In this document: in pieces, positions 1 to 64,000 of the stretch
How positions within the stretch are numbered: position 1 is the first letter of the stretch
How the letters are laid out: every line of letters begins with the position of its first letter
Source: Bacteroidales bacterium
GTDB lineage: Bacteria > Bacteroidota > Bacteroidia > Bacteroidales > UBA932
DNA: 64,000 nucleotides
Direction: 5' to 3'
Assembly (NCBI GenBank): GCA_017399905.1
Contig: JAFQAR010000040.1
Span: forward strand, 35,680 to 99,679
Position numbers and translations under genes: made by a program
Notes under the pieces: generated by a model
Databases searched by the model: none
Seen by the model: only the letters and a program-made list of their open reading frames with translations
What the model was told of the DNA's origin: nothing

Positions 1-973
1 CAATCAAGTGAACCACATCATCAAATGTACATCCCGCCTCATCAAGAAGCACCTCTACGTTCTCCCACATCCTCATTGTCTGCCTGCACACATCACCAGG
101 ACAGACGACCTGCCCCTTATTGTCGATACTGGCGGTTCCCGAAATCAGTACATGCCTTCTGTCACCATATGTGACACTTGTGCCCCTCTCGAAGGTAACG
201 CCATATTCATGGGTAGGATTCAGATGCGTCGCCCCTTTCAGATATGCCACCTGGGCATCTTGCAGGCCTTTGACCGAGTACGCGTCAAAAGTGACAAGCG
301 AATCCGGGAAGAAGTTCTTTCCGGCAATGCCCGTACTGGCGATATAATGAGTCTGAGGCACAAGTCCTTTCCCATCGAAGAACTCCCGTCTTCCTTTTAC
401 TACGCCGGCATAGTTGACATCGACATCCTGTACGTAAATCCATGTCCTCAGGCAATTGTCCGCGATAGTGCACCCGTGAGCGCCAAGAGAGGTCCCGTAT
501 GAATCCAGGACTCCTTTAATCTGAGACTCGGAATCCCCACCTCTTCCGCTTCGGTAAGCTGTCCAGAGATGTGAGTATCCGTTGTGTTCGGCCTTCCACA
601 TGCCTGAACCGGTGCATACAGGTTCCACATCCGTCATCAGATATACCCACAAAGCAATCTTTGAACCGTCAAGCGGAGGCTGTTCAATTATCGAAACCGC
701 ACAGCTGCAGCGTTCGGGAAGGACCCGCTGCAAAATCTCAGTCTGATTGGCCGCATCACTGATGAAGCATCTCAGGAATACCGGCACGGCGCAATCCAGA
801 GTATATTCACACACATGGTCCAAAGCTCCGAAGACAGACTCCACCTGCTGTTCGAATGTAAAGCCATCACCATTCCTTATCATCAGGTGATATTCACTGA
901 TTCCGTTCTCGACTTCAAATCCTGCCATGCGGACCGAAGCATGGACATGATCTATGTTGAAATTCCTTATCAT
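1..973 (-). CDS. Chorismatase/Rid (YjgF) superfamily protein, partial at the left edge
   Basis: The frame is open from an ATG at 973 to the window edge (324 codons, no stop), so the gene is C-terminally incomplete. Two stop codons lie directly upstream of this ATG in frame, which fixes the start. The protein shows two YjgF/Rid-like halves: a divergent one at about residues 25-115 and a clear one at about 185-324, with the Rid-type stretch VLISGTASID followed by a helix ending in LLDEAGCTFDDVVHLI. This size and duplicated fold match the FkbO/Hyg5/XanB2 chorismatase-like group, which acts on chorismate in characterised members. Bacteroidetes homologues are usually labelled only as YjgF-family. 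It is the third gene of a minus-strand operon, 45 bases after the DUF6057-like gene. Substrate and role are unknown; the family call rests on motif reading, not a search. Confidence 0.72.
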   Translation of the reverse strand, partial: MIRNFNIDHVHASVRMAGFEVENGISEYHLMIRNGDGFTFEQQVESVFGALDHVCEYTLDCAVPVFLRCFISDAANQTEILQRVLPERCSCAVSIIEQPPLDGSKIALWVYLMTDVEPVCTGSGMWKAEHNGYSHLWTAYRSGRGGDSESQIKGVLDSYGTSLGAHGCTIADNCLRTWIYVQDVDVNYAGVVKGRREFFDGKGLVPQTHYIASTGIAGKNFFPDSLVTFDAYSVKGLQDAQVAYLKGATHLNPTHEYGVTFERGTSVTYGDRRHVLISGTASIDNKGQVVCPGDVCRQTMRMWENVEVLLDEAGCTFDDVVHLI

Positions 974-1018
974 CTATCATTGATTTCCGAATCACTGTGG
1001 ATTCATGACATAAACTTA

Positions 1019-2422
1019 TCAATACACATATGCCCAATATGTATCGGCATATTTATTCCTGGCTTCTGCAATCTTTCCCGAACGTCTCAAGTCAGTAAAG
1101 TCCACGAATCCGTCCCACACGTCCTTATCTATCTTATATTTCTGCAGGACTGACGGATTCTTGCCGGCAACAAGAAGAAGCGCTTCCTGATAGAGTCTTG
1201 GTATGCGGCCTTTTTCCTCATATAGATTTGCTGAGATAATATGGAAAAGACGGTAGAATGAATTGCCGTCACGTTCCGCAAGTACGCCGCAAAGCAGATA
1301 GTCCGCAAGCTTACGGTTCTGCGGATAGCGGTCATACATAGCGGACATATCAGGAAGGAACGATTCCATCGTGAACCTTTTTCCGACATAAGAATAATCC
1401 GGAGTCGTCCCCTTGATCTGAGAAAGTCTCCATTGGCGCTTCTCCAGCCATCTGCCGTGGCATGTAGATCCTGCAAGAATGTCCATATATTTTTTCGCAA
1501 GACGATAATCCCCTATTTCAAGGTACAGGTCCGTAAGATATCTCAGAGCATCGAAAGTCATTCCGTAAACCGGCTGGACCGCCTGCTGGTATGTATGATA
1601 TATGGCAAGATTGCTCATTCCAAGACATCGGTAGAACTGTATGTTGAAGTTAAGGGAGAATGGCATCTGTTCATTGTAAAAAAGGAAATCCTCAACTGAA
1701 GAAAGTCCATATCTGAAAGCCTGGTCCGGCAAGTCACCGGTCTGAGACAAGGCGAGAAGAGCATATCTCCTCTTGTAGCCGTTCGCAACGGCATCACGTC
1801 CGGATACAGATTTCAGGATTTCGTCCCATTCGTCATTTTCAGCAAGATACTCAAGATAAGCCACATCCTCATACCGGTTGCATGTAGAGTCCTCATCGAA
1901 CATAACTGATGCTGAAGCCCCGACGATTACTGCAAACATGGGTAAGGTCAGATATATGCTGTGGAAAAAGGATGGAAGACGGACGAATCCTTTTCTTGCA
2001 AGCGTAAGCAGTGAAACAAGCAGCGCAGCTCCCAAAGAGATGACCGCCAATGAAACTGACACAACAAGCGTCATGTCTTTCATCTGGTAATATATCAATA
2101 CCGGCAGAGGAAGAAAGGATATCCATGTCAAGGTATCTCCATCCTTGAACAGTCTTCCTATCAGTATTGCAAGAGACGAAATGACAAGCATTGGAAGCAG
2201 GGCCTGAATTGCCGCTCCGGCAGCAGGACAGGAATAGAACTGGAGAAGAAAGGCTCCGACATAGCTGGACATATCGCGTGGAAGACTGAAGTTCAACGAG
2301 ATATAGTCTGGCAAGGTGGTAAAGAAGCTGAAGCCTTCCATCCACACCAGAAGATAAGGGAAACCGAAATACCATCCGGCCCAAAGCAATACAAAAGCCA
2401 ATGAGAACAATATCTTCTTCAT
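1019..2422 (-). CDS. DUF6057-like polytopic membrane protein
   Basis: A 467-residue protein. The first 175 residues hold about five hydrophobic segments (about 4-27, 58-80, 85-115, 118-145 and 152-175). The rest is soluble and helix-rich, with tetratricopeptide-like spacing, for example YLTDLYLEIGDYRLAKKYMD. The N-terminus (FPYLLVWMEGFSFF, then a PDY and an LLQFY segment) resembles the Bacteroidetes family DUF6057, whose function is not known. It sits 12 bases after the PD40 lipoprotein gene and 45 bases before the chorismatase-like gene, so the three are very likely co-transcribed. The assignment comes from recall of the family and is moderately secure; no enzymatic motif is visible. Confidence 0.7.
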   Translation of the reverse strand: MKKILFSLAFVLLWAGWYFGFPYLLVWMEGFSFFTTLPDYISLNFSLPRDMSSYVGAFLLQFYSCPAAGAAIQALLPMLVISSLAILIGRLFKDGDTLTWISFLPLPVLIYYQMKDMTLVVSVSLAVISLGAALLVSLLTLARKGFVRLPSFFHSIYLTLPMFAVIVGASASVMFDEDSTCNRYEDVAYLEYLAENDEWDEILKSVSGRDAVANGYKRRYALLALSQTGDLPDQAFRYGLSSVEDFLFYNEQMPFSLNFNIQFYRCLGMSNLAIYHTYQQAVQPVYGMTFDALRYLTDLYLEIGDYRLAKKYMDILAGSTCHGRWLEKRQWRLSQIKGTTPDYSYVGKRFTMESFLPDMSAMYDRYPQNRKLADYLLCGVLAERDGNSFYRLFHIISANLYEEKGRIPRLYQEALLLVAGKNPSVLQKYKIDKDVWDGFVDFTDLRRSGKIAEARNKYADTYWAYVY

Positions 2423-2434
2423 ATTTCTTCCACC

Positions 2435-3886
2435 TTAATCTTCAGAAAGGAAAAGGTCAGCCGCTTCGGAAGGAAGGTCGACTTCCCCGGTAATGAATTC
2501 CGGTACATTATAGGACTTCAGACGCCACTGATTCTCCCGTGGATCCTTCTGAGGAAGAAGGAACGGCTTATGCGGAGTGCCGGAAGGATCCAGAAAGGCT
2601 ATATAAAGACGTGTATACCGCCCGTCCAGCCTCCTGCTGCCGAACATCACCCAACGTCCGTCAGAAGACCATGAATGATAGCTGTCAGCCTCGTTCTCTT
2701 CATTCCATACGGATACATCCACATCCTCTCCGGTATGAAGGTCGATCATCCCAAGGTCAGCCTCGTCATGCCATATCGGAAAGGTTCCATAATCAGCCCG
2801 GGTATACAGGAGATAATGTCCGTCAGGGGACACGCGCGGATATGAAACACTGCCGCCTCTTACACTGGAATCATACAATGTATCCACTTTCTCTCCGAAA
2901 GTACAAGAATCAGGATCAAAAGGCACTCTCAGCATATCATAGTTCATGTCGAGAGAGAACTTCACCGGAAGTGAAGGCGCCTTATGTGAAACGAAGTACA
3001 GGTATCTTCCGTCAGGTGACCATGACGGATATGTTTCAAGATCTTCTTCTGTCATGAAACGCCGATCAGTGATGACCTCCCCGGTAACGACATCATATAT
3101 CAGCATATCGGAAGCGGTATCGAACACTTCGATAGGCTGTTTACCTTCAACAAAGAAGAGCTGGCGTGTCGTATTGGCGGAAAACGCTATGAATCTTCCG
3201 TCAGGGTGCCAAGCAGGATAGGTAGTATTCTTTTTAGGGCCTATGCTGCTGAAATCCACTTTCCTGAGTTCACCTTTATGATAAAGTACAGTACCGCCAT
3301 TCTTTCCTCGAGCATGGAACATCATGCTTTCCGGCGAATAAGACGGAAAATTGTGACAGTTCAGACATGTCGTGCCGGATTTACTGTTCGTCACTATGGC
3401 CCTCTCAATGAAGGAGGTAAGGTCACGTTGATAGATTCCGAGCTGACGCCATCCGACATAACCCGGTTCTATCAGTCTGTAGGCAACCCAGGGGTCTATT
3501 CCGTAGTCGGAGACATTGATGGGAAAAGTGGCGTATTTTATGCCGTACGGGTGTCTGTCGCTCCACGCCGAGACTTCAACGTCCATTTTTCCGCCCTTTA
3601 CTTCATTCAAGAGGGACTTCCATTTCTTCAATGGCAGAGCGACAGCCTCGTCACGGCATGCACACTCCAGAAGAGTCCTTCCTTCTGAAAGAAAGGACAC
3701 ATGTACGCGCGACGCACCTTCAATCATGAAATTGAGGGGTGCAATATTGGCAGGCACGGTCACTCCCATGTAATCAGGAAAGACAGGAGGCATCTCCGCA
3801 GAAACCGTTTCCGGTTCCCAGGAAATACACCCTGAAAGAATGAATGCAGAAGCACCTGCAAGAAGGACATGTTTCAGCCTGTTCAT
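2435..3886 (-). CDS. PD40/TolB-like beta-propeller lipoprotein with one CxxCH heme-type motif
   Basis: A 483-residue predicted lipoprotein: the signal peptide ends in FILSGC, with the lipid cysteine at residue 20. Residues 174-178 read CLNCH, a class c cytochrome heme-attachment motif. From about residue 220 at least four PD40 (WD40-like, TolB-type) blades follow, with repeats such as PAWHPDGRFIAF, PSWSPDGRYLYF, YPRVSPDGHYLLY and HSWSSDGRWVMF. A second region at 50-120 looks like a beta-sandwich. First gene of a three-gene operon; a TAnnTTTG promoter box lies 21 bases before the start. Bacteroidetes relatives are often named TolB-like or cytochrome c biogenesis-like without evidence. Whether heme is bound is an inference from one motif; the site could also bind metal or be structural. 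Confidence 0.75.
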   Translation of the reverse strand: MNRLKHVLLAGASAFILSGCISWEPETVSAEMPPVFPDYMGVTVPANIAPLNFMIEGASRVHVSFLSEGRTLLECACRDEAVALPLKKWKSLLNEVKGGKMDVEVSAWSDRHPYGIKYATFPINVSDYGIDPWVAYRLIEPGYVGWRQLGIYQRDLTSFIERAIVTNSKSGTTCLNCHNFPSYSPESMMFHARGKNGGTVLYHKGELRKVDFSSIGPKKNTTYPAWHPDGRFIAFSANTTRQLFFVEGKQPIEVFDTASDMLIYDVVTGEVITDRRFMTEEDLETYPSWSPDGRYLYFVSHKAPSLPVKFSLDMNYDMLRVPFDPDSCTFGEKVDTLYDSSVRGGSVSYPRVSPDGHYLLYTRADYGTFPIWHDEADLGMIDLHTGEDVDVSVWNEENEADSYHSWSSDGRWVMFGSRRLDGRYTRLYIAFLDPSGTPHKPFLLPQKDPRENQWRLKSYNVPEFITGEVDLPSEAADLFLSED

Positions 3887-3906
3887 AAGATGACGTACAT
3901 ATCATA

Positions 3907-3914
3907 CAAATATA
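3907..3914 (-). promoter_or_regulatory. Promoter -7 box for the PD40 lipoprotein operon
   Basis: The minus strand reads TATATTTG, a perfect match to the Bacteroidetes -7 consensus TAnnTTTG, 21 bases before the start codon at 3886. The gap 3887-4096 is shared with the divergent glycosidase gene and contains a promoter at each end; nothing else was recognised there. Confidence 0.6.
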
Positions 3915-4061
3915 CTGATTTTACGAATACATTGTCACAAATGAGCATAAAAATCCCTCATATTGCATCGGTTTTACCATCAATGTTCTCAGAGTGCCGA
4001 CGAGACAGGATGATTTATGAAACAAAACAGGCAAAAGCGGACGAATTAAAGATAAAGAATG

Positions 4062-4069
4062 TAAATTTG
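4062..4069 (+). promoter_or_regulatory. Promoter -7 box for the DUF5597 glycosidase
   Basis: TAAATTTG, a perfect TAnnTTTG box, ends 27 bases before the ATG at 4097. No convincing -33 TTG was found at the usual spacing. Confidence 0.55.
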
Positions 4070-4096
4070 CGGTAACAGCAGCAAACAAGAATATAT

Positions 4097-5713
4097 ATGA
4101 AAAGACTGACGGTCACCCTCATCTGCATTGCAGCCTACATCGCAGCACATGCCCAGATACCGGCCCTCTATCCTACAGGAAACGGCACCCAGCTCACAAT
4201 CGGAGGCAAACCTTTCATCATACTCGGCGGAGAGCTGGCCAACTCCAGCGCTTCAAGCGGGGAGTATATGGATATGCGCGGAACATGGCCTTATCTTGCG
4301 GAATCAGGCCTCAACACGGTACTTGCTCCGGTCTACTGGGAGCTTATCGAACCACAGCGGGGCAAATACGATTTCAGCAGCGTCGACTACCTGTTAAAAT
4401 CCGCAAGGACCAACAATCTGAAGCTCATACTGCTATGGTTCGGAACATGGAAGAACAGCATGTCATGCTATGTCCCTTCATGGGTAAAGAGAAATTTCGG
4501 CAAGGAGTTCGAGCTTGCCCGCAATTCAGACGGAAGCACACCGGAAATAATGTCAGCCTTCTCAGAAAGCAATGTCCGTGCTGACGCCAAGGCATTCTCC
4601 CAGTTCATGAAGTATCTGCGTCTCAATGACGGCGCGGAAGGAACCGTCATAATGGTGCAGGTGGAAAATGAAATCGGAATGCTCGGGGATGCAAGGGATC
4701 ATTCCAAGCTTGCCGACAATGCGTACAGAAGTCCGGTTCCCTATGACATGATGTACATGCTGCGGTCGGGAAAGGCAGGAAAGCATGTGGAAAAGATATG
4801 GAAGGACGCCGGCATGGCGGCGGAAGGGGACTGGAAGGAAGTATTCGGCGAAGGAACTGATGCAGACGAGATCTTCATGGCATACTGGTACGCCAGATAT
4901 ACGGAAAGAGTAGCAGCTGCAGGAAAGAAGGAATACAATATACCGATGTTCGTGAACACGGCACTCAACTCGCGCGGAAGGAAGGCCGGAGAATATCCCA
5001 GTGCCGGCCCGCTCGCCCACCTCATGCCGATATGGAAGCTTGCAGCACCAAGCATAGACCTGATATGTCCGGACATCTATGACAAAGGCTATCCTTCATG
5101 GATTGACATGTACGCTGCCGAAAACAATCAGCTCTTCATCCCGGAAATACGTCAGGTTGCGGAAAACGGTGCCAGAGTATTCCTTGCTCTCGGAAAATAC
5201 GGGGCGATAGGTTTCAGCCCGTTCTCTATAGACAACATGCCGGAAGAACAGGATTACCCTCTGAAGAAGGCATACAGGCTTCTGCAGCCGGCACTTGACC
5301 TCATAGCCGAGAAACAGGCTGAAGGAAAGACAGATGGAATGTTGGCGGATTACGAAAATCCGGAAACGACAATAACCATAAACGGAATTGACTTCAGATG
5401 CAGGCACGACCTTACTTTGGGATGGAATCCTGAAGCGTCAGACCCCGGCTTATGGGGAGAGACTTCAGTGATGATTCTTGACATGGGAAACGACTCATAT
5501 CTTTTCCTGGGCACAGGAGTCGTGACGACAATGTCCCCTTCTGACGGAAAAGGAAAGGTCGGGATCGAGAGCATCGATGAAATAGTCTTCGACAGGAACG
5601 GGAAAATGCAGAAACTGCGCAGGCTCAACGGAGATGAAGACCATCAGGGAAGGCACATACGCATACCTTTCGGCGAATATGGAGCACAGCTTCTGAAAAT
5701 CTACAGGTACTGA
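4097..5713 (+). CDS. DUF5597-type beta-galactosidase-like glycoside hydrolase (GH35/GH42, clan GH-A)
   Basis: A 538-residue secreted enzyme with a cleavable signal peptide (ending ...AAHAQ). The start fits the promoter box at 4062-4069. The TIM-barrel shows the clan GH-A pair: acid/base Glu192 in QVENE and likely nucleophile Glu350 in FIPEIRQ. The N-terminal part (WPYLAESGLNTVLAPVYWELIEP) is typical of GH35/GH42 beta-galactosidases, and the C-terminal about 150 residues match the DUF5597 beta domain. Likely releases terminal galactose or a related sugar from plant glycans in the periplasm. It stands alone, convergent with uxuA across a shared terminator, next to the arabinose/xylan genes. Exact substrate unknown. 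Confidence 0.82.
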   Translation: MKRLTVTLICIAAYIAAHAQIPALYPTGNGTQLTIGGKPFIILGGELANSSASSGEYMDMRGTWPYLAESGLNTVLAPVYWELIEPQRGKYDFSSVDYLLKSARTNNLKLILLWFGTWKNSMSCYVPSWVKRNFGKEFELARNSDGSTPEIMSAFSESNVRADAKAFSQFMKYLRLNDGAEGTVIMVQVENEIGMLGDARDHSKLADNAYRSPVPYDMMYMLRSGKAGKHVEKIWKDAGMAAEGDWKEVFGEGTDADEIFMAYWYARYTERVAAAGKKEYNIPMFVNTALNSRGRKAGEYPSAGPLAHLMPIWKLAAPSIDLICPDIYDKGYPSWIDMYAAENNQLFIPEIRQVAENGARVFLALGKYGAIGFSPFSIDNMPEEQDYPLKKAYRLLQPALDLIAEKQAEGKTDGMLADYENPETTITINGIDFRCRHDLTLGWNPEASDPGLWGETSVMILDMGNDSYLFLGTGVVTTMSPSDGKGKVGIESIDEIVFDRNGKMQKLRRLNGDEDHQGRHIRIPFGEYGAQLLKIYRY

Positions 5714-5754
5714 AATGAAAAATGTGAGGCTCAAGACCTCACATTTTTCATTTC
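5712..5754. terminator. Bidirectional terminator shared by the DUF5597 gene and uxuA
   Basis: Two perfect 18-base arms (5712-5729 and 5737-5754) with a 7-base loop. A-rich and T-rich outer ends suit both strands. The uxuA stop codon (5731-5733) lies in the loop, so the hairpin includes the last uxuA codons. Confidence 0.85.
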
Positions 5755-6912
5755 ATCCCTTACTACGGCCATCATTCCGTCAACCTGACCAAGAGCCAAC
5801 ATTCTGCCATGGAATGAATATCCGGGATTATATCCCATCTTTTCATCACCAAGCATAGTCCTGCCATGGTCCACTCTCATAGGAAGGTCAGGACGACATC
5901 TTTCGAATATCCTGACAAGGTCGACAAGATGGCCTCTGCCCTCGAGATGCGACGCCTCTATAAAATTGCCGTCGGGCAGAACGTTACAGCTGCGAAGATG
6001 GACGAAATGGGTCCTTGATGCGAACCTTTCAGCCATGCGGACGACATCATTATGTTCGCCGGCAGAAAGTGATCCGGCGCAGAATGTCAGACCGTTATGC
6101 GGATTATCGACCGCACTGAGCATCCACTCGATATCCTCTTTGCATGTAACGATTCTCGGAAGCCCTAAAACCTGGAAAGGCGGGTCATCCGGATGCACAC
6201 ACATATTCATACCGTACTCCTCACATACCGGCATTACGGCATTGAGGAAATACTTCATATTTTCCTGCAGCTGCTCCCTGTCTATCCCCTCATATTTAGC
6301 AAGAAGGGATCTGAATATGGAAACGGGAGCCTGATCTCCTTCCTTGATATTGCCATTGACAAAACCCTGGGTCTTGACAATGATGGAATCTATGAGATCA
6401 TCCTTTTCTGCTTCTGTTATCGTCTCATCAAGCTCTTCGACCTTTGCAAGCACCTCAGGGGAATAGTCAGATTCTGCACCAGCCCTGCACAGTATCTTCA
6501 GGTCAAAATAGGCAAAACGTGCCATATCGAAATAAAGTGATGAGGAGCCGTCCTCCCAAGGATGGTAAAGGTCGGTACGTATCCAGTCTATGACCGGCAT
6601 GAAGTTATAGCATACCGTCTTCACTCCGGCACGTCCCAGATTGGCAAGGCTTTCCTTGTAGTTCTCTATAAGCTGCTCACGCTCGGGGCCGGCATACTTT
6701 ATGGCTTCGCAGACAGGGAGACTTTCGACAACAGACCAGCGGAGTCCGTATGACTCTATATATTCCTTCAGGTCATTTATGGCCTCAAGGGTCCACACTT
6801 CACCGTTAGGAACATCATGCAGGGCAGTGACGATACCCTCGACTCCGATCTGACGAAGCATATCAAGGGTTATCTTGTCGTTCCTGCCGAACCATCTCCA
6901 TGTCTTCTCCAT
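5731..6912 (-). CDS. uxuA: Mannonate dehydratase
   Basis: A 393-residue protein of normal UxuA length. UxuA dehydrates D-mannonate to 2-keto-3-deoxygluconate in the cytoplasmic glucuronate pathway. The N-terminus (MEKTWRWFGRNDKITL then IGVEGIVTALHDVPNGEVW) and the metal-site region (NMCVHPDDPP, THFVHLRSCN, DHGRTMLGDE) are characteristic of the xylose-isomerase-like UxuA fold. It is a single-gene unit, separate from the other uronate genes at 30107 and 46330-50957. It diverges from the sensor at 7095, suggesting shared control. Confidence 0.93.
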   Translation of the reverse strand: MEKTWRWFGRNDKITLDMLRQIGVEGIVTALHDVPNGEVWTLEAINDLKEYIESYGLRWSVVESLPVCEAIKYAGPEREQLIENYKESLANLGRAGVKTVCYNFMPVIDWIRTDLYHPWEDGSSSLYFDMARFAYFDLKILCRAGAESDYSPEVLAKVEELDETITEAEKDDLIDSIIVKTQGFVNGNIKEGDQAPVSIFRSLLAKYEGIDREQLQENMKYFLNAVMPVCEEYGMNMCVHPDDPPFQVLGLPRIVTCKEDIEWMLSAVDNPHNGLTFCAGSLSAGEHNDVVRMAERFASRTHFVHLRSCNVLPDGNFIEASHLEGRGHLVDLVRIFERCRPDLPMRVDHGRTMLGDEKMGYNPGYSFHGRMLALGQVDGMMAVVRDEMKNVRS

Positions 6913-6934
6913 AAAAGAATTGTTTTTAGCGATA

Positions 6935-6942
6935 CAAATTTA
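6935..6942 (-). promoter_or_regulatory. Promoter -7 box for uxuA
   Basis: TAAATTTG on the minus strand, 23 bases before the ATG at 6912; a perfect TAnnTTTG match. The divergent gap 6913-7094 carries this box and the sensor promoter at 7059-7066. Confidence 0.6.
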
Positions 6943-7058
6943 GCAAGTTATAAGATTCTCCTGTATAATATTGCAACAAAGAAATGCATTTTTGAAACAC
7001 CCCCATCAAAATGTAGAAAATAATGTTTCAAAAACCGCAGAATTCAATCATTAGTTAT

Positions 7059-7066
7059 TATTTTTG
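7059..7066 (+). promoter_or_regulatory. Promoter -7 box for the hybrid sensor gene
   Basis: TATTTTTG matches TAnnTTTG. Transcription would begin near 7073, downstream of an in-frame ATG at 7023. This supports the ATG at 7095, which begins a good signal peptide, as the real start. Confidence 0.55.
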
Positions 7067-7094
7067 TAAACTAAACCACAGAATTCTGACACAG

Positions 7095-10000
7095 ATGAAA
7101 CACAAGAACCTCTTGGCTATACTTCTGTTCATGACAGCGGCAATGACCTCTCATGCACAGATGGCAAGACTATATACTTCGGAATCCGGACTGGCAAACA
7201 CTCAGATAAACAGCACATATCAGGACAGCAAGGGATTCATTTGGATCTGCACAGAGAACGGATTGTCAAGATTTGACGGAATGGACTTCTCAACATTCCG
7301 TTTTGAAAGGGATAAGCCGTCATCCATCGCCAGCAATATGGTCCGCACAACCTACGAAGACTCGGACAACGTATTCTGGGTCGGCACTTCCGCAGGCCTC
7401 CAGATATTCGATCCCGAATACAACACTTTCACCAAGATAGCCTTGCAGGACGATTCCGTACCTGATTCCGAACAACATATATCATCGATAGTGGAAGTCA
7501 AATATAAAGGAGAAGAGAGAATACTTGTGACCACTTCAGGTCATGGAGTATATGCGTTCGACAAGGACACCCGCAAGCTTGACCACATGCTGATGCACTG
7601 GATAAACTCGAATCTGCCGTCCGACTTCATTTACATGACATATCTGGATTCCAAGGAAAGATTATGGATATGTCTTGAGGATGGAGGTCTCATGATGCTT
7701 GACATCACTGAAGAAAACAGCAGGAACGACATATGGGGGCCGGGAATGGAGGATATAGAGAAGGATATGTTCCAGACATTGGCTGAAGACAGGGAGACAG
7801 GAAAAGTGATGATAGGCTCCTTCGACAACGGCATCCTCATCTTCGAAGAAGAGACAGGCAGAATCCGGAAGGCCAAGGACGCATCAGCAAGAAAAAGCCG
7901 CGTAACCTCTTTCCTGAAGAACAACATTGCCACGCAATATGGCGAACACACTTATCTGGTAGGCCTCGAGAATGAAGGAATCAAGATGTTCGACCCTGTA
8001 AGTGAAGCTCTTTACGACGTTTCGTTTCCGAACATTCCTTACGACATTTCATCATGGAAGGTACATGACCTCATGGAAGACAATCAGGGAAATGTCTGGG
8101 CCTGCGCATACCAGACCGGCCTGATGGTACTTCCAAAGTCAATGTACGGCTTCGACTACATGCATTTCAGCACAGATGGACCGAACAGCAGCAACAGTTC
8201 TTGCGTCACATCGATAATAGAAGACAAGATGAGGGAATGTCTGTGGATAGGAACTGATGGAGGAGGAATATTCAAGGTGGACAGGAAGGGAAAGATAACA
8301 AACATGTCGGCAAGCAATACGTCTCTATCCAACAACTCCATCATGTCCATGGCTCTGGACAAGAGAAACACTTTATGGATAGCGACATATCTTGGAGGTA
8401 TCGTCACATACAGACCGGAAGAAGGCATAAAGGCTTTCCGCGACCAGAAATCCATAGAAACAGACAAGACAGTATGTCTCGAATATTCTGAAGAGGACGA
8501 CATAATGTATGTCGGCACTCACGGAAAAGGCTTTTCCCTGATAGATGCTGCGAACCAGAAGGTATTGAGGACATGGGCAGACAATGAGAACAAGTGGATA
8601 AGCACACTGCATATCGACCAGTCAGGATTACTCTGGGTGGGCACATATAACGGTCCCATGGCATACGACAACAGAATCAGGAGACTGCTCCACTATGACA
8701 TTAACGACGAATTGTCGACAAGAGTATACTCGTTCTGCGAGGATTCGGAAGGACAGCTATGGATAGGTACCGGCGAAGGCATCGTCTGCTTCGACAGAGC
8801 AGCAAAGACGACAGTATCATATACGGAATCAGACGGTCTCCCAAGCAATACCGTAACCGGCATCCTCGCTACAGAAGACGGAAACATCTGGATATCTACA
8901 CTTAACGGACTTTCGAGACACTGTATAAAGACCGGAGAATTCCAGAACTACTACCATCACGACGGCCTGCAGGAAAACGAATTCCATGTAAATGTCGCAC
9001 TCAAGGATACGCATGGGAAACTATGGTTCGGAGGCATAAAGGGAGTAACGTCATTCTTCCCTCACATCGTGGACCAGAGGAGTCATTCAGTACCTGCCCT
9101 CTACCTTACGAACCTGAGCGTAATGAACAGTCCTGTGGAATTCAATCCAGCCCTTGGAGACTCGAACATACTTGACAAGCACATTACTGAAGCCACCCAG
9201 ATCACTCTGCCTTATGACTCAGGCATATTCTCACTGGATTTCTCCGTCCTGGAATATACAAATCCCAAAAGGATAACATATTCCTACATGATGGAAGGCT
9301 TCGAGAAGGAATGGAACACTGTTCATCCAGGTTCAAGAACCATAACCTATACAAACCTCCCGTCCGGAAGGTACAGGATGAAGGTAAAGGCATATTTTGC
9401 CGGAGAACCTGAGGAATTCTCATATAAGGAAATCGGGATCCGCATCACGCCGCCATGGCACAGGTCGTTATGGGCTTGGGCACTCTACATCTTTACAGCC
9501 GTCATGGTACTGCTGGCTCTCACGGAATACTTCACCAGAAGAAAAGTTCTCAAGGTAAAGCAGAGAGAATCCGAGCTGAAGGAGCTCAGACTTCAGATGT
9601 TCACAAACATCTCCCATGAAATACGTACGCCTCTGACTCTCGTAATGAACCCGTTGAAGAAGCTGCGTGAGGCGGAAAAGGATCCGAAGATGAAGGATCT
9701 GTACAATCTCATGTACAGAAACAGTCTGCGCGTATTGAGACTCGTGAATCAGCTTCTTGACATGCGCAAGGTCGACAATGGCCAGATGCAGCTGCATTTC
9801 CTGGAAACAGACATCGTATACTTCATCAAGGACATCATGCAGTCGTTCGACAACCTTGCTGTCAGCAGAAACATCAGGTTCAGCATAAATCCGGAACAGG
9901 AAGTCACAAACCTATGGATCGACCAAGGCAACTTCGACAAGATAATCTTCAACATTCTGTCCAATGCATTCAAATACACACCGGATTCGGGAGAAATAAG

Positions 10001-11231
10001 CATCAGCATCAGTTCAGCCAAACCGAACACAGGCCTCCTTGCAGGGAACATTGCCCAATACGTTGAAATAACCATATATAATTCCGGAAACAATATCGAA
10101 GAACGCCATCTGGACAGACTGTTCGACAGATTCTTCCAGATCGATGCAAGCGATGCAAAGGTCGGTTCCGGAGTAGGTCTGAACCTCGCAAAGATGCTTG
10201 TAGAACTGCATCATGGTGAAATCAGCGCGTTTAACAATGAAGACGGCGTATCATTCAGGGTGACCATACCGGTAGGATACAGCCATCTCAGCGCAGAAGA
10301 AATGACAAAGCCGACCAACCATAAGGACCTCTATACCAAAAGTACCCTCAGGTTTGAAGACCATTCATCAAGCAGGGAAGATGTCACTCACAACATCGCT
10401 GAGACAGCTTCAGACACTGTCAAGGCAGGCAAATCAAAAAGGACTCTCATTCTTGTTGACGACGATGATGAGATGAGGGCATATCTCAAGCTCGAACTTC
10501 AGAGCCTGTACAATGTAGAAGCATTTGCAAACGGCAAGGAAGCATGGGCGAAGATATCAACGACCATCCCTGATGCTGTCGTCACAGACCTGATGATGGA
10601 CGGAATGGACGGAGCCGAGCTATGTGGAAAAATCAAGAAGAATCCAGGAACCAACCACATTCCTGTAATTCTTCTGACCTCATCTACAGACGAGCAGAGC
10701 CAGCAGAGATGTATCGAAAGCGGAGCAGACAGATTCTTCATCAAGCCTATTTCGCTGGATATCCTCAAGAGTGCCATTGCCGGTGCCATATCGACACGTG
10801 ACACTATGAGGAACAAGTTCAGCAAGGACATCGATTACGGCTACAGCGAGATACAGATGGCTAATACCGAAAACCAGCTCATAAACAGAGTCATAAACAT
10901 CATCCGGGCAAACATGGAAAATACCGAATTCAGTGTAGAGGAATTGAGCCATGAAGTAGGAATGAGCCGTGTACACCTCAACAGGAAGATGAAGGAGATC
11001 ATGAACATTTCTCCAAGCAATCTCATCAGGTCAATAAGGCTTAAGCAGGCCGCCTTCCTTCTGCTGAACAACAAGGTGAACATTTCTGAGGTAGCCTACA
11101 GGGTCGGATTCTCGACGCACTCATATTTCTCCAACTCATTCCATGATTATTTCGGAATGACTCCGAAAGAGTTTGTCGCAAAATACATGGATTGCAAGGA
11201 CGAGGAGACCCTCAAGAAGATATTCGAATAA
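7095..11231 (+). CDS. Hybrid two-component system sensor/response regulator (HTCS)
   Basis: A 1378-residue one-protein signalling system of the inner membrane. Order: signal peptide (MKHKNLLAILLFMTAAMTSHAQ); about 14 periplasmic two-component propeller repeats up to about residue 680 (motifs such as GFIWICTENGLSRFDG and LWIGTGEGIV); Y_Y_Y domain at about 730-785; membrane helix at about 790-813; histidine kinase with His841 in NISHEIRTPLT; ATPase with NILSNAFKYT and GSGVGLNLAK; receiver with DDDD, Asp1165 in VTDLMMDG and the lysine in FIKPIS; C-terminal AraC helix-turn-helix at about 1275-1370. HTCS proteins sense oligosaccharides and switch on nearby polysaccharide genes. Lying between uxuA and the arabinose operon, its ligand is plausibly a xylan or arabinan fragment. 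No SusC/SusD pair lies nearby. Confidence 0.95.
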   Translation: MKHKNLLAILLFMTAAMTSHAQMARLYTSESGLANTQINSTYQDSKGFIWICTENGLSRFDGMDFSTFRFERDKPSSIASNMVRTTYEDSDNVFWVGTSAGLQIFDPEYNTFTKIALQDDSVPDSEQHISSIVEVKYKGEERILVTTSGHGVYAFDKDTRKLDHMLMHWINSNLPSDFIYMTYLDSKERLWICLEDGGLMMLDITEENSRNDIWGPGMEDIEKDMFQTLAEDRETGKVMIGSFDNGILIFEEETGRIRKAKDASARKSRVTSFLKNNIATQYGEHTYLVGLENEGIKMFDPVSEALYDVSFPNIPYDISSWKVHDLMEDNQGNVWACAYQTGLMVLPKSMYGFDYMHFSTDGPNSSNSSCVTSIIEDKMRECLWIGTDGGGIFKVDRKGKITNMSASNTSLSNNSIMSMALDKRNTLWIATYLGGIVTYRPEEGIKAFRDQKSIETDKTVCLEYSEEDDIMYVGTHGKGFSLIDAANQKVLRTWADNENKWISTLHIDQSGLLWVGTYNGPMAYDNRIRRLLHYDINDELSTRVYSFCEDSEGQLWIGTGEGIVCFDRAAKTTVSYTESDGLPSNTVTGILATEDGNIWISTLNGLSRHCIKTGEFQNYYHHDGLQENEFHVNVALKDTHGKLWFGGIKGVTSFFPHIVDQRSHSVPALYLTNLSVMNSPVEFNPALGDSNILDKHITEATQITLPYDSGIFSLDFSVLEYTNPKRITYSYMMEGFEKEWNTVHPGSRTITYTNLPSGRYRMKVKAYFAGEPEEFSYKEIGIRITPPWHRSLWAWALYIFTAVMVLLALTEYFTRRKVLKVKQRESELKELRLQMFTNISHEIRTPLTLVMNPLKKLREAEKDPKMKDLYNLMYRNSLRVLRLVNQLLDMRKVDNGQMQLHFLETDIVYFIKDIMQSFDNLAVSRNIRFSINPEQEVTNLWIDQGNFDKIIFNILSNAFKYTPDSGEISISISSAKPNTGLLAGNIAQYVEITIYNSGNNIEERHLDRLFDRFFQIDASDAKVGSGVGLNLAKMLVELHHGEISAFNNEDGVSFRVTIPVGYSHLSAEEMTKPTNHKDLYTKSTLRFEDHSSSREDVTHNIAETASDTVKAGKSKRTLILVDDDDEMRAYLKLELQSLYNVEAFANGKEAWAKISTTIPDAVVTDLMMDGMDGAELCGKIKKNPGTNHIPVILLTSSTDEQSQQRCIESGADRFFIKPISLDILKSAIAGAISTRDTMRNKFSKDIDYGYSEIQMANTENQLINRVINIIRANMENTEFSVEELSHEVGMSRVHLNRKMKEIMNISPSNLIRSIRLKQAAFLLLNNKVNISEVAYRVGFSTHSYFSNSFHDYFGMTPKEFVAKYMDCKDEETLKKIFE

Positions 11232-11237
11232 CTGCAA

Positions 11238-11273
11238 ATGAAGGCCGGAACTTATCGAAGTTCCGGCCTTCAT
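11238..11273. terminator. Convergent terminator between the HTCS gene and araB
   Basis: Perfect 16-base arms (11238-11253 and 11258-11273) around an ATCG loop. The hairpin is GC-rich inside and lies between two convergent genes. Confidence 0.8.
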
Positions 11274-11293
11274 CACATATCAGGAACAGAATG

Positions 11294-12982
11294 TTATACT
11301 GTTGTAGTGAAAAGTTCCTTCTCCGTAAATTCACCGAGCTTCACATAAGTCTCATACAATGCCGCATACTGCTCATGCCTGCCGGCATCAGGCTTATATT
11401 CCTTGGCAAAGCCTGAATTCATTGCTACGACAGCATCTTCGATACGAGGATATATTCCTGCAGCTGTGGCGGCAAACATTGACGCTCCGAGAGCGCATGC
11501 CTGATCGGTATTGCACACCTTGATCGGCATATTGAGCACGTCACTCATGGTCTGCATGACAAACGGAGACTTGAGCGCAATGCCTCCGATTCCGATGACA
11601 GATTCGATCGGACATCCCTCGGACACAAACCTGTCCACAATGGCCTTTGTGCCGAAAGCCGTTGCCTCAACGAGGGCTCTGAACACCTGAGGGGCTGTGG
11701 TTCCAAGCGTAAAACCGGATATCGTACCCTGAAGAAGCTGATTCGCATCCGGGGTCCTGCGGCCGTTGATCCAATCGGTAGCGATCATCGTACTTTCCTC
11801 TACAGGTATCTTCTCGGCTTCAGCAGTCAATTCTGCGATTATCCTGTCACAGGTCTCGTCAATCAGCTTCAGAATATCCTCTTCCTGCAACTTTTCTGCA
11901 AGTGTCTTGGGAAGGATGTTCCTTACCGGGAATTCAAGTATTCTGCGGAACATGGCATATACATCTCCAAAGGACGACTGTCCGGCCTCAAGCCCCACCA
12001 TTCCCGGTATTACGGATCCGTCTACCTGACCACAGATTCCTTTTATCAGCTTATCTCCGACTTCCTCATATGAAGCGACCATGATGTCGCACGTAGACGT
12101 ACCGATCACACGCACAAGAGTACGCGGAGTCACAGCGGCTCCTACCGCACCCATATGACAGTCAAAAGCACCGCCGGCAACCACAACGTCAGTATTGAGA
12201 CCAAGTCTCTCCGCCCATTCGGGACATAGTCTGCCGACAGGCTTTTCCGCTGTCTCAGTCTTCTCGAAAAGCCTTTCCCTGAATCCTGCGAGCTTAGGGT
12301 CCAGTTTTACGAGAAACTCTTCAGGCGGGAGACCGCCCCAACTCTCATGCCACATGGCCTTATGTCCTTCGGCACAGCGGCTGCGGACTATATCCTTTGA
12401 ACTTTTCACGCCGGTAAGGACAGCAGGAAGCCATTCACAATGCTCAACTATAGAATAAGCTTTGGCGGCAACCGCCTCGTCCTCTCGAAGCACATGGATT
12501 GCCTTTGCCCAGAACCACTCTGCTGAATATATACCGCCTTCATACTGAGAATAGTCTATATCGTTGGCTTTGCACTTCTCATTGATTTCAGCAGCTTCCT
12601 TTACAGCCGTATGGTCTTTCCAGAGGACGAACATGGCATTAGGATTATCTTCGAATTCAGGAAGCATGGAAAGCGGAGTTCCATTCTCATCGGTGAACAC
12701 AGGAGTCGATCCGGTCGTATCGAAAGCTATTCCCACCACATTCGCCGCCACTTCGGGGTCACATTTCCCAAGTGCCTCCCTTACAGTGGCTTCCAGCACC
12801 TCAAGATAGTCCTTCGGATGCTGTCTCCACTGATTGGTCTTCGGATTGCAGTAAAGACCTTTCATCCATCTCGGATAGTACTTCACGGAAGAAGCGAGTA
12901 TCTTACCGTCGGAAGCATTGACTATAAGAGCTCTTGCAGAGTCGGTACCGTAATCCAGACCTATGACATACTTATTTTCCAT
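11294..12982 (-). CDS. araB: Ribulokinase
   Basis: A 562-residue FGGY-family carbohydrate kinase. It phosphorylates L-ribulose to L-ribulose 5-phosphate in the cytoplasm. The N-terminal phosphate-binding segment (YVIGLDYGTDSARALIV), the AFDTTGSTPV region, DWINGRRTPDANQ and the C-terminal GGIALKSPFVMQTMSDVL are typical of ribulokinase rather than xylulokinase. Last gene of the seven-gene arabinose operon, followed by a strong terminator. Its leader carries AACACTAAAA eight bases before the ATG, a sequence shared with several genes here. Confidence 0.95.
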   Translation of the reverse strand: MENKYVIGLDYGTDSARALIVNASDGKILASSVKYYPRWMKGLYCNPKTNQWRQHPKDYLEVLEATVREALGKCDPEVAANVVGIAFDTTGSTPVFTDENGTPLSMLPEFEDNPNAMFVLWKDHTAVKEAAEINEKCKANDIDYSQYEGGIYSAEWFWAKAIHVLREDEAVAAKAYSIVEHCEWLPAVLTGVKSSKDIVRSRCAEGHKAMWHESWGGLPPEEFLVKLDPKLAGFRERLFEKTETAEKPVGRLCPEWAERLGLNTDVVVAGGAFDCHMGAVGAAVTPRTLVRVIGTSTCDIMVASYEEVGDKLIKGICGQVDGSVIPGMVGLEAGQSSFGDVYAMFRRILEFPVRNILPKTLAEKLQEEDILKLIDETCDRIIAELTAEAEKIPVEESTMIATDWINGRRTPDANQLLQGTISGFTLGTTAPQVFRALVEATAFGTKAIVDRFVSEGCPIESVIGIGGIALKSPFVMQTMSDVLNMPIKVCNTDQACALGASMFAATAAGIYPRIEDAVVAMNSGFAKEYKPDAGRHEQYAALYETYVKLGEFTEKELFTTTV

Positions 12983-13021
12983 ATTATCTGTTTTAGTGTT
13001 GTTTCAGGTTCAAAATACAGG

Positions 13022-15001
13022 TTATTTCTGAAGCACATACACCATGAATGTCTTCGGAGAAACCGTCACATCCATTACACGTCCTTCAAAATCGAACGAA
13101 GAGGTTACCGGAACTATCCTTTCCGGTTCATCCAGAGTATTCTCCGCATAAATATCATCAGAATGATAGCTTACGGTCTCAACACCTTTGAGGGTCTCCT
13201 TCTTCTTGAGGCCGTCAAAAGTGAGGCTGACAGGCTGTGCATCATCCGAAACGTTTATGATCTTCACATATATCCTTCCGTTGGCGGCATCATAGACAGA
13301 GCTTGCGAAAAGTCCGTTCTGTCCTTCCGCACCTGTGACGTTCACACCTTCCATGTCGGTAAGCTTAAGGGTATGCGTTCCCTTATATCTGGTATACAGC
13401 CTCTGCACATGCCAGCTGCACGAACGGAAACTGCGGAGATTGTCAAACCATATCTGGTCCGGCCTCCACTGCCAGCCTTCCACATGAGCGAAAAGAGGAG
13501 CATAAGTCGCCATCCTGACGATATCGGCGTTACGTTCTATCGTCGTCATGAAAGCGGCTTCGAGCAAGGAAGCGCCGAAATGGTTCCACTTCCTGCCTTC
13601 TCCATGGCATGCATACTCACCGGCGAAGACTGCAGGTCCTTTACGGTCATAGCTGTCATACCTGGCACCTTGACTTAGGAACCATTTCTCCGGGCGATAG
13701 AAATGCTCGTCCACGAGATCCGCGCCAAGCCTCTTCATCTCCGGCCAGAGATAATCGAACTGTTCTCCCTCGGAGTTCGGTCCGGAAGAACCTACTATGA
13801 GGATTTCAGGATATGCCTTCCTCACAGCTTTAACGAAAGGCTCTAGACGCTCGGGGTATTCCGGTCCCCACTGCTCGTTACCGATAGCGATATATTTCAG
13901 TCCGAAAGGCTCCGGATGCCCCATTTCAGCCCTCAGACGTCCCCATTCTGTTTCAGTACCTCCATTTGCGAAGTCAATGAGATCCAGGGCATCCTGTATA
14001 TAGCAGTCGAGTTCATCGACAGGCTGATGCGCATCCATTGTATTGTTCTGGAACTGGCAGGCAAGACCGCAACTGACCACCGGAAGAGGTTCCGCTCCGA
14101 TTTCCTCGGCAAGAAGGAAATATTCGTAGAATCCCAGACCATATGACTGGAAATAGTCAGGAAAGAAACGATGAGTGAAGGTGTGCTGCCATCTGTTCTC
14201 GTTGAGAGGACGGTTCTCGACAGGTCCCACACTGTTCTTCCAGTTGTAACGCGTATCCAGATCCGTTCCTTCCACAATACATCCTCCAGGGAAGCGGAAC
14301 AGACCCGGATCCAGATCATAAAGAGCCTGGGCGAGGTCCTTCCTCAATCCGTTCTCATGCCCCATCCAGGTATCGACCGGAAAAAGGGATACATGTTCCA
14401 CATCAACTGTGACCGGAGATGCCAAAAAGAGACGGAGTGTGGCCTCAGGATCTGTCAATCCTGATGTCAGGACCACCTCATACTTCTTCCATTCAGGAGA
14501 ATCAACTAATATTTCCGCAGATGCATGAGCCTGGACTTCACTCATGGAATCCCTGTCAATAAGCTCGACACGAAGCTTTCCCGCACCGATATTCTCAGGG
14601 ACACGGGCCCATACGCTGAAACGGTACTGCTCTCCCTTCTTCAGGCCTATACCGAAATAGCCGTCATTTTCCATAACGGTATGCTTCTGGTCATGACCCG
14701 GCCAGCAAAGCCTGACATAATGCGGATTGCGTCCGAAGGGGCCGTCTTCCCTAACCTCCAGACGTCCGGAAACACTCCATCCCTGAAGCCTGTTGTTAGG
14801 GAACTCGAAGGAACGGTTCTTTATCAGCTCGGCGTACAATCCGCCATCTGCAGCAAAGTTTATATCTTCAATGAAGATACCGTACATCGTCGATGCGATT
14901 TCCGCTCCCGGTCTCCTTACATCAAGCTTCATCTCATTGACCTGAGCTGCAGCACAGAAAGCTGCAGTCAGGACAAAAAGCGTAAGCAAAAACCTTTTCA
15001 T
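13022..15001 (-). CDS. Alpha-L-arabinofuranosidase, GH51
   Basis: A 659-residue secreted enzyme (signal peptide MKRFLLTLFVLTAAFCAAAQ). Releases terminal L-arabinofuranose from arabinoxylan, arabinan or their oligosaccharides. Clan GH-A catalytic pair: acid/base Glu376 in AIGNEQWGPEY and nucleophile Glu462 in FAGEYACHG. A carbohydrate-binding-like beta domain lies at about 90-195, before the TIM barrel, and the GH51 C-terminal beta domain spans about 500-659. Within the arabinose operon, 2 bases after araA, so arabinose release and catabolism are co-expressed. Confidence 0.94.
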   Translation of the reverse strand: MKRFLLTLFVLTAAFCAAAQVNEMKLDVRRPGAEIASTMYGIFIEDINFAADGGLYAELIKNRSFEFPNNRLQGWSVSGRLEVREDGPFGRNPHYVRLCWPGHDQKHTVMENDGYFGIGLKKGEQYRFSVWARVPENIGAGKLRVELIDRDSMSEVQAHASAEILVDSPEWKKYEVVLTSGLTDPEATLRLFLASPVTVDVEHVSLFPVDTWMGHENGLRKDLAQALYDLDPGLFRFPGGCIVEGTDLDTRYNWKNSVGPVENRPLNENRWQHTFTHRFFPDYFQSYGLGFYEYFLLAEEIGAEPLPVVSCGLACQFQNNTMDAHQPVDELDCYIQDALDLIDFANGGTETEWGRLRAEMGHPEPFGLKYIAIGNEQWGPEYPERLEPFVKAVRKAYPEILIVGSSGPNSEGEQFDYLWPEMKRLGADLVDEHFYRPEKWFLSQGARYDSYDRKGPAVFAGEYACHGEGRKWNHFGASLLEAAFMTTIERNADIVRMATYAPLFAHVEGWQWRPDQIWFDNLRSFRSCSWHVQRLYTRYKGTHTLKLTDMEGVNVTGAEGQNGLFASSVYDAANGRIYVKIINVSDDAQPVSLTFDGLKKKETLKGVETVSYHSDDIYAENTLDEPERIVPVTSSFDFEGRVMDVTVSPKTFMVYVLQK

Positions 15002-15003
15002 GG

Positions 15004-16539
15004 TTATACAAGAGCCTTGTTAAGCATGTAATAGACCTCATTCATCCGGAGTTCCTTCTTGAATCCGCTTATCGTGGTATCCTTGTTTATGTGAACCATC
15101 TCGATTCCTGAAATCTCAGCATAATCTTCCCAATATTCCGATGTAAGGTCATAAGAGAAGCATGAATGGTGGGTTCCTCCTGCGAGAATCCACGCACCGG
15201 CTCCGACTTCGAAGTCCGGCATAGGAATCCAGAGGGCACTTGCCACAGGAAGCTTAGGAAGCGGCTTAGGCTCGATGCACTGCACATCGTTGACAATCAG
15301 ACGGAAACGGTTTCCGAGATCGACCACTGTAGCCGTACATCCGGTTCCCACCTTGCTAGTGAACACAAGACGGGCCGTCTGGCTCTTCCTGATGCCGATT
15401 CCGAGGAAATGCACTTCAAGACGAGGCTTTGCCGCAGCGATCATCGGACAGATTTCAAGCATGTGCGACTGAAGGATAGAGCTGTCTGCACCGTCAAAAT
15501 TCAGTGTATAGTCCTCAAGGAACGAGCAACCGCCGGAAAGTCCCTGATTCATCACCCATACGGTACGGTAGAGAGCTGCAGACTTCCAATCTCCCTCGGC
15601 ACCGAAGCCATAGCCTTCCGCCATAAGACGCTGGGATGCAAGGCCAGGTATCTGGTCGAAATAGTTGCACTCCATATCCACATCACCGAGATCGTCGAAG
15701 TTTGTAGTGAAGCCCTTTGCCCCCTTATCCTTAAGGATAGCACGGATCGCAAGCTCAGCCTTGGCTGAGTTCCACACCTTCATGTATGCCTCGGTCGCCG
15801 TGTCCTCAAGAGATGCATCGTGATCATACAATGCAAAATATTCCTTCACGAGAGCTGCAACATCCTCGTCCTTCACCTTCTTCTGATATGCCATAAGCTC
15901 GCTTACCGGACAGTAGTCGACATGATAGCCGAGCCTCTGCTCAGCCTCCACCTTGTCACCGTCCGTTACAGCCACATTGTTCATCTGGTCGCCGAAACGG
16001 AGGATAAGCATATCCTGTGCATCAGCCCATCCTGCGCACACCCTCATCCATACGGCTATCCTCTCCAATGTGTTGTCATCCTGCCAATGGCCGACAACCA
16101 CCTTGCGACGGATACGCATACGGGTGCATATATGGCCGAACTCACGGTCACCGTGAGCGGACTGGTTCAGGTTCATGAAATCCATGTCCATAGTGTCCCA
16201 CGGAATCTCCTTGTTGTACTGTGTATGGAGATGCATGAGAGGCTTCTTGAGCTGGAGAAGACCATGTATCCACATCTTTGCAGGTGAGAAAGTATGCATC
16301 CAGGTAATGACACCTATACATCTGTCATCATTGTTGGCAGCCTTGAATACAGTCTCCACTTCCTTGGAAGAGTTTGCTGTTCCCTTGTAAACGACCTTCA
16401 CAGGAAGCTTGCCGGAATCGTTCAGTCCCTGTACCATCTCTGTAGAATGTCCGTCAACTACCTTGACTGCATCACCTCCGTAAAGGAGCTGAGCTCCTGT
16501 CACGAACCATACTTCATATTGTTCATAAGCCTTTATCAT
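15004..16539 (-). CDS. araA: L-arabinose isomerase
   Basis: A 511-residue cytoplasmic enzyme converting L-arabinose to L-ribulose, of standard family length. Recognisable segments are VWFVTGAQLLYG, the TWMHTFSPAKMWI and HLHTQYN blocks, FTTNFDDLGD and the metal-binding region near GGTHHSCFSYDL. It follows araD by 21 bases. The leader contains AACACTAAAA 10 bases before the ATG. Confidence 0.97.
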   Translation of the reverse strand: MIKAYEQYEVWFVTGAQLLYGGDAVKVVDGHSTEMVQGLNDSGKLPVKVVYKGTANSSKEVETVFKAANNDDRCIGVITWMHTFSPAKMWIHGLLQLKKPLMHLHTQYNKEIPWDTMDMDFMNLNQSAHGDREFGHICTRMRIRRKVVVGHWQDDNTLERIAVWMRVCAGWADAQDMLILRFGDQMNNVAVTDGDKVEAEQRLGYHVDYCPVSELMAYQKKVKDEDVAALVKEYFALYDHDASLEDTATEAYMKVWNSAKAELAIRAILKDKGAKGFTTNFDDLGDVDMECNYFDQIPGLASQRLMAEGYGFGAEGDWKSAALYRTVWVMNQGLSGGCSFLEDYTLNFDGADSSILQSHMLEICPMIAAAKPRLEVHFLGIGIRKSQTARLVFTSKVGTGCTATVVDLGNRFRLIVNDVQCIEPKPLPKLPVASALWIPMPDFEVGAGAWILAGGTHHSCFSYDLTSEYWEDYAEISGIEMVHINKDTTISGFKKELRMNEVYYMLNKALV

Positions 16540-16560
16540 ATCGCTGTCTTTTTAGTGTTA

Positions 16561-17256
16561 TTATTTCTTTTTCTGTCCGTAATAGGCTCCAGGGCCATGT
16601 TTACGGTTGTAATGTTTCTCGATCAGATCAGGATTCATCCCTGTCTGAGGATTCAGCGTAAACGAGATATACGCCATCTGTGCGCACTGCTCGAGGACCT
16701 TGGAGTTATATACCGCGTCTGCAGGATTCCTTCCCCATGTGAACGGTCCATGGTTTCTGACCAGGACTCCCGGAGTATGGTCAGGATTGATGCCCTCGAA
16801 TCTTGCGACAATCACATTGCCGGTCTCCAGTTCATATTGTCCATTGACCTGTCCGGAAGTCATTGCGTCAGTGCACGGGATATCCTTGTGGAAATAGTCG
16901 GAATGGGTAGTACCTATATTTGGTATATCCATTCCCGCCTGAGCCCAGGCTGTCGCATATGTGGAATGGGTATGCACCACTCCTCCGATATTCGGGAAAG
17001 CCCTGTAGAGCACCAGATGTGTCGGCGTGTCTGACGAAGGATTGAGGTCTCCCTCCACGACTTCACCTGTTTCAAGGCTGACCACAACCATGTCCGAAGC
17101 CTTCATGTCGTCATAGCTCACCCCGCTGGGCTTTATCACCACAAGGCCTGAATCACGGTCGATGCCGGATACATTGCCCCATGTGTAGATCACAAGTCCC
17201 TGACGGACAAGCTCCAGATTGGCCTGGAACACTTTCTCCTTAAGTTCTTCAAGCAT
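16561..17256 (-). CDS. araD: L-ribulose-5-phosphate 4-epimerase
   Basis: A 231-residue class II aldolase-family protein. Converts L-ribulose 5-phosphate to D-xylulose 5-phosphate using a zinc site; the ligand histidines are visible in [10 protein letters not shown] and near [12 protein letters not shown]. The start at 17256 ([14 protein letters not shown]) is chosen over an in-frame ATG at 17322, which would overlap the upstream gene by 62 bases. It then begins 4 bases after the regulator's stop codon. Links arabinose to the pentose-phosphate pathway through the transketolase at 20946. Confidence 0.95.
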
Positions 17257-17260
17257 GATT

Positions 17261-17947
17261 TTAAAGTTTAAAATCCGGATTCCTCCGATATTCCTTATTG
17301 TTGAAACGATACAGGTAGGCACCTTTGCGGCTTCCTGTCTTGTCTATCTGGTCCGTCTTTTCAATGAAAGCCATCTCCCCTACCCTCTTGCGGAAATTCC
17401 TCTTGTCGATCCTTTCCCCGAGTATAGCCTCATGCAGAGTCTGCAGCTGCGTCAGGGTAAAGAGTGGAGGAAGGAGATTGAAACCGACAGGTTCACGGCT
17501 TATCTTGCGCTGGAGCAGCTTCAATGCATCGGCAATCATATCCTTATGGTCGAAGAACATCTCGGGAAGTGTATTGATGTTCTCCCAGTAGGAACTGTTG
17601 ATCATGTTGAGCTGTTCGTTATACCTGTCGATATCGATCAGGACACAATAGGCAACCGAAACCACTCTGGCTCCCGGGTCACGGTCAACCTTTCCATATG
17701 CCCCTACCTGCCTGACATAAACATCCTTCAGGCCGGTAAGTTCGTTGCACACACGTCTGGCGGCATCGTCAAGATCCTCATCTTCACGGACAAACCCGCC
17801 CATGAGGGACCACACGCCCTGGAAAGGTTCGAAGTTTCTCTGCTGGATAAGAAGCTTCAGCTCCCCGTTCCTGAAACCGAAGACTATACAGTCGATGGCG
17901 ACATGAAAACGGGGATGCGAATTATAGAAATGCTTCAGCTTATCCAT
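17261..17947 (-). CDS. araR: AraR-type Nudix-family transcriptional repressor of arabinose genes
   Basis: A 228-residue protein with an N-terminal Nudix fold (about 10-145) and a C-terminal winged helix (about 150-225, with [12 protein letters not shown]). The Nudix box is degenerate: starting at Gly51, two of the three metal-binding glutamates of REUxEE are replaced (Val66 and Leu70, with Glu69 kept), so hydrolase activity is unlikely. This is the architecture of the Bacteroides thetaiotaomicron AraR, a repressor released by L-arabinose, which occurs in the same gene order. It is encoded in the middle of the operon it should control. A matching palindrome lies before galM at 20853-20869. Confidence 0.88.
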
Positions 17948-17954
17948 CTCTCAC

Positions 17955-19631
17955 CTACCAGAAATAGATGTAGAACGCTACGGTGATACCCAGGATGATT
18001 ATTGTATGTATAATATCCCACTTGTTCCAGCTTGCCCTTGTCGCAGCCTTCTGCTCAGGAGTAGCCGTACCGAATACAAGTCCCTGAATCTGTTCCGGAG
18101 CCGGAGCCTTTGTAAGAAGGCTGACCACAATGATGACGATTATGCAGAAAAGGAACATCCATCCGCAGAAGAAGAGCCAGTTGACATCATAGAAGATGTA
18201 CTTGAAGAAATTGTCTGACGCATCAGCTGCATTGGTATAGTATACCTTTGCGGCAAGTCTTGTAAGACCTATGACAAGGCCTGTGATAAGTCCCCACATT
18301 CCGCCTTTTGCCGAAGTCCTTTTCCAGCAGATTCCGAGAAGGAAAGCCGCTGCAATACCTGGAGCAAGCACAGACTGCACATCCTGGAGATAATTATAGA
18401 GGACATCACCGACAGAACGCATGATAGGTATCCAGAGGATTCCAAGTACCACGATCACGACGGTAGCGACCTGTCCGATGACAACGAGCTTCTTCTCCGG
18501 AGTCTCCGGCTTGAACCTCTTGTAGAAGTCAATTGTGAAGAGCATTGAAGAAGAGTTGAAGAGGGACGCGAGCGAACTCATGAGAGCTGCAAGGATACCG
18601 CATACCACAAGGCCCTTGACACCGGCAGGAAGAAGTTTCGCCACGAGGGTCGGGAAAGCGGCATCAGGAGTCGAAAGCTGGAAGAGCTGTCCGTTCACCA
18701 CTACACCTTTCTGGTGAAGCGCGAACGCGATCATACCAGGAATGAGGAAGAGGAACACAGGAAGAAGCTTGAGGTAGGCACCGAATATCGTACCTCGGCG
18801 GGCTTCCTTTTCGTCCTTTCCGGAAAGCACTCTCTGAACGATGAACTGGTCAGTGCACCAGTACCAGAAGCCGATGATAGCCGATCCCACAAGGGCTCCG
18901 AGCCATGGATACTGAGGGTCTCTGTTATCTCTCATGAGTTCGGTCATTGTATTGCCGTACTCATTGACGGTAGTGGCACCGCATATGCGCATCATCTCAT
19001 CCCAACCGCCAAGTTCCTTCAATCCGAGGACGAGGATTATGAGTGAGCCGAGAAGAAGTATCGGAGTCTGGAGTACCGAGGTATAGAGAACTGACTTCAT
19101 ACCTCCCGCTACCGTGTAAAGTGCCGTGATAAGCACCAGTCCGATGGCTGCGATCCAGAAGAAGTCGATTCCCCACAGTTCCTCAATGCCGAACACCTGC
19201 TGGAATACAAGTCCGCCGGCATATACCGTCACCGCCACCTTCGTAAGCACATAGCTGATGAGGGATATCAGCGAAAGTATTGTCCTTGACTGAGGATTAT
19301 ACCTCTTTTCAAGGAACTCAGGCATGGTATAGACCATGCTTCGCGAATAGAAAGGCACGAACACCCATCCGAGGAGAAGGATCATCCATCCCTGAATCTC
19401 CCAATGAGCCATGGCCATTCCACTGGCTGCACCTGTGCCGGCAAGGCCGATCAGATGCTCGGAACCGATGTTTGAAGCAAAGATAGATGCTCCGATGGCG
19501 ATCCATGTCGCATCCTTGCCTCCAAGAAAATAATCCGAGGAGCTGTTCTGCTTCTGCTTCAGCACCCAGATGACAATGCCGATAAGGCCCACACAGAAGA
19601 GCCCTATGACGATCCAGTCCAATAGTTGCAT
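17955..19631 (-). CDS. Sodium/solute symporter (SSS family), probable arabinose transporter
   Basis: A 558-residue integral membrane protein with about 14 hydrophobic segments. The SSS signature region is visible: ASNIGSEHLIGLAGTGAASG, FLEKRYNPQSRTILS and LFNSSSMLFTIDFY. SSS proteins such as SGLT import sugars with sodium. Placed between galM and araR in the arabinose operon, the likely cargo is L-arabinose, as proposed for the homologous Bacteroides gene sometimes called araP. Substrate is inferred from context only. Carries the leader sequence AACTCTAAAA nine bases before the ATG. Confidence 0.92.
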   Translation of the reverse strand: MQLLDWIVIGLFCVGLIGIVIWVLKQKQNSSSDYFLGGKDATWIAIGASIFASNIGSEHLIGLAGTGAASGMAMAHWEIQGWMILLLGWVFVPFYSRSMVYTMPEFLEKRYNPQSRTILSLISLISYVLTKVAVTVYAGGLVFQQVFGIEELWGIDFFWIAAIGLVLITALYTVAGGMKSVLYTSVLQTPILLLGSLIILVLGLKELGGWDEMMRICGATTVNEYGNTMTELMRDNRDPQYPWLGALVGSAIIGFWYWCTDQFIVQRVLSGKDEKEARRGTIFGAYLKLLPVFLFLIPGMIAFALHQKGVVVNGQLFQLSTPDAAFPTLVAKLLPAGVKGLVVCGILAALMSSLASLFNSSSMLFTIDFYKRFKPETPEKKLVVIGQVATVVIVVLGILWIPIMRSVGDVLYNYLQDVQSVLAPGIAAAFLLGICWKRTSAKGGMWGLITGLVIGLTRLAAKVYYTNAADASDNFFKYIFYDVNWLFFCGWMFLFCIIVIIVVSLLTKAPAPEQIQGLVFGTATPEQKAATRASWNKWDIIHTIIILGITVAFYIYFW

Positions 19632-19649
19632 AGTTATTTGTTTTAGAGT

Positions 19650-20798
19650 TTATTCAACGACCGAGAACCTGTAGACACAATGGCTGTAATACTTCTGTCC
19701 AGGCTCAAGATATGCAGAAGGCCATTCCGGCTTGTTAGGTGAATCCGGATATTTCTGGGTCTCGAGACAAAGACCTGCATGCTGTTCATATGTCACGCCG
19801 TTCTTTCCTACGCATGTACCATCAAGGAAGTTTCCGCTGTACACCTGGACACCTGGCTCGTTGGTAAGCACTTCAAGACAGATTCCTGTCGAAGGACATA
19901 CAACTTTTGCAAACACCTTCGTATCGTCACCATTTGTATTGAGACACCAGTTGTGGTCGAATCCGTTTCCGAACTTCACCTGTTCGAAATCAAAGTTCCG
20001 TATATCCTGACCAATTTCGTGAGTCTCTCTGAAGTCCATCGGAGTGCCCTCCACTTCAGCGATTTCACCTGTAGTCATATATGTATCGTCGACCGGAGTA
20101 TAAGTATCTGCATCTACATAAAGCACATGGTCGGTTATCGGCTGTGAAGGATCTCCCGATAGGTTGAAATACGAATGGTTGGTCATGTTCACTACCGTGG
20201 TCCTGTCGGTTTCAGCCTCGTAAACGATATCGATGGAGTTATCTGATGTGACAGTCATCGTCACAACAGCCTTCACTGCGCCAGGAAAGCCTGAGTCTCC
20301 ATCAGGAGAATCCATTGTGAGCACAAGAACCGAATCGCTCTTCTGCTCTGCAGAATAGACCTGATACTGCCAACCTTCCGGACCGCCGTGAAGACAATGT
20401 CCGAAATTGTTCTGAGGAAGCTGGATGACTTCACCGTTCACGGTTATGCGTCCCTGATCAAGCCTGTTGGCATAACGTCCGACTGAAGCGCCGAAATCGC
20501 TAGGCGTGTTCTCCTTGTCGATGTAGTTGAAAACGTTATCGAAGCCGAGAACCACATCCTTCATTTCCCCATTGCGGTCAGGAACCATTACAGAGACGAT
20601 CCGGCCGCCGAAATTGGTGACACAGACTTCCATTCCGGAAGGATTGACGAGCGTGTACAGAGCTGTGGTCTTGTCCCCCACCTGCGCTACAAAACGTTCC
20701 GGATCGAGTCCCGAAAGAGTCGTTTCCGGTGCTGGCGCACAAGCATGCACCGCAGCTGCTGCAACTGCGAGCATCATCGTTTTAAAGATGGCATTCAT
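19650..20798 (-). CDS. galM: Aldose 1-epimerase (galactose mutarotase-like) lipoprotein
   Basis: A 382-residue member of the GalM family, which interconverts anomers of aldoses. The conserved NRLDQGRITVNGEVIQLPQNN, catalytic-histidine segment TNHSYFNLSG and the C-terminal QVYSGNF and EQHAGLCLETQ stretches are present. The N-terminus ends in AVHAC, a lipobox-like site, so the protein is probably a periplasmic lipoprotein, unlike the cytoplasmic E. coli enzyme. First gene of the arabinose operon; in this setting it likely acts on arabinose before uptake. Confidence 0.92.
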   Translation of the reverse strand: MNAIFKTMMLAVAAAAVHACAPAPETTLSGLDPERFVAQVGDKTTALYTLVNPSGMEVCVTNFGGRIVSVMVPDRNGEMKDVVLGFDNVFNYIDKENTPSDFGASVGRYANRLDQGRITVNGEVIQLPQNNFGHCLHGGPEGWQYQVYSAEQKSDSVLVLTMDSPDGDSGFPGAVKAVVTMTVTSDNSIDIVYEAETDRTTVVNMTNHSYFNLSGDPSQPITDHVLYVDADTYTPVDDTYMTTGEIAEVEGTPMDFRETHEIGQDIRNFDFEQVKFGNGFDHNWCLNTNGDDTKVFAKVVCPSTGICLEVLTNEPGVQVYSGNFLDGTCVGKNGVTYEQHAGLCLETQKYPDSPNKPEWPSAYLEPGQKYYSHCVYRFSVVE

Positions 20799-20829
20799 TG
20801 TATGATTATCAGTATTTAGTGTCCGGCTA

Positions 20830-20837
20830 CAAATTTA
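20830..20837 (-). promoter_or_regulatory. Promoter -7 box of the arabinose operon
   Basis: TAAATTTG on the minus strand, 31 bases before the galM ATG. The candidate AraR palindrome starts 15 bases upstream, where the -33 element would be, a good position for repression. Confidence 0.6.
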
Positions 20838-20852
20838 ACAATCTTTTTTAAT

Positions 20853-20869
20853 AGTGTATCATTTACACT
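20853..20869. promoter_or_regulatory. Candidate AraR operator
   Basis: Inverted repeat AGTGTA-N5-TACACT in the only promoter region of the operon that encodes AraR. No second copy was noticed elsewhere in the window. The assignment to AraR is inference from position and symmetry. Confidence 0.5.
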
Positions 20870-20897
20870 TATCTTTTTTTTCACTGATACACAACAA

Positions 20898-20925
20898 AAG
20901 ACCGCGCCCTGATGGGTGCGGTCTT
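20898..20925 (-). terminator. Terminator of the transketolase gene
   Basis: Twelve-base arms (20898-20909 and 20914-20925, one G-T pair) with a 4-base loop, 20 bases after the tkt stop. On the minus strand the hairpin ends in a short T-rich tail. Confidence 0.8.
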
Positions 20926-20945
20926 AATATCTGTCGGAAGAAGGT

Positions 20946-22961
20946 TTAGAACATTGCCTTCACCTGATTGTATACATTCTGCGCCGTAAACCCGAGCTTT
21001 TCGTCAAGCACCTTGTATGGAGCCGAGAATCCGAAACTCTCCAGGCCGAACACCTTGCCGTTGCATCCTACAAGTCCCTGAAGGTTGACAGGCAGACCTG
21101 CCGTAAGACCGAAGATCTTTGCGCCACAAGGAAGGACAGACTGCTGATACTCGGCCGGCTGTGTCCTGAAGAGGCCTTCAGAAGGGCAGCTGACGATGCG
21201 TACCTTGAGTCCGTCTTCACGAAGGAGAGCCGCACCTGCAACCAATGTGGAAACCTCAGAACCTGATGCCACGAGGATAACGTCAGGATCCTCATCAGAA
21301 CCCGCAACCACATAAGCTCCCTTTTCAGCCTGGGTATAGTCTGTACCATCAGGAAGCTGCTCGATGTTCTGACGCGAGAAGATGAGAGCTGTAGGCGTGT
21401 CGACATTCTCCATCGCCATCTTCCAGCACTGTGTAGTCTCCTCTGAATCAGCAGGACGGAGAACAAGAACGGAATTCTTGCCGTGATGGTTCTTGAGCTT
21501 CTCCATCAGACGGATCTGTGCCTCCTGCTCTACAGGTTCATGGGTAGGTCCGTCCTCGCCTACGCGGAATGCATCATGAGTCCATATGAACTTGACAGGA
21601 AGTTCCATAAGCGCAGCCATTCGTACCGCAGGCTTCATGTAGTCAGAGAACACGAAGAATGTACCGCAAGCCGCAATCACACCACCGTGAAGGGCCATAC
21701 CTATACAGCAGCATGCCATAGTCAGCTCCGCCACACCGGCCTGGAAGAAGGCACCGCTGAAATCTCCCGGAACGAAAGACGTCGTCATCTTGAGGAAGCC
21801 GTCAGTCTTGTCGGAATTGGAAAGGTCTGCAGACGCACATATCATGTTAGGTACCTGCTGGGCAAGCTGGCTGAGAACGGCAGCAGATGCGTTTCTTGTC
21901 GCATCACCAGCCTTCTGCTTTACTGCAGTCCAGTCCACCTTAGGAGCATTGCCGCTGAACCACTCCGCCTGAGCAGCAGCCTTTTCAGGATTTTCAGCCG
22001 CCCATGCCTTCTCTTCAGCATGACGGTCCGCAACTATAGCCTTGAGTTCCTCAGCACGCCTTGCGTAAAGATCCTTCACTTCGTCGAAGATCACGAAAGG
22101 ATTTTCAGGATCACCGCCGAGATTAACGACCGTATTCCTGAATGCATCTCCACCGAGAGGTGCACCATGAGTCTTGCAGTTGCGCTCATATGAACTGTTG
22201 TCGGCTTTCCTGGCACCCTTGCCCATGACGCATTTTCCGATGATGAGGACAGGTCGTCCTGTAACCGCTTTCGCCTCATCGAGGGCGGCGCGGATCTGAC
22301 CGCAGTCATTTCCGTTGATGGTAATGACATGCCAGCCCCACGCGCGATACTTCATTGCCGTATCTTCAGACATGACATCGCCACATTCCGTCGAAAGCTG
22401 GATGTCATTGGAATCGTAGAACATCACGAGATTGTCCAGTCCGAGATGACCGGCTATGCGGCCGGCACCCTGTGAAATCTCCTCCTGTATTCCGCCGTCC
22501 GAGATATAGGCATATATGGTTTCCTTAGAGAAAGTAGGATTTGAGGTACGTGCAGCAAGGAATTTTGCAGCGATGGCAGCACCTACAGCGAAGACATGAC
22601 CCTGTCCGAGAGGTCCTGACGTATTTTCGATTCCGCGGAGGATGTCCACCTCAGGATGGCCCGGAGTCGGAGAGCCCCACTGACGGAGCTGCTGAAGTTC
22701 ATCAAGTCCGAATTTTCCTGCAAGGGCAAGCTGGGCATAAAGCATCGGTGCCATATGTCCGGGATCGAGGAAGAAACGGTCTCTTCCTTCCCACTTCGGA
22801 TTTTCAGGGTCGTACTGAAGGTATTCCGAATAAAGTACATTGATGAAGTCAGCTCCACCCATGGCACCACCCGGATGTCCGGACTTCGCCTTTTCCACCA
22901 TTGAAGCTGCCAGGATCCTTATATTGTCGGCAGCCAGATTCATTACTCTAATGTCATTCAT
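20946..22961 (-). CDS. tkt: Transketolase
   Basis: A 671-residue thiamine-diphosphate enzyme of full length. Motifs: HPGGAMGGADFINVLY near the N-terminus, GPLGQGHVFAVGAAIA, the DGGIQEEISQGA diphosphate/magnesium motif, and THDAFRVGEDGPTHEPVEQ in the pyrimidine domain. Moves two-carbon units in the cytoplasmic pentose-phosphate pathway. Its own unit, between the arabinose operon and the xylan operon, so it likely serves the xylulose 5-phosphate made by both. The upstream gap 22962-23183 has only a weak -7 match on this strand. Confidence 0.97.
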   Translation of the reverse strand: MNDIRVMNLAADNIRILAASMVEKAKSGHPGGAMGGADFINVLYSEYLQYDPENPKWEGRDRFFLDPGHMAPMLYAQLALAGKFGLDELQQLRQWGSPTPGHPEVDILRGIENTSGPLGQGHVFAVGAAIAAKFLAARTSNPTFSKETIYAYISDGGIQEEISQGAGRIAGHLGLDNLVMFYDSNDIQLSTECGDVMSEDTAMKYRAWGWHVITINGNDCGQIRAALDEAKAVTGRPVLIIGKCVMGKGARKADNSSYERNCKTHGAPLGGDAFRNTVVNLGGDPENPFVIFDEVKDLYARRAEELKAIVADRHAEEKAWAAENPEKAAAQAEWFSGNAPKVDWTAVKQKAGDATRNASAAVLSQLAQQVPNMICASADLSNSDKTDGFLKMTTSFVPGDFSGAFFQAGVAELTMACCCIGMALHGGVIAACGTFFVFSDYMKPAVRMAALMELPVKFIWTHDAFRVGEDGPTHEPVEQEAQIRLMEKLKNHHGKNSVLVLRPADSEETTQCWKMAMENVDTPTALIFSRQNIEQLPDGTDYTQAEKGAYVVAGSDEDPDVILVASGSEVSTLVAGAALLREDGLKVRIVSCPSEGLFRTQPAEYQQSVLPCGAKIFGLTAGLPVNLQGLVGCNGKVFGLESFGFSAPYKVLDEKLGFTAQNVYNQVKAMF

Positions 22962-23054
22962 AGTATGATGTTTTAATCTGTTTCAGTCATGAAATTCCTG
23001 CGAATTTAATCAAATAAATCAAGACTTCAAACGATGTTACATTTCTGACATCTT

Positions 23055-23099
23055 ATGTGTTTATTTTGACACATGATGTTCTAAAATCTAAACATCATG
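23055..23099. promoter_or_regulatory. Two overlapping inverted repeats in the tkt/xylan-operon gap, possible operators
   Basis: ATGTGT (23055-23060) and ACACAT (23069-23074) form one palindrome. CATGATGTT (23072-23080) and AACATCATG (23091-23099) form a second with a 10-base spacer. ACACATGA recurs at 23103-23110. They lie between divergent promoters for tkt and the xylan operon. The binding protein is unknown; the hybrid sensor is one candidate. Confidence 0.4.
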
Positions 23100-23115
23100 A
23101 AACACATGATAAAGT

Positions 23116-23144
23116 TGAAACTGCATATATTTGATTAACTTTGT
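23116..23144 (+). promoter_or_regulatory. Promoter of the glucuronoxylan operon (-33 TTG and -7 TAACTTTG)
   Basis: TTG at 23116-23118 and TAACTTTG at 23137-23144 are 18 bases apart, close to the Bacteroidetes -33/-7 consensus. The start codon follows 40 bases later. AACACTAAAA lies in the leader at 23166-23175. Confidence 0.65.
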
Positions 23145-23183
23145 AATGTTAACAGGAAAACGGAAAACACTAAAACACATACC

Positions 23184-24593
23184 ATGTCACAGAACAACAA
23201 TGCGAATAAAGCCAAAGGCTTTTACAAACTGTCTTGGCTGCAGAGAGTAGGTTTCGGAGCAGGAGACCTTGCACAGAACCTGATCTATCAGACCGTCAGC
23301 ATGTATCTGCTGATATTTTACACGAACGTTTACGGCCTCGACCCGGCAGTAGCGGCAGTCATGTTCCTGATCGTCAGGATAATAGACGTAATATGGGACC
23401 CTCTTGTAGGAGCATTTGTAGACAAGAGCAATCCGAAATGGGGAAAATACCGCACCTATCTCGTGCTCGGAGGACTTCCTCTTACCGGCTTTGCGATTCT
23501 CTGCTTCTGGAACGGATTCTCAGGATCCCTCCTCTACGCCTATGTGACCTATGTAGGACTTTCGATGTGCTACACTCTTATCAACGTCCCTTACGGAGCA
23601 TTGAATTCATCGCTCACAAGAGACACTGACGAAATAACAAGGCTCACATCCACAAGAATGTTCATGGCAAACTTAGGAGGTCTTGCCGTATCATACGGAA
23701 TCCCTATGCTTGTGGCTTCTCTTTCTCCTGACGGAAAGATGGAATCGGCCGAAGCAGGAAACGCATGGTTCGTGACCATGCTCATCTATGCCCTTGCCGG
23801 TTTCGCCCTCCTCGTCTTCTGCTTCTCGCAGACAAAGGAAAGGGTCGTCCTCGACAAATCCGCAACTGAAAAGGTGAAGGTATCGGACCTGTGGATGGAG
23901 TTCGTCCACAACAAGCCTCTGAGGGTTCTTGCCTTCTTCTTCATCACTGCATTCGCAATGATGGCGATAGGAAACTCAGCCGGCTCATACTACATGATCT
24001 ACAACGTCAAGGCCGAGAACATGATGCCTTACTTCATGGCATTGGGATCGATTCCTGCATTCATCTTCATGCCGATGGTGCCTGCCATCAAGAGAAAGAT
24101 CGGAAAGAAGAACATGTTCTATGTATTCCTTACCATCGCAATCGTCGGAATGGGACTGCTCTATGCGGTATCGGTGATTCCTGCCCTCAACGACCAGATA
24201 TGGCTCGTATTTGTAGCTCAGTTCGTCAAGTCAACAGGTGTGATCGTGGCGACTGGATACATGTGGGCACTTGTCCCTGAGGTCGTTTCATATGGCGAAT
24301 ACACTCACGGAAAACGAATCTCAGGCATCGTGAACGCCCTCACGGGAATATTCTTCAAGGCCGGAATGGCCCTTGGAGGTGTAGTTCCAGGACTCGTACT
24401 GGCATTTGTAGGATTCAACAAGGACCTTCCTGTACAGTCAGAATTCGCGGAACAGGGTATCCTCTGGCTCGTCGCAGTCATCCCGGCCATCCTTCTTGTC
24501 CTTGCCATGTTCATCATTTCAAAATATGAACTTGAAGACGACGTCATTGACAAGATAAACATGGAAATCGAAGAAAGAGCAAAGAATGCATAA
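23184..24593 (+). CDS. GPH-family (MFS) sugar transporter, probable xylo-oligosaccharide/aldouronate importer
   Basis: A 469-residue protein with 12 predicted membrane helices. Features of the glycoside-pentoside-hexuronide:cation symporter family: [48 protein letters not shown] and [12 protein letters not shown]. First gene of an operon with GH10, GH43 and GH67 enzymes, so xylo-oligosaccharides or 4-O-methylglucuronyl-xylo-oligosaccharides are the likely cargo. It partly fills the uptake role that SusC/SusD would normally have, at the inner membrane. Confidence 0.9.
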
Positions 24594-24594
24594 C

Positions 24595-25683
24595 ATGAAG
24601 AAGATACTTGCATTTGGAATCATCGGCATCCTCGCATCATGCGGTACGCCTGAGGAGCCCGGCCTCAAAGACATTTTTGAAGACCACTTCTATATCGGAG
24701 CGGCTTTGAATGAAGCTGAGATCACAGGCAGGGACACTGCCGGTGTGGAAACGATTATCAGGAACTTCAATTCCATCGTTGCCGAAAACTGCATGAAGTC
24801 GGAGGTCATACATCCTGCAGAAGATGTATACGACTTCACTCTTTCCGACAAGTTCGTCGAATTCGGAGAAAAGAACGGAATGTTCATCATCGGTCACTGC
24901 CTCGTATGGCACTCTCAGCTTGCGAAGTGGTTCCCATATGACGATGAAGGCAATTATGTGACTCCGGAGGTCCTTAAAGCCAGGTTGAAGGAGCACATCA
25001 CCACCATAGTATCCCGCTATAAAGGACGCGTACACGGATGGGATGTAGTTAACGAAGCCATAGTGGAGGACGGTTCCTACAGGAAGAGTCCGTTCTACGA
25101 GATTCTCGGCGAAGATTTCATCCCTCTGGCATTCCGATACGCCCATGAAGCGGATCCTGATGCAGAACTCTACCTCAACGACTACGGAATGAACGTGCCC
25201 GGCAGGCGTGAAGCCTACGTGAAGCTCATAAACAGGCTCAAGGAGCTCGGCCTGCGCATAGATGCAGTCGGAATGCAGGGCCATATGGGCATGGACTATC
25301 CTGACATGGCTGAATTCGAGGAAAGCCTCCTCGCATTTGCCGGAACAGGATGCAATGTCATGATCACCGAGTGGGAGATGTCCGCCCTTCCTACCGTCAA
25401 GTCCGGAGCCGAGGTAAGCGACACCGTGACATTCCGGGCTTCAATGAATCCGTATCCAGACGGACTGCCGGCGGAAGTGTCGGCTGTGTGGAATGAGAGG
25501 ATGAAGTCATTCATGGATCTGTTCATCAGACATTCCGATGTCGTGACACGCGTGACCACCTGGGGCGTCAGCGACGACGATTCATGGAAGAACGACTGGC
25601 CGATGAAGGGACGCGTGGAATACCCTCTCCTTTTTGACCGCAATCTCCAGCCTAAACCATTCCTTAATGAATATTTAAAATAA
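24595..25683 (+). CDS. Endo-1,4-beta-xylanase, GH10, lipoprotein
   Basis: A 362-residue enzyme with a lipoprotein signal ([12 protein letters not shown]), so probably outer-membrane anchored. GH10 TIM barrel: [25 protein letters not shown], acid/base Glu154 in WDVVNEAI, and nucleophile Glu259 in MITEWEM (the usual ITELD/ITEMD is altered after the glutamate). The start at 24595 (MKKILAFG) begins one base after the transporter's stop; an in-frame ATG nine bases earlier would overlap it. Cleaves the xylan backbone. A roughly 30-residue insertion after the nucleophile (about 270-300) fits common GH10 loop variation. Confidence 0.95.
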
Positions 25684-25695
25684 TACAATACAGAT

Positions 25696-26673
25696 ATGAA
25701 GACACCTAAAAGATACCTTGTTCCTGCCGACTATATGGCAGACCCTTCCGTTCACGTGTGGGACGGCAGATTATACATCTATCCTTCGCATGACTGGGAA
25801 TCCGGTATCCCTGAAAACGACAACGGAGACCATTTCAACATGAAGGACTATCACGTATTCAGCCTCAACGGCGATGACCCTATGACTGCTGAAGTCATAG
25901 ATCACGGAAAGGTACTTGACACTGACGACATTCCGTGGGCAGGACGTCAGCTCTGGGACTGTGATGTCGCAAGAAAGGACGGAAAGTACTACATGTACTT
26001 CCCTCTCAAGGACAGGAACGACATCTTCCGCCTTGGCGTCGCAATAAGCGACTCTCCTGAAGGCCCGTTCATTCCTCAGCCGGATCCGGTAAGGGGTAGT
26101 TACAGCATCGACCCTGCAATCCTTGAGGAGGATGGAAAGTATTATATGTATTTCGGAGGTCTTTGGGGAGGCCAGCTGCAGAGATACAAGGACAACAAGG
26201 CTCTTGAGAGCGCATATCTTCCGGAGGGCAAGGAGGCAGGACTTCCAGCCCGCGTGGTGCGCCTGAGCGACGACATGCTCGGATTCGCGGAAGAACCAAG
26301 ACCTGTAGTCGTTGTTGACGAAGAGGGAAAGCCTCTTACCGCTGACAACCCTTACCGCTTCTTCGAAGCATCATGGATGCACAAATACAATGGTAAATAT
26401 TATTTCAGCTACTCGACCGGAGACACCCATTACCTCTGCTATGCGATAGGCGACAATCCTTACGGACCATTCACATTCAAGGGAGTTATCCTTACTCCAG
26501 TAGTGGGCTGGACCACTCATCATTCGATAGTGGAATACGGCGGCAAGTGGTGGCTTTTCCACCATGACAGCGTTCCTTCAGGTGGCCTCACATGGCTGCG
26601 CAGCCTGAAAGTATGTGAACTCAAATACAACGAAGACGGTACTATCCAGACTATAGAGGGTACAGATGAATAA
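25696..26673 (+). CDS. GH43 beta-xylosidase/alpha-L-arabinofuranosidase, cytoplasmic
   Basis: A 325-residue five-bladed propeller enzyme without a signal peptide. Expected acidic residues: the Asp in YMADPSVHVWDG, the pKa-modulating Asp in SYSIDPAILEEDGKYYMYF and the acid Glu in RFFEASWMHKYNGKYYF. Such cytoplasmic Bacteroidetes GH43 enzymes (probably subfamily 1) act on imported xylo-oligosaccharides. Ends by overlapping the GH67 start by 8 bases, which indicates tight co-expression. Xylosidase versus arabinofuranosidase activity cannot be decided from sequence. Confidence 0.9.
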   Translation: MKTPKRYLVPADYMADPSVHVWDGRLYIYPSHDWESGIPENDNGDHFNMKDYHVFSLNGDDPMTAEVIDHGKVLDTDDIPWAGRQLWDCDVARKDGKYYMYFPLKDRNDIFRLGVAISDSPEGPFIPQPDPVRGSYSIDPAILEEDGKYYMYFGGLWGGQLQRYKDNKALESAYLPEGKEAGLPARVVRLSDDMLGFAEEPRPVVVVDEEGKPLTADNPYRFFEASWMHKYNGKYYFSYSTGDTHYLCYAIGDNPYGPFTFKGVILTPVVGWTTHHSIVEYGGKWWLFHHDSVPSGGLTWLRSLKVCELKYNEDGTIQTIEGTDE

Positions 26674-28615
26674 ATTCAAAGTGTGTGTTATTTCAATGCT
26701 TGCCATTGTCAGTTGCTCAAAGCCGATTGACAATGGCAATGCTTTATGGCTTCCCGAAGGAACACCTGAAGTCAATGCAGAGGTAGTCCTGGATGAAGGA
26801 CTTGACCTCAAGAATGACGGATTCATCATCAGGGACACTCCGGACGGAAGAAAGATTATGGCAAGGACCGTAACAGGAGCCATGTACGGAACCTATGCCC
26901 TGCAGCGTATGGAAAGGACAGGAAAGGCGGAAGGCCCCCTGGACCTTCGCGAAGAGCCTTCTTTCGAGAGAAGGATCCTCAATCATTGGGACAATCTTGA
27001 CAATACCGTGGAAAGAGGCTATGCCGGATGGTCCATATGGCACTGGGGAGAGCCTGTCCCTGTGGACCTGATAAAGGAATATGCCCGTCTGAATGCATCT
27101 GTAGGCATCAACGGAAGCGTTCTGAATAATGTCAACGCAACTCCGGAGATACTGAGCACGGAAAAGCTCGAAAGAGTCGCAGAGATAGCGGACATCATGC
27201 GTCCATATGGAATCAGGGTTTACCTATCGGTCAACTTTTCTTCTCCGGCAGCTCTCGGAGGCCTTGCTACATCCGACCCTCTCGTGCCGGAAGTCGCAGA
27301 ATGGTGGAAAGACAAGGCGGCTGAGATCTACGGACTTATTCCCGACTTCGGAGGCTTCCTCGTGAAGGCAAATTCAGAAGGACTTCCCGGACCTCAGGAC
27401 TTCGGCCGCACTCATGCGGACGGTGCAAACATGCTTGCAGACGCCCTCAGGCCATACGACGGCATCGTAATGTGGAGAGCCTTCGTATATTCACCGAAAA
27501 GTTCTGACAGGGCCTGCCAGGCTTATGACGAGTTCGCTCCTCTTGACGGACAGTTCAGAGACAACGTCATCATCCAGATAAAGAACGGTCCTGTCGACTT
27601 CCAGCCTCGCGAACCGTTCAGTCCTCTTTTCGGACATATGCCGAACACACAGATGATGGCAGAGCTGCAGATCACACAGGAGTATCTCGGTTTCTCGAAT
27701 CATCTGGTATACCTTCTTCCTCTTTTCAAGGAATGTCTGGACAGCGACACGTACTGCAAAGGTCCCGGATCGACAATCGCAGCCATCACGACAGGAAAGA
27801 CTTATCCTGATGCATACAGGACGACAGCAATCGCCGGAGTGGCCAACATAGGACGCGATGAAAACTGGTGCGGGCATCATTTCGCACAGTCATCATGGTA
27901 CGGATTCGGCCGCATGGCCTGGGACTGCAGCCTTTCTTCGGAAGAAATAGCAAGAGAATGGATAATGCAGACCTTCACCTCAGATCCCGGATTCGTCGGG
28001 CCGGTACTTGAAATGATGATGTCATCCAGGGAGGCGGCGGTCGATTATATGATGCCGCTCGGACTCCATCACATCTTTGCATGGGGACATCATTATGGTC
28101 CCGAACCTTGGTGCGAGATACCAGGAGCGAGAGCCGACTGGCTTCCCAAGTACTATCACAAGGCAGACGCAGCAGGTGTAGGCTTTGACAGGACACGTTC
28201 CGGAAGCGGTAACGTGGACCAGTACCATGAACCTCTCGCAAGCATCTACAACGACATCAGTACCTGTCCTGAAGAACTGCTCCTGTGGTTCCATCACACG
28301 CCATGGGACCACACGATGTCTTCCGGCAGGACTCTCTGGGATGAGCTTTGCCACAGATACGACCGAGGGATAAGGACGGTTCAGAGCTACATCTGTACAT
28401 GGGAGGAGATGCGCCCGTTCGTGGACCGGAAGCGTTGGGAGGAAGTGAAAGCAAAGCTTGAGATCCAGGAAAGCGACTCAAGATGGTGGCGCGACGCATG
28501 CGTGCAGTATTTCCAGGAATTCTCAGGGATGGAGATTCCGTCTGACGTATCACAGCCGGAAAGGCCTCTCGAAGAGCTGAAGAAGATCAAGCTCGACATG
28601 ACTCATCACAATTGA
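26666..28615 (+). CDS. Alpha-glucuronidase, GH67, lipoprotein
   Basis: A 649-residue enzyme with a lipoprotein signal (MLAIVSCSKP, lipid Cys17). Removes 4-O-methyl-D-glucuronic acid from the non-reducing end of xylo-oligosaccharides. Typical GH67 segments: RRILNHWDNLDNTVERGYAG, GFLVKANSEGLPGPQDFGRTHADGANMLA, VIIQIKNGPVDFQPREP, and NENWCGHHFAQSSWYGFGRMAWD. Length is close to the usual 670-700. Last gene of the xylan operon; the released glucuronate feeds the UxaC-UxuB-UxuA route. Confidence 0.96.
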   Translation: MNKFKVCVISMLAIVSCSKPIDNGNALWLPEGTPEVNAEVVLDEGLDLKNDGFIIRDTPDGRKIMARTVTGAMYGTYALQRMERTGKAEGPLDLREEPSFERRILNHWDNLDNTVERGYAGWSIWHWGEPVPVDLIKEYARLNASVGINGSVLNNVNATPEILSTEKLERVAEIADIMRPYGIRVYLSVNFSSPAALGGLATSDPLVPEVAEWWKDKAAEIYGLIPDFGGFLVKANSEGLPGPQDFGRTHADGANMLADALRPYDGIVMWRAFVYSPKSSDRACQAYDEFAPLDGQFRDNVIIQIKNGPVDFQPREPFSPLFGHMPNTQMMAELQITQEYLGFSNHLVYLLPLFKECLDSDTYCKGPGSTIAAITTGKTYPDAYRTTAIAGVANIGRDENWCGHHFAQSSWYGFGRMAWDCSLSSEEIAREWIMQTFTSDPGFVGPVLEMMMSSREAAVDYMMPLGLHHIFAWGHHYGPEPWCEIPGARADWLPKYYHKADAAGVGFDRTRSGSGNVDQYHEPLASIYNDISTCPEELLLWFHHTPWDHTMSSGRTLWDELCHRYDRGIRTVQSYICTWEEMRPFVDRKRWEEVKAKLEIQESDSRWWRDACVQYFQEFSGMEIPSDVSQPERPLEELKKIKLDMTHHN

Positions 28616-28633
28616 TTTTTCAGGATAGTTTCT

Positions 28634-28641
28634 TAAATTTG
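28634..28641 (+). promoter_or_regulatory. Promoter -7 box for the esterase-to-VOC operon
   Basis: TAAATTTG, a perfect TAnnTTTG match, 17 bases before the ATG at 28659. It separates this five-gene unit from the xylan operon, although read-through is possible because no hairpin was seen. Confidence 0.55.
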
Positions 28642-28658
28642 CATATTATAGACAAAAT

Positions 28659-30101
28659 ATGAAAAGGTTACTTAGCATAGCAGCACTTATGCTCATGTTC
28701 GCAAATGCAGAGGCAAAGCTCTCGCTTTCAAGACTTTGCAGCGACGGAGCAGTTCTCCAGCAGAACACGGAGGCAACGATCTGGGGCACAGCGGATCCAG
28801 GCGCACAAATTACCGTAACCCCGTCATGGAGTTCCACCTCTTTCAAAGGCAAGGCAGACCAGGAAGGAAAATGGTCTGTCAAGGTCAAGACTCCGGCAGC
28901 AAGCTACAAGGCATACACTATCACGGTAAAAGGTGGCGGAACTACCGTAAGACTGAACGACATACTTGTCGGTGAGGTATGGCTTGCCTCGGGACAGAGC
29001 AATATGGAAATGCCTATGAGGGGCTTCTTCAACTGCCCTGTCGAAAACGCCATCGAGTACATATCAGCTCCTGCAGCAACAGAAAAGATCAGGATGTTCA
29101 CAGTGCCTATCAAGCAATCGTACGAACCTCTGGACGATGTTGAAGGAGAATGGAAAGGCGCGGAGTCTTCGACAATTCCTGAAATGAGCGCCACCGCCTT
29201 CTTCTTTGCACGCAAGCTCAATGAGGTCCTTGATGTTCCTGTCGGCATCGTTTCCTGCGCATACGGCGGAGCACGTGTAGAAAGCTGGACCCCGAAATCA
29301 ATTCTTGAAACATATCCGGACGAGGATCTCAGCCGCGAAGCGATCGAGGCCCAGATGCATTACACCAGACCATACCTTGCATACAATGCCATGCTGTGTC
29401 CTGTCATGGGATATACAGTCAAAGGATTCATATGGTATCAGGGCTGCTCGAATGTAGGAAAGCACGAGCAGTTCGTTGACCGTATGGGCACAATGGTGAA
29501 GCATTGGAGGGAATGTTGGAACGACACGGAGGCACAGCTGCCGTTCTACATGGTCGAGATTGCACCATACAGATATAAGCCGGCATCGGAAGTCAGCTAT
29601 GCTTCCCTTCTCCGTCAGGCCCAGCATGACGCAGCCAAGGCTATTCCGAACAGCGGCATAGTCGTGACAAACGACCTCACGGAATCATATGAGATGGACA
29701 ACATACATCCTGCAAAGAAGAAGGAAGTCGGAGACCGTCTTGCATATCTTGCACTGAACAGAGACTACGGCCACAGCAGGATAGCATGCAACAGCCCTGA
29801 GGCAGTTGAGTGCTACAGGATTGACGGCAGGAATGAAATCGCTGTCAAGCTGACGGATTGCGGCAACGGACTCAACAGATGGATGGAAATCGAAGGATTG
29901 GAAGTCGCCGGAAGCGAAGGAATATTCTATCCTGTCACATTTGCATTCTACGAGTGGGAAGGAAAATATCTCAGGATCCGTTCCGAGTTCGTATTCGACC
30001 CTTGCGAAGTGAGGTATGGCTGGGGCGACTTCAACCCTGGAAACCTGAAGAACGCTGAAGGTCTTCCTGTATCACCGTTCTGGATAAAAGCAGAAAGATA
30101 A
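28659..30101 (+). CDS. SASA-type carbohydrate esterase (sialate O-acetylesterase family), secreted
   Basis: A 480-residue protein with a signal peptide (ending FANAEA) and a SGNH-type esterase domain. Block I holds Ser114 in GQSNMEMP, and a C-terminal Asp-His pair lies in YEMDNIHPAKKKEVGD. An N-terminal beta-sandwich precedes the catalytic domain and a C-terminal beta region follows. The family name comes from sialate esterases, but Bacteroidetes members in xylan loci remove acetyl groups from xylan, the more likely role here next to GH10/GH43/GH67. Substrate is inference. Confidence 0.85.
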   Translation: MKRLLSIAALMLMFANAEAKLSLSRLCSDGAVLQQNTEATIWGTADPGAQITVTPSWSSTSFKGKADQEGKWSVKVKTPAASYKAYTITVKGGGTTVRLNDILVGEVWLASGQSNMEMPMRGFFNCPVENAIEYISAPAATEKIRMFTVPIKQSYEPLDDVEGEWKGAESSTIPEMSATAFFFARKLNEVLDVPVGIVSCAYGGARVESWTPKSILETYPDEDLSREAIEAQMHYTRPYLAYNAMLCPVMGYTVKGFIWYQGCSNVGKHEQFVDRMGTMVKHWRECWNDTEAQLPFYMVEIAPYRYKPASEVSYASLLRQAQHDAAKAIPNSGIVVTNDLTESYEMDNIHPAKKKEVGDRLAYLALNRDYGHSRIACNSPEAVECYRIDGRNEIAVKLTDCGNGLNRWMEIEGLEVAGSEGIFYPVTFAFYEWEGKYLRIRSEFVFDPCEVRYGWGDFNPGNLKNAEGLPVSPFWIKAER

Positions 30102-30106
30102 AAGAT

Positions 30107-30919
30107 ATGAACAGATTGTTTGACATAACAGGCAAAGTGGTCGTGATTACCGGAGGCACCGGAGTACTCGGAAAGGCAATCGCGAAATATCTTGCTTCAG
30201 AAGGAGCCAAGGTCGTCATCCTCGGAAGAAGAGCTGAAGCCGGCAAGGCCATTGTGGATGGCATCAAGGCCGAAGGAGGCGAGGCCATGTTCCTTGCTAC
30301 AGACGTCATGGATCAGGAGATTCTCGAGCAGAATCTGGCAGACATCATAGCCGCATACGGACGTGTCGACTCTCTCCTTAACGCGGCAGGAGGAAACATG
30401 CCTGGCGCAACTATCGCTCCGACCGGAACATTCTTCGACCTCAAGCCGGAAGAATTCCAGAAGGTCCTCGACCTGAACCTTACCGGTACGGTAATCCCGT
30501 CACAGGTATTCCTGAAGCAGATGGTCAGGCAGGGAGAAGGCACTATCGTCAATTTCTCAAGCATGGCAGCCTTCCGCCCTATGACGAGGGTTGCAGGATA
30601 TGCGGCCGCAAAGGCAGGAATAAGCAACTTCACAGCCTTCCTGGCAACTGAAGTCGCGAAGAAATTCGGCGAGAGGATCAGAGTCAATGCCATAGCGCCA
30701 GGATTCTTCCTTACCGAGCAGAACCGCACTCTCCTCACCAACCCGGACGGAAGCTGGACCCAGAGAGGAGAAGATGTGATCCGTCAGACTCCATTCGGAA
30801 GAATGGGACAGCCGGAGGAACTCTGCGGAACCATCCACTATCTCATAAGCGACGCATCAAGATTCGTCACAGGCACGGTTGCCGTTGTCGACGGAGGTTT
30901 CAATACTTTTGCAATGTAA
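30107..30919 (+). CDS. uxuB: SDR-type D-mannonate oxidoreductase (fructuronate reductase)
   Basis: A 270-residue short-chain dehydrogenase: cofactor loop TGGTGVLG, NAAGG, the catalytic Ser region VNFSSMAAFRPMTRVAG and the YAAAK pair. The LNAAGGNMPGATI segment and the C-terminal FFLTEQNRTLLTNPDGSWTQRGEDVI are typical of the SDR UxuB group (B. subtilis UxuB/YjmF-like), unrelated to the long-chain enterobacterial UxuB. It would reduce fructuronate to mannonate, supplying UxuA at 5731. Starts 5 bases after the esterase gene. Confidence 0.87.
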   Translation: MNRLFDITGKVVVITGGTGVLGKAIAKYLASEGAKVVILGRRAEAGKAIVDGIKAEGGEAMFLATDVMDQEILEQNLADIIAAYGRVDSLLNAAGGNMPGATIAPTGTFFDLKPEEFQKVLDLNLTGTVIPSQVFLKQMVRQGEGTIVNFSSMAAFRPMTRVAGYAAAKAGISNFTAFLATEVAKKFGERIRVNAIAPGFFLTEQNRTLLTNPDGSWTQRGEDVIRQTPFGRMGQPEELCGTIHYLISDASRFVTGTVAVVDGGFNTFAM

Positions 30920-30923
30920 AGAT

Positions 30924-31499
30924 ATGAAGGGAGTATATGTATTTCTTGCTGACGGTTTCGAGGTTTCGGAAGCACTGACCACCGTCAACATGCTCCGCAG
31001 AGGCGGAGTAAACGTAAAGACAGTCTCGATCTACGATGACAGAATAGTTACAAGTTCAAACAGGATCCCTGTAGTTGCAGACATGTCATTCGGAGAGTTC
31101 CGTGCATCCACATCATTCGGCCCATGCCTTCCAAGCGATGTCATGATATTCCCGGGAGGAATGCCCGGCTCATCCAATCTTGCAGCATTCGGCAAGCTCA
31201 TGGACATAATGCGCCAGCATCATACGGAAGGCGGCACCCTTGCTGCAATCTGCGCCGCTCCAAGCGTTGTCCTCTGCGAGCTTGGCGAACTGAAAGGAAT
31301 AAAGATGACATGCTATGACGGATTCGAGCAGGCCCTTGCAGAGAAGGGTGCCGAATATGTCAAGGAAGGTGTCGTCAAGGACGGAAACATAATCACAGGA
31401 CGTGGTCCGGGCTGGGCGCAGGAATTCGGTCTTGCAATACTTGCCCACATCAAGGGTCAGGAGACAGCTGACAAAGTAAAGGCCGGACTGATGCTCTGA
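30924..31499 (+). CDS. DJ-1/PfpI family protein
   Basis: A 191-residue cytoplasmic protein. The DJ-1 nucleophile elbow is present as AAICAAPS (Cys110), with the paired Glu13 in ADGFEVSEA and the conserved FPGGMPGSSNLA loop. Members act as glyoxalases or stress-response hydrolases; function in this operon is not established. The start at 30924 (MKGVYVFLADGFE) lies 4 bases after the uxuB stop; an in-frame ATG at 30879 would overlap uxuB and does not match the family. Confidence 0.88.
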   Translation: MKGVYVFLADGFEVSEALTTVNMLRRGGVNVKTVSIYDDRIVTSSNRIPVVADMSFGEFRASTSFGPCLPSDVMIFPGGMPGSSNLAAFGKLMDIMRQHHTEGGTLAAICAAPSVVLCELGELKGIKMTCYDGFEQALAEKGAEYVKEGVVKDGNIITGRGPGWAQEFGLAILAHIKGQETADKVKAGLML

Positions 31500-31531
31500 T
31501 CGGAAGATATTATTGTACTAAACCAGAACAT

Positions 31532-32320
31532 ATGTTGGAATTCAAGGACAAGACCGTCCTCATCACGGGCGGTGGAAGCGGCATAGGTGAGGCTATGGCC
31601 TACCAGTATGCCAAGAAAGGCACCAATGTCATCCTGACAGGAAGGCGCATGGAAACACTCGAAAAGGTGCAGAAGAAGTGCGAGGAGATAGGAGTCAAGG
31701 CATGGTGCAAGACAGTAGACGTGGAAAAACCGGAATCTATAGACGAACTAGTATCATGGATAAGGACTGAAGGACACCTGATCGATTTCCTTTTCCTCAA
31801 CGCCGGTATCTCACAGAGGGCCCTCACTCTGGAAACGGACATAAGCGTAGACAGAAGGCTGATGGAAGTCAATTATTTCGGTGGAATCTATCTCGTAAAG
31901 GCATTGAAGGACATGTTCCTCGAAAGAGGCGTGCATATAGGAGTCGTATCATCGGTATCAGGCGTATTCGGATTCCCTGTGCGTTCCGCATACTGCGCCT
32001 CAAAGCATGCGATTCACGGATTCTATGAAACGATAGCATTGGAATATCCGCAGATCAAGACTACCATCATCATCCCTGGACGCATCCATACTGATGTATC
32101 GAAGAATGCCCTTGACGGCAACGGAAAGGCGACAGGAGTGATGGATCCGGGCCAGGCTAACGGATATGACGTGAACAAGTGCGCCAAGGTTGCAATCCGT
32201 GCAATCGCACACTGCAGGCATCAGAAGGTAATCGGAGGTTTCGACACTATAATGGTTCCGTTCTATAAATACATACCGTGTCTCTTCCGTCTCATAGCAC
32301 GTAATGTTTCAGCAAGATAA
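31532..32320 (+). CDS. SDR family oxidoreductase, DHRS7-like
   Basis: A 262-residue short-chain dehydrogenase: TGGGSGIG cofactor loop, NAGIS, and catalytic SSVSGVFGFPVRSAYCASK. The IPGRIHTDVSKNALDGNGKATGVMD stretch and the hydrophobic C-terminus (PFYKYIPCLFRLIARNV) resemble the DHRS7/7B group, which reduces lipid or carbonyl substrates and is membrane-associated. The natural substrate is unknown. Lies between a DJ-1 and a VOC gene with small gaps, so probably in one transcript. Confidence 0.87.
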   Translation: MLEFKDKTVLITGGGSGIGEAMAYQYAKKGTNVILTGRRMETLEKVQKKCEEIGVKAWCKTVDVEKPESIDELVSWIRTEGHLIDFLFLNAGISQRALTLETDISVDRRLMEVNYFGGIYLVKALKDMFLERGVHIGVVSSVSGVFGFPVRSAYCASKHAIHGFYETIALEYPQIKTTIIIPGRIHTDVSKNALDGNGKATGVMDPGQANGYDVNKCAKVAIRAIAHCRHQKVIGGFDTIMVPFYKYIPCLFRLIARNVSAR

Positions 32321-32332
32321 AGGAATAAGGAT

Positions 32333-33406
32333 ATGACTAAAAGAAAAGTGATCTGCGGAGTACAGCAGGTCGGAATAGGCGTCAGGAACGTAGAGGAATC
32401 ATGGGCATGGTACAAGGAGATCTTCGGATTTGACATAAAGCTGTTCGGTGACGTAGGTGTTGCAGAAAGGATGCTTCCATACACAGGAGGCAAGCCACAG
32501 CCGAGATACGCCATCCTCGTCCTCAATCTGCGCGGTGGCGGCGGATTCGAAGTATGGGAGCCAAGAGAACGTGAACTGAACTACATTCAGTTCACTCCGG
32601 AATTCGGCGACTACGGAATCTTTGCCTGCAAGGTGAAGTCGCGCGATGTACGTGCAGCATATGAGGAAATGAAGAAGAAAGGTGTGAACATACTCACAGT
32701 TCCGTCAGCCAACCCGGCAGGAAAGGAGCATTTCTTCGTAACTGACCCATGGAACAACATCTTCGACGTGGAAGAAGACGACTACTGCTTCTACAATGAG
32801 GACAAGAATACAGGCGGTAACAACGGAGCTATCCTCGGTGTTTCCGACATGGAGAAGTCAATGGAATTCTATGGTTCAATCATGGACTACGACAAGGTGG
32901 AATATGACGTCACTGAGGTTTTCGACGACCTCAAGGGAGTTCCAGGATCGCAGTACAAGCTGCGCAGAGTCATGCTGACCCGTTCAAAGCCTATCGAAGG
33001 ACCTCTTTGCGAGGTTATGGGCACATCCCATATCGAGCTTGTGCAGAGAGTGTCGGAAGAAGGCGTACCTGCGCCACGAAAGCTCTATGAAGGAAGACTT
33101 TGGGGAGACCCAGGCTTCATCCACCTCTGCTTCGACATCCGCAATATGGAAGAGATCCGCAAGGCTGCATCAGCTCTCGGACATGAATTCGTATGCGACG
33201 GAGGCCGCGATTTCAAGATGGGAGAGGCAAACGGCCATTTCACTTATGTGGAAGACCCGGATGGAACGCTGATCGAGTTCGTGGAGACATTCAAGATTCC
33301 TATTCTCAAGAAACTTGGAATTTATCTCCATCTTGAGAACCGCGAAGACAGCAAGCCTCTGCCTTCATGGATACTCAAATGCCTCAGATTCATGAAGAGC
33401 AGATAA
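32333..33406 (+). CDS. Two-domain VOC (glyoxalase/dioxygenase fold) protein
   Basis: A 357-residue protein with two vicinal-oxygen-chelate units, at about residues 5-150 (GVQQVGIGVRNVEESWAWYKEIFGF, FFVTDPWNNIFDVEED) and 160-320 (GAILGVSDMEKSMEFYGSIM, FIHLCFDIRNMEEI, FTYVEDPDGTLIEFVE). The first strand of unit 1 has Gln where the metal-binding His usually lies, while the glutamate of unit 2 is in place, so any metal site probably uses residues from unit 2. A basic/aromatic tail of about 40 residues follows. Enzyme activity unknown. Last gene of the operon; convergent with btuC with only 2 bases between them and no clear terminator. Confidence 0.85.
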   Translation: MTKRKVICGVQQVGIGVRNVEESWAWYKEIFGFDIKLFGDVGVAERMLPYTGGKPQPRYAILVLNLRGGGGFEVWEPRERELNYIQFTPEFGDYGIFACKVKSRDVRAAYEEMKKKGVNILTVPSANPAGKEHFFVTDPWNNIFDVEEDDYCFYNEDKNTGGNNGAILGVSDMEKSMEFYGSIMDYDKVEYDVTEVFDDLKGVPGSQYKLRRVMLTRSKPIEGPLCEVMGTSHIELVQRVSEEGVPAPRKLYEGRLWGDPGFIHLCFDIRNMEEIRKAASALGHEFVCDGGRDFKMGEANGHFTYVEDPDGTLIEFVETFKIPILKKLGIYLHLENREDSKPLPSWILKCLRFMKSR

Positions 33407-33408
33407 AC

Positions 33409-34194
33409 TTACTTCCTTATAAACAGAATGGCCATCAGCGGAAGCGCAATGATGGCCATTGTTGCGCTTACAGGAAGGTATATGCCGAAATTCACATACT
33501 TCACCACAAGATATGTTGCAAGAAGGAGTCCGACTCCCATTGCGCCGGAGATAAGATAATGTTTCCGGATATCCGGACTTTTGCACACTATACGGCTCAG
33601 ATTCGGAACACCCAGGGAGATGAAACCTATAGGGCCGCAGATTGACACAGAACTGGTCACAAGAAACATGATGGAAAGCAGAAGCAGGGCCTTGTGCAGA
33701 GCAGTCAGTTCTATCTCTCCTTTGAAATGGCGCGTCAGGGCACGAGCTGCAAGAATGGCGACCGCAAGTCCTGTTGTGAAAAGGACAAGGGAAAAGACTA
33801 TGTCCCATGTTGTCACACCCTCCATATTGAAGTTAGCCGCTCCCCAGAGATAATATTGCTTGAGGAGGTCACCGTCAGGTGCATTGGTCACCACAATCGT
33901 ACCCAAAGAACCTATGAAAGTGCCGAAAAGGATGCCGAAAGTTATGAGGTTCTGAGTGCTGACACGCAATGTCACGAAGAAGCAGACAAAGGTACAGATG
34001 AGGGTGCAGACGAAGCTTCCGATAGTCAGAGAGCACCATCCGGACATTGTGGCGGCTGCCGCTCCGAGACAGGCCGCACTGCCGAGACCGAGACTATAGA
34101 CGTCTCCCAGCTGATTGCGCCAGAGATATTGCATCTGGATGCCTCCTATCGGCAAGGCTATTCCAGAAATGAGTACATAGAGAAGACTGAGCAT
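33409..34194 (-). CDS. btuC: BtuC/FecCD-type ABC transporter permease, N-terminally short
   Basis: A 261-residue membrane protein. It begins at the segment that corresponds to about residue 59 of E. coli BtuC (ISGIALPIGGIQMQYLWRNQLGDVYSLGLGS), so the first membrane helix and the IRLPR motif of this roughly 330-residue family are missing. The coupling region is present but altered (GPIGFISLGVPNLSR, Asn instead of the usual His after VP). The reading frame cannot extend upstream: the btuB stop is in the same frame, one codon before this ATG. No btuD or btuF follows. Either a reduced permease or a decaying gene; controlled by the cobalamin riboswitch with btuB. Confidence 0.78.
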   Translation of the reverse strand: MLSLLYVLISGIALPIGGIQMQYLWRNQLGDVYSLGLGSAACLGAAAATMSGWCSLTIGSFVCTLICTFVCFFVTLRVSTQNLITFGILFGTFIGSLGTIVVTNAPDGDLLKQYYLWGAANFNMEGVTTWDIVFSLVLFTTGLAVAILAARALTRHFKGEIELTALHKALLLLSIMFLVTSSVSICGPIGFISLGVPNLSRIVCKSPDIRKHYLISGAMGVGLLLATYLVVKYVNFGIYLPVSATMAIIALPLMAILFIRK

Positions 34195-34197
34195 ATG

Positions 34198-36012
34198 TCA
34201 GAATTTATATTCGACACCAAATATCATGTTTCGTCCGGGCATAGGATAGCCGCTGACAATTTCATAATGTTCGTCAAGGATGTTCCTCACGGACAGGATT
34301 GCAGTGAGGGTTCCCGCCTTTCCAAAGCTGAAAGACTTTGAAAGACCGCAGTTGAGAGTATCCCAGTCCGGAAGTTCTCCATATCCGTCGCTACGGCCCG
34401 CCCTGAGCTGCCACACAGGATTCAGAGACCATCCTTTCCATGCAATGACAGCATCAGCCATAAGCGTATTTCTGGCCACATACGGAATCTGGCTACCATA
34501 TGTAGAACTGTCCGGAGTCATATCCTTAGCTGAAAGGAAAGTGTAGCCGGCATTGAGAGCACATATCCAGCTTCCAGAACGGTATTCCGCTCCCGCCGAA
34601 ATGTCCACTCCTGCAGAACGGACCTTTCCGATATTATATGGCTGCCATACGGCAGGATCCTCCGGCGTAGGCGCAGACGTTATCTTGTCGGAAAGAAGAT
34701 ACAGGAATCCGTCCGCCTTGGCCTTTATCCTCCAGTCATCACCGGCCTGACGGTTGAAGTCAATGCCGAGATCTGTCATCCAGGCATCCTCCGGCTTGAG
34801 TTCAGGATTTCCATAGCCGACGTAATAGAGTTCATTAAATACAGGAATACGGTATGCCCGGCGTGCAAAGGCTACTACGTCAAAGCCCTCAAACGCCTCG
34901 AACCTCATGTCCAGAGAAGGTGAAAAGGCACTCCTTGAAAGTGCGTCAGCATCGAAGGCACCGTTGTACTCAAGAGCAAGGTCGGCAGAGAAACGTCCGG
35001 TACGGAATGACGATGCCAGTGCGGTAAGGACGGTGAAACGCGAAGCGTCATAGCTGGTCGACCTGAGCCCATCCCATTGAAGATCGGCGGCCAGGGATAT
35101 GCCGAGCCATCTGCTGACTCTGAACAGATGAGCGGAATTGACCTGAACCTCTGTCTGTCCGTATCGGCTGTCACCCCATGAGCTTGTATAGTATATGTCG
35201 TCATATGAACCCTTTGCGCTAAGATGAAGGGTGTACAGAGACGAGAAATTCTTTCTCAATGACCCTTGCAGGAAGACATTCATGTCCTTCTGACGGTCCT
35301 CGGAAGGCCAATCCGTCGAACCTGGAGTTCCGCGGTCCGTTCCGTTGTAATAAGCCTTTACATGATAATCGCCGCCACTCATGACACCGAAGAGGTCAAG
35401 CCCCGCACGTACCTGTGACACGTCATTGTTCTCTCTTCTGAGACCGTCACCGTAAGGATAGTCACCCTTGCTTATGATACCTGCTGCATTTACGGAAAGA
35501 GCAAGATTTTCCGACAGGCGGAAGTCAAGCCTCGCCGACGGAAGATATGTTCCGAACGAGCCGGCATAGAATCTCGCTTTTCCGGCTACCGGACTCTTTC
35601 CGAACACCGGTCTGAGCGTATGGAACAAAATGCTGTTCTGTGCATAATCGACCACTGCACTTCCATAGTTCTCAAGGCCTGTCATACCGAGGTCATTCTG
35701 GCCCGACTGTACATTGCCCACCTTCACGCCATCTATGTAGACAGAAGTATGAGCGCTTCCCATTCCCCTGAGGCTCACGGCCTTGAGGCCGGCATAGCCA
35801 CCATTGTCACCAAGATGCAGCGACGGATTGGAATTGATTACATCTGAAATTGAAAAACGGTCTGAAACCGACAGGGTATCTGTCCGGGAAACCACCACTC
35901 CCCTGTCTGCCGTCACCGTCACAGCATGAAGCGAATCGGTGACCGGTACATCCGTACCGACGGGCAGGCCCATCAATAGCAGGCCTGCTGAAACAAGAAT
36001 TGAAAAAAACAT
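34198..36012 (-). CDS. btuB: TonB-dependent vitamin B12 outer-membrane receptor
   Basis: A 604-residue TonB-dependent receptor: signal peptide (residues 1-20), an early TonB-box region (DSLHAVTVTADRGVVVSRTD), plug domain with the VINSNPSLHLGDNGGYAGLKAVSLRGMG block, and a beta-barrel ending in a terminal aromatic residue (FGVEYKF), as expected for a complete barrel. A cobalamin riboswitch directly upstream identifies the cargo as a corrinoid. BtuB length in E. coli is 614, so this is full size. Co-transcribed with a short btuC whose ATG lies one codon after the stop. Confidence 0.93.
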   Translation of the reverse strand: MFFSILVSAGLLLMGLPVGTDVPVTDSLHAVTVTADRGVVVSRTDTLSVSDRFSISDVINSNPSLHLGDNGGYAGLKAVSLRGMGSAHTSVYIDGVKVGNVQSGQNDLGMTGLENYGSAVVDYAQNSILFHTLRPVFGKSPVAGKARFYAGSFGTYLPSARLDFRLSENLALSVNAAGIISKGDYPYGDGLRRENNDVSQVRAGLDLFGVMSGGDYHVKAYYNGTDRGTPGSTDWPSEDRQKDMNVFLQGSLRKNFSSLYTLHLSAKGSYDDIYYTSSWGDSRYGQTEVQVNSAHLFRVSRWLGISLAADLQWDGLRSTSYDASRFTVLTALASSFRTGRFSADLALEYNGAFDADALSRSAFSPSLDMRFEAFEGFDVVAFARRAYRIPVFNELYYVGYGNPELKPEDAWMTDLGIDFNRQAGDDWRIKAKADGFLYLLSDKITSAPTPEDPAVWQPYNIGKVRSAGVDISAGAEYRSGSWICALNAGYTFLSAKDMTPDSSTYGSQIPYVARNTLMADAVIAWKGWSLNPVWQLRAGRSDGYGELPDWDTLNCGLSKSFSFGKAGTLTAILSVRNILDEHYEIVSGYPMPGRNMIFGVEYKF

Positions 36013-36207
36013 TGATTTACGCCATTACGGAAGCCTGCCCCCGGGCCTCACATGTTTGACTTGACTACGGCAGGTCTTCGGACTTATCTCCACTTCACCG
36101 CGCCTTCTCACAGCAGACGCTGCAATGGCAGTTTGCGGGAGTGTTGGCAAGATTTACCGCTGCGGGCACAGTTCCGGATTCGCACCGGATTCCCTTACTC
36201 CGTAATC
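36013..36207 (-). ncRNA. Cobalamin riboswitch leader of btuB
   Basis: The minus strand shows the B12-element core: GGAATCCGGTGCGAATCCGGAACTGT-type P2/P3 region followed by GCCCGCAGCGGTAA, a GCCATTG variant of the B12 box within CTGCCATTGCAG, and AAGTCCGAAGACCTGCC near the 3' side. Aptamer about 36060-36205; the rest, up to the ATG, should be the expression platform. Adenosyl- or other cobalamins would lower btuB-btuC expression. Confidence 0.93.
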
Positions 36208-36213
36208 CCGATG

Positions 36214-36221
36214 CAAAGATA
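36214..36221 (-). promoter_or_regulatory. Promoter -7 box for the riboswitch-btuB-btuC unit
   Basis: TATCTTTG on the minus strand (perfect TAnnTTTG). Transcription would start near 36207, exactly where the riboswitch begins. The box lies just beyond the T-run of the upstream terminator. Confidence 0.65.
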
Positions 36222-36222
36222 C

Positions 36223-36249
36223 AAAAAAGCGGAGTTTCTAAAACTCCGC
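36223..36249 (-). terminator. Terminator of the alr/phosphatase operon
   Basis: Nine-base perfect arms (36229-36237 and 36241-36249) with a 3-base loop that is the phosphatase stop codon. A run of six T follows on the minus strand (36223-36228), as for an intrinsic terminator. Confidence 0.85.
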
Positions 36250-36744
36250 CTTCACTATAGTTTCATATAAATTGGCACAAGCTTCTTCGAGAAGGTCAAG
36301 AACCATTCCGAATCCCTCGGCACCCATATAATACGGATCCGGGATATAGGAGATCTTGTGCGTAGTCAGGAATGAGGCCATACGTCTGATCTTATGGGTA
36401 GCCTCCACAGAAGGAGCAAGATGCATCAGATCCTCATAATTCTGATCGTCCATAGCTACGATCATGTCAAAATCCTGGAAATCGTAGCTTCTTACCTGAC
36501 GTGCGGAATGGGTAAGTCCATAACCTCTATACAAGGCTGCAGTGCGCATCCTGCGGTCAGGATGCTGTCCTGCATGACCGCCATAAAGGCCTGCTGAATC
36601 TGCTGAAAGTCTGTCGGTCATACCGTTTTCCCGGACGATATGCTCGAATATTCCCTGCGCGGCCGGAGATCTGCATATGTTCCCCAGACACACGAAAAGG
36701 ACTTTGTATTTGCTGTTGGTTTTCAACTCGTTATTGTTTTCCAT
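36238..36744 (-). CDS. Low-molecular-weight protein-tyrosine phosphatase
   Basis: A 168-residue cytoplasmic phosphatase. P-loop C(X)5R is present (Cys19 to Arg25 in VCLGNICRSPAAQ) and the general-acid loop reads YIPDPYYMG. Start: ATG at 36744 (MENNNELKTN) gives a family-like length; a GTG at 36777, overlapping the alr stop as GTGA, would add 11 residues and cannot be excluded. Downstream of alanine racemase; its stop codon lies in the terminator loop. Biological substrate unknown. Confidence 0.9.
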   Translation of the reverse strand: MENNNELKTNSKYKVLFVCLGNICRSPAAQGIFEHIVRENGMTDRLSADSAGLYGGHAGQHPDRRMRTAALYRGYGLTHSARQVRSYDFQDFDMIVAMDDQNYEDLMHLAPSVEATHKIRRMASFLTTHKISYIPDPYYMGAEGFGMVLDLLEEACANLYETIVKAEF

Positions 36745-36773
36745 GGATACTCGGTTTACCTTCTGGTTTAATG

Positions 36774-37886
36774 TCACTTCCTGACGATTATTCTTTCTAT
36801 ACGGCGGGGAACTGATGTAAGGATTTCATAAGGAATCGTTCCGAGGAGTCGTGCAAGCTCCATAATGGTAGGATCCTCACCGAATATTGTGACCGTATCA
36901 CCGACCTTTACGTCGATTCCGGTCACATCCAGCATCGACATGTCCATGCAGATGTTTCCGATTGTCGGAACTCTGTGCCCGTTGACACTGAATGAACCTC
37001 TGCCTCCGCTCAGATGGCGGTCAAGTCCGTCAGCATAGCCTACGGGAATCGTCGCGACGACAGTTCCTTCCTCAGCAATCTTGCCACGTCTTCCATAACC
37101 GATGGTTCCGTCTTCCGGCCTCAAGGTCTTGATCTGAAGAATCTTGCATTTGAATGAGGCTACCGGTGAAAGACGGGTGCCCGGAATGGCGCTGACGCCG
37201 TATATTCCGATACCAAGGCGGACCATGTCGAACTGATATTGAGGGAAACGCTCGATACCTGCCGAATTGAGAATATGGTAGAGAGGCTTGTAGCCTATAG
37301 AATCCGAGAGACGGTCTGCATTAGCCATGAAAAGACGTATCTGTCCCAATGTGAAATCGTCACATTCCGGATCATCAGCAGCCGCAAGGTGTGAATATAC
37401 AGACTTGACGGTTACCAGACTGCACGTCCTGAGAAAATCCTCAAGCTCTGCAAGTTCGTCAGTCATGAAGCCAAGGCGATGCATTCCTGTGTCGAGCTTC
37501 ACATGAATCGGGAAATTCTTCATTCCCCTCTTCTCAAGAACTTCACAGAGCAGTTTCAGCGAATACATGTTCGGAATGCCTGGTTCAAGACCGTAATTGA
37601 TTATCTGTTCGAAGGAATCAGTTCCTGCAGTAAGCACCATGACAGGAGACTTTATCCCTGCCTGACGCAGCTCAATACCTTCTACAGGATAAGCTACAGC
37701 AAGATAGTCTGCCCCCGCTGATTCCATCAGGGATGCGAATTCCACAGCCCCATGCCCATAGGCGTTCGCTTTCACAAGCACCAGGAGCCTGGTAGACGCA
37801 TCAAGTCTAGACCTGAAATATTTATAATTCTCAAGACAGCTGTCCAGATCGATCTCCAGTCTCGAGAAGTCGCTGTTTATATACAT
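36774..37886 (-). CDS. alr: Alanine racemase
   Basis: A 370-residue PLP enzyme making D-alanine for peptidoglycan. The PLP lysine (Lys39) is in LVKANAYGHGA; other landmarks are KLDTGMHRLGF, the IGYGRRG segment with the catalytic Tyr, and the C-terminal GNICMDMSMLDV. Start at 37886 (MYINSDFSRLEIDL) is preferred to an in-frame ATG at 37919, because the family begins with a short lead before RLEID. Followed closely by the LMW phosphatase gene. Confidence 0.95.
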   Translation of the reverse strand: MYINSDFSRLEIDLDSCLENYKYFRSRLDASTRLLVLVKANAYGHGAVEFASLMESAGADYLAVAYPVEGIELRQAGIKSPVMVLTAGTDSFEQIINYGLEPGIPNMYSLKLLCEVLEKRGMKNFPIHVKLDTGMHRLGFMTDELAELEDFLRTCSLVTVKSVYSHLAAADDPECDDFTLGQIRLFMANADRLSDSIGYKPLYHILNSAGIERFPQYQFDMVRLGIGIYGVSAIPGTRLSPVASFKCKILQIKTLRPEDGTIGYGRRGKIAEEGTVVATIPVGYADGLDRHLSGGRGSFSVNGHRVPTIGNICMDMSMLDVTGIDVKVGDTVTIFGEDPTIMELARLLGTIPYEILTSVPRRIERIIVRK

Positions 37887-37935
37887 ATTATCAATTAAAC
37901 TGTGGTCAAACAGACACACAATGGATTATAAACTG

Positions 37936-37943
37936 CAAAATTA
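37936..37943 (-). promoter_or_regulatory. Promoter -7 box for alr
   Basis: TAATTTTG on the minus strand, about 50 bases before the start at 37886; matches TAnnTTTG. The divergent gap 37887-38079 also carries the box at 37966-37973; nothing else was recognised. Confidence 0.5.
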
Positions 37944-37965
37944 CGAAATATTCTGACAATAATGC

Positions 37966-37973
37966 TACTTTTG
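37966..37973 (+). promoter_or_regulatory. Promoter -7 box for the YugP-type protease gene
   Basis: TACTTTTG matches TAnnTTTG. The ATG is 107 bases downstream, a longer leader than is usual here; no structure was recognised in it. Confidence 0.45.
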
Positions 37974-38079
37974 CAAGTGGTCTGTTTTTTGCACATGTAT
38001 ATCTCTGCCATAACCAGGGGTGCATTGTGTGCAGTTCCGGACAAAATGGCAGGATTATTAACCGTTAAAGTCATCTGAA

Positions 38080-38751
38080 ATGAACATTTGGATCATAATG
38101 ATTGCAATAATGGCCTTGAGCTTCATCGTACAGCAGATGCTCCAGAGCCGTTTCAACAAGTATTCGCAGGTAGGCCTACCTAACGGAATGACAGGTGCGG
38201 ATGTCGCCAGAAAGATGCTTCAGGATCATGGGATATACGACGTGCAGGTCGTTCCGACAAGAGGAATGCTTACCGACCACTTCAATCCTCAGACAAAGAC
38301 CGTCGCTCTCAGCGAGGGAGTATATGCAAGCAGAAGCGTTGCTGCCGCAGCGGTAGCCGCACATGAATGTGGACATGCAGTACAGCATGCGCTCGGATAT
38401 TCGCCTCTGAAATTGCGCTCGGCACTCGTCCCGGTAGTCAATTTCGCTTCAAATATCGTCCAGTGGGTCCTGCTTGCAGGAGTGCTGCTCATGCATGTAT
38501 TCCCAGGACTGCTCTGGTTCGGAATCATACTGTTCGCAATGACGACTTTATTCAGCTTCATCACCCTGCCGGTCGAGATTAATGCCAGCACGAGGGCGGT
38601 AGGATGGCTGACACAGACAGGCATAACAGACGACAGGACCCGTCCTATGGCCGTTGATGCGTTGAAATGGGCCGCATACACCTACGTCATAGCTGCATTG
38701 GGTTCATTGGCGACCCTGCTCTACTACATAGGACTGGCAAGAAGGGACTGA
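38080..38751 (+). CDS. YugP-type membrane zinc metallopeptidase
   Basis: A 223-residue membrane protein: an N-terminal helix (about 2-18), the zinc motif HECGH (His95 to His99) in VAAHECGHAVQHALGY, then three or four helices at about 120-220, including LLWFGIILFAMTTLFSFITLPVEINAS. This matches PF04298 (neutral zinc metallopeptidase, B. subtilis YugP). Substrate is unknown. Upstream of an M16 peptidase in the same direction, 28 bases apart. Confidence 0.9.
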   Translation: MNIWIIMIAIMALSFIVQQMLQSRFNKYSQVGLPNGMTGADVARKMLQDHGIYDVQVVPTRGMLTDHFNPQTKTVALSEGVYASRSVAAAAVAAHECGHAVQHALGYSPLKLRSALVPVVNFASNIVQWVLLAGVLLMHVFPGLLWFGIILFAMTTLFSFITLPVEINASTRAVGWLTQTGITDDRTRPMAVDALKWAAYTYVIAALGSLATLLYYIGLARRD

Positions 38752-38779
38752 CAATCAATCAAAACTAAACTATACTGAA

Positions 38780-41677
38780 ATGAAACGAATCTTATTTATG
38801 GCGGCCGGGGCTGTAATGATGCTCCTCGCTTCCTGCTCGCAGTACAAATATGAGACTGTGGCAGGCGATCCCCTTGGAACGAAGATCTACACCCTTGACA
38901 ACGGGCTTAAGGTCTACATGAGCGTAAACAAGGAAACTCCACGTATCCAGACCTACATCGCAGTGAAGGTGGGCGGAAAGAACGACCCGTCTGAAACCAC
39001 AGGTCTCGCCCATTACTTCGAGCATCTCATGTTCAAGGGTTCCGAAAATTTCGGCACCTCCGACTATGAGGCAGAGAAGCCGCTGCTTGACCAGATAGAG
39101 GCCCTCTTCGAAGTATACCGCAACACCGAAGGAGAGGCAGAAAGAGCTGCAATCTACCACCAGATAGACTCTATCAGCTATCTCGCCTCATCATATTCGA
39201 TCCCTAACGAATATGACAAGCTCATGTCCCTCATCGGTGCGAACGGAACAAATGCCTACACTTCTACAGACATGACCGTTTATGTGGAAGACATCCCGTC
39301 AAACCAGATAGAGAACTGGGCCAGAATCGAAGCTGACAGGTTCATGCACCCTGTAATCCGCGGATTCCACACAGAGCTGGAGACAGTATACGAGGAGAAG
39401 AACATGTCCCTGACCAGAGACTTTCGCAAGGCTCTCGAGGCAATGGACGGAATGCTCTTCCCTGATCATCCATACGGAACACAGACCGTACTCGGCACAC
39501 AGGAGCACCTGAAGAATCCTTCGATAACAAACATCAAGAACTATCACAAGACATATTACGTCCCTAACAATATCGCTATCTGCCTCAGCGGTGACTTCGA
39601 CCCGGACGAAATGGTTGCCGTGATCGAGAAGTATTTTGGTCAGATGGTTCCTAACGAGAACCTCCCTGAACTGAAGCTTGAGACAAAGAGCGTGATAGAG
39701 ACTCCTGTTTCGAAGGACGTATACGGTCTTGATGCGGAAAACATCATGGTAGGCTGGAAATATCCGGGCGCAGGCTCTGACGAAGCCCTCGTAGCCGATG
39801 TAGTGGCATATATCCTGTCAAACGGTTCGGCCGGTCTCATCGACCTCAACCTCAACCAGCAGCAGAAGGTTCTCGGCGCTCAGGCAATGTCATACACCAG
39901 ACCTGACGCAGGAGAATTCATCCTCATGGCCAACCCTAAGCAGGGACAGACTCTTGAAGAGGTAAAGGACCTCCTGCTTGCAGAGATTGCCAAGGTACGC
40001 AACGGAGAGTTTGACGAAGCCCTCATGACAGGAACCATCAATAACCTCAAGCTGTCAATGATGCAGATGCTCGAAGACAATTCAAGCAGGGCGGACATGT
40101 TCGTACAGTCATTCATCAACGGTACCGATTGGGCTGATGACGTCGCTTCAATCGACAAGATGAGCAAGATAACCAAGCAGGACGTGATGGACTGGGCAGG
40201 CAGATATCTCGCCGAGAATAATTACGCTGTAGTCTACAAGCGTCAGGGAGAGGACACAAGCGTCCAGAAGGTATCAGCCCCTAAGATCACTCCGATCAAG
40301 GCGAACAGAGATGCGCAGAGTTCATTCCTGACCGAAATAAAGGGCATTGAGGTAAAGCCTATCGAGCCTGTATTCGTCAACTACGACACCGACATGAAGC
40401 GCTTCAAGGCTGAAGGACTTGACGTTCTTTATGTAAAGAACACACTCAACGACATCGCTGACCTCACATATTCCTTCAACACCGGTACCGAGAACGACCC
40501 TGCACTGAATCTGGCATTCAACTATCTCAGCTATCTTGGAACAGCGACAAGAAGCGCAGAAGATATCGCACAGGAGATGTACCAGCTCGCTTGCTCTTTC
40601 AATCTAAGTTCGGGAAGCACCCAGACCTACATTTCCGTAAACGGACTTGCAGAGAATCTTCCTGCAGCGATGGATATAGTGGAAGACCTTGTGCAGAATG
40701 CTGTTCCTGACGAGAACATCCTCGCAAACCTCAAGGCAGACATGCTCAAGTCACGTACTGATGCAAAGCTCAACCAGTCGAGATGTTTCAGCGCACTCCA
40801 GCGCTATGTTCTCTACGGACCTGAATTCATTGACAAGGTAACTCTAAGCAACGATGAGATCATGGCCATAACATCGGAAGAGCTTATCGACAAGGTACGC
40901 AGTCTGCTCGGATACCAGCATGAAGTCCTTTACTACGGTCCGTCATCAGAGAAACAGCTTTCAGAGCTGCTCAAGAAACACCACAGGACAGGAGCGGACC
41001 TCAAGCCTCTTGAGAAGACATATACCGAATGTATCCCTACTCCATCAAGCAAGGTATATCTCGCGCAGTACGATGCAAAGCAGCTTTATTATCTCCAGTA
41101 TTCGAACAGAGGTGAAAAGCTTGACCTTGAAGCTGAGCCATATCTCGACATGTACAACGAATACTTCGGAGGCGGCATGAACGCCATCGTATTCCAGGAA
41201 ATGAGGGAGGCACGCGGACTTGCATATTCATCAAGCGCCAGACTCATGAAGCCATCCCACAAGGATGATTCGTATATGTACTATGCATTCATCGCCACAC
41301 AGAACGACAAGATGCAGACTGCAATCGAGGCTTTCGACGAAATCATCAACGACATGCCGGAATCGGAGGCTGCCTTCGAAGTTGCAAAGGAAGCATTGAT
41401 AACACGCATACGTACAGCCCGCACAACCGGATATGCCATCCTTGACAGCTATATTTCAGACAGGGACAAAGGCCTTGCAGAACCACGCCAGAAACGTCTC
41501 TACGAGACCGTTCCGAGCCTTACTCTTGAAGATGTGAAGAAGACTCAGGACGAATGGGTAGAAGGCCGTACATACGTTTACGGAATCCTCGGAGACATCA
41601 AGGACCTTGACATGGACTATCTCAAGACACTCGGTCAGATCCAGACTCTTTCTCTCGAAGACATCTTCGGATACTAA
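38780..41677 (+). CDS. M16 family zinc metallopeptidase lipoprotein (pitrilysin-like, two-half)
   Basis: A 965-residue protein with a lipoprotein signal (MMLLASCSQ). The inverted zinc motif HxxEH is present as His78-Tyr-Phe-Glu-His82, with the third ligand likely in ELETVYEEKNM. The C-terminal half repeats the M16 fold without the motif (EMREARGLAYSSSARL), as in full-length pitrilysin-type enzymes. Likely degrades peptides in the periplasm or at the outer membrane. Ends before a strong bidirectional terminator. Confidence 0.93.
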   Translation: MKRILFMAAGAVMMLLASCSQYKYETVAGDPLGTKIYTLDNGLKVYMSVNKETPRIQTYIAVKVGGKNDPSETTGLAHYFEHLMFKGSENFGTSDYEAEKPLLDQIEALFEVYRNTEGEAERAAIYHQIDSISYLASSYSIPNEYDKLMSLIGANGTNAYTSTDMTVYVEDIPSNQIENWARIEADRFMHPVIRGFHTELETVYEEKNMSLTRDFRKALEAMDGMLFPDHPYGTQTVLGTQEHLKNPSITNIKNYHKTYYVPNNIAICLSGDFDPDEMVAVIEKYFGQMVPNENLPELKLETKSVIETPVSKDVYGLDAENIMVGWKYPGAGSDEALVADVVAYILSNGSAGLIDLNLNQQQKVLGAQAMSYTRPDAGEFILMANPKQGQTLEEVKDLLLAEIAKVRNGEFDEALMTGTINNLKLSMMQMLEDNSSRADMFVQSFINGTDWADDVASIDKMSKITKQDVMDWAGRYLAENNYAVVYKRQGEDTSVQKVSAPKITPIKANRDAQSSFLTEIKGIEVKPIEPVFVNYDTDMKRFKAEGLDVLYVKNTLNDIADLTYSFNTGTENDPALNLAFNYLSYLGTATRSAEDIAQEMYQLACSFNLSSGSTQTYISVNGLAENLPAAMDIVEDLVQNAVPDENILANLKADMLKSRTDAKLNQSRCFSALQRYVLYGPEFIDKVTLSNDEIMAITSEELIDKVRSLLGYQHEVLYYGPSSEKQLSELLKKHHRTGADLKPLEKTYTECIPTPSSKVYLAQYDAKQLYYLQYSNRGEKLDLEAEPYLDMYNEYFGGGMNAIVFQEMREARGLAYSSSARLMKPSHKDDSYMYYAFIATQNDKMQTAIEAFDEIINDMPESEAAFEVAKEALITRIRTARTTGYAILDSYISDRDKGLAEPRQKRLYETVPSLTLEDVKKTQDEWVEGRTYVYGILGDIKDLDMDYLKTLGQIQTLSLEDIFGY

Positions 41678-41699
41678 ACAGTCCGGACATACACGCAAA

Positions 41700-41740
41700 A
41701 AAGAAATATCCTGTGGGGCAGACCCACAGGATATTTCTTT
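41700..41740. terminator. Bidirectional terminator between the M16 and M28 peptidase genes
   Basis: Eighteen-base perfect arms (41700-41717 and 41723-41740) with a 5-base loop; A/T-rich ends serve both convergent genes. Confidence 0.88.
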
Positions 41741-41759
41741 TCTATAATCTTCCAGGGTA

Positions 41760-43478
41760 TCACTTCCTTGACGGAACCATGTAAAGGTCAGCCAACGGAA
41801 TCAGTACCATAAGGTCGAGGAACGCAAGCATCGCAACCGCTCCGAAAGCTCCTATTGTCAAAGCCATCGCAAGAGCATAAAGGAAAGAGAATGCATGCAG
41901 AAGGATGAATGTAATCGCCACAGGAAGCCATAACCTGAGCGAAGTCAAATGGTAGAGCGACATCGCCACCGTACCGCAGAACAGCGGGATGAGGAACATA
42001 AGGTTCTCACCTATCGCGAAAAGAAGTACTGCACTCAAGACGAACATGAGGGCAAGGGACGCATAAAGGTGATTGTATGCATATCTCGTGACAGCATTTG
42101 CTATGGCGCTTGCACGCATTGAGCCGGAAACGCCCATCACCACCTTCTGCCTTGACACTATGTATACTGACAGGGTAACCAATGTCATGAGGACAGTAAA
42201 GCCTATCATTGCGGCATTATCGAATGTCACGCCCTGGATTATTCCGAACGGCTTGAAGACAGCACCGGCGATCTTCGCGCATACGAAGGCCATAAGCTCG
42301 CCCAATACCAGGACAAGCACAGCCGAAAGAAGGACAACCAACGAACTTCTGAATACCTTCGAAGCCTTGAGCCTTCCTCTGACACCTTCCAATGCAAAGA
42401 GAAGGAGGAAGAAGACGAATATCACGAGATTGACCACAAGATAGCCTGCCTTGCTGAAACTGATAAGACCTATACCAGGAACGGTAAAGCATGTGGCATC
42501 CCTGTCTGACTTTAGGCTGTCCTTATCCTTATATTCATCCGACCTGAGATATTTCATGGCCACAGGAAGTATCTGGACGCCATAATGCTGGACAGATTTC
42601 TCACTCACGTTGCTGAAATTGTCGAGATCTGTATGATAATGATTGATATCGGCAATGGTTGAGAAATTCATTCCCGGGATATAGTCCTTTACAATCGTAA
42701 AGTCCGTGAAATTAGGCATGAAACCATATACGACAGTTGTCAGGGAATATGTATACGGATATCGCGCAGCATCGGAATAAAGGTCCATGACCTTCTCGTT
42801 TCCAGGTGAGGTTTCGAACAGAAGGGCCGGTCCCCAAGGACCGCGAGCCTCTATATTGATGATGAATCCGACATTGTCGAAGACCTGACGGTCATTCTCC
42901 CATATGGCCTTCATTCCCATCATGCCGACTTCTTCAGCATCGGTAAACAGGACTTTCACGCCCTGCTTCCAATGTTCCCTCTGCTTGAGCAGCTGTGAAA
43001 CGGTCTCCAGAGCCACTCCGACTCCGTAACCGTCATCTGCAGCTCCATACGACCAGACCGTATCCTTTGGCATCGGCTGTGAGTATCGTGAATCATAATG
43101 AGCAACGATCATCATGTACGTGGTCTCGTCGGAAGCCTGAAGCGGTGCAAACTCGGCACACACATCCACAGCATCGAATGTATACCTTACGTGCTTGTTT
43201 TCCGGGCCTGACAGAGAGTCATAACGGAAAGACATGACGGTATCCGCACCCAGGACTGAAAGACGCTCTGTCAGATACTGCCTGACCACAGCCCTCTCCT
43301 CCGGATGAGCGACCGAATGGTGGTCCTTTGAAATGACTTCGATATCCTTGATGACACGTGCGGATGAAAAGCCTTCTGAATCAAGAGGCTTCGGACCCGG
43401 CTGGGTCCAAAGCCCGTATGCAAGAAGACCAGTCAGCACAACAATGACCGCAAGGATCAATGGTCTGAATCTGTTCAT
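41760..43478 (-). CDS. M28 family zinc aminopeptidase with a C-terminal multi-helix membrane domain
   Basis: A 572-residue protein: N-terminal membrane helix (about 5-25), M28 catalytic domain at about 40-310 (MMIVAHYDSRYSQP, SYGAADDGYGVGVALE, LFTDAEEVGMMG, with expected His/Asp/Glu metal ligands), and eight or so helices at about 330-570. The layout resembles eukaryotic Fxna/ERMP1-type aminopeptidases, with the catalytic part outside the cytoplasm. Third gene after the NagB/PIG-L fusion and nagB (5-base gap), a pairing that hints at glycopeptide or peptidoglycan recycling, but that is inference. Confidence 0.88.
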   Translation of the reverse strand: MNRFRPLILAVIVVLTGLLAYGLWTQPGPKPLDSEGFSSARVIKDIEVISKDHHSVAHPEERAVVRQYLTERLSVLGADTVMSFRYDSLSGPENKHVRYTFDAVDVCAEFAPLQASDETTYMMIVAHYDSRYSQPMPKDTVWSYGAADDGYGVGVALETVSQLLKQREHWKQGVKVLFTDAEEVGMMGMKAIWENDRQVFDNVGFIINIEARGPWGPALLFETSPGNEKVMDLYSDAARYPYTYSLTTVVYGFMPNFTDFTIVKDYIPGMNFSTIADINHYHTDLDNFSNVSEKSVQHYGVQILPVAMKYLRSDEYKDKDSLKSDRDATCFTVPGIGLISFSKAGYLVVNLVIFVFFLLLFALEGVRGRLKASKVFRSSLVVLLSAVLVLVLGELMAFVCAKIAGAVFKPFGIIQGVTFDNAAMIGFTVLMTLVTLSVYIVSRQKVVMGVSGSMRASAIANAVTRYAYNHLYASLALMFVLSAVLLFAIGENLMFLIPLFCGTVAMSLYHLTSLRLWLPVAITFILLHAFSFLYALAMALTIGAFGAVAMLAFLDLMVLIPLADLYMVPSRK

Positions 43479-43483
43479 ATCGG

Positions 43484-44278
43484 TTAAAGAAGATTAGACT
43501 TCTCGATATCCTTGAAATATCTGTAGGTATTTACCTTGAGTTCTCCGACAGCAAGTTCGTCTGCTACGATGATTCCGTGCGGATGAGCCTGAAGAGCTGA
43601 AAGGGTACAAGCCTGTGAGTACGCGCCTTCGATTGCAGCCTTGAGCGCATTTGCCTTCTTATGACCGAAAGCAAGGACAAGGACCTCCTTTGCATCCATG
43701 ACAGTTCCGACACCCACTGTGAGAGCTGTAGTAGGCACCTTGCTGATGTCGCCGTCAAAGAAGCGTGAGTTCACGAGGATGGTATCGTATGTAAGGCTCT
43801 TGATCCTTGTACGAGAAACAAGTGATGAATAAGGCTCGTTGAAGGCAAGATGTCCGTCCTCGCCTACTCCGCCCATGAAAAGGTCGATACCGCCGGCAGC
43901 CACGATCTTGGCCTCATACGCAGCACATTCAGCCTCAAGGTCCTCAGCGTTTCCGTTAAGGATGTTTATGTTCTCCTTAGGTACATCCACATGGTCGAAG
44001 AAGTTTCTTGCCATGAACGAATGGTAGCTTTCAGGATGCTCCTCAGGAAGTCCGACATACTCGTCCATATTGAATGTGATGACATTCTTGAATGAAACCT
44101 CACCTGCCTTGTACATGCGGATAAGTTCCTGGTATGTAGCGACAGGGGTACCTCCTGTAGGAAGTCCAAGTACGAACGGCTTGTCGGTAACGGCAGCCTT
44201 GGCCTTGATTCTTGATACGATGTAGCGCGCAGCCCATACCGAGCCGTTTGCACTGTTCTGTTCAATGATAACTCTCAT
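43484..44278 (-). CDS. nagB: Glucosamine-6-phosphate deaminase
   Basis: A 264-residue enzyme of normal size. Converts glucosamine 6-phosphate to fructose 6-phosphate and ammonia. All catalytic landmarks are intact: [26 protein letters not shown], and [14 protein letters not shown] with the His and Asp seen in active NagB. Lies 12 bases after the NagB/PIG-L fusion gene, so the two NagB-type proteins are made together. Confidence 0.96.
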
Positions 44279-44290
44279 CTATTCAGTCAT

Positions 44291-46207
44291 TTAAAAAAGT
44301 TTCACAAACACTTCGATAGCCTGATACTCGGCCATACCCAATTCGTTGTACAGACGTGCTGTATTCTGAGTCCTCTCCTCTGCCCTCTGCCAGAATTCAC
44401 GTGGGTCCTCACCTGGGAACGGCACGATGTCCTTCTGTGAAAGGTGCCTGTAGATGGCATGACGCTTCTTGATCACTTCATCCGGACTGAGCGGAACCGC
44501 CATGTCCACCTTTCCGAGCTCCCACTCCATCCATGCGCCTCTGTAGAGCCATACATGGCACTCCTTGAGCCACTCTTCACCCTGAAGCTGGTTCAATGCC
44601 TCAAGCACAGCCTCCGTACATACGCGATGCGTACCATGAGGGTCGGCAAGGTCACCGGCAAGATATATCTGGTGAGGCTTCACTTCCTGAAGCAGCTTCA
44701 CTATTATGTCGATATCCGCCTGGGTACGCTCACCCTTCTTGATTCCTCCTGTCTCGTAGAAAGGAAGATTGAGGAAGTGGCAGTTAGTCTTGTCGTTGAG
44801 TCCGAAGGAGCGAACCGCACTCTTCGCTTCAGCACGACGGATAGCACCCTTGAGGTTGAGAAGCGCCCTTGGTTCAGGCTGTCCCGGCTTCTTTGATGCG
44901 ATGATTTCCTTAACTTCGTCAAAACGGTCACCGAAACCAAGTTCATTTGCTGCATCCATATGCTGGAGCACCACGTCATCATGTACTGCGACATTTCCTG
45001 AAGTCTCATATGCCACATGAACATCATGGCCCTGCTCGGCGAGACGGATGAATGTACCGCCCATAGAGATGACATCATCGTCCGGATGCGGCGAGAAGAT
45101 CACCACCCTCTTAGGGAATGGAGACGAAGGAACAGGACGTGTGCTGTCATCAGCACCCGGCTTTCCGCCCGGCCATCCCGAAATCGTATGCTGGAAATCG
45201 TTGAATACCTTTATGTTGATCTTGTCATAAGGACCATGCTGTTCGAGAAGTTCGCCAAGGCCGTTTGCAAGATAATCTCCCTGAGTAAGCTTAAGGATCG
45301 GCTTATGAACCTGCTCGCAAAGCCATACCACAGCCTTGCGGATGAATTTAGGTGTCCATTCGCAAGGACCTACAAGCCATGGAGCGACATTTCTTGTAAG
45401 GAGGCTGGCAGAGTTCTCATCCACATAGAATGAAATGTTGCCATGTCTCTGAAGGAATGAAGCAGGACATGAAGGATCCATCTTGTCCTCGACAATCTTC
45501 TTGACCACCTGGGCCTTGTCTTCACCCCATCCTATCAGACAGATCTTCTTTGCCGACATCATAGTCCTGATGCCCAATGCAATCGCCTTGTCAGGGGTCT
45601 CATTCATGTCACCGGCAAAATTCTTTGCCTGCCTTTTTCTTGATCCGTATGGAAGAAGCACTGTCCTTGTACGGCTGTTCTCCGATGCTCCGGCTTCGTT
45701 GAAACCGATCTGGCCCTTCTCTCCCGTACCCATCACGAGGAGGTCAAGTCCTGATGCCATCTCATCATATTTTGCACAGAATTCAGATACAGCATCGCTG
45801 TCGAGGATTTCTGTAAGCTTCGGAATGTAAACGTTCTCTTTCTTCACATCCACTTTTGCCACGAGTTCCTCATAAAGCCGTCTGTTGCGGCTCTGGCTGT
45901 CTGCTGGTGCAGGATAATATTCGTCGATACTATATATCTCGACATTCGCAAATGACACTTCTCCTGCCTTGTAAAGAGCAACGAGAGCCCTGTAAAGCTC
46001 GACTGGAGACGATCCTGTAGTAAGTCCTAACTTGAACACACCTTCGCTTGCATTGATTTTCGCAGCGATGTTACGCGCAAGCTGAGCACTTGCAACTTCC
46101 TCATCCTCAAATATATGAGCCGGTATCCTCTCATATGAATGTTTGATACCGTTAGGAAGACCGGCCTCTATCAGGCCACCGTCTTTAGGCAAAGTAAACT
46201 TCTTCAT
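44291..46207 (-). CDS. NagB-like/PIG-L (LmbE) deacetylase fusion protein
   Basis: A 638-residue two-domain protein. Residues about 30-290 are NagB-like (GLTTGSSPVELYRALV, IYSIDEYYP), but the active-site motif reads GTGEKGQIGFNEAG: the Asp and His of GVGxDGHIAFNEP are Lys164 and Gln166, so normal deaminase activity is doubtful. Residues about 367-560 are a PIG-L/LmbE zinc deacetylase with SPHPDDDV (374-378 holding HPDDD) and DPHGTHRVC. Bacteroidetes carry this fusion beside authentic nagB, as here. It may deacetylate an amino-sugar derivative and use the N-terminal part for binding; function unproven. Confidence 0.9.
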   Translation of the reverse strand: MKKFTLPKDGGLIEAGLPNGIKHSYERIPAHIFEDEEVASAQLARNIAAKINASEGVFKLGLTTGSSPVELYRALVALYKAGEVSFANVEIYSIDEYYPAPADSQSRNRRLYEELVAKVDVKKENVYIPKLTEILDSDAVSEFCAKYDEMASGLDLLVMGTGEKGQIGFNEAGASENSRTRTVLLPYGSRKRQAKNFAGDMNETPDKAIALGIRTMMSAKKICLIGWGEDKAQVVKKIVEDKMDPSCPASFLQRHGNISFYVDENSASLLTRNVAPWLVGPCEWTPKFIRKAVVWLCEQVHKPILKLTQGDYLANGLGELLEQHGPYDKINIKVFNDFQHTISGWPGGKPGADDSTRPVPSSPFPKRVVIFSPHPDDDVISMGGTFIRLAEQGHDVHVAYETSGNVAVHDDVVLQHMDAANELGFGDRFDEVKEIIASKKPGQPEPRALLNLKGAIRRAEAKSAVRSFGLNDKTNCHFLNLPFYETGGIKKGERTQADIDIIVKLLQEVKPHQIYLAGDLADPHGTHRVCTEAVLEALNQLQGEEWLKECHVWLYRGAWMEWELGKVDMAVPLSPDEVIKKRHAIYRHLSQKDIVPFPGEDPREFWQRAEERTQNTARLYNELGMAEYQAIEVFVKLF

Positions 46208-46232
46208 TGTTTGTTGGAAAATTTAAGCATCT

Positions 46233-46240
46233 ACAAATGT
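46233..46240 (-). promoter_or_regulatory. Promoter -7 box for the NagB/PIG-L - nagB - M28 operon
   Basis: TACATTTG on the minus strand, 25 bases before the ATG at 46207, with a TTG about 20 bases further upstream. Confidence 0.6.
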
Positions 46241-46269
46241 AATGATTTATTTCTACAGAAACAACAGGA

Positions 46270-46303
46270 AAACGGCATGGTGCGATGATGCTCCATGCCG
46301 TTT
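46270..46303 (-). terminator. Terminator of the uxaB-uxaA operon
   Basis: Eleven-base perfect arms (46270-46280 and 46293-46303), a 12-base loop, and a T-rich continuation on the minus strand; 26 bases after the uxaA stop. Confidence 0.75.
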
Positions 46304-46329
46304 CAGACAAATATATTCCGGTATGTCCG

Positions 46330-47823
46330 CTAAAGAGTGACACCGGACTTGAATATAGCTATCTCGCTGTATCCAGGCTTCTCATTGTTCGTATGCATGC
46401 CGGATGCGACATCCAGCACGAAATCGATGAAATCCTTATCTACCTCTTCGGAAGAAGTACCATCAATTATCGCTCCCGCATTGAAGTCGATCCATAATGG
46501 CTTGTTTGCCGCAAGAGTGCTGTTTGTGGATATCTTTGCAGTTGGGACGAAGGTGCCGAACGGAGTTCCTCTTCCCGTCGTGAACAGCACTATCTGACAT
46601 CCGGCAGCCGCAAGGGCCGTGGAAGCCACCAGATCATTGCCAGGCGCACTCAGAAGATTGAGTCCCTTCACCTGCAGCCTGTCTCCATAGAGAAGGACAT
46701 CGCGGACAATCGAATTGCCGGATTTCTGAGTGCAGCCCAGAGACTTCTCTTCAAGGGTCGATATGCCGCCAGCCTTGTTACCAGGTGACGGATTCTCATA
46801 GACCGGCTGGTCATTCTTCATGAAATATGCCTTGAAGTCATTGATCAGATGAACGGTCTTATCGAAGGTTTTCTCGTCCTTGCAACGAGACATCAGGATA
46901 GTCTCGGCACCGAACATCTCCGGCACTTCCGTAAGGACGGTAGTTCCTCCCTGTGAAACTATCCAGTCAGAGAAACGGCCGAGAAGAGGATTGGCAGTGA
47001 TTCCCGAGAATCCGTCCGAACCTCCGCACTTTAGCCCCACCTTGAGTTCACTGACAGGAACATCTTCGCGTCTGTCATCTTTGGCCGCCTCTGCAATCTC
47101 ACGAAGAAGGCCCAAGCCATATTCCACTTCATCTCCCTGAATCTTCTGAGACTCCATGAACTTTACACGCGACTCATCAACTTCGCCTACCAGTTCGCGG
47201 AAAGAAGAGAGCTGATTGTTCTCACATCCCAGGGCGACCACAAGGACACCCGCAGCATTAGGATGATGGACCATATCGGCAAGGATCCTCCTCGTATTCT
47301 CATGGTCATCCCCAAGCTGGGAGCATCCGTAATTATGCGGAAAGTCAATGACCTTTTCCACACCGGGATAAGCTTCCAGTTCCTTTTCGAACCTTTGTCT
47401 GAGACTCTTCACGACTCCGTTCACGCAGCCGACAGTCGGGATTATCCATATCTCATTACGTATTCCGGCACGGCCGTCGGCCCTTCTGTATCCTTTGAAG
47501 AAAGCCATTTCCTCCGCCGGAGCGATTTCCGTAAGAGACGGACGGTAGGAATATTCAAGAAGTCCTTCAAGGTTGGTCTTGAGCACCGTATGATCGACAA
47601 GACCTCCCTTTTCCACTTCAACGAGGGCATGACCTATAGGGAAACCGTACTTGACGACATCCTCCCCTGCAGCGAGGTTCTTCAAGGCGACCTTATGTCC
47701 GGCAGGGACTTTTGTCAGGGTGACGAAGGTTGTCCCATCGACGTCAAAGCTGCCTCCCGCATCGACATCCCTTATTGCAACGGCCACATTATCGGCCGGG
47801 TTGATCTTTATGAATTCCGCCAT
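46330..47823 (-). CDS. uxaA: Altronate dehydratase
   Basis: A 497-residue UxaA-family enzyme that dehydrates D-altronate to 2-keto-3-deoxygluconate. It has both the N-terminal SAF-like domain (FIKINPADNVAVAIRDVDAGG) and the catalytic C-terminal part (FFKGYRRADGRAGIRNEIWIIPTVGCVNGV, FPHNYGCSQLGDDHENTRRIL, KCGGSDGFSGITANPLLGR). Start at 47823 (MAEFIKIN) leaves 33 bases after uxaB; an ATG four codons earlier is less family-like. Galacturonate branch of the uronate pathway. Confidence 0.95.
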   Translation of the reverse strand: MAEFIKINPADNVAVAIRDVDAGGSFDVDGTTFVTLTKVPAGHKVALKNLAAGEDVVKYGFPIGHALVEVEKGGLVDHTVLKTNLEGLLEYSYRPSLTEIAPAEEMAFFKGYRRADGRAGIRNEIWIIPTVGCVNGVVKSLRQRFEKELEAYPGVEKVIDFPHNYGCSQLGDDHENTRRILADMVHHPNAAGVLVVALGCENNQLSSFRELVGEVDESRVKFMESQKIQGDEVEYGLGLLREIAEAAKDDRREDVPVSELKVGLKCGGSDGFSGITANPLLGRFSDWIVSQGGTTVLTEVPEMFGAETILMSRCKDEKTFDKTVHLINDFKAYFMKNDQPVYENPSPGNKAGGISTLEEKSLGCTQKSGNSIVRDVLLYGDRLQVKGLNLLSAPGNDLVASTALAAAGCQIVLFTTGRGTPFGTFVPTAKISTNSTLAANKPLWIDFNAGAIIDGTSSEEVDKDFIDFVLDVASGMHTNNEKPGYSEIAIFKSGVTL

Positions 47824-47856
47824 GATCAGATTCATTTCAAGCGCAGCCGCCGGGGC

Positions 47857-49296
47857 CTACGCAATAACTTTTCTTACTGCTGCACGCATGCCTTCACCGG
47901 CAATGACATCGAGGAATGACACCACCATATCGGTAAGGCCAGGCACATTGTTGAGATCCTCTCCCCATATGAATTCCGACGCGAGGACGCCTTCTGCAAC
48001 CTTACGGGTATCTCCTGTAGCCCACAGATCCTTCAGAAGGGCCATTATGGTCTGATCGTCGTTAGGGACGATCTCCACATCTCCCCTCTTTCCTCCCTTG
48101 TAATAGGTAATTATGGCGGCAAGGCCGAGAACAAGTCCCTGAGGGAGCTCTCCCTTACGCTCAAGATATGTCTTCAGTCCCGGCAGGTCTCTTGTCTTGT
48201 ATTTAGGGAAGGAGTTGAGCATGATGCTGGTAACGAAATGCTTGACATAAGGATTCACGAAACGTTCCACAACAGAATCGGCAAATGCCTCAAGTTCCGG
48301 TTTAGGAAGATTGAGAGTCTCGAGAAGCTCGCCGTACATCACCTTCTTCACGAACTTGCCTACTTCCGGATCCTCAACACATTCCTTAACCGTATCAAGT
48401 CCTGACAGATAACCGACAGGAGACAGCACGGTATGAGGACCGTTGAGGAGGGTCACCTTCCTTTCATGATATGGAGCCTCACTCGGAACGAAAAGTACAT
48501 TGAGTCCCGCCTTGTCTGCCGGGAACTCCTCTGCTACTGATTCCGGAGCCTCGATGACCCAGAGATGGAATATTTCGCCCTTGACGACAAGGTTGTCCTT
48601 ATATCCGATACGCTCATGGATCTGGTCGATAGTATCTTTCGGATAACCGGGAACGATGCGGTCCACAAGTGTGCAGTATACCCCGCACGCCTGCTCGAAC
48701 CATGTCCTGAATCCCTCTCCGAGCTGCCACAGGTCGATATACTGATATATGCATTTCTTGAGTTCCTTTCCGTTCAGGAAGATAAGCTCACAAGGCAGGA
48801 TGATGAGACCTTTGTCCATATCGCCGTCGAAATGCCTGAACCTGTGATAAAGGAGCTGGGTAAGCTTTCCCGGATATGAAGAAGCAGGCCTGTCATCGAA
48901 CCGGCATGACGGATCAAATGCGATTCCGGCCTCTGTCGTATTGGATATCACGAAACGTATGTCCGGATTCTCGGCAAGTGCCAGATACTCGTCAAACTGA
49001 GTATACGGGTTGAGTCCTCCGTTGATGACATCTATAAGCTGGATCGAATCCACGGCTTCACCCTTATCGATTCCCTGAAGATTGACGTGATAGAGTCCGT
49101 CCTGAGAGTTGAGCATATCGACCATTCCCCTGTCGATAGGCTGGACGACAGTCACTCCGGCATTGAAGTCCGTCTTCCGGTTCGTATTCCATACGATCCA
49201 GTCCACGAATGCCCTGAGGAAGTTTCCTTCACCGAACTGGATTATCCTTGTAGGATACTTGTTGACCTTTGCTGTCTTTCTGTTTAAAGCTTCCAT
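47857..49296 (-). CDS. uxaB: Tagaturonate reductase (altronate oxidoreductase)
   Basis: A 479-residue long-chain (mannitol-dehydrogenase family) reductase that makes D-altronate from D-tagaturonate. N-terminal cofactor region RIIQFGEGNFLRAFVDWIVW, VTLLNGPHTVLSPVGYLSGLDTVKE and the C-terminal domain KHFVTSIMLNSFPKYKTRDLPGLK are characteristic. Start at 49296 (MEALNRKTAKVNKYP) matches relatives; ATGs at 49302 and 49347 are possible but less likely. First gene of a divergent operon whose promoter faces uxaC. Confidence 0.95.
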   Translation of the reverse strand: MEALNRKTAKVNKYPTRIIQFGEGNFLRAFVDWIVWNTNRKTDFNAGVTVVQPIDRGMVDMLNSQDGLYHVNLQGIDKGEAVDSIQLIDVINGGLNPYTQFDEYLALAENPDIRFVISNTTEAGIAFDPSCRFDDRPASSYPGKLTQLLYHRFRHFDGDMDKGLIILPCELIFLNGKELKKCIYQYIDLWQLGEGFRTWFEQACGVYCTLVDRIVPGYPKDTIDQIHERIGYKDNLVVKGEIFHLWVIEAPESVAEEFPADKAGLNVLFVPSEAPYHERKVTLLNGPHTVLSPVGYLSGLDTVKECVEDPEVGKFVKKVMYGELLETLNLPKPELEAFADSVVERFVNPYVKHFVTSIMLNSFPKYKTRDLPGLKTYLERKGELPQGLVLGLAAIITYYKGGKRGDVEIVPNDDQTIMALLKDLWATGDTRKVAEGVLASEFIWGEDLNNVPGLTDMVVSFLDVIAGEGMRAAVRKVIA

Positions 49297-49369
49297 AATC
49301 ATATATGTTTTATTGTCTTTCCTGCTTGTTCCGGGGCCATGTAACACACCGGAATATCATGTTCTGAGA

Positions 49370-49377
49370 CAAATATA
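49370..49377 (-). promoter_or_regulatory. Promoter -7 box for uxaB-uxaA
   Basis: TATATTTG on the minus strand, 73 bases before the start. Directly upstream lies a 22-base palindrome (49383-49404). The gap 49297-49517 has only a weak -7 match (GATATTTG at 49484-49491) for uxaC. Confidence 0.6.
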
Positions 49378-49382
49378 TAAAA

Positions 49383-49404
49383 TTTCCGTGTCCGTTCACG
49401 GAAA
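49383..49404. promoter_or_regulatory. Candidate operator between uxaBA and uxaC
   Basis: Perfect inverted repeat TTTCCGTG-N6-CACGGAAA next to the uxaB -7 box, covering the -33 region. Placement suits repression of uxaBA and perhaps uxaC. The binding protein is unknown and not encoded nearby. Confidence 0.45.
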
Positions 49405-49517
49405 AAGTCGTATATTTATCCCCGAATGACAATTATTCAATGTTTTTTGTATGATTTTCATATCATCGGAACGCCGACCAGACGATATTTGCATTAGAAA
49501 CACATAAACATAAAGAC

Positions 49518-50957
49518 ATGGAAATTCTTTCAAAAATTGACGGTCTGATGAAGGAAAAGCCCTTCATCCACGACGATTTCATGCTCACGAACGACTATGC
49601 GCGCGAACTGTACCACGAAAGTGCGGAAAAGATGCCTATAATCGACTACCACTGCCACCTCGTCCCTAAGATGATTGCAGACAACCATCAGTTCAAGGAC
49701 CTGACGGAGGTATGGCTTGGCGGCGACCATTACAAATGGCGTGCGATGCGCGGAAACGGTGTTCCTGAAGAATTCATAACAGGTCCACGCGGCAGTTATG
49801 AAAAGTTCGAGAAATGGGCTGAGACCGTACCATATACCATGAGGAATCCTCTTTACCACTGGACTCATCTTGAGCTTGCAAGAGTATTCGGCGTATATGA
49901 CCTTCTCAATCCGCAGACAGCCCGGTCCATTTATGAAGAATGTACGGCAAAGCTCCAGACTGAGGAATACAGAGGACAGGAACTCATGAAGAGATTCAAC
50001 GTCAAGGTGGTATGTACGACCGACGACCCTGCTGACTCTCTGGAATATCACAAACAGATAAATGACAATCCGTTCGGAGTCAAGGTACTTCCTGCATGGA
50101 GACCGGACAAGGCGATGGTGATCGAAAAGCCGGAGCAGTACAAGGAATATATCCAGAAGCTCAGCAACATCTCAGGTGTAGCCATCAACGGTTATCAGGA
50201 TCTCCTCGATGCCCTTCAGAAGCGTCATGACTTCTTCCACGAAATGGGAAGCCGTCTGTCTGACCACGGACTCGAGACATTCTATGCAGAAGACTTCGAA
50301 CCTGAAGAGATAGACAAGATCTTCCGCAACACCCTCGCAGGCAAGCAGCCTACATGGGAAGAAGTGCTCAAGTTCCGCAGCGCCATCCTCCTTGATTTCG
50401 CACGTATGGACCATGCAAAGGGCTGGGCGCAGCAGTTCCACATCGGAGCTATCCGCGACAACAACACCCGCATGTTCAACATCCTCGGTCCGGATACTGG
50501 ATACGATGCCATCCACGATGTCCAGTGCGCAGCAGCAGGACATAAGTTCCTCAACAAGCTGGCTCTCGAGGACAAGCTTATCAAGACCATCCTCTACAAT
50601 CTCAACCCTAAGGACAACGAGGTTCTCGCGACAATGGCATACACGTTCAACGACGGCACATGCCCGGGCAAGATCCAGCTCGGTTCAGGATGGTGGTTCC
50701 TCGACCAGGAAGACGGCATGAAGAAGCAGATGAACGCACTTTCATCACTCGGCCTCCTCAGCCGCTTCGTAGGAATGTTGACAGACTCCCGCAGCTTCCT
50801 TTCATATCCTCGCCACGAGTATTTCAGAAGAATCCTCTGCAACCTTATCGGCGAAGACATCCAGAACGGCAAGCTTCCTAAGAGCGAGATGACATTCCTG
50901 CATCAGATGGTACAGGACATTTCATACAACAACGCCGACAGGTATTTCGGATTCTGA
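49518..50957 (+). CDS. uxaC: Uronate isomerase
   Basis: A 479-residue enzyme isomerising glucuronate to fructuronate and galacturonate to tagaturonate, the entry point to both uronate branches. Metal and core motifs: MPIIDYHCHLVPKMI near the N-terminus, VVCTTDDPADSLEYH, MDHAKGWAQQFHIGAIRDNNTRMF, and the C-terminal FLSYPRHEYFRRILCNLIG. Length is typical. Divergent from uxaB; followed 12 bases later by an alpha/beta hydrolase. Confidence 0.97.
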   Translation: MEILSKIDGLMKEKPFIHDDFMLTNDYARELYHESAEKMPIIDYHCHLVPKMIADNHQFKDLTEVWLGGDHYKWRAMRGNGVPEEFITGPRGSYEKFEKWAETVPYTMRNPLYHWTHLELARVFGVYDLLNPQTARSIYEECTAKLQTEEYRGQELMKRFNVKVVCTTDDPADSLEYHKQINDNPFGVKVLPAWRPDKAMVIEKPEQYKEYIQKLSNISGVAINGYQDLLDALQKRHDFFHEMGSRLSDHGLETFYAEDFEPEEIDKIFRNTLAGKQPTWEEVLKFRSAILLDFARMDHAKGWAQQFHIGAIRDNNTRMFNILGPDTGYDAIHDVQCAAAGHKFLNKLALEDKLIKTILYNLNPKDNEVLATMAYTFNDGTCPGKIQLGSGWWFLDQEDGMKKQMNALSSLGLLSRFVGMLTDSRSFLSYPRHEYFRRILCNLIGEDIQNGKLPKSEMTFLHQMVQDISYNNADRYFGF

Positions 50958-50969
50958 TCCGGACAGTGA

Positions 50970-52142
50970 ATGAAGGTTTCCAGAACCATATTGCCAACCA
51001 TTCTGTCATTGGTCATATCGTTGATGCCGGCATGTCTCATGGCCCAGCAAAAGGATCTGTACGTTCCTCATGTAGGGAAAAGCGTCAGACCCGGAACCGA
51101 GATCATCGCCACTGAATCGAGAGAGGGGTACGAATGTAGATACATAGAATTCTCGACAGAACGGTCCGAGCGCATCAGAGCATACCTGCTTGTGCCCGAT
51201 CATGCTGAAGGACGTAACCGGCTTCCGGGAATCGTGATGCTTCATGACCATGGCGCAAGATTCGACATCGGGAAAGAGAAGCTGGCAAGGCCGATTGCCG
51301 ACATTCTGCCACATGGAAAGGAAGACCACATCTGCAGGTCCGCAGACCAATGGGTCGGAAAGAATTTCGACGGTGTATATCTTGCCGACTCTCTGGCTCG
51401 TATGGGATATGTCGTCATGGTTGCCGATGCACTTTATTGGGGCGAAAGATCATCAGAAGAAGCCCAGCATTGGTCGCAGCTGACATATGGCCGTCCGGAA
51501 CATGCAGGAAAGCAGTGTGGAGCCATGGACCCCAAGTCGGTAAAGGCGAAGATAAAGGAACTGAAGAATATTGTCTATGAAGGGCAGAAGTCCGTTTATG
51601 ACAGTCTTTACGAAGACGGTGTCATATGGGCTGAAAAGATGCTGAGGGATGATGTGGCATCAGTCAGACTTCTCGCCGGACTTCCATATGTAGATAAAGA
51701 CAACATAGGGGCTTTCGGATTCTCCATGGGAGCACATAGATGCTGGATGCTTGCCGCCTTCTGCAAGGAGGTGAAATGCGGGGTAGCACTTTCATGGATG
51801 ACAACTCTCAACCTTTCCGAGAGGATGAAGGCCTCCGATTATTCCATGGCGGTTATGCCGATGCGGGAGCAGATGGATTTCGGTGACATCGGGATATTTC
51901 TTGCTCCGAAGCCTATGCTTTTCCTGAACGGCAGGTCAGACCATCTTTTCCCTGAAGACAAGGTCAGCACAGCTTTCGACAAGCTGCATAAGCACTACAC
52001 CGAATATGAAGAAAAGCAGGGCACTGCTGCAGGAAAAATGCAGCATGCCCCGCTTCAGACCTTATTTTTTGATGGAGGACACCATTGCGGAAAGGATGTC
52101 CAGACTATCATCGCCGAATATTTCAACCGGAATCTCAGATAG
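50970..52142 (+). CDS. Secreted alpha/beta hydrolase (Abhydrolase_7/dienelactone-hydrolase-like)
   Basis: A 390-residue protein with a signal peptide (ending MPACLMAQ). Apparent catalytic triad: Ser252 in AFGFSMGAH, Asp324 in NGRSDHLFP, and His371 or His372 in DGGHHCGKD. A long lid region lies between about 125 and 225. Bacteroidetes relatives are annotated as alpha/beta hydrolase family 7 or putative acetyl-xylan esterases. Next to uxaC, so possibly an esterase acting on uronic-acid-linked or acetylated plant sugars; substrate unknown. Convergent with ettA; no terminator seen in the 15-base gap. Confidence 0.82.
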   Translation: MKVSRTILPTILSLVISLMPACLMAQQKDLYVPHVGKSVRPGTEIIATESREGYECRYIEFSTERSERIRAYLLVPDHAEGRNRLPGIVMLHDHGARFDIGKEKLARPIADILPHGKEDHICRSADQWVGKNFDGVYLADSLARMGYVVMVADALYWGERSSEEAQHWSQLTYGRPEHAGKQCGAMDPKSVKAKIKELKNIVYEGQKSVYDSLYEDGVIWAEKMLRDDVASVRLLAGLPYVDKDNIGAFGFSMGAHRCWMLAAFCKEVKCGVALSWMTTLNLSERMKASDYSMAVMPMREQMDFGDIGIFLAPKPMLFLNGRSDHLFPEDKVSTAFDKLHKHYTEYEEKQGTAAGKMQHAPLQTLFFDGGHHCGKDVQTIIAEYFNRNLR

Positions 52143-52157
52143 CCGCCTTCCGTTCTG

Positions 52158-53837
52158 CTATTCCGCCATCAGTTTCTTGTACTTGAACCTCTTAGGTTCC
52201 TCATTGCCGAGACGACGCTTCTTGTTCTCCTCGTACTCAGAGTATGTTCCCTCGAAGAAATAGACCTGGGAATCACCTTCGAAAGCAAGGATATGGGTGG
52301 CGATACGGTCAAGGAACCAACGGTCGTGTGAAATGACTACAGCACAGCCTGCGAAGTTCTCAAGACCCTCCTCAAGAGCGCGGATGGTATTTACATCCAC
52401 ATCATTGGTCGGCTCATCAAGAAGAAGCACGTTTCCTTCATCCTTAAGAGTCAGCGCAAGATGGAGACGGTTCCTTTCACCTCCTGAAAGTATTCCGCAA
52501 AGCTTTTCCTGATCTGCTCCGGAGAAATTGAAGCGGGAAACGTATGCCCTTGCATTCACTTCCCTCTTGCCCAGCTTTACGAATTCCGAATTCTCGGCTA
52601 TCGTCTCATACACTGTCTTATCCGGATCGATGCTCCTGTGCTGCTGATCCACATATGCGAGCTTTACAGTCTCACCGACCGTGATCTCACCTGTATCAGG
52701 AGTGTCAAGTCCCATGATGAGGCGGAAGAGGGTGGTCTTGCCCGCTCCGTTCGGACCGATCACACCCACGATTCCTGCAGGTGGAAGGACGAAGTTGAGG
52801 TTCTCATAAAGAAGCTTGTCTCCATAACCCTTGGAAACGTTCTTGAACTCGATGACCTTGTTACCGAGCCTAGGGCCGTTAGGAATGAAGATTTCAAGAG
52901 CGGCCTCCTTCTCGCGTCCGTCATCGGCAGCCAGCTTCTCATATGCACCCAGACGGGCCTTGGACTTGGCGTGGCGCGCCTTCGGTGCCATGCGCACCCA
53001 CTCGAGCTCACGCTCCAGAGCCTTACGACGCTTGCTCTCCTGCTTTTCCTCCTGTGCAAGACGTGTACTCTTCTGGTCGAGCCATGAAGAATAGTTACCC
53101 TTCCATGGAATACCCTCGCCTCTGTCAAGCTCGAGAATCCATCCGGCTACATTGTCAAGGAAATAACGGTCGTGGGTCACGGCTATGACCGTACCCTTAT
53201 ACTGCTGGAGATGAGCCTCAAGCCACTGGATACTCTCTGTATCAAGGTGGTTGGTAGGCTCATCAAGAAGAAGGACGTCAGGCTGTCTGAGGAGAAGACG
53301 GCAAAGAGCGACACGACGGCGTTCTCCACCGCTGAGAGTGGACACCAGAGCATCTGACGGAGGGCACTGAAGCGCATCCATGGCTCTTTCGAGCTTCGAA
53401 TCGATTTCCCAACCGCCACAGTTCTCTATCTTCTCGGTAAGTTCACCCTGACGCTCGATAAGCGCAGCCATCTCGTCATCGGACATAGGCTCGCAGAACT
53501 TCATGTTCACTTCCTCATATTCCTTAAGGATGTCCATCACCTCCTGGACTCCTTCCTGCACGACTTCGATCACAGTCTTGTCCGGATCCATCTGCGGCTC
53601 CTGCTCAAGATATCCCACGGAATAACCGGGAGCCCATACAACCTCACCCTGATAACCTTTCTCTATTCCTGCGATTATCTTCATGAGGGTCGACTTGCCG
53701 GAACCGTTAAGACCTACGATACCGATCTTTGCACCATAAAAGAATGACAGATATATATCCTTAAGGATCACTCTGTTGTTATGAGGAAGTATCTTCCCCA
53801 CTCCGTTCATCGAAAAAATAATCTTTTCGTCAGCCAT
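52158..53837 (-). CDS. ettA: ABC-F energy-dependent translational throttle protein EttA
   Basis: A 559-residue soluble ABC-F ATPase with two nucleotide-binding domains: Walker A GLNGSGKST and GPNGAGKTT, signatures LSGGERRRVAL and LSGGERNRLHLAL, and switch histidines in VTHDRYFLD and ISHDRWFLD. The arm/linker with ELEWVRMAPKARHAKSKARL is the typical EttA feature. Binds the ribosomal E site and gates elongation by ATP level. Start at 53837 (MADEKIIFSM) is preferred over an ATG three codons earlier. Confidence 0.95.
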   Translation of the reverse strand: MADEKIIFSMNGVGKILPHNNRVILKDIYLSFFYGAKIGIVGLNGSGKSTLMKIIAGIEKGYQGEVVWAPGYSVGYLEQEPQMDPDKTVIEVVQEGVQEVMDILKEYEEVNMKFCEPMSDDEMAALIERQGELTEKIENCGGWEIDSKLERAMDALQCPPSDALVSTLSGGERRRVALCRLLLRQPDVLLLDEPTNHLDTESIQWLEAHLQQYKGTVIAVTHDRYFLDNVAGWILELDRGEGIPWKGNYSSWLDQKSTRLAQEEKQESKRRKALERELEWVRMAPKARHAKSKARLGAYEKLAADDGREKEAALEIFIPNGPRLGNKVIEFKNVSKGYGDKLLYENLNFVLPPAGIVGVIGPNGAGKTTLFRLIMGLDTPDTGEITVGETVKLAYVDQQHRSIDPDKTVYETIAENSEFVKLGKREVNARAYVSRFNFSGADQEKLCGILSGGERNRLHLALTLKDEGNVLLLDEPTNDVDVNTIRALEEGLENFAGCAVVISHDRWFLDRIATHILAFEGDSQVYFFEGTYSEYEENKKRRLGNEEPKRFKYKKLMAE

Positions 53838-53872
53838 ATATGACAATATTTAAGTTTTACATTCAATTTCTG

Positions 53873-53880
53873 CAAAGATA
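53873..53880 (-). promoter_or_regulatory. Promoter -7 box for ettA
   Basis: TATCTTTG on the minus strand, 35 bases before the ATG, directly after the stop of the AraC-type regulator gene. Confidence 0.55.
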
Positions 53881-53882
53881 AT

Positions 53883-54986
53883 CTATTTTTTCATCTTCAG
53901 CAGTTTAGTACGCTCCTTCCTGCACCATTCGCTGGGGGTCTCGTTCATAAAAAGCCGGAAAGCGGTCGCATATGACACTGTGGAATTGAAGCCGCTCATC
54001 ACTGCAAGCTCAGTGACTTTCAGCGTCGGTCTTCCCCGGAACAGGTCCATGGAATATATTATCCTGTAGTAATTCACGAACTGGCAGAAGTTGCGTCCTG
54101 TATAATGTCCTATGGCCCTGGAGATGTACACCTTGTTCGAGTACACCACCCTGACGACGTCGTTGATGGTCAAGGCACCGTCAAGATAGGGTTTATCCAT
54201 CTCGAAATGAAGTACGACGCGTTCATAAATATCCTTGTAGATTTCATCGGCCCTTGGGTTGGAAGCATTGCACTCCACCTGGGACACCTTCATCGATTCT
54301 ACGATCAGCATCTCACGTTTCTGCCTGATCACGAAGACCGACCCGAGACAGACTCTTAAACCGAGAGCCCCGAGTTCAGCTGCAAGAAGCATGACGGCAA
54401 GCATCACATGAAAGCCGGAATACATTTCCGTCAGCATGATGAAAGCCGAACATCCCAGAACTATACTCAAGTTGAAGACAAGACAGACTGCATCGACGCC
54501 AAGACAGAGGCAGGACCACACTGTTCCGGACATCATCACAGCATGCACATCATCGACACGCCGGAACATCAGCCAGACGAAGACAGCTGCTCCGGAAACG
54601 GAAAACAATGCCGCAGAAAACATATGATAACGCTCCGGAACGACTTCCACAAGTCCGGTCAGACATAACACAAGATACACTATATCTATGTATACCGGCA
54701 GCATGAGCCACAATGCATATTTCTGCCTGTCCTTTTCCTCGACAAGCGAAGAAAGTAAGACATGAAAAGGAAGCAACGCAGCCGCAATGCCGGAAAGAAG
54801 ACGGATCTGTACATTACCACCCAAGGACACTTCAAGTATGATCATAAGTGCATCGGCAAGCAGAATGAACGGAACCGCCATATCATGCCTGATGTCCGCA
54901 TCCGGATATCTGAGACCTTTTATCGCCATTGCCGCAGCCAGCGAAACCAGAACCACAATAATCAACGCTGACAGAAACCCCACCAT
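53883..54986 (-). CDS. AraC-family regulator with an N-terminal multi-helix membrane domain
   Basis: A 367-residue protein. Residues 1-220 form six or seven hydrophobic helices; residues about 260-360 form an AraC/XylS DNA-binding domain (DVVRVVYSNKVYISRAIGHYTGRNFCQFVNYYRI, then ELAVMSGFNSTVSYATAFRLFMNETPSEW). This is a membrane-tethered one-component regulator, common in Bacteroidetes and mostly uncharacterised. Single-gene unit with its own promoter box at 55006-55013. Signal and targets unknown. Confidence 0.87.
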   Translation of the reverse strand: MVGFLSALIIVVLVSLAAAMAIKGLRYPDADIRHDMAVPFILLADALMIILEVSLGGNVQIRLLSGIAAALLPFHVLLSSLVEEKDRQKYALWLMLPVYIDIVYLVLCLTGLVEVVPERYHMFSAALFSVSGAAVFVWLMFRRVDDVHAVMMSGTVWSCLCLGVDAVCLVFNLSIVLGCSAFIMLTEMYSGFHVMLAVMLLAAELGALGLRVCLGSVFVIRQKREMLIVESMKVSQVECNASNPRADEIYKDIYERVVLHFEMDKPYLDGALTINDVVRVVYSNKVYISRAIGHYTGRNFCQFVNYYRIIYSMDLFRGRPTLKVTELAVMSGFNSTVSYATAFRLFMNETPSEWCRKERTKLLKMKK

Positions 54987-55005
54987 AACAAATCAGTTTA
55001 TCAGG

Positions 55006-55013
55006 CAAAAATA
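55006..55013 (-). promoter_or_regulatory. Promoter -7 box for the membrane AraC regulator
   Basis: TATTTTTG on the minus strand, 20 bases before the ATG at 54986. It lies in the T-rich tail of the terminator at 55021-55050. Confidence 0.5.
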
Positions 55014-55020
55014 AGCAATA

Positions 55021-55050
55021 CCGCCGTTACACGCGATCATGTAACGGCGG
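55021..55050 (-). terminator. Terminator of the SPOR-leuS-yitT operon
   Basis: Eleven-base perfect arms (55021-55031 and 55040-55050), an 8-base loop and a T-rich tail on the minus strand, about 77 bases after the second YitT gene. The gap 54987-55126 contains only this and the promoter box at 55006-55013. Confidence 0.75.
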
Positions 55051-55126
55051 CACCTGTCAACTTTTTACGATTTTTATTCTTTTGTCATTTATTTTATCGT
55101 CTTTCTGTCGTTTTTGAAACAAGCTG

Positions 55127-56074
55127 TCATTTACGGGTCTTGACCTTTATCGTATCAAAGCCTTGTCCATACACACCCATAACAGTTGAAACAGACAGGA
55201 AGGCATCCGGGTCTATGGTCTTCACATACCTGAGGAGAAGATTGAGGTCAGTCTTTCTGGTAACTACCATGAGGACATGCTTCTCCTCCTTCGAATACCA
55301 TCCCTTTGCAGGAATCACGGTCACACCCCTCTTCATGTCAAAAGCGATCGCATCTGCCATTTCAGCAACCTTCTTCGTGAAGATGAATGCCTGGACAGAC
55401 TGCTTCGATCCCGAAAGATACAGGTCGACAGCATAACCGCTGACAGTAACCTGAATCAGACCATATACCACGACTGCAAGCTTGTCGGCAAACGGAAGAA
55501 GTTCACCGGACTCCGTATACGACGGGAAGAGAAGGGACGAAAGTATGATAACCACATCCACGATGAGGATCACTCGTCCAGGAGAAGCCGCGTAGTACTT
55601 GCACCACACCAGGGCAACAATATCAGTACCGCCTGTACTGCCTCCCTGCGAGATCGACAGTCCGATTCCCATTCCGGCGATTATACCTCCGAGAAACGTA
55701 CAGATGAGCTTGCCGTTCGACAATGCGAACTCATGGATGAAGTCCATCGGTATCAGCTTAGGCATAAGGCCGAGCATGACCGAGGTCATCACTATCGCAT
55801 ATATGGTCTTTCCGCCGAAACCGGTTCCCAATATCTTCGTTCCTATTATGAGGAGGAGCACATTCAGGATGAAATAAGTCACTCCCATAGGTATGCCTGA
55901 AGCATAATACACAATGGAAGCGAAACCTGACACTCCTCCACCGATCAGATTGTTCGGGAGCAGGAATATCGTCCAGCCGAGTGCATAGGAAACAACACCA
56001 AGGGTAACAAGAGCATACTCCTTGAACAGAGTTCCCAACGATGTCTTCAATAAACCTTTATCAGCCATTGTCAT
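55127..56074 (-). CDS. YitT family membrane protein (DUF161/DUF2179), second of a tandem pair
   Basis: A 315-residue protein with about six helices (about 20-230) containing IFLLPNNLIGGGVSGFASIVYY and GLSISQGGSTGGTDIVALV, then a soluble C-terminal DUF2179 domain (RGVTVIPAKGWYSKEEKHVLMVVTRK). YitT proteins are widespread, of unknown transport role. It overlaps the preceding yitT gene by 14 bases and shares its whole layout, so the two are tandem paralogues. Confidence 0.9.
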   Translation of the reverse strand: MTMADKGLLKTSLGTLFKEYALVTLGVVSYALGWTIFLLPNNLIGGGVSGFASIVYYASGIPMGVTYFILNVLLLIIGTKILGTGFGGKTIYAIVMTSVMLGLMPKLIPMDFIHEFALSNGKLICTFLGGIIAGMGIGLSISQGGSTGGTDIVALVWCKYYAASPGRVILIVDVVIILSSLLFPSYTESGELLPFADKLAVVVYGLIQVTVSGYAVDLYLSGSKQSVQAFIFTKKVAEMADAIAFDMKRGVTVIPAKGWYSKEEKHVLMVVTRKTDLNLLLRYVKTIDPDAFLSVSTVMGVYGQGFDTIKVKTRK

Positions 56075-56975
56075 CCTCCTTTATTTCTGCTGACTTACGT
56101 ACCTTCAGTCCAGTCTTCACCTCCTCGAATCCTTCTCCGAACACACTCATTGCAGTGGATATGGATATGAAAGCCTTCTTGTCAATCTTCTTAACCTCGT
56201 TTACGACTTCATTCATCTGATATTTCCTGGCCACGATAAGAAGCACCTTGCTTTCCTGCTGAGAATACCAGCCGACAGACTGCAGGGCTGTAACACCTCT
56301 CTGCACATCGTTTATCATATGGTCTGCAATCTCCTTGTACCTGGAAGAGAAGACAAGGATCTGCACCGACGACTTGTTGCCGAGAAGCACATAATCGACG
56401 CCGAAAGAAAAACCGAGCATCACCACAAATGCATAGATCATATCCACAAAACCCTTGTCAGGAACGAAAAGAAGACAGGTGATTATGAATATGTCCGTAT
56501 AGAGATATACTCTGCCAGGGGATACAGGCCAATACTTATTGATCAGCATAGCGATTATATCAGTACCACCTGTGCTGCCGCCACGAAGCAGAACAAGTCC
56601 GATACCGACAGACTCCAGAGCAGCTCCTACCAGCGCCACAAGCAACTTCTCGTCCATCATCACAACCAGCTGAGGGAACTCAGGAAGGATGTCGAAAAGA
56701 AGGGATGTCACTGCTATCACATATATGGTCTTGAATCCGAAAGCCCTGCCAAGAGACAGGAAGCCCAATACAAGAAGCACAATGTTTATGATAGGATATG
56801 TCAGACCGACAGGTATGCCTGTACCATACTGGATGATTGTACAGAGACCCGTAAGTCCTCCACTGGCAAGTCCGTTCGGAATCAGGAATGAGGTCCATGC
56901 CATACAGAAGATTACAGAGCCGACGGTCATCAGGAAATAATCCCAAAGCGTCATCAATATTCTGTTTGTCTTCAT
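56061..56975 (-). CDS. YitT family membrane protein (DUF161/DUF2179), first of a tandem pair
   Basis: A 304-residue paralogue of the gene just downstream: membrane part with TSFLIPNGLASGGLTGLCTIIQY and GLVLLRGGSTGGTDIIAML, and a C-terminal DUF2179 domain (RGVTALQSVGWYSQQESKVLLIVARK). Follows leuS by 17 bases on the same strand. The pair may work as a heteromer, which is inference. Confidence 0.9.
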   Translation of the reverse strand: MKTNRILMTLWDYFLMTVGSVIFCMAWTSFLIPNGLASGGLTGLCTIIQYGTGIPVGLTYPIINIVLLVLGFLSLGRAFGFKTIYVIAVTSLLFDILPEFPQLVVMMDEKLLVALVGAALESVGIGLVLLRGGSTGGTDIIAMLINKYWPVSPGRVYLYTDIFIITCLLFVPDKGFVDMIYAFVVMLGFSFGVDYVLLGNKSSVQILVFSSRYKEIADHMINDVQRGVTALQSVGWYSQQESKVLLIVARKYQMNEVVNEVKKIDKKAFISISTAMSVFGEGFEEVKTGLKVRKSAEIKEDDNG

Positions 56976-56992
56976 AGAAGTGTCAGTTTATT

Positions 56993-59758
56993 TTACTTTA
57001 CAACGATATTGACGATCTTGCCTGGAACGACAATGACCTTCATGATATTGCCGCCTGCGACATATTTCGCGGTCTGTTCAAGGCCACGGACATGGGCATC
57101 CACGTCCTCACGTGACATATCGAGCGGAAGCTCCACCGTGAATCTTGTCTTTCCGTTGAATGAAACCGCATAGGTGCAGGTGTTCTCGATCGTATATGCC
57201 TCCACGTATTCAGGGAAAGAAGCGAATGATATGCTCTCTTCATGTCCGAGAGATGCCCAGAGCTCCTCTGCAATATGAGGTGCAAAAGGTGAAAGGAGCA
57301 CGATAAGCGGTTCAAGGATCTCGCGCTTGTTGCACTTGAGGTCGTAAAGCTCGTTTACAGCGATCATGAATGCGCTGACAGCCGTATTGAACGAGAAGGA
57401 CTCGATGTCTGTGCGTACCTTTCCGATGAGCTTGTGGAGGGCCTTGAGTTCCTCCGGTGTCGCCTTCTCATCAGTAACGATGAATCCGTCCCTGTCGTAG
57501 AAGAGTCTCCAGACTCTCTTGAGGAATCTGTTCACTCCGTCGATACCCTTGGTATCCCATGGCTTCGACTGCTCGAGAGGTCCGAGGAACATCTCGTAGA
57601 GCCTCAAGGTATCAGCTCCATACGTGTCACAGATCATATCCGGATTCACCACGTTGAACATCGACTTGGACATCTTCTCGATTGCCCATCCGCAGATGTA
57701 TTCACCGTCCTCGAGAATGAATTCAGCATCCGCAAAATCCGGCATCCACGCCTTGAATGCCTCCATATCGAGACGGTCGTTGTACACGATGTTCACGTCA
57801 ACATGGATCTCGGTTGTCTCATACTGGTCCTTCAGGCCGTAGGAAACAAATGTATTCGTATTGATTATACGGTAAACGAAATTGGAGCGTCCCTGGATCA
57901 TACCCTGGTTGATCAGCTTTCTGAAAGGTTCGTTCTCACATACATATCCGAGGTCGAAGAGGAACTTGTTCCAGAAACGAGAGTAGATGAGGTGGCCTGT
58001 AGCATGCTCGGTACCTCCGATGTAGAGGTCGACATCTCTCCAGTACTCATCAGCTTCACGTCCTACGAGAGCGTCGTTGTTATGAGGATCCATATAACGG
58101 AGGTAGTATGCGCTGCTGCCGGCGAAACCAGGCATTGTGCTGAGCTCTATAGGATATCCTTCGTAAGTCCAGTCTGAAGCCCTGCCGAGAGGCGGCTCAC
58201 CTGTCTCGGTAGGAAGGAACTTGTCCACTTCCGGAAGTTCGAGAGGAAGCTTGTCCATCGGCATAGGAGTAGCGATGCCGTCCTTGAAGTACATCGGGAA
58301 CGGCTCACCCCAATATCTCTGACGCGAGAAGATAGCATCACGGAGACGGTAGTTGACCTTTCTGCGACCGATACCATGCTTCTCCACGTAATCTATGGCT
58401 GCAGGAATAGCTTCCTTCACGGTCATTCCGTCAAGGAATCCCGAATTGCACATGATTCCTTCCTTGGCATCAAAGCTGGATTCGCTGACATCACAGCCCT
58501 CGATAAGCGGAATGATCGGAAGATTGAAGGTCCTGGCAAATGCATAGTCACGGCTATCGTGAGCCGGAACCGCCATGATGGCACCTGTTCCATAACCCGC
58601 AAGGACATATTCCGAAATCCACACAGGGACCTTCTCTCCTGTCAACGGATTGACTGCATATGAACCCGAGAACACACCGGTAACCTTCCTTGTCTCCGTC
58701 ATTCTCTCGCGCTCGGTCTTCTTCTTCGCCATCTTGAGGTATTCCTCGACAGCTTCCTTCTGTTCTGGAGTCGTAAGCTTCTCCACCCACTCACTCTCAG
58801 GAGCAAGCACCATGAATGTAACTCCGAACACAGTATCCGCACGGGTAGTGAAGATGGTCATGTCATATTCATCGGTTCCGTCCGAAACCTTGAAGTTCAT
58901 CTCGGCACCCTGGCTCTTTCCTATCCAGTTGCGCTGCATATCCTTGAGGGAATCAGTCCAGTCAAGACCTTCGAGATCGTCAAGAAGACGACCAGCATAA
59001 GCGGAAACACGAAGCTGCCACTGAGTCATCTTCTTCTGCTCCACAGGATGACCTCCACGTACGGAATAGCCCTCCTTGACCTCGTCATTGGCCAGGACTG
59101 TACCGAGTGCAGGGCACCAGTTCACCGCAGTCTCTCCCTGATATGCAATACGGTACTGCATCAGTACGTCTGCCTTTTCCTTATCGCTGAATGATGTCCA
59201 TTCCTCAGCAGTGAACGGTTTCACATCACCGCATGCGGCATCCACAGCCGAACTTCCTCCGGCAGCAAAAGCTGTTTCAAGCTCCGACACAGGGCGGGCC
59301 TTCTGCTGTACATTGTCATACCAGCTGTCAAACATCTTCAGGAAAGCCCACTGTGTCCATTTGTAATAATCAGGATCACATGTACGGACTTCACGCGACC
59401 AGTCATATGAAAAGCCGATGCGGTCCATCTGCTCACGATAACGGGCGATATTCTTCTCCGTCGTCACAGCCGGATGCTGGCCGGTCTGGATCGCATACTG
59501 CTCTGCAGGAAGGCCGAAGGCATCATATCCCATCGGATGAAGGACATTGAATCCGCACAGACGCTTGTAACGGCTGTATATGTCACTTGCGATGTATCCG
59601 AGAGGATGTCCTACATGGAGTCCTGCTCCTGACGGATATGGGAACATGTCAAGAACATAGTACTTAGGCTTGGAAGCATCCACATCTGCCTTGAATGTGT
59701 GATTGGCTGCCCAATAAGACTGCCACTTCTTCTCAATTTCCTTAAAATTGTATTCCAT
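56993..59758 (-). CDS. leuS: Leucyl-tRNA synthetase
   Basis: A 921-residue class I synthetase. The HIGH motif is in [15 protein letters not shown] and the KMSKS loop in [12 protein letters not shown]. The editing domain is visible around [17 protein letters not shown] and [20 protein letters not shown] stretch of about 100 residues between the catalytic core and KMSKS ([24 protein letters not shown] and on) fits the longer Bacteroidetes form. Essential gene; in an operon with the M28-TonB fusion upstream. Confidence 0.98.
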
Positions 59759-59779
59759 AGGTATATATTTGTTTTCAAA

Positions 59780-61141
59780 TCAATATTTCTTTATACCGAA
59801 GCTCGCCTTGCCTCCTTTACGCTCGAGACGGAACTCGACCGGTATCGTCATCGAGGTGCGGACCTTGTTGCCTTTCAGTCGTCCCGGCCTCCATTTCGGA
59901 GAAGCGCTCACGACCTTTACAGCCTCAGCATCCAGTTCCGGAGAGACACCTCTTGTCACCCTGACATCAGACACCTTGCCGTCTGTACCGATTATGAACT
60001 CGACTATCACTCTTCCCTGGATGCCCTCAAGGATGGCCGATTCAGGATACTTGAGATACTGGTAGACCCATTTCTCAAGGAACTGTCTCGGATCCGTGCT
60101 GTTGAGGAACATAGGACGCTGGTCACAGTCATAATACGCCACGACATCATCGTATGGAGAGTTCTTGGAGAGGCTTCCGTCCGGTCTGAAGAGCGGCTTC
60201 GAGCCCACATTCGCCAAGGCCAGAAGATAATTATATATATACTCGAGCTCCTTTTCCATCATTTCAAAATCTATGATGGACTGGGTGTCCCGGTCCGTGT
60301 TGTGCTCCGGATAGCGTCCTGTGGTAAAGGTGACGGAAGGTATTTCCTTTGCATAGAAAGCCCTGTGGTCGGACGGATATATCTCTGCCGCCATGATCTC
60401 CGGACGTACCGGCTGAAGTTCTCCTGTCAGATTGCGGATGATAGTATTCATATCCTCATTGGATGCGGTATACGCATAGAAACCGTTATATCCTGTACCG
60501 AGGGCATCAAGATTTACCATCGCATCTATCTTGTCCGAATCGGAGAAAGACCTGTTGAGGAAATACCATGAACCGGCGAACGTCTCGTTTGACGCCCCGA
60601 AGGCCACAAAAAGGAGTGAACGCCTGAACATTATCGCATTCGTCTGCACCATCCTTGCAAGCTCGAGCATCATGGCAAGACCGGAAGCATTGCCGTTCGC
60701 CCCGTAATATATCCTTTCGACAGGACGGCCGTCAACCGTCATGGTCATCGTGCCGAGATTGTCAAGTCTTGCCCCGACCACGATATAGCTGTCACGCAGC
60801 TTCCTGTCATAGCCCTGCACGAAACCTATAACGTTCCGTGAAGTCAAGGTGTCGCCATCTTCCGTACGTACGCCGAAGATCTCCCCGTCTGCAGGCGAAA
60901 GCACATCGACGCCATATGACTTAAGGATCTCCGTGACATATGCTGCGGCCTCACGCTCGCCTTCAGAACCGGCTTTGCGTCCTTCAAGGCTTGCAGCTGA
61001 AATATGACGCACGTGGCTCTTGATGGCCGCCACTGTCTCACTGTCGTAGAGGTCATCATAAGAAGCCCCGGAGCGGAACTGCGCAGAGATGGTCACCAAG
61101 GGTATAAGCGCCAGAAGCGCTATCAGAAAAAATCTCTTCAT
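59780..61141 (-). CDS. M28 zinc peptidase fused to a TonB C-terminal domain
   Basis: A 453-residue secreted protein. A signal peptide (MKRFFLIALLALIPLVTISAQ; start at 61141, five bases after the SPOR gene stop) is followed by an M28 aminopeptidase domain at about 35-310 (GANGNASGLAMMLELARM, FVAFGASNETFAGSWYFLN, YPSDHRAFYAKEIPSVTFTTG). Residues about 355-445 are a TonB C-terminal domain (YLKYPESAILEGIQGRVIVEFIIGTDGKVSDVRVTRG, then WRPGRLKGNKVRTSMTIPVEF). In TonB itself this domain contacts receptors; here no N-terminal anchor or proline linker is present, so energy transduction is unlikely and the domain may serve in localisation. Confidence 0.88.
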   Translation of the reverse strand: MKRFFLIALLALIPLVTISAQFRSGASYDDLYDSETVAAIKSHVRHISAASLEGRKAGSEGEREAAAYVTEILKSYGVDVLSPADGEIFGVRTEDGDTLTSRNVIGFVQGYDRKLRDSYIVVGARLDNLGTMTMTVDGRPVERIYYGANGNASGLAMMLELARMVQTNAIMFRRSLLFVAFGASNETFAGSWYFLNRSFSDSDKIDAMVNLDALGTGYNGFYAYTASNEDMNTIIRNLTGELQPVRPEIMAAEIYPSDHRAFYAKEIPSVTFTTGRYPEHNTDRDTQSIIDFEMMEKELEYIYNYLLALANVGSKPLFRPDGSLSKNSPYDDVVAYYDCDQRPMFLNSTDPRQFLEKWVYQYLKYPESAILEGIQGRVIVEFIIGTDGKVSDVRVTRGVSPELDAEAVKVVSASPKWRPGRLKGNKVRTSMTIPVEFRLERKGGKASFGIKKY

Positions 61142-61145
61142 CCGA

Positions 61146-61667
61146 TCATTCATTAACAAGGATCCATACGTCCTGAGGGCAGAATTTCTCGTTTCTCACC
61201 TTGCTGAGCGCGTCAAGCGCATCAGGCAGCTTGTTTACAGGAGAGACACCGACTGCGATAAGCCCGCCCTTGCCGAAATTTATGAGTGCAGGCTTGTATC
61301 CTGCCTCCTTGGCCACGTTGAACAATGCTTCGGCATTCGATCTTGTACGGAAGGATCCCAGGATTATATAATAACGTGCCTCAAGCTTGGTTGCAAAAAG
61401 CCCGCCTAACCTTGCCGGATTGAGAATCGAACCGCCAAGTTGCCTGATGGAATCCAGAGCGTTCAGAGAATCCATATGCATCTTTATCTCCACATTCCTC
61501 AAGGAATCAAGACGTGCCTGAAGTTCAGCCTCTTCAGCACGCAGGATCTCAAGTCTCCTCTCTTCGATCTCTTCACTTGTAGGACGTCCCGCAAGCATCC
61601 TTAGGAAATCACAGCCGGAAACGGTCATCATGACCGCCAAAGCGCACAGTATATGGATTTTCTTCAT
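61146..61667 (-). CDS. SPOR-domain lipoprotein
   Basis: A 173-residue predicted lipoprotein (lipid Cys in MTVSGCDF). Residues about 25-75 are a charged coiled-coil-like helix (EEIEERRLEILRAEEAELQARLDSL), and the C-terminus is a SPOR peptidoglycan-binding domain (YYIILGSFRTRSNAEALFNVAKEAGYKPALI). SPOR proteins bind denuded glycan strands at the division septum. Start at 61667 (MKKIHILCALAV), an ATG four codons earlier being less likely. First gene of an operon with the M28-TonB fusion and leuS. Confidence 0.87.
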   Translation of the reverse strand: MKKIHILCALAVMMTVSGCDFLRMLAGRPTSEEIEERRLEILRAEEAELQARLDSLRNVEIKMHMDSLNALDSIRQLGGSILNPARLGGLFATKLEARYYIILGSFRTRSNAEALFNVAKEAGYKPALINFGKGGLIAVGVSPVNKLPDALDALSKVRNEKFCPQDVWILVNE

Positions 61668-61694
61668 AATCAGAAACATTTATGCATATTCGTG

Positions 61695-61702
61695 CAAATT
61701 TA
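61695..61702 (-). promoter_or_regulatory. Promoter -7 box for the SPOR-leuS-yitT operon
   Basis: TAAATTTG on the minus strand, 28 bases before the ATG at 61667. The divergent gap 61668-61767 carries this and the plus-strand box at 61737-61744. Confidence 0.6.
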
Positions 61703-61736
61703 AATAATTAATGGTCTGAGACAAAATAATTCTTGA

Positions 61737-61744
61737 TATATTTG
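61737..61744 (+). promoter_or_regulatory. Promoter -7 box for capA-phoH
   Basis: TATATTTG, a perfect TAnnTTTG match, 24 bases before the TTG at 61768. The expected leader is only about 16 bases. Confidence 0.6.
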
Positions 61745-61767
61745 CAGTCATATATACACGAAAAATA

Positions 61768-62925
61768 TTGGCCAGGCATACGAAATATTCCTTCTGTCTC
61801 ATACTGATCATGACAGCAGCGATGCTTTTCCGCACAGAACGGGCATCGGCACAGGAGATACTCATGCCTGAATCATGGCGCAGAGCCCTGTATGACGTTC
61901 CACCCCTCTACAAGGCCGACACGCTTACGATATGCTTCATGGGAGACATCATGATGCATACGAGACAGATCGAGACGGCCCGGCAGAAAGACGGGACTTA
62001 CGACTTCAGTTCATACTTCAAGCTCATAAAGGACAGGATCTCATCGGCAGACCTCGCTGTCGCCAACATGGAGTTCACTCTTGCAGGGGAACCGTACAGC
62101 GGCTATCCCTGCTTCTCCGCTCCGGACGGGTTCGAAGATTATCTGGCAGACACCGGATTTGACATATTTCTGGCAGCAAACAACCATATCTTCGACAAGG
62201 GAAGCAAAGGTGCTGCAAGGACAATAGAAGCATACAGGAAGCTGGAAAAGGATAAAGGGATAAGATTCGCGGGAATAGCTTCCGACGAGGAGATGCTGGA
62301 AAGCGGCACCCCTCTGACAATCATACGCAAAGGCATAAGGCTTTCGTTCATAAACTTCACCTACGGAACCAATCTCGGAGGACAGGAGCAATGGCCGCGG
62401 ACAAATTATGCAAGAGAAAAGGAGAAGCTCGGAACGGCATTTGCGAGAGCAGACAGCGCAGGTGCCGACTTCACGATAGTCCTGCCGCATTGGGGACCGG
62501 AATACCGGCTCATCCATTCACTGGAACAGGAAGAGACAGCATCCTGGCTGGCAAGAAACGGAGCGGACTTCATAATAGGAGCTCACCCTCATGTGGTGCA
62601 GGACACGATGACGATAGAGGGAGTGCCTGTCGTCTACTCGCTGGGGAACGCCGTATCTAACATGAGTGCAGCCAACACGCAGCTTGAACTGATGGTCACG
62701 CTACGTATCATAAGGCATGAAAACGGCGACCTGACCGCGGAGCCTCTGGAATACACATGGCTATGGTGCTCGAGACCTGGAGGATTCAATAGTTCGTACA
62801 CTGTCATTCCCGTCGAAGAATACATCGGAAGGGAAGACGAATGGCAAGACCAGCGGGACTATCGCAAGATGACCGACACATACAGACATGTTAAAGAAAC
62901 AACAAGAATCACAGATACTGAATGA
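61768..62925 (+). CDS. CapA family (PGA_cap) metallophosphatase-fold protein
   Basis: A 385-residue protein. A TTG start at 61768 gives a proper signal peptide (first residues, cleavage near ASAQ); the next in-frame ATG, at 61810, would cut the signal peptide. CapA-type motifs: FMGDIMMHTRQI, FTLAGEPYSGYPCFSAP, ANNHIFDKGSKGA, PHWGPEY and GAHPHVVQ. Family members include the B. anthracis poly-gamma-glutamate capsule protein CapA and many proteins of unproven function. Overlaps the phoH start by 4 bases (ATGA). Confidence 0.87.
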   Translation: MARHTKYSFCLILIMTAAMLFRTERASAQEILMPESWRRALYDVPPLYKADTLTICFMGDIMMHTRQIETARQKDGTYDFSSYFKLIKDRISSADLAVANMEFTLAGEPYSGYPCFSAPDGFEDYLADTGFDIFLAANNHIFDKGSKGAARTIEAYRKLEKDKGIRFAGIASDEEMLESGTPLTIIRKGIRLSFINFTYGTNLGGQEQWPRTNYAREKEKLGTAFARADSAGADFTIVLPHWGPEYRLIHSLEQEETASWLARNGADFIIGAHPHVVQDTMTIEGVPVVYSLGNAVSNMSAANTQLELMVTLRIIRHENGDLTAEPLEYTWLWCSRPGGFNSSYTVIPVEEYIGREDEWQDQRDYRKMTDTYRHVKETTRITDTE

Positions 62926-63887
62926 GCAGACAATCAATCAAGCTTGAAGCAATCGACCCCGTTGAAATCTACGGACCCGGAAACAGGAATCTTGAGGCTC
63001 TGTGCAGCTATTTTCCCGATCTTAAGGTCGCAGCAAGAGGCAATGAAGTAATACTCGACGGAAAGGACACCGATGTCGAGGAATTCACCGTAAAGCTGAA
63101 GATGCTGATAGAAAGAAGACAGCACAAGATGAACCTCACCCCATATGACGTGGAAGACCTCTTCGACGGCGAATCCTCCCCCGACAGATTCAGACTGAGC
63201 GGAGATTCCGTAATTGTCCACGGCAATGACGGAAAGCCTGTAAAGGCAAGGAACAGGACCCAGCAGGAGATGGTCAAGGCATATTTCGAGAACGACCTGA
63301 TATTTGCCGTAGGCCCCGCAGGAACAGGCAAGACATATATAGCCATCGCTCTTGCCGTAAGGGCGCTTAAGAACCGAGAGGTAAAAAGGATCATACTTAC
63401 AAGGCCGGCAGTGGAAGCGGGAGAGCGGCTCGGCTTCCTGCCGGGAGACCTCAAGGACAAGCTGGATCCGTATCTTCAGCCGTTATATGATGCACTCGGA
63501 GACATGATTCCCGCAAAAAGGCTTCAGGAGTTCATGGCGGAAGGAACCATACAGATCGCGCCTCTCGCCTACATGAGGGGAAGGACTCTCGACAGGGCAT
63601 GCGTCATTCTCGACGAAGCGCAGAACACTAACCTCGGACAGCTGAAGATGTTCCTGACACGAATGGGCAGCGACGCCAAATTCATCGTGACCGGTGACGC
63701 AAGCCAGATCGACCTTCCGAACAAGAAGGATTCCGGCCTGCTCAGAGGAATAGAACTCACACGGAACATCAAGGGCATAAGCACCATCCGGTTCAGAAAC
63801 GAGGACATAGTCCGACACCCGCTTGTATCCAAGATAGTGAAGGCCTTCGAAAAGGCGGAGAATCGAGTAGGAGGTAAACGAAAGTAA
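62922..63887 (+). CDS. phoH: PhoH family ATPase, C-terminus supplied by a group II intron
   Basis: A 321-residue cytoplasmic P-loop protein with an N-terminal KH-like region (about 10-70), Walker A GPAGTGKT at 131-138, the RPAVEAGERLGFLPGD block and Walker B VILDEAQN at about 230-240. PhoH proteins bind ATP and RNA. The last codons (NRVGGKRK and stop) lie inside the 3' end of an antisense group II intron beginning near 63862, so the native C-terminal tail is probably missing or displaced. The core ATPase is intact. Confidence 0.93.
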   Translation: MSRQSIKLEAIDPVEIYGPGNRNLEALCSYFPDLKVAARGNEVILDGKDTDVEEFTVKLKMLIERRQHKMNLTPYDVEDLFDGESSPDRFRLSGDSVIVHGNDGKPVKARNRTQQEMVKAYFENDLIFAVGPAGTGKTYIAIALAVRALKNREVKRIILTRPAVEAGERLGFLPGDLKDKLDPYLQPLYDALGDMIPAKRLQEFMAEGTIQIAPLAYMRGRTLDRACVILDEAQNTNLGQLKMFLTRMGSDAKFIVTGDASQIDLPNKKDSGLLRGIELTRNIKGISTIRFRNEDIVRHPLVSKIVKAFEKAENRVGGKRK

Positions 63888-64000
63888 TGGAGTTTATCTC
63901 CTACTTTCGTTTACCGACCTCTCACACCACCGTACATGCGGGTCCGCATACGGCGGTTCCTTACATCCGATGATACTTTTCGTAGTATCCCATCAATGAC
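63862..64000 (-). mobile_element. Group II intron, 3' end only (domains V and VI), antisense to phoH; continues past the right edge
   Basis: Read on the minus strand, the segment has the conserved end of a bacterial group II intron. Domain V is a hairpin at 63926-63957 with the typical two-base bulge and GUACGGUGGU 3' side. It is followed by GUGAGAGG, a long domain-VI-like hairpin (arms about 63873-63888 and 63900-63915) and the 3' terminus CCTACTCGAT near 63862. The end of the intron-encoded reverse transcriptase should lie at about 63961-64000, but two frames are open (one stops at 63961-63963, another runs through domain V), so no protein is called. Exon/intron edge is estimated to within a base or two. 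Confidence 0.8.

Follow-up and report, generated by a model that had tools for sequence, protein, structure and literature searches.

A class IIC group II intron at the terminator behind phoH in a Bacteroidales genome, and a conserved in-frame UGA in the reverse transcriptase of its relatives

The window analysed here, 64,000 nucleotides of a Bacteroidales genome (GCA_017399905.1, contig JAFQAR010000040.1, referred to as C32), ends with phoH, whose reading frame (62922-63887) continues into the 3' end of a group II intron on the opposite strand (Table 1). The window stops at position 64000 because C32, which is 99679 long, ends inside the intron. Codon 314 of phoH is split A|AT at the junction, codons 315-321 and the stop TAA (63885-63887) are intron sequence, and the present PhoH protein of 321 residues ends ...EKAENRVGGKRK*. 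The intron 3' end itself reads CCTACTCGAT and matches the full Rfam model RF00029 (model positions 1-77) at 63958-63862 (-) with 45.8 bits and an E-value of 8.3e-6, the cut-off being 40 bits. A sequence-only reading of this DNA had proposed that an antisense intron 3' end overlaps phoH and supplies its last codons and stop, and both proposals are borne out by the Rfam match and by further copies of the element described below. It is also right, as that reading stated, that an antisense group II intron cannot splice out of the phoH mRNA. Elsewhere in the window, at 36052-36219 (-), lies a cobalamin riboswitch (RF00174, 92.9 bits).

Table 1. Features at the phoH-intron junction and at the loci compared with it
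Feature	Location	Strand	Description and basis
phoH, native part	62922..63861	+	codons 1-313 and first base of codon 314; ORF
phoH, codons from the intron	63862..63887	+	rest of codon 314 (N), RVGGKRK, stop TAA
group IIC intron 3' end	63862..64000	-	139 nt to contig end; RF00029
domain V hairpin	63926..63958	-	RF00029 alignment
domain VI	63862..63925	-	paired foot GAGAGG/CCU-A-CUC and extra 14-bp distal stem; sequence, RF00029 alignment
hairpin GCCTT-TTCG-AAGGC	63843..63856	-	3' exon; weak, -5.4 kcal/mol
missing flank	contig C52		intron 5' end, strong terminator and TPR gene of 444 codons; Pfam
clade D loci	L273 / L280 and L276		IMG/VR contigs 3300006155_000008 and 3300006151_000358

The terminal 140-143 bp of the contig recur on two further contigs of the same genome, C44 and C5, at 99-100% identity and with unrelated flanks, which places the boundary at about 63861/63862; the last 140 nt of the C5 copy are identical to those of the window. 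On C44 an aminotransferase class IV gene (Pfam), which we read as ilvE-like, stops 17 bp before the intron, and the intron is again antisense to the gene, while C5 extends 465 bases deeper into the intron and covers the end of a reverse transcriptase (RT). The intron end is therefore that of a repeated mobile element, and the presence of three near-identical 3' ends in one genome would count as an indirect sign of retromobility only. An IS110-type transposase gene (L003, 226-1221 (-); Pfam) adjoins the C5 copy.

The element is a class IIC group II intron. It has domains V and VI, it is inserted directly behind a rho-independent terminator on its own strand, and its RT is of class C, with the Pfam domains RVT_1 and GIIM only and no endonuclease domain. 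This class was read from matches to solved structures rather than from a tree including reference classes, and on the homologue of genome G072, the intron's own genome holding parts of the RT: 7uim, which we take to be a IIC enzyme, scored 395 bits, the GsI-IIC RT (6ar1) 385 and LtrA 141. One usual feature of the class, an uninterrupted RT frame, was not found, since a single TGA stands in the frame of the C5 copy and of 14 clade sequences. Domain V has CGC where, in the naming and register that we assume, the AGC triad is usual. By our reading, the bulged A in the foot of domain VI is likely the branch point. The arms of the extra stem lie at 63902-63915 and 63873-63886, and domain VI matches itself on the opposite strand over 43 bp at 84%. 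Between 63873 and 63915 the 14-bp extra stem contains a 13-bp perfect inverted repeat (GTAAACGAAAGTA). The related introns L067 and L056 carry an extra domain VI stem of different length and sequence.

The 5' portion of L067, a related intron that is complete and spans about 1.9 kb, served as query against the genome and found three intron 5' ends, on contigs C56, C35 and C52. We identify C52 as the missing flank because its TPR gene is convergent with phoH in 16/16 relatives tested among the 29 whose phoH loci were fetched. When the flanks on C32 and C52 are joined, they read ...GAG AAT AAA AAA GAA GAG CAG GCG TGA in the sense of phoH; the native gene therefore had 320 codons, with its stop inside the terminator hairpin, and its product ended ...EKAENKKEEQA*. 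PhoH of G007, which is 92% identical, ends AENEKEQA*, a tail homologous to the restored one. The swap thus exchanges, after the N, the native KKEEQA-stop for RVGGKRK-stop, and none of the 29 fetched phoH loci (0/29) encodes a protein ending NRVGGKRK. Genome G032 contains near-identical introns, and the phoH locus found there is without one. The RT sequence and the intron 5' end that the sequence-only reading had expected beyond the window are thus present in the same genome, and the original phoH tail was recovered through C52.

The position and orientation of the intron follow from the terminator. Class IIC introns are described as inserting directly behind rho-independent terminators (PMC4424553 and PMC8919778). 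All three 5' exons of this genome consist of a hairpin followed by TTTAT and fold alone at -21.8 to -24.1 kcal/mol, and with L067 and L079 all five folded 5' junctions (5/5) are hairpins of -18.3 to -24.1 kcal/mol. The hairpin GCCTT-TTCG-AAGGC, previously put forward as a possible target feature, does exist in the 3' exon, but at -5.4 kcal/mol against these values we reject it in that role. Nor is the site an exception for class C, as had been suggested; the hairpin that was targeted is the terminator shared by the two genes, which lies on C52, in the 5' exon, and this makes the site normal for class IIC. This bidirectional terminator serves both phoH (+) and the TPR gene (-) and overlaps the last phoH codons and stop. 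What the TPR gene has as a T-tract is, in phoH, an A-rich run within those codons, so that an insertion behind the T-tract necessarily falls inside phoH. The intron is antisense to phoH because the terminator works in both directions. We believe that a group IIC retro-intron inserted by reverse splicing directly behind the minus-strand T-tract. The insertion falls in codon 314, parts phoH from its terminator and gives it an intron-encoded tail and stop; introns of the same kind have entered this genome at two or more further places. The insertion with its boundaries, the terminator and the native tail are demonstrated here at the level of sequence.

Related intron 3' ends were found in 27/200 genus genomes. 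With hits set aside that stopped short of this end or repeated the same 3' exon, 32 distinct 3' junctions were read. An antisense ORF of at least 100 codons stops within 150 bases of the junction in 21 of the 32, a tally that has no random-site control, and within 50 bases in 16. These figures are in line with sites common to convergent genes. In G122 and G198 the antisense gene needs the first intron base to complete its stop codon. On the antisense strand each of the three frames meets a stop within 26 bases of the intron end, so that damage is limited wherever the intron lands.

The same property, ending interrupted genes cleanly, could be taken to favour the view that the intron end was selected to supply PhoH with a new tail, which we nevertheless hold to be very unlikely. 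The Pfam PhoH domain covers residues 107-310 of the window protein (292 bits), and PhoH proteins of the 29 relatives align up to about residue 310-320, beyond which their tails vary freely. In a second species phoH likewise has a related intron at its 3' end (L056, G075:C4:1-1587), but the native stop TAA lies exactly at the junction and is kept, so that only one of the two phoH insertions seen, that in the window, adds codons. The same phoH terminator is hence used recurrently, in G075 and in the window. The earlier claim of a fixed change in a conserved ATPase does not carry over to function: a functional change is not indicated because the change amounts to six residues in a hypervariable tail beyond the PhoH domain. 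The intron-encoded tail is probably neutral, and its acquisition is an ordinary outcome, expected of a class IIC insertion.

While the altered gene end is ordinary for this class, the in-frame UGA of the intron RT, which is conserved across species, is unusual. It was read in the C5 copy, the window's own copy being cut by the contig end before the RT, and the frame there runs FLGHSFYVASGGV-TGA-RLRIHAKS. By Pfam, RVT_1 ends at residue 320 and GIIM begins at 340, and the UGA sits in the gap between them. An RT search of the genus gave a match in 34/400 genomes, among them 13 RTs whose match to the query has exactly one stop, which is TGA. In 11 of these 13 (clades A and B) the TGA stands where intact homologues mostly have Cys; in clade C (G776 and G078) it directly follows FY and the Cys is kept. 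G181 encodes a complete RT without a stop, and G652 has a stop-free linker and a TAG reported elsewhere in its RT match. The match in G029 does not cover the linker and so stands outside the linker counts, the fragments in G785, G116 and G067, with several stops or lower identity, were not placed, and the remaining matches, of lower identity or short, were left out of the counts. No TAA, TAG or second TGA occurs in the matched stretches of 16 RT frames, several of them partial.

A scan of 84,980 species genomes with short patterns from clade A/B sequences kept 80 loci of 176 relatives. A single TGA followed by AGG was present in 14/80, and 66/80 had no stop in the linker; five of the latter have one elsewhere (TAG, TAA, TAA, TAG and TGA-ATG). 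At the codon in question these 66 homologues have Cys in 60 and Tyr in 6, the six Tyr loci all being from Phocaeicola coprocola. Searching 393 genomes across the order gave three full-length RTs at 57-60% identity without a stop, and single TGAs in a few lower-identity RTs, at other places where inspected (G429, G528). One named host of the UGA is Candidatus Cryptobacteroides intestinigallinarum; the rest are genomes assembled from rumen, horse and gut metagenomes. By title, 13/14 of the UGA records bearing names are MAGs and the other is an uncultured isolate assembly. Sequencing error is unlikely, as the 14 distinct contexts come from different samples.

After removal of duplicates (L184, L153, L154, L159, L160 and L161), 14 distinct clade A/B sequences remained, and the codon following TGA is AGG in all of them (14/14). 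The codon before the TGA varies (ATA, ATG, CTA, GGA, GTT, TTA), as does the one behind TGA-AGG (CTA, CTG, CTT, TTG), and in the 90 columns examined six consecutive invariant ones occur at TGAAGG and nowhere else. AGG makes up 72/5577 of the other codons in these RT frames, and among 18 nearby positions with one amino acid a single codon is used in 3, all of them Lys.

A scan of viral contigs gave 13 loci and with them a further clade, D, on two contigs 98% alike, which we count as one lineage, the two IMG/VR contigs probably being from related samples. Here the sequence is FNT-TGA-AGA-GGA-AAG, with the TGA at yet another, third codon position of the same linker. The longer contig (95.7 kb) carries a phage terminase gene (Pfam); three neighbouring genes on it have TAA as their stop and TGG as their Trp codon. 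On the other contig a second stop (TAG) lies in an apparent tandem duplication. A search for the host by flank matched 4/295 order genomes, at best 65% over 764 bases, and yielded none. Two more scans of viral contigs, one queried with clade D and one with clade C, found 4 and 8 loci respectively, of which the clade D contigs were inspected for stops. A tree of 43 hand-picked RTs unites the 14 clade A/B sequences (99/96) and sets clade C apart as a clade of its own, grouped with intact RTs (88/83). The UGA positions of A/B, C and D fall within about ten codons and each is followed by AGR, but they occupy different linker codons; the UGA therefore apparently arose at least three times.

The codons past the UGA evolve under purifying selection, in the same frame as those before it. 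Over the first 24 codons, clades A and B differ with pS 0.85, which is saturated, and pN 0.21, and within subclades dN/dS is 0.16, 0.06 and 0.11; for the whole part downstream of the UGA it is 0.11-0.23 within subclades. These values come from Nei-Gojobori counting on few sequences, the pairs of which share ancestry. The stop is thus fixed in 14/14 sequences beyond synonymous saturation. Comparative sequence data establish in this way both the conservation of the UGA and the purifying selection beyond it.

These observations bear directly on the idea that UGA-bearing RTs are dead and that their introns owe their mobility to an intact RT acting in trans from another place in the cell. About 30% of intron RTs are interrupted or incomplete in the data set of PMC8919778, degraded copies also exist here (G785, G116, G652), and repeat collapse in draft genomes could hide an intact copy. 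Decay, however, predicts all three stops at many places, and what is seen is one TGA at one codon in 14/14 sequences, with purifying selection on both sides of it. Moreover, G072, which is 98% complete and has three intron 3' ends, contains one RT match, and that match has the UGA. We therefore regard dead RTs as quite unlikely.

Termination at the UGA would give an RT without its thumb, because the UGA lies between RVT_1 and GIIM. The position of the stop exactly between the two domains, each of which alone matches its own Pfam model, together with a Met codon 26 codons on that is present in 14/14, is what would be expected if the RT ended there and the thumb/maturase part started anew as a second polypeptide just past the UGA. 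The 24 codons that separate the UGA from this Met nevertheless evolve as coding sequence, which favours readthrough, and no in-frame ATG, GTG or TTG common to all 14 lies between the two. A split protein is consequently unlikely in our view. Restart of the ATGA type was dropped, as the start would be in another frame.

The Cys found at this codon in most homologues without the UGA would fit selenocysteine, but this reading is extremely improbable. SelB exceeded the cut-off in 0/61 genus genomes (completeness 90% or more in 25), against 2/14 in the control, and tRNA-Sec in 0/8; several of the genomes searched are incomplete. All eight gave sub-threshold tRNA-Sec matches, the best with 42.9 bits against a cut-off of 47, and nine of the best that were inspected (9/9) are tRNA-Ser or tRNA-Leu. 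Clade C, in addition, keeps its Cys and has the UGA at a different codon. As a SECIS-like element we considered a 9-bp stem past the UGA in the C5 copy (z -3.0), which is not conserved.

A general reassignment of UGA to sense in the host is just as improbable, and no point in support of this was found. UGA ends 14/41 window ORFs of at least 200 aa, none of them followed by AGG, and the phoH genes of several relatives end in TGA. The tRNA-Trp anticodon is CCA in the four genomes in which ARAGORN gave a gene, a fifth locus giving none. By our own reading all four genes have G27-U43, a G-U top pair. A tRNA-Trp with a weakened anticodon stem, as described in PMC13092985, served as a lead only, and the pair is not diagnostic of a decoder since G181, with its intact RT, has it too. 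No decoding tRNA for the UGA was identified among the tRNA genes read. TadA-type editing was set aside on what we take to be its motif.

Programmed readthrough is, we infer, the best reading of the conserved RT stop, and full-length RT would most likely arise by occasional readthrough at UGA-AGG by a near-cognate tRNA. A stimulating 3' RNA structure was not found: there is no conserved structure downstream of the UGA (consensus fold -3.4 kcal/mol), and single-sequence folds have z between -3.0 and 0.5. Readthrough of this kind would likely serve, by analogy with retroviruses and insertion sequences, to keep the dosage of full-length RT and intron mobility low. On balance we favour the account in which programmed readthrough at UGA-AGG (UGA-AGR), placed in the linker of palm and thumb, controls the RT of class IIC introns in Candidatus Cryptobacteroides and its relatives, a device that would have arisen at least three times at different linker codons. 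For the locus as a whole, we are rather confident in a joint explanation, in which a usual IIC insertion at a shared terminator accounts for phoH and the UGA of the RT is most likely read through.

If the readthrough reading is true, no earlier case of translational recoding in a group II intron is known, as far as our searches show. Among the papers listed in the literature searched, which mostly lacked subscription papers, none dealt with readthrough or a conserved UGA in the RT of such an intron, and the novelty is therefore provisional. Retroviruses and insertion sequences dose their own enzyme by recoding, and a bacterial ribozyme retroelement would then do likewise with its RT. Pipelines that call stop-containing intron RTs incomplete would also be setting aside active elements. 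UGA-AGG is also a compact bacterial context for UGA that lends itself to testing and for which no stimulating structure is known. The phoH case, for its part, illustrates how a class IIC intron alters a coding end where a bidirectional terminator overlaps the stop codon.

Finally, the element can be compared with known systems. Like the group IIC introns B.h.I1 and GsI-IIC, it is short (about 1.9 kb here), has domains V and VI, lies behind a rho-independent terminator and encodes an RT and maturase without endonuclease; unlike them, it has a conserved UGA in the RT frame and a long extra domain VI stem, and is antisense to phoH. The conserved in-frame UGA in a bacterial gene recalls RF2 frameshifting and selenocysteine, but here there is no change of frame, neither SelB nor tRNA-Sec was found in the genomes searched, and the context is UGA-AGG. 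Also comparable are the UAG of murine leukaemia virus gag-pol (PMC5009743) and the UGA of Candida Tca2 gag-pol (PMC2194720), where one in-frame stop likewise precedes an indispensable retroelement domain, a 3' pseudoknot is or may be present, and the stop splits gag from pol. In the present introns, by contrast, the element is a bacterial ribozyme retroelement, in which the stop splits the RT itself between palm and thumb and is accompanied by no conserved 3' structure.
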